Below, piece after piece: positions 1 to 38,632 of a stretch of DNA of 38,632 nt. Origin of the DNA: a virus; the IMG/VR virus record IMGVR_UViG_3300005590_000025, positions 1 through 38,632 of that record, one strand, 5' to 3'. Position numbers and translations under genes: made by a program. The first letter of the stretch is position 1. Each line of letters opens with the position of its first letter. Under the pieces are notes generated by a model. It was not told the origin of the DNA. It did no database searches and saw only the letters and a list, made by a program, of their open reading frames with translations.

Positions 1-70
1 GGAGACAGAAACAAATCTTTTTATCGTTAATGACGATACGGTTTATGAGCAAACCCAAGATGGTGGTGAA
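1..70. repeat. Exact terminal overlap (5' copy)
   Basis: Bases 1-70 are identical to 38563-38632. The repeat lies inside a coding frame that stays open when the two ends are joined, which is what a circular or circularly permuted genome gives after assembly. A true short direct terminal repeat inside a gene is less likely. Confidence 0.97.
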
Positions 71-1372
71 GTCGTAGCTGGGGGTGAAATCTCTTCTGGT
101 ACTGAAAGAGTTACCATGCTCGAAACCATTGGCACACCAAGATTGGTTATTCTTGATGCAGAGAATAATGAAGGCTGGTGGGTAAACACCCCAGCAAGTG
201 CTGTAACCCAGATATCTGCTGCAGGTGTTGGAACTTATGATCATTTCCCCACAACACTGTGTCATGGAGGAATTATTCTCGATGGCTATCTTATTGTTAT
301 GGATGAAGACGGGGTTATCTATAATTCAGTTGTAGATAGACCCGATCAGTTTGAGGCAACCAGTTTTGTTGAGGCTGAAAGGGAAAATGACAAGGGTGTT
401 TATCTGGGAAAGCACAATGAACATGCTACCGCCTTTGGTACGAGAACAATTGAATTTCTCTATGATGCCAAATACTCAACGGGGAGCATTCTCCAGCGCC
501 GTGACGATATCATGCACAATATCGGCTGTGCTGACGGTCTTGGTGTGTGGGAGAATGGTGATACGACCTATTTTCTAGGCTCTAATACAACGGGCCAGAT
601 TGCGGTTTATAAACTGGAAAACTTCAATCCGGTGATGATTTCAGATGATACGCTCAATTCTTATTTCACCCAAGGTCTTACACAGGAGAGTATAAGAGTT
701 GTTTTTAGCGGCTGGTCAGCAATGGGCCAGGATACACTGATTGTCACCGTATACGTGCTAACGGGTGCGGCTCCTGGTGAAATCGTTCCCAAGCTTACGC
801 TTTGTTATAACTCATTGGCAGATAAGTGGCTTTTTTATAACACCCAAGTAAACAGCCATACCCTATTTCCATTAATCGCCTTTACTAAAAGAACGGGTGG
901 TCAGAATGCCACCACATCGGCAAGGCGTGGTGAGGGTATTTTCTATAATGGCGATATCATTAATGTTAACGACAGACTAATCCCCGTAGATACATTACTT
1001 GCAACAACGGGTGTTTATGAAGATGGCGTTTACGAGGTTGGCGTTTATCTTGAGGCATCGGTAGGTGTAGGATCAAACATAAGTACGATCATGAGAACTG
1101 GACATATTGATGTTGGAATTCGCGGCTATAAGTTCCAGGATTATGAATATCTGATGATGGATACCACAAATACCTCACAAATAATGACGGTAAAACACGC
1201 CGATGAGGGAGCCATGACATTTACAACAGTTGGCACCATTGATACCTCATCGGATAAAAAAGAACTCTACCAAGGCGGTAGGTTCTGTCAGAGAAACTTC
1301 CAATTAGAATATTCGGGTGATGAACAGTTCTTTATAGACCATCTTGGTTTAGAGCTTGGTGCCGGTGACTAA
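1..1372 (+). CDS. P22 gp10-like packaged-DNA stabilisation / tail protein (C-terminal part, joins 38360)
   Basis: This is the continuation of the gene that starts at 38360. Joining 38360-38562 to 1-1372 gives 1575 bases, exactly 524 codons plus stop. The protein is beta-rich and lies directly after the gp4-like adaptor gene, where P22 has gene 10 (tail hub factor that plugs the portal and keeps DNA in the head). At 524 residues it is slightly longer than P22 gp10 (472). The segment around the junction, RGRGIYYWETETNLFIVND, resembles the N-terminal region of this family. An internal ATG at 116 is not the true start. The stop overlaps the next start (TAATG). Assignment rests on synteny plus weak sequence resemblance. 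Confidence 0.75.
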   Translation, partial: ETETNLFIVNDDTVYEQTQDGGEVVAGGEISSGTERVTMLETIGTPRLVILDAENNEGWWVNTPASAVTQISAAGVGTYDHFPTTLCHGGIILDGYLIVMDEDGVIYNSVVDRPDQFEATSFVEAERENDKGVYLGKHNEHATAFGTRTIEFLYDAKYSTGSILQRRDDIMHNIGCADGLGVWENGDTTYFLGSNTTGQIAVYKLENFNPVMISDDTLNSYFTQGLTQESIRVVFSGWSAMGQDTLIVTVYVLTGAAPGEIVPKLTLCYNSLADKWLFYNTQVNSHTLFPLIAFTKRTGGQNATTSARRGEGIFYNGDIINVNDRLIPVDTLLATTGVYEDGVYEVGVYLEASVGVGSNISTIMRTGHIDVGIRGYKFQDYEYLMMDTTNTSQIMTVKHADEGAMTFTTVGTIDTSSDKKELYQGGRFCQRNFQLEYSGDEQFFIDHLGLELGAGD

Positions 1373-2058
1373 TGCCTTTAATACCACCGCCATCAAAAGT
1401 TGAATTAGTCAGAAAAAACTCATGGGCAGATGCCATATGGAAGAAGTGGCTCAATAGTATTTATACGCATTTTGGTGGTGATCTGTGGGATGATGAACTA
1501 ACAGAGATTACCCTTGATAAGCCACCCGGGGCTGGAACACCCGCGAGTCTTGCAAACTTTGGCCCAACATCAATAACCCAGCAGCCCGTATTCAATCGTG
1601 GTGATTCAGCGGTGGCAAAGTTTCATATTCGCCATTCAATTAAAGTCGGAAGCCTTATCTATCCGCATGTCCATTGGTCAACAGACGGGACAGCGGCGAC
1701 TTCGGGCGTATCTGATATTGTCGAATGGGAAATTGACTGGCAAGTAGCCAAAGGACATCAGCAGGAAGCTTTTACCGATCAGTCACAAATTGTCATGACG
1801 CAATCTGTTTATAACACAAACAGCCCCGGCCCAACAAACCCTACAGCATGGCATCATTACATTACTGAGGCGAGTGATGCACAGGCTTTTACTGCACCAG
1901 AGGTTGATAGTCTAATCATCATGAGGGTTAGAAGGGGAAGCACCTCTGACACATACAGCACAACGGCTAGTGGGCATGTATTTGGACTTTATGTTGACCT
2001 GCACTATTTAAAAGACCGTTTTGGAACAATAAACAAAGCCCCAGATTTTTACAGGTAA
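1372..2058 (+). CDS. Phage structural protein of unknown function, tail-associated by position
   Basis: A 228-residue protein, translationally coupled to the gp10-like gene through TAATG. It begins with a basic, proline-containing segment (MPLIPPPSKVELVRKNSWAD). The middle looks like a beta-sandwich, with an IYPHVHWSTDGT motif followed by alternating hydrophobic strands (VEWEIDWQVAKG). It has no signal peptide or membrane segment. In P22 this position holds the tail needle gp26, but the sequence lacks a long coiled coil, so it is not a conventional needle. I would call it a conserved virion protein, perhaps a needle replacement or fibre adaptor; function unknown. Confidence 0.6.
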   Translation: MPLIPPPSKVELVRKNSWADAIWKKWLNSIYTHFGGDLWDDELTEITLDKPPGAGTPASLANFGPTSITQQPVFNRGDSAVAKFHIRHSIKVGSLIYPHVHWSTDGTAATSGVSDIVEWEIDWQVAKGHQQEAFTDQSQIVMTQSVYNTNSPGPTNPTAWHHYITEASDAQAFTAPEVDSLIIMRVRRGSTSDTYSTTASGHVFGLYVDLHYLKDRFGTINKAPDFYR

Positions 2059-2063
2059 CAAGC

Positions 2064-3209
2064 ATGGCAAAAATAATAAACAGTACCGATAAGGGTGCAG
2101 CGATATCCGCATCTGAAAATGATACTAATCTGAGTACATTAGCGGGTATTAATGTAGCTGACGCAACCAATTCAAGAACGATTGATGTTGACGATCAGGG
2201 TGCGACAATAGAGTTCACTTTCGCGGGTGCTGTTGCAGTAACGCTGTCTGATATCGCGGATATTTACGGTGCTGGTACTTTACACACTGATGATTTCACC
2301 ATCACGATGATTGCCACAGGTGCATCAACAGTTGTAACCATAACCCCTGATGGTACGGATTCAATCAACACGGGTGCTGCTACGATTGTTCTGACAACGG
2401 ATGAATACGTTGTTTTACAGACTGATTCAACCGGCGCTATCTGGAATATCATCAACAGCTCAGGTATTACCAGTGTAATAAGGGACAAGAATAGTAATGA
2501 ATCAATCGTGATTGTAACGTCAACAAATGCGATTAATGCTCTTGGGGTAACAAATTCAGCAACAACAGACCCAATTATATTGGCACCATTAGGTGATGAT
2601 CCTGATATTCAGCTTAATTTATCGCCAAAAGGTAATGATTCAGTCTTTCTACGTGCTCCAGGCGCAGGCAATTCAATCGTATCTAGTAATACTGGAAACT
2701 CAATCATCACATCAGATGCTGGTGGTATATCCATTGATGCTGTAGCTGGAGGGGTAACGATAGATGCAGGATCAGGTGATGTAGACATAGTATCGAGCGG
2801 TGATACAACTATAGACGCAGTTGTAAGCGATAGCGTTACCGCAGAAACAACCAATGGTGATCTTACACTTGCTGGAAACGGAACAGGTAAAGTTCTTGTT
2901 GATGGGCTTTACACGAAAGTTCTTGATATTGGTGACTGGAATATGGATACAACGCCAAGTCTTAATGTTCCTCATAGTATTGCAGATTTTACAAAGGTAA
3001 GAAATATAACCGTACTAATTAGAAATGACGCAGACACTGCCTATAGTGATTTCCATTCATGGGAGGCCACACAAACTACAGCAACAACACTAGCAATAAA
3101 TGCAACAAACGTTGTTATGTTTCGCGGAACAAGTGGTTTATTCGATAGCGCAGACTATAACAGCACCAGTTATAACAGAGGATGGATAACCATCCAATAT
3201 ACAAGCTAA
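2064..3209 (+). CDS. Tail-fibre-like repetitive beta protein
   Basis: A 381-residue protein. The N-terminal half contains strands typical of phage fibre and appendage proteins, with a GATIEFTFAGAVAVTLSD region. Residues about 195-270 form short repeats built on D-A-G-x-[IV]-x-I-D-A, as in IDAVAGGVTIDAGSGDVDIV, expected for a beta-helix or beta-prism shaft. The C-terminal ~100 residues are non-repetitive and could be the receptor-binding or trimerisation tip. The composition is low in Cys and Lys and rich in Ala, Gly, Asp, Ser and Thr. It lies between the stabilisation protein and the ejection-protein genes. Fibre identity is inferred from composition and place; the receptor is unknown. Confidence 0.6.
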   Translation: MAKIINSTDKGAAISASENDTNLSTLAGINVADATNSRTIDVDDQGATIEFTFAGAVAVTLSDIADIYGAGTLHTDDFTITMIATGASTVVTITPDGTDSINTGAATIVLTTDEYVVLQTDSTGAIWNIINSSGITSVIRDKNSNESIVIVTSTNAINALGVTNSATTDPIILAPLGDDPDIQLNLSPKGNDSVFLRAPGAGNSIVSSNTGNSIITSDAGGISIDAVAGGVTIDAGSGDVDIVSSGDTTIDAVVSDSVTAETTNGDLTLAGNGTGKVLVDGLYTKVLDIGDWNMDTTPSLNVPHSIADFTKVRNITVLIRNDADTAYSDFHSWEATQTTATTLAINATNVVMFRGTSGLFDSADYNSTSYNRGWITIQYTS

Positions 3210-3646
3210 TATTATTATTCATTGCATTAAAAGTAATGGCAGACCCCACCTACTACCTTGATATAAACGGACTCTCCAAGCATCTTAACGACCGGCACGA
3301 AAAAGATAAATACAACGAGAGAAACTACGGCTTCGGAGTTACCAGAGAGACAGAAAACAATCGTCTTGTACAGATGCTAACAGCAGGTGGTTACAAGAAT
3401 AGTTTTGGTGATCCATCATTCTATGCAGGGGCAGGGGTAGCCAAAAGGTTCGGTAATAAACAATATATGGATGTTGGCGCAATGGGTGGTGCTGTATCAG
3501 GTTATGAAAATAGACTGGTCGCAATGGCAGCACCTTTTATAACGATGGGAAAGAAGGATTACGGACGCTTAAAGTTGATGTATCTGCCTAAAACCGAGGG
3601 GAATGATGCAACAGTTATGTTTAATCTTGGAATCCCGATGAAATGA
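3182..3646 (+). CDS. Exported small beta-barrel-like protein (outer-membrane or PagP-like candidate)
   Basis: A 154-residue protein with a Sec signal peptide: a short N-region, the hydrophobic run YKLILLFIALKV, and a predicted cut after VMA. The mature part alternates polar and hydrophobic residues (NYGFGVTRE, VQMLTAGGYKNSFGDPSFYAGAG, YMDVGAMGGAVSGY), the pattern of a small outer-membrane beta-barrel. The general look is that of PagP-type or related eight-strand barrels, but I cannot place catalytic residues with confidence. The start at 3182 lies inside the end of the fibre gene and has AGAGG immediately before it, so initiation is probably coupled. Its stop overlaps the SET-cupin start. It could alter the cell surface late in infection. 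Confidence 0.55.
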   Translation: MDNHPIYKLILLFIALKVMADPTYYLDINGLSKHLNDRHEKDKYNERNYGFGVTRETENNRLVQMLTAGGYKNSFGDPSFYAGAGVAKRFGNKQYMDVGAMGGAVSGYENRLVAMAAPFITMGKKDYGRLKLMYLPKTEGNDATVMFNLGIPMK

Positions 3647-4455
3647 ATGATATTGATTATCTTCAGCCTCAATACGATATCTCAAGCGATGATCTTGGTT
3701 TTTCAAAAATGATGGTAGATATGGGTGTCAATGAGGAATATTTGCAGGATTTGACAAATAAGCAAGACGACAGGATTGATATTGAATTGGATCTTGTTGA
3801 AGTAAGCGATTCTGATATCAATGGCAAAGGGATCATTACAAAGAATGTGATAAAAAAAGGTGAGATTGCTGGTGTTGCAAATACAGATCGTAAGCGTACC
3901 CAGATTGGCAGATATACAAACCATTCAGATAAGCCAAATTCCATTGCAAAAATAGTGGTCGATAAAATGGTATTTGTTGCGACTATTGATATTCCGCAGA
4001 AAACAGAGGTAACTGTTGATTATCGTCAAGTGCGCGAAATAGCGATTCGGTTAGGGAGACGCCTCACAATCATGGACCTATATGATCAGATAGCCGAAAC
4101 AGAGGGTCATATTGTTGGCCATGTTGATGAAGAAATGGTAAGTCATCATTTTTCTGACGGTGTTTATGCTAGAGAATATTTTTTGAAGAAAGGTGATGTT
4201 GTTGTTGGCAAGATACACCGACATAATCATATTGCCATGATGATGCAGGGTAAAGCTAAAGTTTTTTCTGAACGCGGTGAAATTATTATGGAAGCACCGC
4301 ATATCTGGAACTCAGTAGCTGGTGAAAGACGTGCTGTTTTTGCAATAGAGGACTGTATTTTTGTCACAATACATCCAACAGATGAAACAGATTTAGATAA
4401 GATTGAAGAACAAGTAATTGCGCCAGATTATGAGGCGTTGGAGGGTTTATTATGA
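3643..4455 (+). CDS. SET-domain-like / cupin-like fusion protein
   Basis: A 270-residue protein with two recognisable parts. Residues about 45-130 have the order of SET lysine-methyltransferase motifs: a G-x-G element (GKGIITKNVIKKGEI, 61-75), RYTNHSDKPNS (90-100) matching the R-x-x-NHS-x-x-PN core, and VTVDYRQ (124-129) matching the E-L-x-x-DY end. Residues about 165-250 look like a cupin: HHFSDGVYAREYFLKKGD, then H-R-H-N-H at 192-196 as possible metal ligands, ending with IHPTDETD. The two parts are joined by a helical linker. The gene overlaps its neighbours by ATGA on both sides, so it is part of the late operon. Protein methylation, of virion or host targets, is inferred. Confidence 0.65.
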   Translation: MNDIDYLQPQYDISSDDLGFSKMMVDMGVNEEYLQDLTNKQDDRIDIELDLVEVSDSDINGKGIITKNVIKKGEIAGVANTDRKRTQIGRYTNHSDKPNSIAKIVVDKMVFVATIDIPQKTEVTVDYRQVREIAIRLGRRLTIMDLYDQIAETEGHIVGHVDEEMVSHHFSDGVYAREYFLKKGDVVVGKIHRHNHIAMMMQGKAKVFSERGEIIMEAPHIWNSVAGERRAVFAIEDCIFVTIHPTDETDLDKIEEQVIAPDYEALEGLL

Positions 4456-5693
4456 GTTGGACAGGATTGGCTATTGGCGGAGCTACTTTAGTTAGTAGCG
4501 CATACGGTGCAAAAAGCGCAAAAGATGCAGCCCAATCTTCTGCTGACGCCGCTGGCCGATCAGGTGATCTTCAATATCAGCAATATCTGCAAAGCCGTCA
4601 GGATCTATCACCCTATCGTCAGGTAGCAACAGGCGGTGGTCCTGAATATCAAAACCTTACCAACGATATGTACGGCCTTGCTGAAACATGGCGACAGCAA
4701 GTTAACTCAAATACTGATCCGGCTGTAAAAAAAGGCATGGCGGACGCGTTCGGCGTTGCAGACTATAACGACATTACTGATGAGATGTTCGTTGAAGCAA
4801 TGCTTGACCCATCCAAACAGAATCAGCATCCTTACTGGAACAATCTCAAACAGCAGTATGGCCCACAAATCAGCGGCCTCGAACGAGAACGCAGCCAATT
4901 TGATCCACAGGGAACGGGTGCGCTCCAGGAGCTTGCCGATTATGGCCGCAGCAGGGTCTTGCCAGGTGACTATCTTCCAGATACCGAAATCCCCCAGTAT
5001 CAGCGTTCTGTCATTGGCGACATTCCCAGTAATGTGCCTGAATTCGACTCAACCCAGTTCGATATTTACAAAGACCCTTCTTATGAATGGCGCAAAGGTG
5101 AGATGGAGCGTGGTGTTAACCGTGCTGCTGCAGGTATGGGACAGGTCACATCCGGTAATCGCTTAGAGGCGATTATGGATCGTGGCGGTAAGATGGCCAG
5201 CCAGGAGTATAAAGATGCTTATGGACGAATGCTGACAGACTACGGGGTTCGCCGTGAGAACGAAGCAACACGATACGGCAGGGCTTATGCACAAGATCAA
5301 GATCAATACGGAAGGGATTTAACAGCTTATAACGCCGATGTTGCTAGAGAGTCGGGTATGTACGGTAGAGGTGCCTCCTTATTTGGCCTTGATTATGGTG
5401 CTGAATCGGATTATCTAAATCGACTGGCCTCCTTATCGAATATTGGACAGACAGCCACCAACACAGGTATTCAAGCCGGTTCTGCTGCTGCAACCAATCG
5501 TGGTAATGCGCTCATGGCTGCCGGTCAAGCACAGGCAGCGGGATCATTAGGGCGAGCTAATGCAATAACTGGTGGAATTGGTGATCTAACCTCGCTATAT
5601 GCTATGAGCAAGTATGGTTCATCTCCATATAGTAACTATGGCGGCATGAATGAAGATGTTAATAATCTGTATGACTATAGCGGATTGTACTAA
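4452..5693 (+). CDS. Ejection (internal virion) protein, P22 gp7-position
   Basis: A 413-residue protein and the first of three adjacent genes in the order and size range of podovirus ejection proteins. It begins with MSWTGLAIGGATLVSSAYGAK, a short hydrophobic Gly/Ala start shared by many phage DNA-transfer proteins, followed by a long helical, Gln/Ala/Tyr-rich body. Such proteins are packaged in the head and pass into the envelope to help form the DNA channel. No enzymatic motif is visible. The start overlaps the SET-cupin stop (ATGA) and the stop is joined to the next start by TAATG. Family membership is inferred from synteny and composition. Confidence 0.65.
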   Translation: MSWTGLAIGGATLVSSAYGAKSAKDAAQSSADAAGRSGDLQYQQYLQSRQDLSPYRQVATGGGPEYQNLTNDMYGLAETWRQQVNSNTDPAVKKGMADAFGVADYNDITDEMFVEAMLDPSKQNQHPYWNNLKQQYGPQISGLERERSQFDPQGTGALQELADYGRSRVLPGDYLPDTEIPQYQRSVIGDIPSNVPEFDSTQFDIYKDPSYEWRKGEMERGVNRAAAGMGQVTSGNRLEAIMDRGGKMASQEYKDAYGRMLTDYGVRRENEATRYGRAYAQDQDQYGRDLTAYNADVARESGMYGRGASLFGLDYGAESDYLNRLASLSNIGQTATNTGIQAGSAAATNRGNALMAAGQAQAAGSLGRANAITGGIGDLTSLYAMSKYGSSPYSNYGGMNEDVNNLYDYSGLY

Positions 5694-6748
5694 TGAGCAT
5701 AAATAGACTAATCGCCCTTGGTGGCAGGGGTGTTAAATCCCCTGTGGAACGCTATATCGACACTAAGGGGCAGATGGAGCGTGGCCGTCTAAGGAATGTG
5801 CAGGAGCAGGCTGGTTATCAGGGTATGGATCAAAACAGATTGGCAATGCAGGCAACCCAACAGGGTATGGATATCAGGGGTCAGCAACAGAAAGTAAAAG
5901 GACTTGCTGCTGTAGGTAAATATCTCGATCAATTTCCTGAAGAACAACGAGCTGCAGAATTCAGTAAAGTCGATATGAATCAGTTTGGCTTACCATCCGT
6001 TCCGGCAGATGCGACTTATGACAAGGTTAAACCAGCAATCGAGCAATCGAAATTGATGGTATATGGCGAAGGCGAAACGCCTACTAAGCGCACGATGCCT
6101 GCAGGAACAAATGAAAAAGGCCAGAATTTAGCGGTTGATCGGCTCTATCAGGGCAGTAGGGTAATTGAGCAATCTGCCCCTTACGTGAAGAAGGAAATCA
6201 CCAGAGAGGCGACAGTTGATGCTGGTGATTATGGCGGTAAAGTCAAGCCGATTAGTAATGCTGAACGTAAAAGCATGGCTCAGGAATTCGAGATAGCAAG
6301 ATTGATGCGCGATCTAAATACTGAATATAAGGATGAATATTCTGGTTTTATGTCAACAAACGTCGCAGAACTTGCATTAGCAGCAGGCAGGCGCGGCTTT
6401 GCATATGAAGATATGGAAGCATATATGACTAAATATCAGGACTGGAAAAATCAAGTTAGACATTCGTTTTTTGGTAGTCAATTAACCAGAAAAGAAATGA
6501 CTGAATTTGAGAAAACTACGATTAATCCTGCATTTACTGCCAAGCGCAACAAAGGCATTCTTAAAAGACATCAAGAGTTATATGATAGAGGTGTAAAGAG
6601 GGGGATTGGTATTCTTAAAAATACCAAGGGATGGACGGATGAAATGATTGATGAGATGACGCAGCTTTCTGATGAAGATGATGGATCTTCTACAGAGATG
6701 TCAGATGACGAATATCAACAGAGACTAAATCAAATACTGAACCCATGA
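5693..6748 (+). CDS. Ejection (internal virion) protein, P22 gp20-position
   Basis: A 351-residue, mostly helical protein, rich in Gln, Met, Arg and Lys in its first third (MERGRLRNVQEQAGYQGMDQ) and ending in an acidic tail (SDEDDGSSTEMSDDEYQQ). It is the middle gene of the three-gene ejection cassette and is coupled to both neighbours, by TAATG before and ATGA after. No membrane segment or catalytic motif can be seen. The role in DNA delivery is inferred from position only; in P22 the corresponding gene 20 product is 471 residues. Confidence 0.55.
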   Translation: MSINRLIALGGRGVKSPVERYIDTKGQMERGRLRNVQEQAGYQGMDQNRLAMQATQQGMDIRGQQQKVKGLAAVGKYLDQFPEEQRAAEFSKVDMNQFGLPSVPADATYDKVKPAIEQSKLMVYGEGETPTKRTMPAGTNEKGQNLAVDRLYQGSRVIEQSAPYVKKEITREATVDAGDYGGKVKPISNAERKSMAQEFEIARLMRDLNTEYKDEYSGFMSTNVAELALAAGRRGFAYEDMEAYMTKYQDWKNQVRHSFFGSQLTRKEMTEFEKTTINPAFTAKRNKGILKRHQELYDRGVKRGIGILKNTKGWTDEMIDEMTQLSDEDDGSSTEMSDDEYQQRLNQILNP

Positions 6749-8676
6749 GTGCAACACGCGAACAATTAGTGGAGCTTCTACGTGAAGCAGCCAGACGTGA
6801 TGATAAAGCTGTTGCGACTCAGCTTATGGGTAAGATTGAGTCAATGGATCAGCAAGAAGTTGGCAGTATTCCAGCAAACGAAGCTGTTGAAACACCAACC
6901 AGTCAGATAAAAGAGTCTGTTGCAGATAGCGGATTCTTGATGGGATTACAGGATCAGGCGGCTGGTCTAGCCCAATTAGCTGCACGTATTGCCCCAGACT
7001 CAAGAGCGCCTGAAGTTGTACTCGCCGGTATTCCAAAAACCGCAAAGCGGATTGATGATTACATCAATAAACAAGAACTGGACTATGAAAAAGGCCGTGA
7101 AAGCCGCGGTGAAACCGGCATCGACTGGGCAAGAATCGGCGGAAACTTCGCCAGCCCGATAAATGTTGCAACAATGGGTGTTCCCATCGGGGCAGCGACA
7201 ACGACTGGTCGTATAGCGGCGACAACGGTAATGGGGGCCGGTATGGGCGCAACCCAACCAGTAACCAGAGAAGGTGACTATTGGAGCGACAAAGCCCTTC
7301 AGGTCGCTGTAGGTGGTGGTACAGGTGCCGCAGCATCTGTTGTCTTGCCCGCTAGTATGTCTATGTTACGCAGAACAATAAGGGGTACTAAGGACTTAAA
7401 GCGATTCTTTACTCGACCCTTTACCGAGTCAGGCCGAATGGAAGACTTGACCAAGATGTATCAGAACCTTGCTGGAGAATCGAGAGACTGGCTGTATAAA
7501 GTTATGTCTAATCCCGACGAGGTTGCATCGGCTGGTAATTATACTTTTGGTCAGCAGGTAGCAAGAGCTAACAGATTGTCCGGTACTGCAAAAGGAAAAG
7601 CCTTTGTAAGACAGGAAATAGACCTTGCTAAAAAGCCTGTAACTGGCGATGAAATGCAGGGCAGATTAACCGAGCAGGCCGCAGGCAGAGCGCAGGCTGT
7701 TGACAATATATTAGATATTTCTGATGAAGGTTTGGAAAGGGCAATACAGAATAGAAAGTCAGCAACACAGCCACTGTATGAAAAAGTACGTGAATCAACA
7801 AAAAGGGTCGAGACAAGACCTACCATAGATTCAGTGCAGAAACTATTGAAAACACATAGCGCCGAAAGCAGGGCAACTGTTCCGCTAAACAAGATTATGA
7901 ATGAAATGCGCTGGCAGGGAGCAGATGGGAATATCTACCTAGAAACACGGACTGGCCCGTTATTCTCATTGCGCCAGGAAGTCAGGTCAATGATGAACAG
8001 AAAGACGCCCGGTGGCGATAATGAGTTTGATATTGCCATACTAGGACAAGTTAAAGACAAACTTGACGATGCCTTATCAAAGGCTGATCCAGACTTCAAA
8101 GAAGCAACAAAAATGTTCAAGGAGTTAAGTAAGCCTGTAAACAAGATAAAGACAATCCGATATATGGGTGATGCTCTAACTAACGCTATTGGTAACGATA
8201 CGCCTTCAACATTTGTGAATGCGATGAAGGACGCACCAAAAACGCTTAAACGCGCGACTGGATTCCCACGATTTAAGAACCTCAATCAAATACTTGATAG
8301 CAAAGAAATCGGCGTATTGAAACAAGTAGAAGAAGAATTACTTGATAATGCTGAATATAAGCGCCTTGGCGCAAAGACGACTTCAGTTTATAAAGAGATT
8401 GAGAAGGGGCTGAACGTATCTTTTGAGAACGCCCTGATAAGACCAATCATGGTGTTAAATGCAGTCATGCGTCGAATTGCCAAACACATGGGCGCGGATT
8501 ATGAAAAACTGGCAATTAAAGTTCACAATGATCCTGACTTAGTTGTAGAAATGATGAAAAGACCACCACAAGACAAAGAGCGGAAGATGTTGTGGGATAT
8601 GATTAACAGAACGCTTGCAATGATTCCAGCAAGAGAACAGGCCCGCGAAGGCACTCAGAATGAGCAGTTACAATAA
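6745..8676 (+). CDS. Ejection (internal virion) protein, P22 gp16-position
   Basis: A 643-residue protein, close to P22 gp16 (609). The N-terminus MSATREQLVELLREAARRDD is an amphipathic helix often seen in this group. Residues about 130-215 form an Ala/Gly/Thr/Val-rich stretch (VATMGVPIGAATTTGRIAAT, later AVGGGTGAAASVVLPASM) that could insert into the inner membrane. The remainder is long helical segments rich in Lys, Arg and Glu. It is the last gene of the ejection cassette. A lytic domain cannot be identified by eye. Assignment is by size, order and the membrane-compatible patch. Confidence 0.65.
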   Translation: MSATREQLVELLREAARRDDKAVATQLMGKIESMDQQEVGSIPANEAVETPTSQIKESVADSGFLMGLQDQAAGLAQLAARIAPDSRAPEVVLAGIPKTAKRIDDYINKQELDYEKGRESRGETGIDWARIGGNFASPINVATMGVPIGAATTTGRIAATTVMGAGMGATQPVTREGDYWSDKALQVAVGGGTGAAASVVLPASMSMLRRTIRGTKDLKRFFTRPFTESGRMEDLTKMYQNLAGESRDWLYKVMSNPDEVASAGNYTFGQQVARANRLSGTAKGKAFVRQEIDLAKKPVTGDEMQGRLTEQAAGRAQAVDNILDISDEGLERAIQNRKSATQPLYEKVRESTKRVETRPTIDSVQKLLKTHSAESRATVPLNKIMNEMRWQGADGNIYLETRTGPLFSLRQEVRSMMNRKTPGGDNEFDIAILGQVKDKLDDALSKADPDFKEATKMFKELSKPVNKIKTIRYMGDALTNAIGNDTPSTFVNAMKDAPKTLKRATGFPRFKNLNQILDSKEIGVLKQVEEELLDNAEYKRLGAKTTSVYKEIEKGLNVSFENALIRPIMVLNAVMRRIAKHMGADYEKLAIKVHNDPDLVVEMMKRPPQDKERKMLWDMINRTLAMIPAREQAREGTQNEQLQ

Positions 8677-8695
8677 ATAATTAAGAGGAAAACTA

Positions 8696-9832
8696 ATGGC
8701 AAAAAACATCATTCCAGAGTGGTATGTTAATCCCGCGACTGGACAGAAATATCTAATAACACTTGAATCATCAGGGAGCGCACCAGTAGGCGCTGATAAA
8801 ACAATTGTCACCCTCGACGGCGGCGAGTACGTCGCACACCCAGTAACAGCGGGTAAAACCTATACCATAGATTCAGAGTCTATGGATGTATATGTGGCCA
8901 CAGCCTCAAGCCCTAATATCTACGGCAGTACATTTGCAACTGGTGAGGCTGTACGAAATACGAATATAACAAATCTGGATAATGCGGCATTTCAATGGGG
9001 AACATCCGATCTTTCATTTGAAATGTGGACAACAATTGATGTTGATTCCGCCGCCTTTTTGACTGCGTTTGTCGTAGGCCATGCCGCTACAGCGGAAGTA
9101 AGACTTTATTTAAAAGAAGATACCGGAACAGGTTATATATACTCTGGTAGTTTTGCTGAAGATACTGGCGGCGCAACAGAATGGAGCACGGGACATATTA
9201 CATCGGCTATTCCTAATGAATCAGGGCGCATGTATCACATTGTTCTAACGCTTGAGAGAACTGTTGAAGCAAAGCTCTATATAGATGGTACGCTTGTTAA
9301 CACCGTACTTGATGCAGCATTTACATCCGGTGATGGTGGCGGCTCAGTAAATTTTGCGGCTACCGGCGAAGCGGTGTTATGTGGTTCTATAAATGGTACA
9401 GCGCAGTTTGAGGGTGCTGTTAATACGTTAAAAGCATATGAGAGCCTGTTAACTGCTTCACAAATAGCAGAATTAAATAAATACGGACCGGGTTATTTCC
9501 CGACCACGGTTTACCCTGCATTTACAATTGATTTTGCCCTTGACGCACCAACGGCAACCCGTGCAGGAAACTGGACAAATGCAGACCAGCCGGAGCTGTT
9601 TACTTATGACGGAACAACCAGAACAAAACTTGCAGCACTTGATGCAGACATTGGCACTTATGATGCTAGTGATTCATTAGCGGTAATTACAGGCAATGAC
9701 GTTGCACGCTTCGGAATTAACTCACGGATAAGAGCTAATACACCGACAATGGTAACAATCCCTGCAGGGGTAACTCATTTATTGCTATGGTCAAAACCGG
9801 CATCTGCGGGTGATGTGGAGATATTTGGCTAA
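8696..9832 (+). CDS. LamG / concanavalin-like domain tail protein
   Basis: A 378-residue protein with a good Shine-Dalgarno (AAGAGG) before its ATG. Residues about 85-255 fit a laminin-G-like jelly roll: WGTSDLSFEMWTTIDV, then IVLTLERTVEAKLYIDGTLV, and closing with FEGAVNTLKAYESLLTASQ. These are the usual strand and LYIDG-turn landmarks of LamG_3 domains, which bind sugars. The N-terminal ~80 residues look like a short beta domain and the C-terminal ~100 a second beta module. The gene precedes the PhoD-like gene with TAATG coupling, so the two probably act together on the cell surface or tail. Confidence 0.6.
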   Translation: MAKNIIPEWYVNPATGQKYLITLESSGSAPVGADKTIVTLDGGEYVAHPVTAGKTYTIDSESMDVYVATASSPNIYGSTFATGEAVRNTNITNLDNAAFQWGTSDLSFEMWTTIDVDSAAFLTAFVVGHAATAEVRLYLKEDTGTGYIYSGSFAEDTGGATEWSTGHITSAIPNESGRMYHIVLTLERTVEAKLYIDGTLVNTVLDAAFTSGDGGGSVNFAATGEAVLCGSINGTAQFEGAVNTLKAYESLLTASQIAELNKYGPGYFPTTVYPAFTIDFALDAPTATRAGNWTNADQPELFTYDGTTRTKLAALDADIGTYDASDSLAVITGNDVARFGINSRIRANTPTMVTIPAGVTHLLLWSKPASAGDVEIFG

Positions 9833-11376
9833 TGACTACTCCAACGCTACAGCGTGAGGGCTGTCGTGTCGGCGGGTTATTGACTGACAGGGCGGCTATT
9901 GTGGGGCGTATAGATCAGGCCGGAGGCTTTGGGTTTAACCTATATCTTGATGAGGCAATGACTGTTGCCGCGCCTGGTGTTACTTATACTGACGGCACCC
10001 CAGCGGCAGGCAATAACTTTCAGGCCACGGCCTATGCGACAGGCTTGCAGGAAAATACAAGACATTATTGGGAAGCTATAGCGTCTGATAGTGCAGGCGA
10101 TCCGAGAAGTGGCAATCAAGTAGCTGGTACAGGCTTGTTGAATACAGGTTCATTCAAGACCCTAGCAACATCAATCGTTCCGTGGAAGGTTGGTATGACT
10201 GGTTGCTTTTATGGTGCTCAGGCAGGATTGAACGATACTCGCGCACAAGATACGGCTAACAGCAATCAAAGTATATCTAAATATGAATTAGATGCCTTGT
10301 TTATTATTGGTGATGTTTTTTATGCTGATGCAGGAGGAAGTCGCGGTGATGATCCAGACGTAACGCCGTACACTGCAAATAGTTGGTATGCGCAAGTAAC
10401 CAACCCGGCTACCGATGATAGTTCATTAGCAAGATTCAGAACTAACTTTATTACCACAATGGATGCAGTAGCCCACATGACAGTAACCGGCTTTAATAAT
10501 ACTGTTGGGCATGTATGTGCTAAATACCCTACATACTATATGTGGGATGACCACGATAGGGCATATAATGATTGCTCTGACCTTGATGCGTCAGAGGGCG
10601 CAAAGCAAACGGGTGAAGTTAATAAGATTACTCGCGGTCATCAAGTATGCCACGAGTGTTTTATGGACTTGAATAAGGAGTTTGTAGACCAAGAATCTGA
10701 TAGGGACTTCGCTACTGATGCACTTGGGGAAGATACGGAGCCGGAAGAATGGTATTTTGTGGATCGTCCCCCATGTCGGTTTATTGTACTTGAAGGCAGA
10801 AGCTTCCGATCATTAAAAGCAACAGCCGATACAGCTACAAAGACCATGCTAGGCGCTACTCAAAAAGCATGGCTAAAAGCACGGATTGATGACAATCCAC
10901 AAAAGTACCTCGTAATAGTTTCACCCCTCATGCTCGACGGTGATCATGGCGTATGGAATGTTTCATACATGCTAGATAACTGGAAAGCCTGTTCTTTTGA
11001 ACGGGATGAAATACTCGATTATATTTGGGACAATGGCGATCCAGCTAGAACGGTAATTCTCTCGGCAGATACTCATATTGGTGCAGTATTGAGATATGAT
11101 GACAGTGGAAAGCGTCAGCCAATTTACGAGGTTTCGGCATCAAACCAGTGGCCGAAGGCTGGTCATGGGTGGTTAACAGGCGTTCATGACACAAAAGTTA
11201 GAGACGGCGAAACACCAAGTGCTAGTAATACAGGTGGCAAGTTGATATTGTGTCGTGTTGATGAAATGAACATGATTGTTGTAGAAGCCGATGCAAACAA
11301 GATGACGGTTAAACTTGTAGAGACTAATCCAACAACCAGCGATGGCCCGGTTGTTTGGCAACGTGAATATAGGTGA
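9832..11376 (+). CDS. PhoD-like metallophosphatase
   Basis: A 514-residue protein with the layout of PhoD (alkaline phosphatase D) enzymes. An N-terminal Ig/FN3-like domain (residues ~1-110) is followed by the metallophosphatase core beginning WKVGMTGCFYG. Metal-ligand motifs are visible: GDVFYAD (G160-D166), WDDHD (238-242), a late PLMLDGDHG loop, and SADTH (411-415). Known PhoD enzymes are calcium/iron phosphodiesterases, some of which degrade wall or lipid-linked polymers. There is no signal peptide, so the protein is probably a virion component or acts in the cytoplasm. It sits between a LamG-like protein and the lysis-type cassette. The substrate is unknown; a surface phosphodiester polymer is a reasonable guess. 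Confidence 0.85.
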   Translation: MTTPTLQREGCRVGGLLTDRAAIVGRIDQAGGFGFNLYLDEAMTVAAPGVTYTDGTPAAGNNFQATAYATGLQENTRHYWEAIASDSAGDPRSGNQVAGTGLLNTGSFKTLATSIVPWKVGMTGCFYGAQAGLNDTRAQDTANSNQSISKYELDALFIIGDVFYADAGGSRGDDPDVTPYTANSWYAQVTNPATDDSSLARFRTNFITTMDAVAHMTVTGFNNTVGHVCAKYPTYYMWDDHDRAYNDCSDLDASEGAKQTGEVNKITRGHQVCHECFMDLNKEFVDQESDRDFATDALGEDTEPEEWYFVDRPPCRFIVLEGRSFRSLKATADTATKTMLGATQKAWLKARIDDNPQKYLVIVSPLMLDGDHGVWNVSYMLDNWKACSFERDEILDYIWDNGDPARTVILSADTHIGAVLRYDDSGKRQPIYEVSASNQWPKAGHGWLTGVHDTKVRDGETPSASNTGGKLILCRVDEMNMIVVEADANKMTVKLVETNPTTSDGPVVWQREYR

Positions 11377-11380
11377 AAAT

Positions 11381-11959
11381 ATGAAGTATTTAATACTTGT
11401 TTTAATGCTGATTACATTCAATGTAATGGCTAATCCAGAAATGGGCAGACAAATCCATTTCGTACTTGATAAAAACAATGCTAATCATGAATGGAAGCCG
11501 TCTGCCGGTTCAACTTGTAGTGGCGGGACTATACCAAACGGCGACGGCGCTACGGCATGGGGCGAGATAACGTGCGAAGGTTGGTTCACTATTTTGCCGT
11601 GGTATAATGTTCCAGGTGTTGAGACTAATTTAGTAATTACTGTGGATTCAAATGACTTGCCTAATAATCCATGTGAGCTATTCGACGTTTCAAATAATGC
11701 GGGAAATAATCAGGGATTTGATGTAACGCAGTACAATTCGAATAATTGGAAAACTCGTGCTGTTGCCACTCCGCCTAGTTCGATAAGTGCAGAGCTGCTT
11801 GACGAATTCAGGAATGCTTTTCTCACTACTGACCCTGATTATGATCTTAATCATGATGGGATTGTAAACGCTCTTGATATCGGACTACTCAAAGCACTAT
11901 CAGAAACTCGGTATCGGATAAAAGCAACGACACTTTGTTTAGATGGCGCTCAGCAGTGA
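11381..11959 (+). CDS. Secreted protein with dockerin / EF-hand-like calcium loop
   Basis: A 192-residue protein. I chose the ATG at 11381 because AGGTGA sits at the right distance and the product then begins with a Sec signal peptide, MKYLILVLMLITFNVMA, with a predicted cut before NPEMG. An upstream in-frame ATG at 11342 would bury that signal. Near the C-terminus, DYDLNHDGIVNALDIGLLK matches the D-x-N-x-DG-x-V-N-x-x-D loop of type I dockerin/EF-hand repeats; only one repeat is present. Several cysteines (for example GSTCSGG, CEGW, NPCEL) could form periplasmic disulfides. Function unknown. It opens a run of small exported and membrane proteins. Confidence 0.65.
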   Translation: MKYLILVLMLITFNVMANPEMGRQIHFVLDKNNANHEWKPSAGSTCSGGTIPNGDGATAWGEITCEGWFTILPWYNVPGVETNLVITVDSNDLPNNPCELFDVSNNAGNNQGFDVTQYNSNNWKTRAVATPPSSISAELLDEFRNAFLTTDPDYDLNHDGIVNALDIGLLKALSETRYRIKATTLCLDGAQQ

Positions 11960-12132
11960 CTCTGCCCACATACGACGATTTAATTATAATGACGCTAACG
12001 GGCGTATTGTTTTCAACATCAATAATCCCCGCTTATTTTCTGATGGCATGGCCTATGGACAAACACATCAAACAATTGGAGAGCGAACTTGGAAAACGGA
12101 ATATTCGGATTGATCAAGGTAATGATTGCTGA
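11956..12132 (+). CDS. Small single-span membrane protein (holin/spanin candidate)
   Basis: A 58-residue protein read from a GTG that overlaps the preceding stop (GTGA). A more upstream TTG at 11935 is also possible. It has one strong transmembrane segment (IIMTLTGVLFSTSIIPAYFL) followed by a charged tail, HIKQLESELGKRNIRI. The next gene product carries a similar tail, IKSLERQLGIRDVK, after its own hydrophobic segment, which suggests duplication. Position after the tail genes and size fit a lysis cassette, but no family is recognised. Confidence 0.5.
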   Translation: MTLPTYDDLIIMTLTGVLFSTSIIPAYFLMAWPMDKHIKQLESELGKRNIRIDQGNDC

Positions 12133-12259
12133 TACTTACCCAATTTCATTTATCACATTGGTTGGTGCTACGTTCGGAGCTTATGGGCTAGCATATCCTC
12201 CCCGCAGAGCACGTATCAAGAGCCTGGAGCGTCAATTAGGCATAAGAGATGTCAAATGA
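12122..12259 (+). CDS. Small membrane protein, paralogue-like to the preceding gene
   Basis: A 45-residue ORF with AAGG just before its ATG, overlapping both neighbours. The sequence MIADTYPISFITLVGATFGA is hydrophobic, then PPRRARIKSLERQLGIRDVK forms a basic tail. The LExxLGxR element is shared with the upstream protein. One membrane span with a cytoplasmic basic tail is predicted. It could be a holin partner or antiholin; this is inference from context. Confidence 0.45.
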   Translation: MIADTYPISFITLVGATFGAYGLAYPPRRARIKSLERQLGIRDVK

Positions 12260-12530
12260 GAACTGGGACAAAAAAACCATTGCACTTGCCGCGTTTATTC
12301 TTTTTGGTTCAGGAAGTGGAGTTGGGAATTTCTTTATTCCTCAATTACGTCAAGAATCGTTTACAGATGCTGATTTCGAGAAAGAGAAAGCATTAATCAT
12401 TGAGCATATTCACCAAGTTGAGAACAAGGATGAAATGATGATGGATAAACTGAGGCACAGAATCACGCTCCTGGAAGCTCAATCCAGGGAGTGTCGCCGC
12501 AGAATAGAAAAGTGTGAGATAAATAAATGA
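12249..12530 (+). CDS. Membrane-anchored coiled-coil protein (i-spanin/holin-like candidate)
   Basis: A 93-residue protein. Residues about 8-30 (KTIALAAFILFGSGSGVGNFF) form a hydrophobic, Gly-rich membrane segment. The rest is a charged helix, probably coiled coil (DADFEKEKALIIEHIHQVENK, then HRITLLEAQSRECRRRIEKCE). A single N-terminal span with a long coiled coil is the shape of inner-membrane spanins, but the Gly-rich span also fits other small phage membrane proteins. It overlaps the previous gene and is followed by an ATGA-coupled exported protein. Confidence 0.5.
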   Translation: MSNENWDKKTIALAAFILFGSGSGVGNFFIPQLRQESFTDADFEKEKALIIEHIHQVENKDEMMMDKLRHRITLLEAQSRECRRRIEKCEINK

Positions 12531-12907
12531 AACTAACAACCTTACTGCTTTTATTGGCAACCTTACCTGTAAACGCTCAGAATTATTATCCTTTCATACT
12601 CTGGACTACGCCTGCAGGTGAGACAGGCCGGGAAGATAACACCCCGTTATTAAGTGAAGAAATCCAGAAATACCGAGTGTATCGAGAGATTGGCATTAAT
12701 ACGGGTACATTTGAGACCGTGCATGAATACCCAATGACGCTAGGACTAGAACAGCAACACTATACGCTTGTCAGGACAACATCAGATACGACGTGTTATG
12801 TGGTGACAACAATTGATTCAGATGGACGTGAGAGCGCCTATTCTAATAGAGCTTGTTATGCCTGGCCTAATCCGCCTAATGTAGAGTGCACTATAATTCC
12901 TCAATAG
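12527..12907 (+). CDS. Exported fibronectin-III-like protein
   Basis: A 126-residue protein with a Sec signal, MKLTTLLLLLATLPVNA, and a predicted cut before QNYYP. The mature part looks like one FN3-type beta-sandwich: YRVYREIGINTG, then TTCYVVTTIDSDGRESAYSN, which is the common C-terminal half of such domains (CYVVTAVDSxGxESxYSN). Two cysteines could pair in the periplasm. It is the last gene of the late operon, and its final 17 bases overlap the convergent gene ending at 12891. Function unknown. Confidence 0.6.
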   Translation: MKLTTLLLLLATLPVNAQNYYPFILWTTPAGETGREDNTPLLSEEIQKYRVYREIGINTGTFETVHEYPMTLGLEQQHYTLVRTTSDTTCYVVTTIDSDGRESAYSNRACYAWPNPPNVECTIIPQ

Positions 12908-13163
12908 CCTCAATAATATTAGCGCCCAAATCTAAAGGCTCTCCATAATTAGGGAAGTCTTCTATTTCGTTCTTAATCACCTCAATCACATCCTGCTTAT
13001 CCAGGGTGGTGCGGGTGTTCCATAAATCAATCTGCTCCTTGAATACTACCGTTGACGATAGAAAACATCTGCTAAAAGGGTGCATATAATAGTCCACCTC
13101 ACCATTTATTGTCTTCGGCGTTAATGGTTGCAAGCATATTGGACACGTCTTTAGTTCACTCAT
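12891..13163 (-). CDS. Lar-like small zinc protein
   Basis: A 90-residue protein beginning MSELKTCPICLQPL and containing a second Cys (SRCF) and IDLWNTR. The SELKxCPxC start and the WN-x-R motif recall the Lar/restriction-alleviation zinc-ribbon group found in many phages, although the second CxxC pair is incomplete. The C-terminal half (LDKQDVIEVIKNEIEDF) resembles a stretch of the adjacent upstream protein (LTKKKVIEVIYKATF). It is the last gene of the first leftward block and overlaps its upstream neighbour by ATGA. Confidence 0.5.
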   Translation of the reverse strand: MSELKTCPICLQPLTPKTINGEVDYYMHPFSRCFLSSTVVFKEQIDLWNTRTTLDKQDVIEVIKNEIEDFPNYGEPLDLGANIIEAIEEL

Positions 13164-13597
13164 TCCATACCCCCAATAGCGGCGATTAATTCATCTTCTG
13201 GCACCATTTTCACTCCATTGACTATGCTTCCGCATTTGAAAGTCGCTTTATAGATAACCTCAATCACTTTCTTTTTTGTCAGGGTGGTGTCCACTGGCGC
13301 ATCAGCAAGGTGCATTCTGTGAAACTGGCGTACTGCATCTTTAACCTCGTCAACAAAATCCCAATCACCATTCACCCCAAGATCCAGAAAAATATCCTTT
13401 AGCTCTTCATCGAGCTTTTCATCGCTCTTTACCGGGGTGTTATCTTCAATATCTTTTATAGCCTTATCTGCTTTATCTAGCCACAGCCTTACCTGCATAT
13501 ACAATCCGTTGTGGCCTCTTGTGTACCAATCTGCCCCGCTATTTTGTGCATGGCGAATTTCAGCTAAAGCCTGCTTAATTACATCTAGTTCACTCAT
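13160..13597 (-). CDS. Hypothetical early protein
   Basis: A 145-residue, mainly helical protein starting MSELDVIKQALAEIRHAQNS with GAGGGG upstream. The N-terminal ~75 residues resemble phage proteins that contain ALAEIRHA...YTRG-type helices. The C-terminal half carries TLTKKKVIEVIYKA, similar to the end of the downstream Lar-like product, so the two may have exchanged a module. No catalytic motif is visible. Confidence 0.55.
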   Translation of the reverse strand: MSELDVIKQALAEIRHAQNSGADWYTRGHNGLYMQVRLWLDKADKAIKDIEDNTPVKSDEKLDEELKDIFLDLGVNGDWDFVDEVKDAVRQFHRMHLADAPVDTTLTKKKVIEVIYKATFKCGSIVNGVKMVPEDELIAAIGGME

Positions 13598-13752
13598 TTA
13601 CAATACCCCTCTTGATTGCCCTGAGTACCCCTAAGCTTAAATAACAAATCCTTAACCTCTATTGCCTCCCTATCCTGTTTATTCCCCATAGCTCGCCTTG
13701 TCTTGTCTACAGGGGCCATGTTTCTTTCTCTTCTATGTGCGTTATAGCTCAT
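13594..13752 (-). CDS. Small basic hypothetical protein
   Basis: A 52-residue product read from the ATG at 13752, which overlaps the upstream stop. It is very basic: MSYNAHRRERNMAPVDKTRR. A longer reading in this frame would run antisense through the upstream gene's codons and is less likely. It may bind nucleic acid because of charge, but there is no recognised motif. Confidence 0.45.
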   Translation of the reverse strand: MSYNAHRRERNMAPVDKTRRAMGNKQDREAIEVKDLLFKLRGTQGNQEGYCK

Positions 13753-14053
13753 CTGCTGATATCTCCCACAGTTTTTTGATTTTTGCCCTTTCTTCAGTAG
13801 TAAACGGCCCTCCAAATCTAGGGGCCGTGATGAGTAGTTTTTGAACAGGGTAGTCAAGATCATTCCATAAATCTTCAACTTCACAATTATTTATTTCACC
13901 CATATTAAGCCAATATTTTATTTCGTATATGAGGTCATTATGCTCCCAAATCGCCTTACACAGCCTTACAGTGCGTTCATACTTCCCTTGTAGTAATGCC
14001 AAATCCCTTTGGCACTGTGAATCCTTCCACTTATTTATTTCATTGATGTTCAT
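13742..14053 (-). CDS. Hypothetical early protein
   Basis: A 103-residue protein starting MNINEINKWKDSQCQRDLAL. It is helical and charged with several Trp residues. Its ATG overlaps the stop of the SSB-tailed protein gene, so the two are co-translated. No family recognised. Confidence 0.55.
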   Translation of the reverse strand: MNINEINKWKDSQCQRDLALLQGKYERTVRLCKAIWEHNDLIYEIKYWLNMGEINNCEVEDLWNDLDYPVQKLLITAPRFGGPFTTEERAKIKKLWEISADEL

Positions 14054-14409
14054 CAGAATGGAATATCGTCGTCCATGTCATCGGAAACAGGTGGCATATA
14101 CTGCACTCGGATACCGCCTACAATCTGATCACCCATTGATACTGTAGGGTCGTTGTAGAGGGTGATTTCCTTTCCAATCCAGTTATCAGTTTCGTCACCG
14201 AGCATAGCTCCAATGACCCTGGCATTTGTCTTGTTACAGGCTAATTTCTTTTCCTTACCCTCGAACTCCAAAACAAGCTTTCGCTGTTTCTTACCATCCT
14301 GATCAAATTCCATCAAATCAATGCTGGAAATCTTCACTTTAGCGGGCTTGGGTAAGTCTTCCTTCTTAAGAAAGTTAGAAGTTGATGGGAATGTGTCATT
14401 AATATTCAT
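14053..14409 (-). CDS. ssDNA-binding-type protein with SSB C-terminal tail
   Basis: A 118-residue protein with a strong GGAGG before its ATG. The N-terminus MNINDTFPSTSNFLKKEDLP and the core LVLEFEGKEKKLACNKTNAR...WIGKEITLY match a widespread phage family thought to have an OB-like fold. The last six residues, DDDIPF, are identical to the tip of E. coli SSB, which recruits exonucleases, primase, PriA and other repair proteins. The preceding VSDDMD makes a typical acidic tail. I infer a role in coating ssDNA and recruiting host replication proteins, consistent with the lack of a phage polymerase. Confidence 0.7.
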   Translation of the reverse strand: MNINDTFPSTSNFLKKEDLPKPAKVKISSIDLMEFDQDGKKQRKLVLEFEGKEKKLACNKTNARVIGAMLGDETDNWIGKEITLYNDPTVSMGDQIVGGIRVQYMPPVSDDMDDDIPF

Positions 14410-14459
14410 GAATCGCCTCCAGGCTCATGTATTAGCTGAATGTGGGGTCAGCTATTCCC

Positions 14460-14648
14460 CTAAAATAATTCTTTTTCAGTCTTCTCTATCCACTCTTTAT
14501 CCTTATCCTGCTGCCTGTACCAGTCTATATCGTCATATTTCTTGAACTTTATGGTACTGCCATTCTCCATGTGTACTTCACTATCATGCCAATCCGGTTC
14601 CCCAGCATCTTCAGGGATTTTCTTGTCTAAATAGTCGTCTTTATTCAT
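14460..14648 (-). CDS. Small acidic hypothetical protein
   Basis: A 62-residue, highly charged protein, MNKDDYLDKKIPEDAGEPDW..., with GGAGATAGATAA before the ATG. The same GGAGATAGA-type ribosome-binding block precedes several other early genes. No known domain. Confidence 0.5.
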   Translation of the reverse strand: MNKDDYLDKKIPEDAGEPDWHDSEVHMENGSTIKFKKYDDIDWYRQQDKDKEWIEKTEKELF

Positions 14649-14710
14649 TTATCTATCTCCTGTTGTTAGTGCTGCTGTTAAGTCTAGTGACAGGCTCGCA
14701 GCTCTCCTTC

Positions 14711-14914
14711 CTAGCGGTTTTCCGGCCCATTGTTATTGTCTATCTCCTTAGTTATTTCAGCCAAACAGCACTCAGATACATAGTGCCCTGGATGAGTACC
14801 AGACAGGCCGTTGGTACAATGAGTACCAGAATAATCAATTGTTTCCTCTACTGCAAAGCACGGTTCCCCGCATTCTGAGCAAGTAATCTTAATTGTTGTT
14901 GTCGATTTCTTCAC
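14711..14914 (-). CDS. Small cysteine-rich protein, start uncertain
   Basis: A 67-residue protein if read from the GTG at 14914. The open frame extends to 14995, mostly over the upstream gene. Cysteines are arranged CSECGEPC and then HC and ECC, suggesting a zinc site. No strong Shine-Dalgarno decides the start. Function unknown. Confidence 0.4.
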   Translation of the reverse strand: MKKSTTTIKITCSECGEPCFAVEETIDYSGTHCTNGLSGTHPGHYVSECCLAEITKEIDNNNGPENR

Positions 14915-15263
14915 ATTCACGTTTAAACCTGTCCAGATCCACGCCTTGATGTTTGAAAGGCGGGCATTCATAGAAATTAATCTGAAGAACCTCACAATTA
15001 GGCTCCAGGCCCGTCAGATAGTCCCTAGGATGCCCTGTAAGCGGCTTGTAAGGCTCTCTACGGGACTTTCTTCCCTTACCCCTACCACCTAGCCATAAAA
15101 AGGATATAGCCTCTAGAATCGTCTGTTTTGATGCTTCTTTAAGTAGGTCATTCATATAAAAAACCTCCCCAGCCAAAGGCTGCACCAATAAAGGCAAATG
15201 TGTAAGCCAATTCGACATTATTGGTAAAAGCGAATCCAATCGCTCGTCTTTTGTCAATTTCAT
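14889..15263 (-). CDS. Hypothetical early protein
   Basis: A 124-residue protein, MKLTKDERLDSLLPIMSNWL..., with a basic Gly-rich middle (WLGGRGKGRKSRREPYK) and an acidic Asn-rich end (EEIDNNN). The ATG lies next to the stop of the upstream small membrane protein. No family recognised; the basic loop could contact nucleic acid. Confidence 0.5.
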   Translation of the reverse strand: MKLTKDERLDSLLPIMSNWLTHLPLLVQPLAGEVFYMNDLLKEASKQTILEAISFLWLGGRGKGRKSRREPYKPLTGHPRDYLTGLEPNCEVLQINFYECPPFKHQGVDLDRFKRECEEIDNNN

Positions 15264-15377
15264 TCATCTCATCAACCTCACTACCATTGCGTCAATCAAG
15301 TCAGGCTCGCCCAAAGTCAGGATAATCAGTAAAAAGAAGCAAATCAGGACAACAGCATGTACTGTATGTTCATTCAT
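15264..15377 (-). CDS. Small membrane peptide
   Basis: A 37-residue ORF, MNEHTVHAVVLICFFLLIIL..., dominated by one transmembrane segment. It overlaps the upstream gene by 8 bases and abuts the downstream ATG, so it fits tightly in the operon. Function unknown. Confidence 0.45.
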   Translation of the reverse strand: MNEHTVHAVVLICFFLLIILTLGEPDLIDAMVVRLMR

Positions 15378-15525
15378 AGTCCTTCTCCGGCCCTTCCCAT
15401 ATTTGCTCAATAATGCTTTTTAGGCCGTGTTCCTGTATTTCTGATACGCCTAAATAAATTACATATCCAATTGCACCAGCAACCACGATATAAAAAGCAA
15501 TTACAATCATAATAATTTTATTCAT
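15370..15525 (-). CDS. Small membrane protein
   Basis: A 51-residue protein with an N-terminal transmembrane helix (IIMIVIAFYIVVAGAIGYVI) and an acidic cytoplasmic or periplasmic tail. GGAGATAGAG precedes the ATG, which overlaps the upstream stop (ATGA). Function unknown. Confidence 0.5.
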   Translation of the reverse strand: MNKIIMIVIAFYIVVAGAIGYVIYLGVSEIQEHGLKSIIEQIWEGPEKDYE

Positions 15526-15749
15526 AACTCTATCTCCGCTCGTTGTTTTTTCATGATCCTGCCTTTTTCATCCCTCAATTTGTTGTTCGTGCTCGAAGAA
15601 CTATCCCTATCCCTTGGCATAGGGCGCACAGGATAGAGAGGACAGTCAGGACAGGCACACGCTGCTATTTGACGTATTCGAGTACCACCGGCTAGTGGGT
15701 CATAAATACAATCGGTACATTTATCGTTTATGGCTTGTCTAAGGCTCAT
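15522..15749 (-). CDS. Small cysteine-rich phage protein
   Basis: A 75-residue protein from the ATG at 15749, chosen because GGAGG lies six bases upstream. The sequence MSLRQAINDKCTDCIYDPLA... has Cys pairs KCTDC and CACPDCPLYPVRP, a conserved four-cysteine pattern found in many phage genomes. A zinc-binding role is likely; the function is not known. A longer frame to 15911 would run antisense through the DUF551-like gene. Confidence 0.55.
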   Translation of the reverse strand: MSLRQAINDKCTDCIYDPLAGGTRIRQIAACACPDCPLYPVRPMPRDRDSSSSTNNKLRDEKGRIMKKQRAEIEL

Positions 15750-15945
15750 GTCCATCCTCCGGTGGCTCTGGTAGTGGCATCCAGTGAGTAGTATTCCTAA
15801 TGTATTCATCCCCGCTAATCCATTCCTTGTTGTAGTTGAAGACCATCCATGCGACTCCGGTTCCTTGGCTATATGCAAGATAATCGCCATATTTTTCAGG
15901 CAATCGCTCACTCACTGGTATCCAGTCATTCATAATCTTTTCCAT
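15739..15945 (-). CDS. DUF551-like protein
   Basis: A 68-residue protein. NDWIPVSERLPEKYGDYLAY and THWMPLPEPP are the conserved start and end of the DUF551 family, common in phages and prophages of Gram-negative bacteria. I chose the ATG at 15945, with GGAGG at proper spacing. Function unknown. Confidence 0.75.
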   Translation of the reverse strand: MEKIMNDWIPVSERLPEKYGDYLAYSQGTGVAWMVFNYNKEWISGDEYIRNTTHWMPLPEPPEDGHEP

Positions 15946-16123
15946 GCTCATCCTCCATGTCGGATTCTTTTACATGAAGCTCAACACGCTGTTCAAGGTC
16001 TGATAGTGGTCTTGCATTCCACCAGGCACCAACGAGCATTCCGATTAATGCCGATACCCACATGATAGCTAGCGTCCATAAGAAAGGATTAGTGATAATA
16101 ATTATCTTTATACCTTCAGTCAT
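15926..16123 (-). CDS. Small membrane protein
   Basis: A 65-residue protein with one or two hydrophobic stretches (IKIIIITNPFLWTLAIMWVS, then ALIGMLVGAWW) followed by an acidic tail. It is coupled to its upstream neighbour by overlap. It could be an early membrane effector; no family recognised. Confidence 0.5.
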   Translation of the reverse strand: MTEGIKIIIITNPFLWTLAIMWVSALIGMLVGAWWNARPLSDLEQRVELHVKESDMEDEHGKDYE

Positions 16124-16374
16124 CCGTATATCCTCTCTCTAGCTCTGTCACCGCATTCTCTATCCAAGTCAGCTTCAAGCTGCTGTTTGATGAGCGGCCC
16201 TATCTTGTGGGATAGTTTCCAGTGCATTGATATCAAATTAGCCATTTCTTCAACGATATCCAGGTTCCTCATGAGGAATTCATTCAATTCCGAACCGTTA
16301 CTCAAGATATATTCCTTGCTGATTTCAGCTTCAGCATCTATCATGTTTTGGATTGATTCTTCGTAGGTTTCCAT
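16120..16374 (-). CDS. Hypothetical early protein
   Basis: An 84-residue helical, acidic protein starting METYEESIQNMIDAEAEISK. The ATG at 16374 follows AGGAG and overlaps the upstream stop; a TTG at 16395 in the same frame is less likely. No known domain. Confidence 0.5.
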   Translation of the reverse strand: METYEESIQNMIDAEAEISKEYILSNGSELNEFLMRNLDIVEEMANLISMHWKLSHKIGPLIKQQLEADLDRECGDRARERIYG

Positions 16375-16583
16375 TACTTTTCTCCTGTCTCGCAAAGGCT
16401 TTCATACTCGGCTATCGCCCTGTCTTCAGCTTCACGGCGGGTTCTAAGATTGTCAGTCTCATATTCAGCATCAAGAAAACGAAATAATCCATACCACATA
16501 CCAGAGTCATTAGGATGATAGACAAGCTGGATTACACCTATTCCGTAGTGCTCCAATAGTTTCTGCCTTCTTTCTTCAGTCAT
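16374..16583 (-). CDS. Hypothetical early protein
   Basis: A 69-residue protein, MTEERRQKLLEHYGIGVIQL..., mixed helix and strand with many charged residues. Its start overlaps the end of the first gene of the block. No family recognised. Confidence 0.5.
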   Translation of the reverse strand: MTEERRQKLLEHYGIGVIQLVYHPNDSGMWYGLFRFLDAEYETDNLRTRREAEDRAIAEYESLCETGEK

Positions 16584-16728
16584 CGTTCTGCTCCAGCTCT
16601 CGAATCTGACGCTCTATTTCCTCTTTCTGCTGAAAGAATACATCGTCTATTTCTATTTGAGCTTTCAATAAAGCATTCAGCTGTGCATTCAGTAGCAGTT
16701 TTTGTGTCACAAATTCTAGTTTATCCAT
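16576..16728 (-). CDS. Small coiled-coil protein, first gene of leftward block
   Basis: A 50-residue protein, MDKLEFVTQKLLLNAQLNAL..., probably a continuous amphipathic helix. GGAGATAGAG gives a good ribosome-binding site. It is the first full-size gene after the ~200-base leader. Function unknown. Confidence 0.5.
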   Translation of the reverse strand: MDKLEFVTQKLLLNAQLNALLKAQIEIDDVFFQQKEEIERQIRELEQNDD

Positions 16729-16935
16729 CTCTATCTCCAAGTTGTTGGGTGGTGAGGGCAGAAATTACTCTGCAAGAACCTTGTACATATCCGCCTAATA
16801 CGGGTGGCCACCTTTCGGCTTTTTAGTTACTTAGTCCACCATCGCTCGTTCTTCGCGGCGACCCGACGCCTCACCATAATCACATCCCTGTGCAATTGTC
16901 CTATTCAACTATCACCTCCGTTTGTTGTTGACTTG
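16729..16935 (-). ncRNA. Long structured leader of the leftward early block
   Basis: About 200 bases separate the leftward promoter (16942-16970) from the first full-size gene (16728). This segment is visibly richer in G and C than its surroundings. On the - strand GGTGAGG (16875-16869) can pair with CCTCACC close to 16752, closing a large domain. Inside it are GGTGG/CCACC, CAAG-GTT-CTTG and GCAGA/TCTGC hairpins. I do not recognise a known riboswitch class. It may be a leader RNA that controls early gene expression; no terminator with a T-run is obvious within it. Confidence 0.4.
16827..16877 (-). CDS. Putative 16-residue leader peptide with tandem Trp codons
   Basis: Within the leader an ATG with AGGG upstream opens MVRRRVAAKNERWWTK and then stops. 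Two adjacent TGG codons near the end recall attenuation leader peptides such as TrpL (which contains GWW). The peptide is strongly basic. It could be coincidental in a structured RNA, since the frame is short. Confidence 0.35.
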   Translation of the reverse strand: MVRRRVAAKNERWWTK

Positions 16936-16970
16936 TCTATTATGATAGTGATATCATCACAAATAGTCAA
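16928..16970. promoter_or_regulatory. Face-to-face divergent early promoters with shared operator
   Basis: Rightward: TTGACT (16928-16933), 18-base spacer, TATCAT (16952-16957). Leftward, on the - strand: TTGACT (16970-16965), 17-base spacer, TATCAT (16947-16942). The two -10 elements form an inverted repeat, ATGATA-GTGA-TATCAT, in the centre. RNA polymerases bound in both directions would overlap, so the two early blocks are likely to be alternative or jointly repressed. Confidence 0.65.
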
Positions 16971-16988
16971 GAACAATTAGGAAAAATA

Positions 16989-17129
16989 ATGAAAAAAGAA
17001 CTGACTAAAGAGCAAAAGTACGCTAAGTCAATGAAAGATAAAGGGTATGTAAAGTTGTGCATCTGGATTGATCCTAATGACAAGGAATGGTTCAGTGGCT
17101 TAGGGGAGTTATCACGGAGAAAGAAATAA
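16989..17129 (+). CDS. Small basic protein, possible ribbon-helix-helix regulator
   Basis: A 46-residue product, MKKELTKEQKYAKSMKDKGY..., with GYVKLCIWIDPND followed by a helical segment. A short strand followed by helices, in a small basic protein placed first after a divergent promoter, resembles Arc/MetJ-type repressors (often xKxVxxWIPxxD). It may bind the operator between the two promoters. The RHH call is tentative. Confidence 0.45.
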   Translation: MKKELTKEQKYAKSMKDKGYVKLCIWIDPNDKEWFSGLGELSRRKK

Positions 17130-17224
17130 TGATTAGAGACTTGCTGCAGTTTTATTCACGCACCATCATTGCAATAACGATGTTCGTGTTTTTTATGGTA
17201 TTCGTTGTATGGAGGGGGAAATGA
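17129..17224 (+). CDS. Small membrane peptide
   Basis: A 31-residue ORF joined to the previous gene by TAATG. It is nearly all one membrane span (TIIAITMFVFFMVFVVW) and ends with an ATGA overlap to the next gene. Function unknown. Confidence 0.4.
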   Translation: MIRDLLQFYSRTIIAITMFVFFMVFVVWRGK

Positions 17225-17409
17225 GCTTACGTGAGGAAATAAAAGTAATCATTCATCAGTATAAATATACCTGCACTATTCCGAACGAAGACTTCGATGA
17301 AATCATCAACAAAGTCCTGGATGCTGCTGTTGAGGCAGTCAAAACATTAGATAGCTACGATGAGCCGATAATACTAGAGGCCATAAACCAGCTACGGGAG
17401 CAGAAATGA
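17221..17409 (+). CDS. Hypothetical early protein
   Basis: A 62-residue protein starting MSLREEIKVIIHQYKYTC. The ATG at 17221 has GGAGGGGG at ideal spacing; an in-frame ATG at 17209 has none. It is helical and acidic. It overlaps both neighbours by ATGA. Confidence 0.5.
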   Translation: MSLREEIKVIIHQYKYTCTIPNEDFDEIINKVLDAAVEAVKTLDSYDEPIILEAINQLREQK

Positions 17410-17582
17410 GCAGTTGTGCTACATGTAAATGGTTCAATCAACAAACAGAAGATCATGGTTATTGTGATTATCCTGTACCAGCATGGTTGATTCTTTCTGT
17501 TGGAGCGCCTGGTAGAGATGTGTCATTGATGCCAGCTAGATATGCACCTTGTGCTACTTATGAAGCGAGGGAGGAGAAATGA
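17406..17582 (+). CDS. Small zinc-type cysteine protein
   Basis: A 58-residue ORF, MSSCATCKWFNQQTEDHGYC..., with CATCKWF, GYCDYP and APCATYE. This four-Cys plan (CxxCxWF near the start, single Cys later) recurs in other small genes of this genome (24071 and 26053) and in many phages. It probably binds zinc; function unknown. Confidence 0.5.
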   Translation: MSSCATCKWFNQQTEDHGYCDYPVPAWLILSVGAPGRDVSLMPARYAPCATYEAREEK

Positions 17583-17779
17583 AAGATGATAAAGAGCTTA
17601 AAAAGCTAGACACACTAATTAAGGATTTCATTGAGTGTGCAATGTACAGACGGGTTGATCTTGGAAATCCGATTTACTTGGAAATATACCCGCAGCGAGC
17701 ACAATACCTTGCTGGATTACTTCAGGAACTAAGAACACTAAGATTAAAAAACCCCGACAGGGGCTTAGGGGATAGATAA
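17579..17779 (+). CDS. Hypothetical early protein
   Basis: A 66-residue helical protein, MKDDKELKKLDTLIKDFIEC..., with GGGAGGAG upstream. It overlaps the previous stop (ATGA), and the next gene starts at its stop (TAATG). No family recognised. Confidence 0.45.
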   Translation: MKDDKELKKLDTLIKDFIECAMYRRVDLGNPIYLEIYPQRAQYLAGLLQELRTLRLKNPDRGLGDR

Positions 17780-17994
17780 TGAGTGATAGTTATTGTAAAT
17801 ATGCGTTTGAGCATGAACCAGAGACAATCTGTGAGCATTGCGGCCTTGAGGTAGATAAATACGGGAATACAGAAGAAGACTTTGATAATTGCTGTTTCCC
17901 TGATTGTGGCTGTGATGGCGCGAGGAACTGTAGTGCTAAAAGTGAGCCGCATTCTGGTGCAGTAGCATTAAACAGAGAAAGGGGGCAATCATGA
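17779..17994 (+). CDS. Cysteine-rich hypothetical protein
   Basis: A 71-residue protein with CEHCGLEVD, NCCFPDCGCDGARNC and several acidic residues. The number and spacing of cysteines suggest one or two metal sites. It overlaps the next gene by ATGA. Confidence 0.5.
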   Translation: MSDSYCKYAFEHEPETICEHCGLEVDKYGNTEEDFDNCCFPDCGCDGARNCSAKSEPHSGAVALNRERGQS

Positions 17995-18326
17995 AAAAGC
18001 CCCAAATTAATGAGGCTTCGTCACTTGCAGATCGGGGAGAAATGCAATATATTTGTCAGTGTTCAGATGACTATCAATATTATCCTTTCTTTATATTCCA
18101 TAGTCAAGAGCCGGAAGTCTGTCCGAGAACAGATAGCTGCGGTTGTTCTGTAGAGAAAAGCAAATCTACAGGCTGGCAAGGAAAACCAGTTACCCCGACC
18201 GGAACCAACTCGACACTACAGCGAGCGTTCATAAACTACGGCGATAAACAGCACTGTACGGCATGGAGCCTTCTAGCGGGGTGTTTACTTCGTCCTAAAG
18301 AAAGTAAAAAAGAGGTTCTTCAATGA
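17991..18326 (+). CDS. Cysteine-containing hypothetical protein
   Basis: A 111-residue protein, MKKPQINEASSLADRGEMQY..., with scattered Cys (YICQCSDD, VCPRTDSCGC, AGCLL). It could be metal binding. No homologue recognised. It ends with ATGA coupling to the next gene. Confidence 0.45.
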   Translation: MKKPQINEASSLADRGEMQYICQCSDDYQYYPFFIFHSQEPEVCPRTDSCGCSVEKSKSTGWQGKPVTPTGTNSTLQRAFINYGDKQHCTAWSLLAGCLLRPKESKKEVLQ

Positions 18327-18610
18327 AAACAGCAATGCAAGTAAATAGAAAGCCTTCAAATGAAGAAATGGCAAGAATGCACAGAGAGTTCATTCAAGCA
18401 ATACAGCCAATAATCAAGGCAAAATGCGACTTAATGAATAAATGTCTTCCGAGGATTACTGTTTATCCTAGCGGTAAAGTTGAAAGAGAATATGATTTCA
18501 CTGAAGAACAAAAACGCTTATTAGAGGATGCTGATAAATACATCGAGCATCTTAAGCACGTGATATTTAAGGATTTCGTTGAATTAAACGAGGTTCTTCA
18601 AAATGGGTGA
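18323..18610 (+). CDS. Hypothetical early protein
   Basis: A 95-residue helical, basic protein. Its initiation region, GAGGTTCTTCA-ATG, is nearly identical to that of the next gene (GAGGTTCTTCAAA-ATG), indicating reuse of a translation start block. No domain recognised. Confidence 0.5.
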   Translation: MKTAMQVNRKPSNEEMARMHREFIQAIQPIIKAKCDLMNKCLPRITVYPSGKVEREYDFTEEQKRLLEDADKYIEHLKHVIFKDFVELNEVLQNG

Positions 18611-18854
18611 TATGGGTGAAGTCTTTAACGAATGGAACAAGGTTAAAAAGGAAAAGAAAAGGAGTAATAAGGAATATTCCACAGAATTGCTGAAAAACAA
18701 GGGTGTGAAGTATGAATCTAGGAACGCAGGTGTTCACCTGATTATCCACACTGAAGACGGTTTAATAGATTTCTGGCCGAGTACGGGAAAGTTTATTACT
18801 CGCAAGGGTGTATCAGGTCGCGGTGTAAAGAATTTACTTAAATTGTGTAATTAA
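18603..18854 (+). CDS. Hypothetical protein, small alpha/beta domain
   Basis: An 83-residue protein: a helical Lys-rich start, then KGVKYESRNAGVHLIIHTED and LIDFWPSTGKFITRKG. This looks like a small phage protein family seen elsewhere (the GxxLIxHxxxGxxDFWPSTGKW type) of unknown function. An alternative start lies at 18612. Confidence 0.55.
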   Translation: MGDMGEVFNEWNKVKKEKKRSNKEYSTELLKNKGVKYESRNAGVHLIIHTEDGLIDFWPSTGKFITRKGVSGRGVKNLLKLCN

Positions 18855-18870
18855 AGAGGGTTTAGCAATG
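18845..18870 (+). repeat. Repeated translation-start module (three copies)
   Basis: A 26-base block (GTGTAATTAAAGAGGG followed by TTTAGCAATG) ends with the start codon of the gene at 18868. It recurs exactly at 19371-19396 before the gene at 19394. A 22-base version is at 19082-19103 before the gene at 19101. Three consecutive genes thus share one ready-made ribosome-binding leader. Confidence 0.9.
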
Positions 18871-19098
18871 GAAATATCAGTAAGAAGAAATACCTGTAGT
18901 GATGAAATTGGTGAAGTCACTATAAATATAGGAACATCAAAAATAACTGGCGATTATGACCGTGAAGACTTTGCTCACGAATTAGTAAATGCTTATAGAG
19001 ATTTGTATATGAATGATGACAAATGGATTGAGCACTTATGTTTGTATCTAACTGAACAAGAGGCTACTGATATTTTAGATAAATTAAAGAGGGTTTAG
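18868..19098 (+). CDS. Hypothetical early protein
   Basis: A 76-residue protein starting MEISVRRNTCSDEIGEVTIN, with a beta-rich first half and an acidic helical second half. It uses the first copy of the repeated start module (AAAGAGGGTTTAGCA). No family recognised. Confidence 0.5.
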   Translation: MEISVRRNTCSDEIGEVTINIGTSKITGDYDREDFAHELVNAYRDLYMNDDKWIEHLCLYLTEQEATDILDKLKRV

Positions 19099-19100
19099 CA

Positions 19101-19355
19101 ATGAATAAAGCAACAGTAAGTATATATGATAAAGGTAAGTTGGTTCATGGGACTGATTATGAGGTTGATGAGTTTTTGATTGAAACCGATCTAAAAGAGA
19201 TGGTATTAGACTCATTAAGCAGGTGTGATAAATCATGGACAAAAGCAGGTATTGAAGATGATAGAGGTATTTTGATGGCTATCTTTGATAGCAAAATGAA
19301 TCTAATGCCAAGAATAAACCCAAATGAGAAGTACTGGGAGATGTTGTTGGAATGA
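19101..19355 (+). CDS. Hypothetical early protein
   Basis: An 84-residue acidic protein, MNKATVSIYDKGKLVHGTDY..., using the second copy of the start module. No family recognised. Its stop overlaps a short in-frame ATG (19352) that is not the start of the next gene. Confidence 0.5.
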   Translation: MNKATVSIYDKGKLVHGTDYEVDEFLIETDLKEMVLDSLSRCDKSWTKAGIEDDRGILMAIFDSKMNLMPRINPNEKYWEMLLE

Positions 19356-19393
19356 GTCTTAAAGGCTTTCGTGTAATTAAAGAGGGTTTAGCA

Positions 19394-19588
19394 ATGAAAA
19401 AAAATCTAATTTATATCGGAATGGTGATACTTGGAGTTATCATCCTTTTTTCAGTTATATACGGACTAAGGCTGTTTTCAAATGCCACTACACCGTTGAT
19501 AGTGCAGCAAGCTGAAGAGAATGTCAGGTGTGCGACACTGATTACGGGTGACGGTGCAGCTATTGACTGCTGGAAAGTTAATCCTTGA
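19394..19588 (+). CDS. Small membrane-anchored protein
   Basis: A 64-residue protein with an N-terminal membrane anchor (LIYIGMVILGVIILFSVIYG) and a short exported part with two Cys (VRCATLI, IDCWKV). The start at 19394 is fixed by the third copy of the repeated leader; an upstream in-frame ATG at 19352 would translate the leader itself. Confidence 0.55.
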   Translation: MKKNLIYIGMVILGVIILFSVIYGLRLFSNATTPLIVQQAEENVRCATLITGDGAAIDCWKVNP

Positions 19589-19612
19589 AGAACCGCTTTT
19601 AGAACGGAGGGA

Positions 19613-19810
19613 ATGATGGATAAAGTACAAGAAATTATTATAGAAGAGATGTTTAGCGAAGAGCTGATAAAGCCAGATTATTCAAAAAAACTTGCCACTC
19701 GAATTCGTAGGCAGATAGGCCATGAGTTGTTGGAAGATCATTCACCTGATGATGATTGGAAAACTAGCAGAGTATGGCTGTTTAATCGTATCCGTGAAAT
19801 CTGTAAATAG
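19613..19810 (+). CDS. Paralogous small protein 1 (MMDK family)
   Basis: A 65-residue protein, MMDKVQEIIIEEMFSEELIK..., with IRRQIGHELLEDH. It shares the plan M-M-D-K-[IV]-x-E-I-I...A..I-R-[QR]-x-I/L-G-[RH]-E with the genes at 20034 and 20227. Each is preceded by a GGAGGGAATG-like or GGGGGAATG start. These are probably tandem duplicates within the operon. Function unknown. Confidence 0.5.
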   Translation: MMDKVQEIIIEEMFSEELIKPDYSKKLATRIRRQIGHELLEDHSPDDDWKTSRVWLFNRIREICK

Positions 19811-19875
19811 GATAAATGAAATTATGGGCGAGTCTCCAGCCTTCTTAATGGGGATATTATTTGAGGTAAAACCAG

Positions 19876-20037
19876 ATGAATGAAGCAATAGATAAAGCAA
19901 TAAAAGAGTTAGCAAACAGAATCACTAATGATGTAAAAGGTTCTGACGCGATGCAACTAACACAAGCTGCGCTGAATCTCGCTCATGTAAAGCAAGTATT
20001 AAAGCAAGCTGGTCCTGAACAGTTAATGGGGGAATGA
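19876..20037 (+). CDS. Small helical hypothetical protein
   Basis: A 53-residue helical protein, MNEAIDKAIKELANRITNDV..., placed between two MMDK-family genes and overlapping the second by ATGA. The sequence is Ala/Gln-rich. There is no strong Shine-Dalgarno. Confidence 0.45.
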   Translation: MNEAIDKAIKELANRITNDVKGSDAMQLTQAALNLAHVKQVLKQAGPEQLMGE

Positions 20038-20237
20038 TGGATAAGATAGAAGAGATAATTAAGAATCACTCATCATACATGATTAATGGTGCAGAAAAGT
20101 CAGCCGCCAAACAAATCAGACAAGCAATAGGCCGTGAGTTTATCGGAACATTTCAAGTGTGGACAAATAATCCAGGTGCTCAAAGCCTGATGGAGTTGAT
20201 TAATAACTTCTTTCAGCTGGATGAGAATGATGGATAA
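20034..20237 (+). CDS. Paralogous small protein 2 (MMDK family)
   Basis: A 67-residue protein, MMDKIEEIIKNHSSYMINGA..., with KQIRQAIGREFIGTF. The IRQxIGRE core is shared with its neighbours; the C-terminus is different and acidic. The end overlaps the start of the third copy. Confidence 0.5.
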   Translation: MMDKIEEIIKNHSSYMINGAEKSAAKQIRQAIGREFIGTFQVWTNNPGAQSLMELINNFFQLDENDG

Positions 20238-20454
20238 GATAAGCGAGATAATTTATGAATTTGATGGAATGTATGGTTCTGACGAGTTAAAGGCAGCAGC
20301 AAAGGAAATCCGCCAACAGTTAGGCCGTGAGTTTAAACAAGCACTACCAAAGCCTGAAGGTTGGATAGTTACAAAGAAAGGAAGAAAAGAAGACTATTAC
20401 ACAGTCAGTGATATTGAACATGCACTAAAAGCCAGCAAGCTGGAGGAAGAATGA
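20227..20454 (+). CDS. Paralogous small protein 3 (MMDK family)
   Basis: A 75-residue protein from the ATG at 20227, matching its paralogues in starting MMDKI-x-EII. It contains KEIRQQLGREFKQAL, then a distinct C-terminal part (GWIVTKKGRKEDYYTVSDIE). An upstream in-frame ATG at 20221 exists. Function unknown. Confidence 0.5.
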   Translation: MMDKISEIIYEFDGMYGSDELKAAAKEIRQQLGREFKQALPKPEGWIVTKKGRKEDYYTVSDIEHALKASKLEEE

Positions 20455-20648
20455 CTAAACCTTACGAAAAAATAATGCCGGTAAAATATTTTGAAGTTGA
20501 CAGATATGGTGATAAATATTTATTTACTGATATGTTTTTATCGAGAATAAACGAGAAGGTGTTTTTTAATGGAATCAGCTATATAGTGATGAGAATTGCG
20601 CATGATTTTGATGTAGGAAACCATCAGGTTTATATGGAAAAGCTATGA
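20451..20648 (+). CDS. Hypothetical early protein
   Basis: A 65-residue protein, MTKPYEKIMPVKYFEVDRYG..., beta-rich with many aromatic residues. It overlaps both neighbours by ATGA. No family recognised. Confidence 0.5.
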   Translation: MTKPYEKIMPVKYFEVDRYGDKYLFTDMFLSRINEKVFFNGISYIVMRIAHDFDVGNHQVYMEKL

Positions 20649-21217
20649 CTAAAGAAGAAACAATACAGGTTATCGAGTGGTTTGAGGCATTCTGGAGTAC
20701 CTATCCTGGAGATTTAACCAGAAATAAACACGGAAAGCGGGATAACAAGGGCGGCAAGACATATGCTCAAGAGTGTATGTTAAAGGTTCCTAATATAGAA
20801 AAGCCTGAAGAACAGAAGAAAATCATCGGAAATCTCAAGGCACAGATCAGGTATGACAGACAAGATCCAGATGCAACCCGATGGCCTATGGTATCCAGTT
20901 ACATAAACAAGCGCAGAATGTACGATGAAATCGAGTCCACAGCAGAATTAAAGTTATCTTTGGATAAGAAATACTGTCATTGTGGTGAAGAAACCATCGG
21001 AGAGAAGTTCAAAACATGCGCAAAACACACAGAAAGTCATGCTCAAAGGCTAGAAATGATGAACATTTTGAAGCAAATAGGTGTCGCAATTCCAGGTCAA
21101 TCCCTTCAGGAGCTTTCACAGAAATGTCGGGAATACTTACGACAAAGCGGGGGATCAAAGAAGCTATTTCAGGGGATGATTTCCTCAGAGCCGCAGCAAG
21201 AGCCTGGCAACCAGTAG
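20645..21217 (+). CDS. Replication-associated protein, helicase-loader/O-like candidate
   Basis: A 190-residue protein. The N-terminal part (EWFEAFWSTYPGDLTRNKHG, then KTYAQECMLKVP, and WPMVSSYINKRRMYDEIE) has the order of the C-terminal region of phage replication O-type and DnaT-like proteins: a WxxYPxRxxK-type start, ending in a P-x-x-SxxYINxRRWxDE box. A Cys pair, YCHCGE, and a later Cys could bind zinc. No polymerase or helicase is seen, so this may recruit host replication enzymes. The assignment is moderate. Confidence 0.5.
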   Translation: MTKEETIQVIEWFEAFWSTYPGDLTRNKHGKRDNKGGKTYAQECMLKVPNIEKPEEQKKIIGNLKAQIRYDRQDPDATRWPMVSSYINKRRMYDEIESTAELKLSLDKKYCHCGEETIGEKFKTCAKHTESHAQRLEMMNILKQIGVAIPGQSLQELSQKCREYLRQSGGSKKLFQGMISSEPQQEPGNQ

Positions 21218-21239
21218 CAATACAGAGAGGTAAATTATT

Positions 21240-21497
21240 ATGGAAAAAGAAAGACAATATACAAATGAAGAATTACAGCAACGATTAATTGAAGCAAACA
21301 CGATTATTAATAACTTAATCGTAGCAAACCAAGCTGCATGGATTGAATGGTGGCATGGAAAAGGCGCTGAACAAGCTATGGTATGGATTCATAATGGATT
21401 AGCGGGGCCGGGTCATATACCGAGCGATAGCGATACAGATGCTCAGAAGTTTTTTGATGCCAATGTACTTGAATATGGCAAAACAACAGGTCAATAG
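21240..21497 (+). CDS. Hypothetical early protein
   Basis: An 85-residue protein, MEKERQYTNEELQQRLIEAN..., with a helical start and a Trp-rich centre (AAWIEWWHGKGAEQAMVWI). AGAGAGG upstream gives a good start. The sequence looks like small phage Ea-type proteins, but no function can be given. Confidence 0.5.
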   Translation: MEKERQYTNEELQQRLIEANTIINNLIVANQAAWIEWWHGKGAEQAMVWIHNGLAGPGHIPSDSDTDAQKFFDANVLEYGKTTGQ

Positions 21498-21519
21498 CAA
21501 TACAACACGGAGATAGAGT

Positions 21520-22179
21520 ATGGCGCAAATAGAACTCATTCACGGTGATTGCATGGACTATATGAAAGACTGTCCTGATAATTCCTTTGATCTGGCTATT
21601 GTAGACCCGCCTTATGGGATTAAAGAAGATGCCTCACACAACAATTTAGGCGATAGGCCAACAGCAAAATGGATGAATCCTAACAGTCAGAAATATAAGA
21701 TGTTTGATGACTCAAAACGCCCAGATAATGAATATTTCACTGAATTATTTAGGGTAGCAAAACACCAAATAATCTGGGGCGGAAATAACTTTACAAATGA
21801 ACTGCCACCCTCAACAGGCTGGATTGTATGGGATAAAAAAGCCGATATAAAAGAGGCTCTATCAATGTGTGAACTGGCATATTCAAGTTTTAAAAAGAAA
21901 TGCAATAAATTTGAGTATTTATGGGCGGGATTCAAGAAAGCGGAGCAGATAAAGCGCATACACCCCACACAAAAGCCTGTAAAGCTCTATGACTGGTTAT
22001 TAAGAAACTACGCAGAACCCGGCCAGAGAATACTCGACACCCATCTAGGCTCCGGCTCATCGGCCATAGCAGCACACTATTTCGGTGTTGATTTTGTCGG
22101 AATAGAGATTGACGAGGATTACTACAAAGCCGCCACAAAGCGATTCAACAACGAAACAGCACAGGAGGCACTATTTTGA
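21520..22179 (+). CDS. Site-specific DNA methyltransferase (beta-type N6A/N4C)
   Basis: A 219-residue enzyme. Motif IV DPPYGI is at 29-34, the target-region element IIWGGNNF at 84-91, HPTQKP (motif X) at 148-153, motif I as ILDTHLGSGSSA at 171-182, and GIEID at 194-198. The order IV then X and I marks a beta-class amino-methyltransferase. There is no adjacent restriction gene, so it is an orphan, probably protecting phage DNA or timing packaging/replication. Whether it methylates A or C cannot be read from the sequence. A GGAGATAGAG start block precedes it. Confidence 0.88.
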   Translation: MAQIELIHGDCMDYMKDCPDNSFDLAIVDPPYGIKEDASHNNLGDRPTAKWMNPNSQKYKMFDDSKRPDNEYFTELFRVAKHQIIWGGNNFTNELPPSTGWIVWDKKADIKEALSMCELAYSSFKKKCNKFEYLWAGFKKAEQIKRIHPTQKPVKLYDWLLRNYAEPGQRILDTHLGSGSSAIAAHYFGVDFVGIEIDEDYYKAATKRFNNETAQEALF

Positions 22180-22280
22180 GAGTAGTAACAAGAAAAAAGA
22201 AGAACTATTGGAAGTATCAGAATCTCAGGAACTTTAGAAACTGGTTTTTATATGAACAATTCAGGAGGAAATCATGGTAG
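22176..22280 (+). CDS. Small basic peptide, TTG start
   Basis: A 34-residue product from a TTG that overlaps the methyltransferase stop; AGGAGG lies seven bases upstream. It is very basic and aromatic (RVVTRKKKNYWKYQNLRNFR). It may bind nucleic acid. It overlaps the next ATG. Confidence 0.4.
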   Translation: MRVVTRKKKNYWKYQNLRNFRNWFLYEQFRRKSW

Positions 22281-22459
22281 ACCACAGTGAATTTGCTTGG
22301 AAAGTAACTAAAAACCGTATGGTACTGAGCGATCCAAGGAAACGATACGCAGAAGCCTCAGATGAGCAGAAAGAGAAGGGTAAAACACGGCGTAAGCTAG
22401 AAGATCTGAACGATGAGAAGGCGCTGCAGGACTATGTAAGCGAGATTTGGGATGAATGA
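22274..22459 (+). CDS. Hypothetical early protein
   Basis: A 61-residue charged helical protein, MVDHSEFAWKVTKNRMVLSD..., with CAGGAGG upstream. It is rich in Lys, Arg, Glu and Asp. No family recognised. Confidence 0.5.
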   Translation: MVDHSEFAWKVTKNRMVLSDPRKRYAEASDEQKEKGKTRRKLEDLNDEKALQDYVSEIWDE

Positions 22460-22661
22460 ACAAGAACAAACAAGCCTGATGATAGAAAAGTCAGACAGTG
22501 ATCTTATTAAATACGCTGATAATCATATATCAGTAGATTCTAAAGTTCTGATTTATGAGTTAGTTAAAAGATGGCGTCAAGAAAAGAGCAAAACGTATCA
22601 TTTAGAGGGAAAGTTAGCCTTGATAGATGAGCTGAGTAAAAAGAAGGTGGTTAGATTGTGA
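22452..22661 (+). CDS. Hypothetical early protein
   Basis: A 69-residue helical protein, MNEQEQTSLMIEKSDSDLIK.... It overlaps its neighbours on both sides. No domain recognised. Confidence 0.45.
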   Translation: MNEQEQTSLMIEKSDSDLIKYADNHISVDSKVLIYELVKRWRQEKSKTYHLEGKLALIDELSKKKVVRL

Positions 22662-22897
22662 ATATAATTATGAAGCCTGGAAATGGTTGGCAGCACTTAG
22701 CAGGACCAGTGTGGGAGCATACAAGCGGAGCGAGGATACATATAGCCGGACTAATACGGTTGCCAGACAAAACATTCAAGAGCCTGAATAACTGGAAAGA
22801 GAGTGAATTAGGTAGGAAGCTAGTTAAAATTAATGGGTGCAATAGAAAGCGTGGCCTTATGGCATGGGCTATTAATCTTATGAAACAGGGTGGTTAG
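22658..22897 (+). CDS. Hypothetical early protein, GTG start
   Basis: A 79-residue basic protein from a GTG overlapping the previous stop. The sequence (GWQHLAGPVWEHTSGARIHI) has a compact alpha/beta look. GGTGGTTAGATTGTG, found before this start, is repeated before the next GTG gene. Confidence 0.5.
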   Translation: MNIIMKPGNGWQHLAGPVWEHTSGARIHIAGLIRLPDKTFKSLNNWKESELGRKLVKINGCNRKRGLMAWAINLMKQGG

Positions 22898-22900
22898 ATT

Positions 22901-23200
22901 GTGAAGCAGGATAAATATACACGTTCAGCGAAGGGTCAGCCCTGTACAGTACGGATACCAGGCGTATGCAGGCCAGCGCCAGAGAACGAGACTACCGTAC
23001 TAGCCCATCTGAATGGTTATGGTATGGGCGGCAAGCATTTAAGCATTCACGGGGCTTATGCGTGCAACTGCTGTCATGATGTTGTGGATGGTAGGGTTAA
23101 ATATGATGGTTTAGGATCGGCACTACTAAAGCTGTATCATTTGGAGGGCGTTATCAGAACTCAACAGATAATGGTTAAGGAGGGTGTATTAGAGCTGTGA
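22901..23200 (+). CDS. DUF1364-like HNH-type zinc protein
   Basis: A 99-residue protein with C15, C23 (CTVRIPGVC), TTVLAHLNGYGMGGKH at 31-46 and GAYACNCCHDVVDGR at 51-65. This is the pattern of DUF1364 phage proteins (CxVxxPxVCxxxPETTVLAH...GCxxCHDxxDGR), an HNH-related group placed near recombination or nuclease genes. Here the following gene is a VRR-NUC-type nuclease. GTG start. Confidence 0.75.
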   Translation: MKQDKYTRSAKGQPCTVRIPGVCRPAPENETTVLAHLNGYGMGGKHLSIHGAYACNCCHDVVDGRVKYDGLGSALLKLYHLEGVIRTQQIMVKEGVLEL

Positions 23201-23499
23201 GGTATCGCACTAAGAAGACAGATCAGAATCAGAAGGATATTGTCAGGGATCTTCGCAAGATACCGGGAATTACGGTTGATATAGATCACAACGATATATT
23301 GGTAGGTTATAAGGGCAAAAACTACTGGTTTGAGATAAAGAATCCAGCAGAAATAACCAAGTCTGGCAAAACACGAAGGAACAAGTCAGGCGGAACGCAG
23401 GAAAGACAGGAAAAACTAGCGGCAACATGGAAAGGTCATTACAAAATTGTATGGAGTATTGAACAAATATTAGAACAATTTTTAAAGGGGGAGATATGA
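23197..23499 (+). CDS. VRR-NUC / PD-(D/E)XK nuclease-like protein
   Basis: A 100-residue protein: QNQKDIVRDLRKIPGITVDI, then D33-ILVGYKGKNYWFE46-I-K48, followed by a Lys/Arg-rich loop and ERQEKLAATWKGHYKIVWSI. The D...E-x-K arrangement and the closing W-x-G...VV-S strand are those of small VRR-NUC or Holliday-resolvase-like phage nucleases. A role in branch resolution or recombination is inferred. GTG start overlapping the DUF1364 stop. Confidence 0.7.
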   Translation: MRYRTKKTDQNQKDIVRDLRKIPGITVDIDHNDILVGYKGKNYWFEIKNPAEITKSGKTRRNKSGGTQERQEKLAATWKGHYKIVWSIEQILEQFLKGEI

Positions 23500-23699
23500 G
23501 TAATTGCTATAAAGTAGAAGTGGAGACAACAAACGCTTATCCGGCAGATACTACATGGCATGTAGAGGGACATTATCTTGATTGCAAGAAGGGTGTTTTA
23601 TATATACTTGCATCAAAAATGTCTGAAGTAGAAAAGGTTGTCGTGCCGGAAAGGATTAAAAGCATAGAGCTTGTCGGTGTTGGCTATGTGTGGATATAA
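23496..23699 (+). CDS. Hypothetical early protein
   Basis: A 67-residue beta-rich protein, MSNCYKVEVETTNAYPADTT..., with strong GGGGGAGAT upstream (the same block precedes the next gene). No family recognised. Confidence 0.5.
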   Translation: MSNCYKVEVETTNAYPADTTWHVEGHYLDCKKGVLYILASKMSEVEKVVVPERIKSIELVGVGYVWI

Positions 23700-23711
23700 A
23701 CAGGGGGAGAT

Positions 23712-24071
23712 ATGACAGACATTAGAACACTATCATCTGAAGAACTATCACACCATTTCTATACAGCCTATATGCGAAGGGCTAAGGCAGAAAAACAGGC
23801 TTTTCTACTCGATGAGAATAGGAAAAGGTTGTTAGATGTACTCACCTTGCAGATAATGAGTGATGATTCAGGCATAAGCCATGCAAAGGCGAGTTCAAGG
23901 GCAAGGGCAAGCGATGAGTTCAAAACCCACTTAGACGGTCAGGGTGAGGCAATACAGGAGAAGTTTGAAGCTATGGGCGCATATCATGAAGTTGATTTCG
24001 AGATTAAGCGACGGTTAAACGCAAGTTTTGCCAAGAACAGAGAATGGTCGGCAGGTAAATTGCAGACATAA
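23712..24071 (+). CDS. Hypothetical helical protein
   Basis: A 119-residue protein, MTDIRTLSSEELSHHFYTAY..., helical, with an Arg/Ala/Ser-rich centre (GISHAKASSRARASDEFK) typical of small phage proteins thought to bind nucleic acid. No known domain. The next gene begins at its stop (TAATG). Confidence 0.5.
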   Translation: MTDIRTLSSEELSHHFYTAYMRRAKAEKQAFLLDENRKRLLDVLTLQIMSDDSGISHAKASSRARASDEFKTHLDGQGEAIQEKFEAMGAYHEVDFEIKRRLNASFAKNREWSAGKLQT

Positions 24072-24259
24072 TGCTAACAAGAACTGAACAGGACGCTCAA
24101 ACCATGCTAACACGGTCTAAATGTGACCGATGTATACGTGGTGTAAAGAACTGGCGCGGCTTTTCAGTGTGTAAGTTATCTAAGCATCCATCGACATGCG
24201 GCAAGTATCAACTAAAACAGGATATTCTAATATTGCAAGCTAACGGGGCTTTTAAATGA
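24071..24259 (+). CDS. Small zinc-type cysteine protein
   Basis: A 62-residue protein with CDRCIRGVKNWRGFSVC and STCGKYQ, another instance of the CxxC...C...C plan in this genome. It overlaps the next gene by ATGA. Function unknown. Confidence 0.5.
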   Translation: MLTRTEQDAQTMLTRSKCDRCIRGVKNWRGFSVCKLSKHPSTCGKYQLKQDILILQANGAFK

Positions 24260-24438
24260 ATATAAAAGAAATACACGAATTAGAGGCAAAGCATAGAAAG
24301 TTAGAGATTGAGTACAAAATGAGCGAGGCAAGGTATAAAAATCGTGAACAGGCTATTAATGCAGGAATAAACATCATTGCTTTACAGATGCGGTATCAAA
24401 CATTAGCGATGTTATATAGGGGATTAAATGATCAATAA
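24256..24438 (+). CDS. Small coiled-coil protein
   Basis: A 60-residue protein, MNIKEIHELEAKHRKLEIEY..., nearly all helix with heptad-like hydrophobics. No known family. Confidence 0.45.
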   Translation: MNIKEIHELEAKHRKLEIEYKMSEARYKNREQAINAGINIIALQMRYQTLAMLYRGLNDQ

Positions 24439-24480
24439 CTCAAAACAACCAATAATATCTAATAAATTGAGGTATAAGTC

Positions 24481-25029
24481 ATCGAGATATTAACCATACT
24501 CGAACCTGGCTCAATTGATACCGAGCCTACCAGCAGAGCAACCGATAATTCAGGTTTAACAGCAGCCCTTGTAAGCGCGGCTATGTCAGGGGCTAACCCT
24601 ATCGGACTAACAGTCCTGAAACGTCGTGTCACTGGCTCTGTAGACGCTGACACGGGCATAAAAAAGCTTAGGTCTATCGTAATAGATGAAGCAAAAAGAA
24701 AACATTGGCAATTTCAGCGAATTAAGACGATTAAATTATTATCTGATTTATGCCTAACAGAGTATGCAAATCAGGCTAAGTGTAAGATTTGTGAAGGGAC
24801 GCAATTTGTTGACGGTCAGGAATGTCCGAAGTGTAGAGGGAAAGGGTATTCAGAGCATAAAATGACATCAAGGGCGGTATTTTTAGAGGTATCAAGAACA
24901 ACATACTATAAAACGTGGGAGAAAAGACGCGCTCATATCGAGCTATTATTCAATGAATTGCTGCCAGATTATGAGTATTATGCTCAAAGACACATATACA
25001 AACTATTGAAAAATAACACTATAGAATAG
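24481..25029 (+). CDS. Q-like late antiterminator, start codon non-canonical
   Basis: A zinc-finger protein of about 182 residues. The middle has CKICEGTQFVDGQECPKCRGKGY, a DnaJ-like CxxC...CxxCxGxG knuckle found in phage antitermination Q proteins. The C-terminal half is a basic helical region (SRAVFLEVSRTTYYKTWEKR). The first ATG in frame is 24583 (148 residues), but the reading stays protein-like upstream (EILTILEPGSIDTEPTSRAT) to a stop at 24475. GAGGT at 24469-24473 points at ATC 24481 as the start; no ATG, GTG or TTG is present there. It is the last gene of the rightward block, as Q is in lambdoid phages. Confidence 0.6.
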   Translation: MEILTILEPGSIDTEPTSRATDNSGLTAALVSAAMSGANPIGLTVLKRRVTGSVDADTGIKKLRSIVIDEAKRKHWQFQRIKTIKLLSDLCLTEYANQAKCKICEGTQFVDGQECPKCRGKGYSEHKMTSRAVFLEVSRTTYYKTWEKRRAHIELLFNELLPDYEYYAQRHIYKLLKNNTIE

Positions 25030-25037
25030 TTGCAGGG

Positions 25038-25062
25038 TTACACTTTTAGGCGTAAAGTGTAA
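25038..25062. promoter_or_regulatory. Inverted repeat after the Q-like gene
   Basis: TTACACTTT and AAAGTGTAA form perfect 9-base arms around a 7-base loop, eight bases after the Q-like stop. Only a weak A/T run follows, so it could be a terminator, an mRNA-stabilising hairpin or a protein-binding site. Confidence 0.5.
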
Positions 25063-25184
25063 AAATCACAATTGAATGAATATCCCCGCTTTAAGGGTTG
25101 TTTAAGCTTCACGTTCTGTATACAAGTTTAAAGCTATACAGTGAATAAACGCGATAAACCCTATTATTTCTATCTCCCAAGTAG

Positions 25185-25228
25185 ACCCTAGTCCCCTGAC
25201 TTTAGCCCGCCAGGGGACGCTATAGGGT
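25185..25228. terminator. Large hairpin between convergent early blocks
   Basis: GTCCCCTG (25191-25198) pairs with CAGGGGAC (25211-25218). Outside it ACCCTA (25185-25190) pairs with TAGGGT (25223-25228) across a 4-base bulge, making 14 base pairs. It lies between the rightward Q-like gene and the end of the leftward block at 25232. There is no long T-run on either side, so bidirectional termination is inferred from position and stem strength. The rest of 25030-25231 holds no gene that I can see. Confidence 0.55.
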
Positions 25229-25231
25229 TAT

Positions 25232-25429
25232 TTAGTCAGAGTCTTGTAGCATTTGAGTATTCCAGTCTTTTCTGTAGTAGCGGATATCATCTGTTAATGC
25301 TTTTATTACTTCTTCCTTGCCCGCGAGTTCTAATAGCAGTATATGGATTAAGTCTTCAGCATCAGAAAATGTATTAGCGGACAATGGATCACGCCATTCT
25401 GCAAGTAATCGTTCTAGTGTTTCGCTCAT
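25232..25429 (-). CDS. Hypothetical early protein
   Basis: A 65-residue acidic, helical protein, MSETLERLLAEWRDPLSANT.... It overlaps the upstream gene by ATGA and is the last gene of the second leftward block. No family recognised. Confidence 0.5.
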   Translation of the reverse strand: MSETLERLLAEWRDPLSANTFSDAEDLIHILLLELAGKEEVIKALTDDIRYYRKDWNTQMLQDSD

Positions 25430-25608
25430 GTGTTGTTAATCCTTTTTTCAAGTTCTTGATATTCTTCATTGCTCAGTGAGCCGTATTCATTGGATTTTAA
25501 TCCACCGTATTCATTGAGAGCATAGAAAATATCTTTAGTAGAAAGGTTTAGTTTTTCTGATAGATTAATTATCAGGTCGTAAATTTCATCTATTCGCCAT
25601 GAAATCAC
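25426..25608 (-). CDS. Hypothetical early protein
   Basis: A 60-residue helical protein, MISWRIDEIYDLIINLSEKL..., with a short repeat-like centre (GGLKSNEYGSLSNEEYQ). Coupled to both neighbours by ATGA. No family recognised. Confidence 0.5.
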   Translation of the reverse strand: MISWRIDEIYDLIINLSEKLNLSTKDIFYALNEYGGLKSNEYGSLSNEEYQELEKRINNT

Positions 25609-25865
25609 TGTGCTGCCCTTTCGATTGAGATTATTGTGGACAATGGCGTGTACAGATCATCATGCCGTATCGTGAAATAACGGAAATTATCTTTAGTTAT
25701 CTGAAAACAGCCATCTTTGTAGTGTGAAAGCGAATATCCTTTCTTTTTAAAAGATGGAGCAATATTAGAATATAGGAATTCTAAAGCAGACTTGCGGCTT
25801 TTCAGGCCAGTATCAAGTTTTATCTGATCGAGTAGTTTATTTTGCTGTTTGATTGTAGACCGCAT
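25605..25865 (-). CDS. Hypothetical early protein
   Basis: An 86-residue basic protein, MRSTIKQQNKLLDQIKLDTG.... The first half is helical with LKSRKSALEFLYSN. The second half is strand-rich (DGCFQITKDNFRYFTIRHDD). It might be a small nucleic-acid-binding protein; no family recognised. It follows the HTH gene closely. Confidence 0.5.
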   Translation of the reverse strand: MRSTIKQQNKLLDQIKLDTGLKSRKSALEFLYSNIAPSFKKKGYSLSHYKDGCFQITKDNFRYFTIRHDDLYTPLSTIISIERAAQ

Positions 25866-25867
25866 AA

Positions 25868-26056
25868 TTATCTCCCAAGTTTAAGGGTTAAAAGTTCCAG
25901 CATATTACCCGGCATTGGTCTATATGCTTTAGAGGTTAAAGGCAGAGTCCAGCTTTTAACTGTCCAGTGAGACACACTGAGTAGTTCGGCTATATCTGCC
26001 TGTTTTAGATCATTGTCGATCATGATCTGTTTGAGTTGTTGTCTATTGGTTTTCAT
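25868..26056 (-). CDS. HTH (XRE-like) DNA-binding protein
   Basis: A 62-residue protein with a helix-turn-helix, LKQADIAELLSVSHWTVKSW (residues ~18-37), preceded by a basic helix (NRQQLKQIMIDND). The Q-x-x-[IL]-A-x-x-L-x-V-S-x-x-T-[IV]-x-x-W core is that of XRE/Cro-type or small phage regulators. It may control one of the palindromic sites at 29212-29261 or 16942-16957. It is too short to be a CI-type repressor with a cleavage domain. Confidence 0.7.
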   Translation of the reverse strand: MKTNRQQLKQIMIDNDLKQADIAELLSVSHWTVKSWTLPLTSKAYRPMPGNMLELLTLKLGR

Positions 26057-26259
26057 TTGCTTTTCCAGTGAATGCAGCTAAATTCCGGCCCTGTCATGAA
26101 GTGTATATCTAGGCCAGAATCGTCTAGCGTTTCAAACTCTACACGCATGGATTTGCTTTTATCACTCTGTATGCAGCGAATAAAATCGCAATCATTAGGG
26201 TTATTTTTGCCGTTATCAAATATAACTGACCAATATTTGCACGTTTTACAGGTTTTCAT
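26053..26259 (-). CDS. Small zinc-type cysteine protein
   Basis: A 68-residue protein, MKTCKTCKYWSVIFDNGKNN..., with CKTCKYW, DCDFIRC and a final FSCIHW. This is the same four-Cys plan as the proteins at 17406 and 24071. AGAGGGTTTAACT before its ATG resembles the repeated start module of the rightward block. Function unknown. Confidence 0.55.
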   Translation of the reverse strand: MKTCKTCKYWSVIFDNGKNNPNDCDFIRCIQSDKSKSMRVEFETLDDSGLDIHFMTGPEFSCIHWKSK

Positions 26260-26297
26260 AGTTAAACCCTCTTATGCCATCCGTGGCAGTTGATAGA

Positions 26298-26696
26298 TTA
26301 ATCGTCTTTGTATTCAGTGCCATGATTAACACGATTTAAGGCATATTCCTTAATTTCGTCTATTTCATGGCCTTTTTGCTCAGAGCCGTGATTGAATTCG
26401 CGTCCTGTTATTTCGAGTGTTTCAGAGTCAACGATGTAGACTCCGTTGTCGTAGTTATCACAATCCAAGTTCTTGCAATAATCCATGCCAAAGGATAGAT
26501 TGCCACCAAAGAATTGACCGATAACTTGTACTAGACGTGCTCTAGCGTACATAGAATCAGCACCCCTTGATTTCATTACACTTTGCGTAGCTGCCAGTAG
26601 ACCATCAATAGAGTCTCTGCCGCCGTTCCAGTGTAAATAAAGGCCGATTGCATCAGGTTCGTATTTGTCGAATGCTATTACTGCTCGATTTCCCAT
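26298..26696 (-). CDS. Hypothetical conserved phage protein
   Basis: A 132-residue protein from the ATG at 26696 (MGNRAVIAFDKYEPDAIGLY...). An earlier in-frame ATG at 26714 is possible. The motif AVIAF...IGLYLHWNGGRDSID and a conserved aromatic core are seen in proteins of many phages and plasmids, with no known function. The C-terminal third is acidic. Confidence 0.6.
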   Translation of the reverse strand: MGNRAVIAFDKYEPDAIGLYLHWNGGRDSIDGLLAATQSVMKSRGADSMYARARLVQVIGQFFGGNLSFGMDYCKNLDCDNYDNGVYIVDSETLEITGREFNHGSEQKGHEIDEIKEYALNRVNHGTEYKDD

Positions 26697-26698
26697 GA

Positions 26699-26866
26699 TT
26701 AGCTGTCCCTCCATGCTTTACATGCTCGACTAGAGATGTAGTAATAGGCGGAGCGGTCAGAAATGCGGTATTCAGTAAGCATTTCACGTGCCTCTTTGAA
26801 TGTATTGAACTGATCAACTGTTTCAAGAGTGTGGAATTGCGAGTCTTTGCGTTGTATGTATTTCAT
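26699..26866 (-). CDS. Small hypothetical protein
   Basis: A 55-residue protein, MKYIQRKDSQFHTLETVDQF..., with GGGGGAT before the ATG. FKEAREMLTEYRIS and YYISSRACKAW look like the short phage/bacterial proteins that end in RAxxxW. A longer frame to 27046 is antisense-like and lacks a start site. Confidence 0.5.
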   Translation of the reverse strand: MKYIQRKDSQFHTLETVDQFNTFKEAREMLTEYRISDRSAYYYISSRACKAWRDS

Positions 26867-26937
26867 GTATCTATCCCCCAGGATAATAGAGCTTAATTGC
26901 TCAAGCTTGCCCCTGATGCAGAGACAAGGTTGAATGA

Positions 26938-27147
26938 TTAAGTAGACCTGCAAACAAAGACAGAGAATCCGAAAAGGTTTACATAACGGTTCCAGTCTGA
27001 AAATCCATCCATTTTTAATGGGATATAGCCCGGTATTTCTTCCCATATGATCAGGTCATGATCAGACCAATTAGCGCCACTCAATACGCGCACACTTGCA
27101 TGATTATTGATTTCAGGCTTATTGACGTTTTGTACTTTGATTTTCAT
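26938..27147 (-). CDS. Small hypothetical protein
   Basis: A 69-residue protein, MKIKVQNVNKPEINNHASVR..., beta-rich. It uses one copy of the repeated start module (TCTTATCGGGAGAATAGAAA). No family recognised. Confidence 0.5.
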   Translation of the reverse strand: MKIKVQNVNKPEINNHASVRVLSGANWSDHDLIIWEEIPGYIPLKMDGFSDWNRYVNLFGFSVFVCRST

Positions 27148-27150
27148 GGT

Positions 27151-27177
27151 TTCTATTCTCCCGATAAGAATGTATTA
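27151..27177 (-). repeat. Repeated leader module (GGGAGAATAG type, two copies)
   Basis: A 27-base block, read on the - strand as TAATACATTCTTATCGGGAG plus AATAGAA, lies just before the ATG at 27147. It is repeated with one mismatch at 27398-27424 before the gene at 27396. It supplies the Shine-Dalgarno of both genes. Confidence 0.85.
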
Positions 27178-27396
27178 GTAAGAATTGCCGTTATAAACAG
27201 CTTCGTCAAAGGCGTTTGAATCCATATCACGCTGATGTTGTTCACTGCAGTCTTGACAAGCTACACGTTTTTCATAGGGATAATAAAGGACGTTATCACC
27301 CTTTTTGATTGGCGCGCCGCACTTGCACTTAGACGCGAATTTAGCTGCAATCCAGCGCGGAGCCGTGTTTTTATATCTGTATGATCTATATGACAT
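27175..27396 (-). CDS. Small zinc-finger-like protein
   Basis: A 73-residue basic protein with KCKCGAPIKKGDNVLYYPYE followed by VACQDCSEQH, a CxC...CxxC pair arrangement of a treble-clef or zinc-ribbon type that is common in phage genomes. Function unknown. Confidence 0.6.
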   Translation of the reverse strand: MSYRSYRYKNTAPRWIAAKFASKCKCGAPIKKGDNVLYYPYEKRVACQDCSEQHQRDMDSNAFDEAVYNGNSY

Positions 27397-27421
27397 TTTC
27401 TACTCTCCCGATAAGAATGTA

Positions 27422-27658
27422 TTAATTAACTTCAATAATGCGTGACATGTCGAAATCGTCGGCTATTTCGTTATACATGACACACGTAGACGAATATATA
27501 GAACAACCATAGCTTGCTGCCTGTTCTTCAGCGAAACAGTCTGCTGTTTCATTATCAGGCGCGAGAATATAGGTTGTATCCATACCATAGCCGTTTTCAA
27601 CTTCAACACCAAAAGGCGCATCTTTAGCTATTACGATTTTATAGTAGTACATAGGCAT
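27422..27658 (-). CDS. Small hypothetical protein
   Basis: A 78-residue acidic protein, MPMYYYKIVIAKDAPFGVEV..., alpha/beta, with two Cys near CFAEEQAASYGC. A start at 27652 (MYYYK) is also possible. No family recognised. Confidence 0.5.
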   Translation of the reverse strand: MPMYYYKIVIAKDAPFGVEVENGYGMDTTYILAPDNETADCFAEEQAASYGCSIYSSTCVMYNEIADDFDMSRIIEVN

Positions 27659-27674
27659 AATATTTCTCCAATAG

Positions 27675-27800
27675 TTAATAAAACAGCATCATCAAGCCAA
27701 TGATAATTAACAAGGCTATATGAGCTGCAATTAGGTATTTATTCACAGCTTTACTCCTTAGTTGTGGGTAGCGTGTCGAGTCAATGTGAAATGTGGTCAT
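27675..27800 (-). CDS. 41-residue membrane protein, copy A
   Basis: Reads MTTFHIDSTRYPQLRSKAVN and then a transmembrane segment (YLIAAHIALLIIIGLMMLFY). A near-identical product is encoded at 28612-28737 (copy B), with the same length, the same ends and 33 of 41 positions identical by eye. An internal GTG could give a 23-residue form starting at VNKYL. Conservation of both frames argues that it is a real gene. Function unknown; a membrane effector or toxin-like peptide is possible. Confidence 0.5.
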   Translation of the reverse strand: MTTFHIDSTRYPQLRSKAVNKYLIAAHIALLIIIGLMMLFY

Positions 27801-27809
27801 GGCTATGCC

Positions 27810-28010
27810 CTAATCCATAGATTTAATGACGTTATTGACAGCATCACTTATCTGATCCATAGCGCGCTGAATAGTAGCTATTTGTTCTTCAGTAGCAATG
27901 CTGCCGTCGTCATAAGCAGTCTTATTAAGGATAGAGAATGATTCATCTAGATGGCCTTCGGCACATCTAAGGTCGTCATTATAAGTAGCTTTTAAATATT
28001 CTGTTTGCAT
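27810..28010 (-). CDS. Small helical protein
   Basis: A 66-residue acidic helical protein, MQTEYLKATYNDDLRCAEGH..., preceded by the ACTTTGGGAGTATAGAACA module. No family recognised. Confidence 0.5.
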   Translation of the reverse strand: MQTEYLKATYNDDLRCAEGHLDESFSILNKTAYDDGSIATEEQIATIQRAMDQISDAVNNVIKSMD

Positions 28011-28034
28011 TGTTCTATACTCCCAAAGTGTTAA
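28008..28034 (-). repeat. Repeated leader module (TTTGGGAGTATAG type, three copies)
   Basis: On the - strand, TTAACACTTTGGGAGTATAG plus AACAATG ends with the start codon of the gene at 28010. Copies are at 28968-28990 (gene at 28970) and, slightly changed, at 29167-29192 (gene at 29169). GGGAG is the Shine-Dalgarno. Confidence 0.85.
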
Positions 28035-28035
28035 G

Positions 28036-28203
28036 TTATGCTTTTTTACCTTGTTGCATGGTTTTAATTTGACCCCATGTCCTATTGAAAATTAGCGTGC
28101 TGCTAGTTTTAGGCATTGTTTTATGTAATTTAGGACCGCGAATAATATTCCCGTTATGGTCCTGATAAATGCCGTTTTCAGTAGTGTTATATAAATGCTT
28201 CAT
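28036..28203 (-). CDS. Small basic protein
   Basis: A 55-residue protein, MKHLYNTTENGIYQDHNGNI..., basic and Lys-rich at the end (GQIKTMQQGKKA). The start is an ATG at 28203 with weak Shine-Dalgarno. No family recognised. Confidence 0.45.
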   Translation of the reverse strand: MKHLYNTTENGIYQDHNGNIIRGPKLHKTMPKTSSTLIFNRTWGQIKTMQQGKKA

Positions 28204-28226
28204 AGTATTGCCTCAATAAAACAGCA

Positions 28227-28427
28227 TCACTTTAGGAATTCAAAAAAACAGCGTGTAGTGCTGCCAGCTTCAAACTTTGTTTTTTTATATCCTACTATTC
28301 TAGCGATTGTGTCTAATTTTAATGCGCGGCATATATCAATAACTGCATAATAGTTTCCAGATAACGGGATATTAGCCTGGCGCGCAAGTCTGCGGCCTTG
28401 TTTGTATTGATTCATAGCTGTATTCAC
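28227..28427 (-). CDS. Small hypothetical protein, GTG start
   Basis: A 66-residue basic protein, MNTAMNQYKQGRRLARQANI..., with GGAGA seven bases before the GTG, which overlaps the upstream stop (GTGA). LSGNYYAVIDICRALKL and IARIVGYKK suggest a compact helical fold. Just after its stop is a 15-base remnant matching the 3' end of the 41-residue membrane genes. Confidence 0.5.
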   Translation of the reverse strand: MNTAMNQYKQGRRLARQANIPLSGNYYAVIDICRALKLDTIARIVGYKKTKFEAGSTTRCFFEFLK

Positions 28428-28594
28428 TTTGATTCTCCGATAATAAAATGCTGTAAATTGTTTTTAACTGCTCTTTTGTACCAGTATTCAAGCTGTGATA
28501 GCTTATAAGCAGATTCACAATTAGCTTTTTTCCACGATTCATAGTGACGCAGAATAGTTTTGTCAATGTCTGTTAAGTTATTGTATTGTTTCAT
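28424..28594 (-). CDS. Small hypothetical protein
   Basis: A 56-residue helical protein, MKQYNNLTDIDKTILRHYES..., rich in Tyr, Trp and Lys. I prefer this frame to an overlapping 64-residue frame (28372-28566) because its stop is exactly coupled (GTGA) to the next gene. No family recognised. Confidence 0.5.
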   Translation of the reverse strand: MKQYNNLTDIDKTILRHYESWKKANCESAYKLSQLEYWYKRAVKNNLQHFIIGESK

Positions 28595-28611
28595 AATAGT
28601 ATTTACTCCGG

Positions 28612-28737
28612 TTAATAAAACAGCATCATTAAGCCAATAATAATCAACAAGGCTATGTGTAATGCTATAAGGTATTTATTCACAGTTTTACCTCTGATTT
28701 GTTGGTAGTGAGTTGAGTCAATGTGAAATGTGGTCAT
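28612..28737 (-). CDS. 41-residue membrane protein, copy B
   Basis: Reads MTTFHIDSTHYQQIRGKTVN followed by a transmembrane segment (YLIALHIALLIIIGLMMLFY). It is the paralogue of 27675-27800; substitutions are concentrated in residues 10-18 and the membrane segment is almost unchanged. Its stop is followed by AATACTATT and the next start. Confidence 0.5.
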   Translation of the reverse strand: MTTFHIDSTHYQQIRGKTVNKYLIALHIALLIIIGLMMLFY

Positions 28738-28748
28738 GTTAGTCACCG

Positions 28749-28970
28749 TTAATCATTAAAAATGATGTCAAGTTTTGCGATTACAGCAGCTTCAAAAGCT
28801 TCATTAAGTGTGGCGCCATAATTCCAGTTATTAGCAAAATACAACTCGCCCTTTTCTGGCATTTCTGGGTGGAAGCCTTTTGCTGTTAATTCGACAAAGC
28901 CGCCAATCTCATTAGCTTTATATTCTTTTGCGAGTTCATCGATAAACTCTTGATAGTAGTCGTTTGCCAT
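28749..28970 (-). CDS. Small acidic protein
   Basis: A 73-residue protein, MANDYYQEFIDELAKEYKAN..., with VELTAKGFHPEMPEKGELYF and NYGATLNEAFEAAVIAK. It uses a copy of the TTTGGGAGTATAG module. No family recognised. Confidence 0.5.
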   Translation of the reverse strand: MANDYYQEFIDELAKEYKANEIGGFVELTAKGFHPEMPEKGELYFANNWNYGATLNEAFEAAVIAKLDIIFND

Positions 28971-29013
28971 TGTTCTATACTCCCAAAGTATGCACGTCCT
29001 TGTGCGTTGTTGA

Positions 29014-29169
29014 TTAGCGAAGTGGAAACAGATGGAAGCGGCCCGTGTTATAGGCGTCTTTTAACGTGTAACCGATTTTAGCCAATAGCTGCTGAAGTTC
29101 TTCAAAGGTAATTAAACCCGCAACATACTGACTTAGATAATACGAAGGTTTTTGATTCTTGCTTGCCAT
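29014..29169 (-). CDS. Small hypothetical protein, first gene of the second leftward block
   Basis: A 51-residue protein, MASKNQKPSYYLSQYVAGLI..., ending RFHLFPLR. TTTGGGAG precedes its ATG. It lies directly downstream of the palindromes at 29212-29261, so it is probably the first gene transcribed from there. Function unknown. Confidence 0.5.
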   Translation of the reverse strand: MASKNQKPSYYLSQYVAGLITFEELQQLLAKIGYTLKDAYNTGRFHLFPLR

Positions 29170-29211
29170 GTTTCTAACTCCCAAAGTGTTAATTAATATC
29201 TACAGCTACAA

Positions 29212-29226
29212 GTGTACACGGTACAC
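29212..29226. promoter_or_regulatory. Inverted repeat, operator candidate
   Basis: GTGTAC-ACG-GTACAC is a perfect six-base inverted repeat with a three-base centre. It lies between the leftward block (start 29169) and the FNR-type box. It is suited to a dimeric regulator, possibly the phage HTH protein. Confidence 0.45.
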
Positions 29227-29247
29227 AACAGAATACAAGTAAATAAC

Positions 29248-29261
29248 TTGATTTAGATCAA
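29248..29261. promoter_or_regulatory. Perfect FNR/Anr-type box
   Basis: TTGAT-TTAG-ATCAA matches the FNR consensus TTGATNNNNATCAA at all ten fixed positions. It is in the 140-base divergent region between the leftward block and the small terminase gene (ATG at 29310). Promoter positions relative to it are not clear, so activation or repression in either direction is possible. Confidence 0.5.
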
Positions 29262-29309
29262 CAAATGCCATAATGGCGCAATTAGTCAAATAAGCAGAGT
29301 ATTACTATA

Positions 29310-29771
29310 ATGAGTGATAAGAAGGTGACAAAGCTCGGCAGATTGCCAGATGGAGCACTTGACAGCTATTACATTGAAGAATACCTGGAAGCTCCGGCCA
29401 AGAAGTCAGAAGCATACCTAAAAGCCTATGATCGCTATTGTAATGACTGCAAGACCCAAGGCATCGAAGCGTACAACGTAAATAGGGACTATGCTCGACA
29501 GTACGCCAAGTCTATCCACGACAGACTAAGGGACAGGATTAATACAGAGCTATACAAGCTTGCAGACGATGACAAGGCACTAGGACGAAGGGTATTAAGA
29601 GAACTCGCCAACAAGGCAGAGTCAGAAAGCGTAAAGGCCCAATGTGCTAGTAACCTCGCTAAAGGATTGTATCCAGAACATATAGTAACCAAGTCAGAAA
29701 CAATAGAAGATATCGACAGAGAGCTTAAACAGTTAGAGCAAGATATCAATCAATCAATAGGACTACATTAG
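29310..29771 (+). CDS. terS: Terminase small subunit
   Basis: A 153-residue protein close in size to P22 gp3 (162). Its helical N-terminal part (YYIEEYLEAPAKKSEAYLKA) and following region resemble small-terminase DNA-recognition domains. It then has a helical oligomerisation section and a C-terminal coiled stretch (IEDIDRELKQLEQDINQSIG). It lies before the large terminase, portal and scaffold genes, although separated by about 1.4 kb. A pac site is often inside this gene in headful phages, but I cannot point to it. Confidence 0.65.
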   Translation: MSDKKVTKLGRLPDGALDSYYIEEYLEAPAKKSEAYLKAYDRYCNDCKTQGIEAYNVNRDYARQYAKSIHDRLRDRINTELYKLADDDKALGRRVLRELANKAESESVKAQCASNLAKGLYPEHIVTKSETIEDIDRELKQLEQDINQSIGLH

Positions 29772-30156
29772 TAAGTAACCATTGATGATAGAAAGACATA
29801 TTAGCTAGTTACATAGCCTAAATAGTAACAAGTAAAACAGTCTAAATAGCTAAAATAGATATCACAATCACTCACCCACAACCCCATTATGTTAGTTCCA
29901 CGTGGAACAACTGGTACATTCCCTTGCTAATCAATAGCTTATGCTCAACCTGCCATGCAGCTATGGGCAAAGGGGGGAGCGCATGGGTTATCTCAGGGGG
30001 ACTTGGGCTTGTAGATATCACCTAATTACACGTACCAGAAATAGCCTTTATAACCACTTACTAATATAGAATAATCCCTTATAAATCAAAGGTAAAATGA
30101 GGTTGTTCCACCGTATGGATACCGATAAGGATGCCCAAATAACAGTTATATGAGGT
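29772..30156. other. Intergenic control region with short repeats and a parS-type palindrome
   Basis: About 385 bases without a convincing gene. Around 29814-29858 are three related 11-12-base elements (TAGCCTAAATAG, AGTCTAAATAG, AGCTAAAATAG). The parS-type palindrome is at 29895-29908. A G-rich run (AAAGGGGGGAGCGC) lies near 29968. This could be a replication, packaging or segregation region; no protein-coding frame stands out. Confidence 0.45.
29895..29908. promoter_or_regulatory. parS-type palindrome
   Basis: GTTCCACGTGGAAC is a perfect 14-base palindrome, and with the following A it matches 15 of 16 positions of TGTTCCACGTGGAACA, the chromosomal ParB-binding parS form used in Pseudomonas and relatives. 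The phage encodes no ParB that I can see. It may recruit host ParB, or be an unrelated operator. Confidence 0.5.
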
Positions 30157-30228
30157 GTGGCCTAAGCATTGCTGGTGATGTCCGGTATGTGACACCGGGG
30201 GAAGCGGGTTCGAATCTCGCAGGCCACC
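30157..30228 (+). tRNA. tRNA-His(GUG)-like element
   Basis: A cloverleaf can be drawn. The acceptor GTGGCCT/AGGCCAC is 7 perfect pairs. The D-arm is GCAT/ATGT with GG in the loop. The anticodon arm CCGGT-ATGTGAC-ACCGG has anticodon GTG. The T-arm is GCGGG-TTCGAAT-CTCGC. Oddities: position 8 is A rather than T, position 14 is T rather than A, base 26 is missing, the residue before the acceptor is T instead of the G-1 that bacterial tRNA-His needs, and CCA is not encoded. It may be a functional but divergent tRNA, a tRNA-like element, or a remnant. Confidence 0.6.
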
Positions 30229-30230
30229 CC

Positions 30231-30239
30231 TGATATAAT
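30231..30239 (+). promoter_or_regulatory. Extended -10 promoter, late operon candidate
   Basis: TGATATAAT is a perfect extended -10 (TGn-TATAAT) three bases after the tRNA-like element and about 36 bases before the first late gene. No good -35 is present at 17 bases, which is usual for extended -10 or antiterminator-dependent promoters. Confidence 0.5.
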
Positions 30240-30274
30240 TCACGAGAGTGATTTTTCCAACCAGGAGAGATGAG

Positions 30275-30514
30275 ATGAAAAGACGTAATTTTATAAAAGG
30301 TTTACTAGGGGTTGCTGCTGTTCCAGTAGTTGCAAAGTTAAGCGCAATGAGTTCTTACGATTACACCCCAAGAATAATAGCTAAAGAGGCACTGGCTCAA
30401 TATAAGGAGCCTATCCTTTTAACCCCTGAAGAAGTCACCAGAGAAGCATTGAAGATGCTTGAGCATAATATGGAGAAGAATATCTTTTTTAAGGGAAATA
30501 AATTGCTTAGATGA
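30275..30514 (+). CDS. Twin-arginine signal protein with coat-arm-like motifs
   Basis: A 79-residue protein. The ATG at 30275 follows AGGAGA at proper spacing. MKRRNFIKGLLGVAAVPVVA is a Tat signal (RRNFIK, then a mildly hydrophobic segment). After it come two tandem elements, TPRIIAKEAL (31-40) and LTPEEVTREALKMLEHNM (49-66). Both resemble the start of this phage's own coat protein, LTPDIITKEALTILHNN (9-25); the first has 8 of 10 identical residues to coat 10-19. The tail is basic. It opens the late operon and overlaps the next gene by ATGA. Function unknown. Confidence 0.6.
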   Translation: MKRRNFIKGLLGVAAVPVVAKLSAMSSYDYTPRIIAKEALAQYKEPILLTPEEVTREALKMLEHNMEKNIFFKGNKLLR

Positions 30515-31239
30515 ACAAGCTAACCGACCTAAGCGATCCAGCGTACAAGATGAGTGCGCCGAGTCGTGATCCACGTAATGTAACGGGATATTACCAGTGG
30601 GCCAATACGCCGGTAGCTCAAAGGGGTTGGACTGGAAGGAATGTTCATCGTGGTGTTACTGATGTTGAGCCGATGCCTGAATATGAAAGGGCTATGGAGC
30701 ATCCTCTTATGAGAAAGGGATTTAAACCACAATACGATGTCTACGTTCCGCCCAATTACGATCCGTTGAATATGGGTGCTAGGACGAGGATGTGGGGTGC
30801 TACCTTACCTTCGGGAAGTAACTGGCGTGAGATGACCGAACGTACTTCTGGTATGGATGAGAAGGCGGCTAAGGCTTTATATAAATATTTGAGTGAAGGA
30901 GAGATGTCGGATGAGGATCGTTCTAATCTCAAGTATTCAGATCAGACGGCTTACTTTAATCAGGCGGTGCAAAGTCAAAACAGACCTCAGACGGTAGGTC
31001 ATGAAGGAACTCATCGAGCTATTTATGAGTTAGCGGATAATGTTTGGGGGCCGGGTTATATTGATAATAAAACGAATATGTTGATGACGAGAGTAATGGA
31101 TTATAAATATGGAAATAAAGCCGCAAGAAAGTCTGCAGTTGAGTGGATCAAGGGTCTTTCTCCAGATAAAACTTTAGAGGGTGGGGTTAAGTATGCCATG
31201 CCTTTAATTGAAGAACTCGTCCAATCCATCAATGACTGA
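30511..31239 (+). CDS. Putative zinc metalloprotease-like protein (HEGTH)
   Basis: A 242-residue protein with H164-E-G-T-H168 in the helix-like context TVGHEGTHRAIYELADNVWG, the HEXXH signature of gluzincin/metzincin-type peptidases. A third ligand is not obvious, though acidic residues follow at a fitting distance. The N-terminal ~110 residues are Pro/Tyr-rich without a signal peptide. It sits between the Tat-signal gene and the large terminase gene, where P22-type phages normally have no gene. It could process a virion protein, act in the host envelope or act in lysis; this is inference. Confidence 0.5.
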   Translation: MNKLTDLSDPAYKMSAPSRDPRNVTGYYQWANTPVAQRGWTGRNVHRGVTDVEPMPEYERAMEHPLMRKGFKPQYDVYVPPNYDPLNMGARTRMWGATLPSGSNWREMTERTSGMDEKAAKALYKYLSEGEMSDEDRSNLKYSDQTAYFNQAVQSQNRPQTVGHEGTHRAIYELADNVWGPGYIDNKTNMLMTRVMDYKYGNKAARKSAVEWIKGLSPDKTLEGGVKYAMPLIEELVQSIND

Positions 31240-32761
31240 TCCCAAGGCAAGAAAGCTTGAGTTACTGAGAAAGAAACAAAGTTTAATCAAGTTCAATAAA
31301 TTAAAGTATTACGATCCCTATCCGTTCCAGGTTGAATTCCACAACGATGAGGATAAGAGGAAGGGATTAAGGGCAGGGAATCAGATTGGAAAAACCATCT
31401 GTGGTACGGTTCAAGATGCTTTTGACTTAACGGGTCTTTATCCTGACTGGTACAAAGGTCATAGATTTGAAAAGCCAGTAAATATCGTTTGTGGTTCGAT
31501 TAACAACGACAAGACAAGAGATTTACTTCAAAAAGCCCTCTGTGGTGATCCTGTCGATAAATTTAATACTTTGGGGACGGGGTGGTTGCCAAAGAACTGT
31601 CTCGACAAGAATAAAATCTCGTTAAAAAGAGGTGTTACAGACGCCTTCACCCATATAAAAGTAAAACACCATACCAATGGTGTATTTGATGGCTGGTCTA
31701 ATCTAAGTTTTTCCTCGTATGAGAGTGGAAAAGAGGCATGGATGGGCGATACCGTTGATGTTTATCATGGTGACGAAGAACCCCCAATGGACATATTGGG
31801 TCAGATGGGTCGTGGCTGTATCGCCTCCAAAGGCTTTATTAGACTGACGTGGACGCCGGAGAACGGACGTACTGATGTTGTAATAAAGGTTGAGAATGAA
31901 TGGAGTTTACACACCGCTGAGTGGAAGGACGCCTCTGGTGAAGACTTTACTTATGAATTTGAAGATGGTGAGTCTATAGAATTTGACAAGGTAGAGACTT
32001 TATTTGGCAAAACCGGTCATATCACCCGGGAAACCATAACCCAGGCGGAAAAGGACAATCTGCCCTATATGATGAAGATGCGGATGAAAGGTATCCCTGT
32101 CATGGGAACCGGACTTGTCTTCACCCATCAAGAGCAAAAGTACAAAACTGATCCTATTCCAATCCCCGATCATTGGCCGAGGTTAGACGCGATAGATTTT
32201 GGTGGACTTTCATCGACTTCACATCCGACTGCTTTCGTAAGACTAGCCCACGACCTTGAGACAGATACGATTTATATCTATGACGGTTTTAGAGTAATAG
32301 GAAAAGAAATCCCCGAAGTTGCTGCTCAGATCGTAATGAAACCCCATACTCATTTAGTGCCGGTTGAATGGCCTCACGACGGTAATAAAACCTTGGGACA
32401 GGGTGGTACGACTAAGGAACAGTATATGTCTGCGGGAGTGAATATGTTGAGAAATCACTTTACTAATCCCCCTGAAGAATACAAAGAAGAGGGTACGGGT
32501 GGAATTCAGATCCTTCCCGGCGTTACCGAGATGTCCGCTAGGATGAATGATGGTCGTTTAAAGGTATTTTCAACGGTATTGGATTTTTTCGATGAGGTCA
32601 GGAACTATCACATGAAAGATGGAAAGATTGTTGATAGAGAAGATGACTTCATGGCCGCCAGCCGCGTGGGTGTGATGGGTATCCGCCATGCCATTCCGGT
32701 TAATTACGAACCCGTCACCCTTAATCATAATAACGAAAATGTAGGCTTTATGTGGTCATGA
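31232..32761 (+). CDS. terL: Terminase large subunit
   Basis: A 509-residue protein from the ATG at 31232, which overlaps the previous stop. Walker A is GNQIGKT (49-55) in the context GLRAGNQIGKTICG. Walker B is VDVYHGDEE with D181-E182-E183. The C-terminal nuclease has an acidic start, DAIDFGG (D322), and a late DDFMAASR element. This motor-nuclease packages DNA into procapsids; the P22-like portal, coat and tail genes suggest headful packaging. An in-frame upstream TTG (31208) is less likely as start. Confidence 0.9.
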   Translation: MTDPKARKLELLRKKQSLIKFNKLKYYDPYPFQVEFHNDEDKRKGLRAGNQIGKTICGTVQDAFDLTGLYPDWYKGHRFEKPVNIVCGSINNDKTRDLLQKALCGDPVDKFNTLGTGWLPKNCLDKNKISLKRGVTDAFTHIKVKHHTNGVFDGWSNLSFSSYESGKEAWMGDTVDVYHGDEEPPMDILGQMGRGCIASKGFIRLTWTPENGRTDVVIKVENEWSLHTAEWKDASGEDFTYEFEDGESIEFDKVETLFGKTGHITRETITQAEKDNLPYMMKMRMKGIPVMGTGLVFTHQEQKYKTDPIPIPDHWPRLDAIDFGGLSSTSHPTAFVRLAHDLETDTIYIYDGFRVIGKEIPEVAAQIVMKPHTHLVPVEWPHDGNKTLGQGGTTKEQYMSAGVNMLRNHFTNPPEEYKEEGTGGIQILPGVTEMSARMNDGRLKVFSTVLDFFDEVRNYHMKDGKIVDREDDFMAASRVGVMGIRHAIPVNYEPVTLNHNNENVGFMWS

Positions 32762-34716
32762 AAGATGATGATTTATTAAAAGAGGCGCGTAAACGCTTTA
32801 GGATTGCCTACGAAGCAGAAGCCAGCAACCGCGAATTAGCTCTGGATGATATTAATTTCCGTCACGGTGATCAGTGGGAAGAAGGTGCTCGACAAAAGCG
32901 AGTGCGCGAAGAGCGCCCTATTCTTACAGTAAATAAACTGGAGCAAAGGGTCGATCAGGTTACGGGTGATCAGCGCATGAACCGTATGGGCGTAATTGTG
33001 CGTCCTTTAGACGTTACCGAAAGTAACGGACGTTTTAATCAAGCCGAAGTCATAACGGGGATTATCAAGAATATCGAAGCCGTTTCTAATGCGAAGACGG
33101 CTTATGATACAGCTTTTGATCATGCGGTAGGGCATGGTTTTGGCTACTGGCGATTAATTACTAAATATAATGATGATGACTCGTTCGACCAGGATATTCG
33201 GATTAAGCGAATCAACAATTCAATGCGGGTATATCTCGATCCTTCTGCAGAAGAAGTCACTAAAAAGGATGCCATGTGGGGCTTTATCACCCAGATGGTT
33301 GATGAAGATGACTATCCCGGTGCTGACTGGGAAATGAACAGAGGCGAAGAGCGTCAACTCTGGGAAGAAGGTGATAAGGTAAGGATTGCCGAATACTTCC
33401 GCAGAGTTCCTATGAAAGCGATTCTTTGGCTGATGGGCGGAAAGGTAGTAAGAGTTAAAGACGACACGATGGATATCCGTGACGAACTGAAAGAATCTGG
33501 TGCAGAACCGGAAAAAGAACGTACTGTAGACACCTATAAAGTTGAGTGGTACAAATTAGGCTGTACAGAAGTTTTTAAAAGAGGCGATTTCCCTTCAAAA
33601 TATATCCCGATCATTCCTTGTTACGGTAAGGAATTAAACGTAAGAGGTAAGACCTATTATCGGGGGGTGATTCGGTACGCCAAAGACGCGCAGAGAATCT
33701 ATAATTATACGAGAACGGCGAGTGTCGAACAGACCGCGTTAGCCCCTAAAGCCCCGTGGGTGATGGAAGAAGGCCAACTAGGTTCACATAAGAAAGATTG
33801 GGAAACGGCCAATACAAAGAATCTATCTGTACTCGTATATAAACATGTTCCAGGTGTGCCAAAGCCGGAGCGTCAGCCACCACCACAACCCTCATCGGGT
33901 TGGTTAACTGAGTCCGGTATTGCCGATCAGGACATAGATGCTTCCAGTGGGATGTACAAAGCCTCTCTAGGAGCGCCTTCAAACGAAAGGTCTGGTAAGG
34001 CGATTAACGCGCGTAAGATCGAGGGTGATGTAGGTACTTATCATTTCCACGATAACAGAGCTTTATCGCTACAGCACTCTTACGAAGTGCTGGTTGATAT
34101 GATCCCGCGTGTTTATGACACGAAAAGAATCGTAAGAATCAAAACCCCTGAAGACCAGGAAGAAATGGTCACAGTTAACAACGCCATATTTGATGATGAA
34201 TCAAATAAATGGGTCAATGTCTATGATTTGTCGGTGGGTAAGTATGAAATAGCCATTGATGTAGGTGCTTCTTATACCACTCAAAGACAGCAGGCTTCAG
34301 AGTCGATGATGGAACTGATTCAGTACGCCCCAAGTCTTGCGCCGAGAATCCTCGACCTGATAGCGAAGAACCTCGACTGGCCTGGGGCTGATGATATCGC
34401 CGCAAGATTGCAAGACAAGCGTCCTACTCAGGAGCAGATGCAGCAAGCCGTTATGCAGGCCGTACAAGAAGCCTTGAATAATGAGAATTTAAAAGTCGAT
34501 AAGTACAAAGCAAGAACCGACAGGATTAAAGCTATTGGTGATATTGAGGACAAGGGCGACAAGATTAGCGTTGAATTACTCAAGCTTCTCGCCGAAGAAG
34601 ATATAAGAGATGAGGAAATCCTTGTTCGAGCAACAGAAATCATCCGGCAGGCAGGTGAGATAGAAACACCCATTGAGCCTGTTGCACAACCACAGAATCC
34701 CCCACCAGTCCAATAG
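32758..34716 (+). CDS. Portal protein, P22-like
   Basis: A 652-residue protein (P22 gp1 is 725). It starts MKDDDLLKEARKRFRIAYEA, with EASNRELALDDINFRHGDQW and the typical VNKLEQRVDQVTGDQRMNR segment of P22-type portals. The C-terminal part is a long helical, Gln-rich barrel-like region ending in a Pro-rich tail. It lies directly after terL with an ATGA overlap. It forms the dodecameric DNA channel at one vertex. A GTG at 32752 is an alternative start. Confidence 0.88.
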   Translation: MKDDDLLKEARKRFRIAYEAEASNRELALDDINFRHGDQWEEGARQKRVREERPILTVNKLEQRVDQVTGDQRMNRMGVIVRPLDVTESNGRFNQAEVITGIIKNIEAVSNAKTAYDTAFDHAVGHGFGYWRLITKYNDDDSFDQDIRIKRINNSMRVYLDPSAEEVTKKDAMWGFITQMVDEDDYPGADWEMNRGEERQLWEEGDKVRIAEYFRRVPMKAILWLMGGKVVRVKDDTMDIRDELKESGAEPEKERTVDTYKVEWYKLGCTEVFKRGDFPSKYIPIIPCYGKELNVRGKTYYRGVIRYAKDAQRIYNYTRTASVEQTALAPKAPWVMEEGQLGSHKKDWETANTKNLSVLVYKHVPGVPKPERQPPPQPSSGWLTESGIADQDIDASSGMYKASLGAPSNERSGKAINARKIEGDVGTYHFHDNRALSLQHSYEVLVDMIPRVYDTKRIVRIKTPEDQEEMVTVNNAIFDDESNKWVNVYDLSVGKYEIAIDVGASYTTQRQQASESMMELIQYAPSLAPRILDLIAKNLDWPGADDIAARLQDKRPTQEQMQQAVMQAVQEALNNENLKVDKYKARTDRIKAIGDIEDKGDKISVELLKLLAEEDIRDEEILVRATEIIRQAGEIETPIEPVAQPQNPPPVQ

Positions 34717-34724
34717 AGGATATT

Positions 34725-35540
34725 ATGTCAGAGCAGTCTGAAGACCTTCAAGAAGAGGTCGATACCACTGAAGAAGCCCCTCAAGTCGAGGAGGAGTCTT
34801 TACAAGCCAGTGAAGAAACTGGCGAGGAAGTTGTTGAAACAACAGAAAAGAAATCACGTAGTCAGAACGCAAAACAACGATTGCGCCGAAAGCTCCATAA
34901 TGAGCAGCAGGCAAGGTTTGAAGCAGAAGAACGTGCTAGAAAACTAGAAGATAAATTCACCAACATCGAGCAAAAGCTCGACAAGGTGATTAACCCCCCT
35001 CCATTGAGGCCAAGCAGGGTTGATTATGAAACAGAAGAAAGCTATGAAGATGCGCTTTTTGAATGGAGAGATTCTTCGAGAAATTCGTCACCAGTGAATG
35101 AGCCGGTCAATGCAGGAACGAGCGAGCCACAAAGGCAGGAAATGCGCGATCCTGTATCACCAGAAGTTCATAAGAACTGGGATAATCAGATGGCAGATGC
35201 CGCTGATAAGTACGATGATTTTGAAGATAAACTTATTTCCATTCCAAGGGAGTCCATGACTGAACCCATGACGTTTGCAATTATGGAATCGGATAAAGGC
35301 GGCGAGGTCGCATACTTTCTTGGTGACAACCATGCAGAGGCAGCGCGTATTGCACGCCTTCCTTTTGCTTCACAGATTCGAGAAATCGACAAGATTGCGA
35401 ATCGTTTTAAACCTAAACAATCAAGCGCACCGGAGCCAATCACCCCAACGAAAGGCGGTGATTCAGGGATTACTGATCCCTCGAAAATGTCTACGAAACA
35501 ATACATGGAATTTAGGCGCAAGCAGGGAATGCCTTATTAA
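34725..35540 (+). CDS. Scaffolding protein
   Basis: A 271-residue protein between portal and coat genes, the scaffold position. The N-terminal ~45 residues are very acidic (EDLQEEVDTTEEAPQVEEES), followed by a basic coiled-coil region (QNAKQRLRRKLHNEQQARFE). The C-terminus ends with a small charged helix (MSTKQYMEFRRKQGMPY), which resembles the coat-binding helix-turn-helix at the end of P22 scaffold. GAGG precedes the ATG. It would guide assembly and leave before DNA packaging. Confidence 0.8.
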   Translation: MSEQSEDLQEEVDTTEEAPQVEEESLQASEETGEEVVETTEKKSRSQNAKQRLRRKLHNEQQARFEAEERARKLEDKFTNIEQKLDKVINPPPLRPSRVDYETEESYEDALFEWRDSSRNSSPVNEPVNAGTSEPQRQEMRDPVSPEVHKNWDNQMADAADKYDDFEDKLISIPRESMTEPMTFAIMESDKGGEVAYFLGDNHAEAARIARLPFASQIREIDKIANRFKPKQSSAPEPITPTKGGDSGITDPSKMSTKQYMEFRRKQGMPY

Positions 35541-35552
35541 GGAGGGCCAATC

Positions 35553-36812
35553 ATGGCTACAGCAACAAATAGTGCGTTAACCCCCGACATTATCACGAAA
35601 GAGGCGTTAACGATTCTTCATAATAACATTGTGTTTTGTCGCAATGTAAACCGTCAGTATGACAACTCCAATACTTTGGGTGGTCAGAAAAACAGCGGTG
35701 CTATCCGTATTCGCTTACCTAACAAGTACGTTACCAATACAGGTGCAGCACTTGCTACGGGTGACACGATTGATACCGTTGAGCAGGCCGTAACTTTGAC
35801 AGTGGGTACTCAGCGTCACGTTGACACCTCGTTCCTCACCGAAGAGCTGACCAATGACATTGATACGTTCTCTGAACGAATCCTTGCGCCTGGTATTTCG
35901 GTTCTTGCCTCAATGTTCGATTATGACATGATGGCAATGGCCTATGCAGGTGTTGGTAATTCGGTGGGTACACAAGGCACTACTCCGGCAACGGCTAAGG
36001 TCTTACTGGATGCTCACAAGAAGATGAGCCATGCAGCTACACCAATGAGTCAACGCTACGCTACTGTTGACCCAAATGCGAATGCGGGTCTTGTCGATGG
36101 CCTGAAAGGACTGTTCAATGCTCAGAGCTTGATTGCCGAGAACTATCGTTCTGGACTGATGGCTGATAACCAGCTCGGTTTCAGGGAACTTGCAATGAGT
36201 CAGTCAGTTCCGGTGCATACCAATGGTACACGTCTGGATACTGATACTTTTGCAGTTGATGGCGATACCATTGCAACTCCGTCTGCCGGTGCCCAGTCTA
36301 TCGTCGTTGATGGTGTAAACGGTACAGAAACAATCACTGCGGGTGAGGTATTCACCATTGCTGGTTGTTACGCTTGTAATCCAGAGACTAAACAGTCAAC
36401 GGGTGAGCTTTATCAGTTCGTTGTGTTAAATGACGAAACCGCCGCTGGTAATCAGTGGACTATTGATATCGCCAATCCGATCTATGCTGCTGATGCAGAA
36501 GGTCTGCAGAACGTAGTGGGTGCAACCTACGCTGCTGCTGTTGTTGATGGCTCTACTGTTACCTTCGTGGGTACTGCAAGCGGAACAGGGCCGCAAAGCC
36601 TTGCCTACCATAAGGACTCTTTCGTAGTTGGCACAACCGACCTCGAAATGCCTAATGGTGTTCACTTTGCTTCTCGTCAGGTACTAGATGGTATCTCAAT
36701 GCGTATTGTTCGTCAGTATCGAATAGATTCTGATGACATCCCATGTCGTATTGACCTGCTGTACGGTGGAGTTGTAGCTCGTGGCGAAACCGCTTGCCGG
36801 ATATGGGGGTAA
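35553..36812 (+). CDS. Major coat protein, P22-like
   Basis: A 419-residue protein (P22 gp5 is 430), with AAGGAGG upstream. It starts MATATNSALTPDIITKEALT, then ILHNNIVFCRNVNRQYDN, the characteristic N-terminal arm of P22-type HK97-fold coat proteins. The central insertion region is beta-rich with DGVNGTETITAGEVFTIAG, as in the I-domain-containing group. The C-terminal part (DIPCRIDLLYGGVVARGETA) also matches the family. It lies directly after the scaffold gene and is followed by a small beta protein and a terminator. Confidence 0.92.
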   Translation: MATATNSALTPDIITKEALTILHNNIVFCRNVNRQYDNSNTLGGQKNSGAIRIRLPNKYVTNTGAALATGDTIDTVEQAVTLTVGTQRHVDTSFLTEELTNDIDTFSERILAPGISVLASMFDYDMMAMAYAGVGNSVGTQGTTPATAKVLLDAHKKMSHAATPMSQRYATVDPNANAGLVDGLKGLFNAQSLIAENYRSGLMADNQLGFRELAMSQSVPVHTNGTRLDTDTFAVDGDTIATPSAGAQSIVVDGVNGTETITAGEVFTIAGCYACNPETKQSTGELYQFVVLNDETAAGNQWTIDIANPIYAADAEGLQNVVGATYAAAVVDGSTVTFVGTASGTGPQSLAYHKDSFVVGTTDLEMPNGVHFASRQVLDGISMRIVRQYRIDSDDIPCRIDLLYGGVVARGETACRIWG

Positions 36813-36815
36813 GTC

Positions 36816-37130
36816 ATGAGTAATATACTCACTGGTAACATTACCGAGATGGGTTTGATCACTGTAACGTATGATGCCGCTTCTCAGGCTGCAAATGACA
36901 CTGACGAAGATACCGTCACTGTCAGCGGTGTGAAAATTGGTGACTATGTTGCACTGGCGGCACCCGCCCATACTGACGGTATTGGTATCTGTGACTGTCG
37001 AGTGACAGCCGACGATACCTTGTCTATTACGTGGACTAACCCAACAGCAGGTGCAGTCAACCGAGATCCGGCTGACTTCCTGTTATTCTGGGCAAGACCG
37101 GACGCGACTAAAACCGCAACAGGCACTTAA
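36816..37130 (+). CDS. Small coat-adjacent beta protein, possible decoration protein
   Basis: A 104-residue protein, four bases after the coat stop. The sequence (GVKIGDYVALAAPAHTDGIG, then DCRVTADDTLSITWTNPTAG) is beta-sandwich-like and belongs to a small family found right after coat genes in many podoviruses and siphoviruses. A decoration or head-stabilising role is inferred. It is followed by a strong terminator. Confidence 0.65.
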   Translation: MSNILTGNITEMGLITVTYDAASQAANDTDEDTVTVSGVKIGDYVALAAPAHTDGIGICDCRVTADDTLSITWTNPTAGAVNRDPADFLLFWARPDATKTATGT

Positions 37131-37133
37131 CTG

Positions 37134-37159
37134 AAGGGGGCGAAAGCCCCTTTCTTTTT
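37134..37159 (+). terminator. Strong Rho-independent terminator
   Basis: AAGGGGGC-GAAA-GCCCCTTT forms an 8-base-pair stem with a GAAA tetraloop and is followed by CTTTTT. It lies just after the coat-adjacent gene and may set the high ratio of coat to downstream tail genes, with partial read-through. Confidence 0.9.
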
Positions 37160-37168
37160 GGAGAGAAT

Positions 37169-37510
37169 ATGATTCAACCGCTATCAGACAGAATAGTTGT
37201 CAAACCCATTGAAAGTTCAGAATACTCAAAAGCGGGTATTTACACAGACAGGGCGAAAACAACATTCAATCAAATGGTAGGAGATTATCAGGTTACGACT
37301 GGACACGTAGTTGCAGTTGGCCCTGGTGAATACAACAAGAAAGGCAATCGCAGGCCGGTTGATGTGCCCATTGGTGCTATTGTCGCATTTAGTGATTCAT
37401 GTGGACGAACGGTGGAAATTGAGGGTGAAGAGTATCTAATGATACGCGAGCCATCAGTTGCATTCTTTATGGAAGAAGCCCTTGAAGTAGAACACGTTTA
37501 CAAGGACTAA
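37169..37510 (+). CDS. GroES-like co-chaperonin
   Basis: A 113-residue protein. The N-terminus IQPLSDRIVVKPIESSEYSK matches the GroES strand (IRPLxDRVVVKRxExE). A long mobile-loop-type insert (AGIYTDRAKTTFNQMVGDYQ) follows. Then come TTGHVVAVGPGEY and VPIGAIVAFSD, and EEYLMIREPSVAFFME near the end, the standard GroES order. It is slightly longer than E. coli GroES (97). It probably works with host GroEL to fold the coat protein or another late protein, as T4 gp31 does. GGAGAGAAT precedes its ATG. Confidence 0.85.
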   Translation: MIQPLSDRIVVKPIESSEYSKAGIYTDRAKTTFNQMVGDYQVTTGHVVAVGPGEYNKKGNRRPVDVPIGAIVAFSDSCGRTVEIEGEEYLMIREPSVAFFMEEALEVEHVYKD

Positions 37511-37512
37511 TC

Positions 37513-37671
37513 ATGATTAACGAAAAAAGACGATGGTTACGCTCAATAAAAGATCCGGTGGGCAGGATCTTTGAAGTTGGTGAAGATGTCCCAGAAGGAT
37601 GGGCCAGACATCCACCAAAGCCAAAGAAAAAGCGCGCCTACAAGAAAAGAATCAAAAAGGCTGAAGAATGA
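37513..37671 (+). CDS. Small basic head-tail-region protein
   Basis: A 52-residue protein. MINEKRRWLRSIKDPVGRIF, then EVGEDVPEGW, and a Lys/Arg-rich end (KPKKKRAYKKRIKKAEE). The motif VGxxFEVGExVPEGW occurs in small phage proteins near head genes. The very basic tail suggests DNA or portal contact. It is coupled by ATGA to the next gene. Confidence 0.6.
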   Translation: MINEKRRWLRSIKDPVGRIFEVGEDVPEGWARHPPKPKKKRAYKKRIKKAEE

Positions 37672-38360
37672 ACGCGAACTCAATTATCAAGGCAGCGTTA
37701 AGGAGATTGGTTGTTGTTCCCTCTGGTGGAACACCCTCAACCAATCAATACACTGATGGTCTTGAAGTTCTCAATGACCTGATTAAGAGCTGGTCAGCCG
37801 ATCTATCTCTTGTGTATGAAGATACCCGCGAAACACTGACGATTCCAGCCGGAACAAAGAGTTTCACAATGGGTGCAACGGGCGACCAGGTGACAACGCG
37901 TCCACTTGAGATTCGCTTAGCGACGTTGACGGTAGGTAATATTGATTATCCAATGTCTGAAATGGACGAGAAAACATACCAGTCATTCTCAAATAAGAAC
38001 GATGTGCGCCAGCCATTCAGGTATTATTACAGAAACACCTATCCAAACGGAACAATGTATTTTGAATCGACTACCAATGTGCAGTTTTCATTAACAATCA
38101 ACTCGATCAAGCAACTAACTAATTTTCCTGATGGAACAACTGAAATTGACTTACCAGAACATTACGAACGCGCCTTGAAAGCCAATCTTGCTATAGAAAT
38201 AGCTGACGAAATGGGTGCTGGAAAACGAGTCACGCCTTTAATGATGAAGGCGGCTGAAGAGTCGAAAAAGATCATTATCGGACTGGCAACTGATATCGTT
38301 CCATCAAGAACAGACATACCCAGTTACGGTCATTACAATATCGAAGCGGATTCGTATTAA
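37668..38360 (+). CDS. P22 gp4-like tail accessory (head-tail adaptor) protein
   Basis: A 230-residue protein (P22 gp4 is 166). The start NANSIIKAALRRLVVVPSGG...GLEVLNDLIKSWSADLSL is typical of gp4-type adaptors, and helices toward the end (EHYERALKANLAIEIADEMG) complete the fold. In P22 the protein binds the portal and has a peptidoglycan-hydrolase activity; no catalytic residues can be assigned here. It is followed immediately by the gp10-like gene. Confidence 0.78.
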   Translation: MNANSIIKAALRRLVVVPSGGTPSTNQYTDGLEVLNDLIKSWSADLSLVYEDTRETLTIPAGTKSFTMGATGDQVTTRPLEIRLATLTVGNIDYPMSEMDEKTYQSFSNKNDVRQPFRYYYRNTYPNGTMYFESTTNVQFSLTINSIKQLTNFPDGTTEIDLPEHYERALKANLAIEIADEMGAGKRVTPLMMKAAEESKKIIIGLATDIVPSRTDIPSYGHYNIEADSY

Positions 38361-38632
38361 TGAAAGTCCCTCTTATAGTCGATCTGGATATTCATAAGTT
38401 CGAAGGTTCAACAATAACTGATTATGCCTCTGGACTGACTAATTGTGCCTTTCACAACAATAATGGACAGATAGAAGTTACACAGAGGGCTTCTATAGAT
38501 ATCTCAGAAGATGCGAGTGAGATTTCTGGATTAACCGATAGAGGAAGAGGAATATATTACTGGGAGACAGAAACAAATCTTTTTATCGTTAATGACGATA
38601 CGGTTTATGAGCAAACCCAAGATGGTGGTGAA
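38360..38632 (+). CDS. P22 gp10-like packaged-DNA stabilisation protein (N-terminal part, continues at 1)
   Basis: The ATG at 38360 overlaps the gp4-like stop by one base. The N-terminal sequence starts MKVPLIVDLDIHKFEGSTIT and runs off the window. After removing the 70-base overlap the frame continues without a break into 1-1372, giving 524 residues in all. See the entry at 1-1372 for the function. Confidence 0.8.
   Translation, partial: MKVPLIVDLDIHKFEGSTITDYASGLTNCAFHNNNGQIEVTQRASIDISEDASEISGLTDRGRGIYYWETETNLFIVNDDTVYEQTQDGGE
38563..38632. repeat. Exact terminal overlap (3' copy)
   Basis: Identical to bases 1-70. Treat one copy as redundant when counting genes or genome length (about 38,562 bp without it). 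Confidence 0.97.

Follow-up and report, generated by a model that had tools for sequence, protein, structure and literature searches.

The cytoplasm is where phage coat proteins assemble, and we know of no reason for fusing pieces of a coat protein to an export signal. The viral DNA analyzed here (positions 1 to 38,632 of IMG/VR record IMGVR_UViG_3300005590_000025, hereafter the window, 38,632 nucleotides in length) appears to encode such a fusion, raising the question of what this gene product is and what it might do for the phage.

The window gene and its relation to the coat protein

The gene (30275..30514, + strand) has a Shine-Dalgarno-like AGGAGA at 30263..30268, 6 nt 5′ of the ATG, and encodes a protein of 79 residues, MKRRNFIKGLLGVAAVPVVAKLSAMSSYDYTPRIIAKEALAQYKEPILLTPEEVTREALKMLEHNMEKNIFFKGNKLLR. 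A simple scan for promoters near the gene gave nothing above chance. The N terminus reads MKRRNFIK-GLLGVAAVPVVA, in which a twin-arginine motif precedes a hydrophobic stretch as in Tat substrates, and residues 1 to 24, MKRRNFIKGLLGVAAVPVVAKLSA (30275..30346), constitute the predicted Tat-type signal. The twin-arginine signal noticed earlier in the sequence was recovered by the Pfam TAT_signal model (PF10518) with an E value of 3e-4, the score of 21.0 bits being just under the cut-off of 22.7. Behind the signal lie two coat N-arm copies. The first of them, copy 1 (residues 25 to 44, 30347..30406) includes TPRIIAKEAL at residues 31 to 40 (30365-30394) and was aligned by a coat-family HMM to coat positions 5-24, while copy 2 (residues 47 to 66, LTPEEVTREALKMLEHNM, 30413..30472) includes TPEEVTREAL at residues 50 to 59 (30422-30451) and was aligned to coat positions 8-27.

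The major coat protein of the window (35553..36812, +) is of the P22 type (Pfam PF11651, E value of 2.6e-33; PHROG major head protein, E value of 8.5e-61) and contains TPDIITKEAL at 35580-35609. The sequence-only reading had located all three motifs exactly and had correctly counted 8 of 10 matching positions for copy 1 and 6 of 10 for copy 2. Once extended, copy 2 matches the coat arm better than copy 1, pairwise BLAST aligning it with the coat segment LTPDIITKEALTILHNNI (35577..35630, +) over 18 residues, 9 of them identical, with an E value of 3e-4. The observed score was equaled by 0 of 2000 shuffles for either half of the window protein. When the protein was searched by BLAST against all ORFs of its own record, the coat match had an E value of 0.015, which is moderate for a single pair. 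At the DNA level, either arm copy agrees with the other, and with the coat, at just 18 to 19 of 30 bases, indicating that the duplication is not recent. A BLAST search of the mature window protein against all ORFs of all loci placed a Tat-signal coat fragment from L164 (the phage of L107) on top and coat N-arms next.

The window protein received no name from Pfam or PHROGs and had no PF11651 match in Pfam, where the best of its siblings, from G006, reached 17.8 bits against a curated cut-off of 24. Rather than the full HK97-fold domain set (N-arm, P, E-loop, A, and I), the window protein has the N-arm alone, twice, and its siblings have N-arm and/or P-domain pieces. Both hallmarks of the family described below, homology to coat segments in coat order and a Tat-type signal in front of them, are present. 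The AlphaFold model was confident for the second arm only, as a helix spanning residues 51 to 78 (confident over 51 to 70). The database search that had been proposed for the 79-residue protein found only 100% identical copies in viral_contigs (two contigs) and no relatives in 50,697 annotated phages. We conclude that the window protein is very probably a partial, dwarf paralogue of the major coat protein of the phage placed behind a Tat signal, in this case with two N-arms in tandem.

The gene had been taken to be the first of the late operon, but a terS-like ORF (29310..29771, +) and a tRNA-His gene (gtg; 30157..30230, +; ARAGORN) precede it. Its stop codon overlaps, as ATGA, with the start of a 242-aa ORF (30511..31239, +) which has a HEGTH motif and no Pfam or PHROG match, and the terminase large subunit gene, terL, lies beyond (31208..32761, +; PHROG terminase, E value of 1.4e-16). 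The Tat gene, the tRNA-His gene, and the 242-aa ORF together occupy the interval between terS and terL. The dwarf gene is absent from L087 (terL 68% identical), where the counterpart of the terS-like ORF directly abuts terL, and also from L006 (coat 84% identical) and L008 (coat 64% identical), indicating that it is an accessory insertion.

Recurrence and retained coat segments

Tat-signal ORFs with coat segments are present in at least eight more uncultured phages, most of which have a P22-type coat available for comparison. Scanning viral_contigs for Tat starts with [ILV]x[KR]EAL behind them yielded small Tat ORFs in L094, L096, L098, L104, L106/L107, L109, and L110/L111, loci that are evidence of recurrence and not of frequency because the pattern itself requires the motif. 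Wherever the coat was available, each Tat ORF was compared by BLAST with all ORFs of its own record; the contigs of L110/L111 stop short of the coat gene. With self matches and other Tat signals excluded, the major capsid protein was the top match in the window, L094, L096, G006, G007, L107, G010, and G001. The Tat ORF of G006 (the record of L098) was 50% identical to its own capsid protein over 54 residues (E value of 1.5e-12), that of L094 was identical at 23 of 56 residues (2.5e-9), and those of L096 and L107 had E values of 9.7e-7 and 0.017, respectively. In G007 the Tat ORF contained two coat segments (0.002 and 0.011), and G010 has two Tat ORFs, one matching the coat N-arm (7.5e-4) and the other the coat C terminus (5.5e-4). 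L218 was found to have an array between portal and scaffold, comprising three Tat ORFs (190, 92, and 92 aa) and, without a leader, a dwarf of 147 aa (7277-7720), with a ribosome site on each.

A coat HMM was built from 67 dereplicated coats and used to search 26,242 ORFs drawn from about 220 viral loci. The non-coat matches below an E value of 0.05 were nine Tat-signal ORFs, including that of the window (0.0063), and three dwarfs or fragments that have no leader, with siblings of the window protein reaching 1e-14 and 2e-15. Since the family recurs, and since the best match in the reversed-sequence control had an E value of 3.0 compared with 0.0063, the match between the window protein and the coat is not attributed to chance. 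Some coat similarities were individually weak, namely those of L107 (HMM, 0.17), L218 6722 (0.33), L218 7277 (0.69), L135/G007 (HMM, 6.2; own-record BLAST, 0.011 and 0.002), and L005 3377 (own-record BLAST, 0.09), and that of L134 1747 was not significant.

Frequency was estimated from loci fetched solely through coat similarity, non-redundant and with at least 6 kb upstream of the coat (n = 45). Tat dwarfs were present in 4 of the 45 (the window type, G006, G009, and L218), and L216 has a leaderless dwarf. Tat-like starts overall were seen on about 1% of ORFs in the viral loci, most of them spurious. The 11 annotated P22-coat phages contained no coat-like Tat ORF, and a pattern scan of 84,980 genomes in genome_contigs produced 15 matches, with 0 dwarf coats upon inspection. 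When the sibling dwarfs were used as queries against annotated phages, coat genes alone were matched, and the L096 dwarf matched nothing. Dwarf coat paralogues are therefore patchy in distribution.

The retained segments vary. In addition to the two N-arms of the window, the dwarfs of G006, L094, and L110/L111 cover coat HMM positions 4-60, 4-55, and 16-58, respectively, whereas the 190-aa dwarf of L218 covers 5-36, 88-120, and 352-390, the L216 dwarf covers 5-31, 65-116, and 343-386, and the second ORF of G010 covers 55-115 and 347-386. Some dwarfs thus consist of the N-arm and first strand, and others have the spine helix or C-terminal strands. The segments are in coat order in every case, which favors descent by internal deletion over convergence. 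The earlier suggestion of a duplicated coat-gene fragment that had gained a Tat signal is well supported by this order and by recurrence in the other phages. With the domain limits of the P22 coat (PMC9965877), the dwarfs keep mainly the N-arm and P-domain (spine helix and C-terminal strands). Compared with P22-type coats (PF11651; Sf6 gp5, P22 gp5), they are therefore similar in having the N-arm and, in others of the set, the first strand, spine helix, and C-terminal strands, but they are 79 to 190 aa long instead of about 420, lack the A-domain and most of the I-domain, and have an added Tat signal. In L216, the leaderless dwarf (6385-6795, 137 aa) has the N-arm, spine helix, and C-terminal strands, and next to it lies a small ORF (6798-7001) that encodes a C-terminal segment of the coat.

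AlphaFold, supplied with an alignment that included coats, was confident of an N-arm helix, a spine helix, and three strands in the 190-aa dwarf of L218 (pTM 0.61). VIA-align of this model placed the P22 procapsid coat on top (Z of 8.5 over 120 residues, 4.3 Å), with another P22 shell next and then encapsulins, CUS-3, and Sf6, all of the HK97 fold; because coats were part of the alignment behind the model, this result is not independent of the sequence match. Foldseek against the PDB returned nothing significant for it. The L218 protein is modelled as a coat N-arm plus P-domain.

A special likeness of the window protein to its own coat, as first proposed, was not observed, because 28 of 66 other coats score equal to or better than its own. 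Across the set of eight phages, the dwarfs fit their own coats over exchanged coats, with 19 of 40,320 permutations doing as well. This tracking may reflect duplications that occurred repeatedly in individual lineages, or a single old family passed down together with the coat.

Possible functions of the dwarf proteins

Repeated Tat-coat fusions involving different segments, in one case as a tandem array, point to a selected and, as far as we could find, undescribed function. Tentatively, and aware that it may well prove wrong, we favor a decoy that captures the partners of the coat arm and is moved to or across the membrane by Tat. In the cytoplasm, the helical N-arms of the dwarf would bind whatever binds the coat N-arm, the likeliest partner being a coat-sensing factor of the host. 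Targeting to the Tat pathway would hold the complex of dwarf and partner at the membrane or export it, as in known Tat hitchhiker export, and late coat synthesis would thereby go unnoticed or unhindered. Major capsid protein directly activates an immune protein of bacteria (PMC9712102), and the Tat pathway can export a partner that has no leader when it is bound to a protein with a Tat signal (PMC4273604); on these grounds the decoy is preferred, with control of assembly close behind. CapRel-type immunity is triggered by coat protein sensed in the cytoplasm, so that a decoy of the coat could be useful, although CapRel is a host sensor, the dwarf is encoded by the phage, and the present analysis found no sensor. 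Tat hitchhiker systems such as PaoABC of E. coli likewise have an RRxFxK signal with a hydrophobic stretch and carry a signal-less bound partner, whereas the dwarf is phage-encoded and very small, its cargo domain is a viral structural fragment, and its export is predicted. The patchy presence of the dwarf genes (4 of 45 loci, and absence from L006, L008, and L087) fits a gene engaged in an arms race better than a core assembly factor.

Several observations count against the decoy. The dwarf genes lie in the head/terminase region, making late expression probable, and because different dwarfs copy different coat segments, no single epitope accounts for all of them. Dwarfs free of a Tat signal also occur (L216; L218 7277-7720), and export of the window protein is a prediction from a signal whose Pfam score is just below the cut-off. 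We know of no coat-sensing defense in any host of the dwarf-carrying phages, nor are we aware of a published decoy of this type. If the decoy explanation is true, it predicts undiscovered coat-sensing defenses in these hosts and provides a handle for finding them.

Assembly control, a new kind of head-assembly factor if true, is a slightly less probable explanation than the decoy. Here the dwarf N-arm would bind the phage's own scaffold or coat subunits and delay or cap head assembly, with the Tat signal parking it at the membrane or later clearing it. In P22 procapsids the scaffold contacts the N-arm helix of the coat, its R293 and K296 docking at coat residues D14, E15, and E18 (PMC9965877), and an N-arm mimic could therefore bind scaffold. 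The N-arm and P-domain kept in the dwarfs take part in scaffold and subunit contacts, and the second arm of the window protein was modelled as a helix, both consistent with such a role. However, close relatives should keep such a factor, and the gene is missing even from L006, with its 84% identical coat, as well as from L008 and L087; P22-type phages assemble without it, and the role needs no Tat signal. Interference with competitors, in which a trans-dominant coat fragment poisons or removes the related coat of co-infecting phages or satellites, appears improbable. The fragments do span assembly interfaces, and the indifference of the window copy to its own coat (28 of 66) would be expected for a foreign target, but the tracking of own coats by the dwarf set (19 of 40,320) implies a risk of self-harm, and the position of the gene in the late region also argues against it. 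Fv1 and enJSRV Gag are capsid-derived restriction proteins of animals that likewise interfere with capsids; being host-encoded, retroviral, and not exported, they are an analogy only.

Equally improbable, in our estimate, is that the dwarfs are by-products, that is, decaying and functionless partial duplicates of the coat whose Tat-like starts arose by chance or through one ancestral fusion. They are short and divergent, signal-less forms such as that of L216 occur, and the window arm copies agree with one another and with the coat at only 18 to 19 of 30 bases. Against this, Tat-type starts are found on at least 10 dwarf ORFs compared with about 1% of ORFs, with the proviso that many of these loci were fetched with the Tat pattern, and the dwarf genes have ribosome sites and overlapping start and stop codons. 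The dwarf gene of L106/L107 (354 nt), unchanged despite 64 differences over 6.9 kb, argues weakly in the same direction. A meaningless resemblance, with TPxx[IV]x[KR]EAL no more than a common helix start, would suit the unremarkable single-pair E value of 0.015 against all record ORFs. It is contradicted by the family, with its independent recurrence, its ordered coat segments, the 50% identity over 54 residues in G006, and the HMM result with its reversed control, and we consider it very unlikely.

T4 gp24 is a capsid paralogue that stays in the virion and is full length, unsignalled, and structural; it resembles the dwarfs as a second, diverged copy of the coat gene within one phage, but the dwarfs are partial and most are Tat-signalled. 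A search of the open-access literature for Tat-signalled phage capsid proteins found none. As far as we could find, dwarf coat proteins with a Tat signal are a class not previously described.

Other capsid types and gene arrangements

A check proposed earlier was whether Tat-signal neighbors of terL always share the motif with the coat, which is not the case: two Tat ORFs of L004 (10001-10315 and 10414-10926) and one of L005 (8591-9073), all small and in or near head genes, have no coat similarity. Conversely, the Tat ORF of G001 (the record of L003 and L136; L003 2968-3306) matched its own capsid protein, which is of a different type, over 49 residues at 39% identity (E value of 1.9e-5). The phenomenon may thus extend beyond P22-type coats, although this single case is insufficient to establish it, and a search for more L003-type capsid loci gave five loci with no new Tat ORF. 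The broader proposition, that in uncultured P22-coat phages, and possibly in those with other capsid types, a class of Tat-exported dwarf capsid proteins captures a cytoplasmic coat-sensing factor and removes it by hitchhiker export, is more speculative still and, on present evidence, doubtful. The same L003 Tat ORF has a FIDxxHHEVH motif (FIDFPHHEVHAA) in common with the product of another gene, located close to the head genes.

Individual loci also exhibited unusual arrangements. In L096, the Tat dwarf (2085-2354, − strand) lies between portal and scaffold, runs in the opposite orientation to the head genes, and overlaps the end of the portal gene. On the reverse strand of L107 near 7030 (and of L106 at 3566), terL is in two ORFs with the break exactly at the Tat dwarf gene; the order in L107 is ...LYFLPDGEIPK and a stop, the dwarf gene, and VSKAVIMAGWDDVPHLS..., and in L109 terL is intact across the same point. 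None of the 64 sites that differ between L106 and L107 over 6.9 kb is within the 354-nt dwarf gene. In L228 (MW202674), the coat gene itself is present as two ORFs (16569-16871 and 17089-18084), each annotated as "P22 coat protein."
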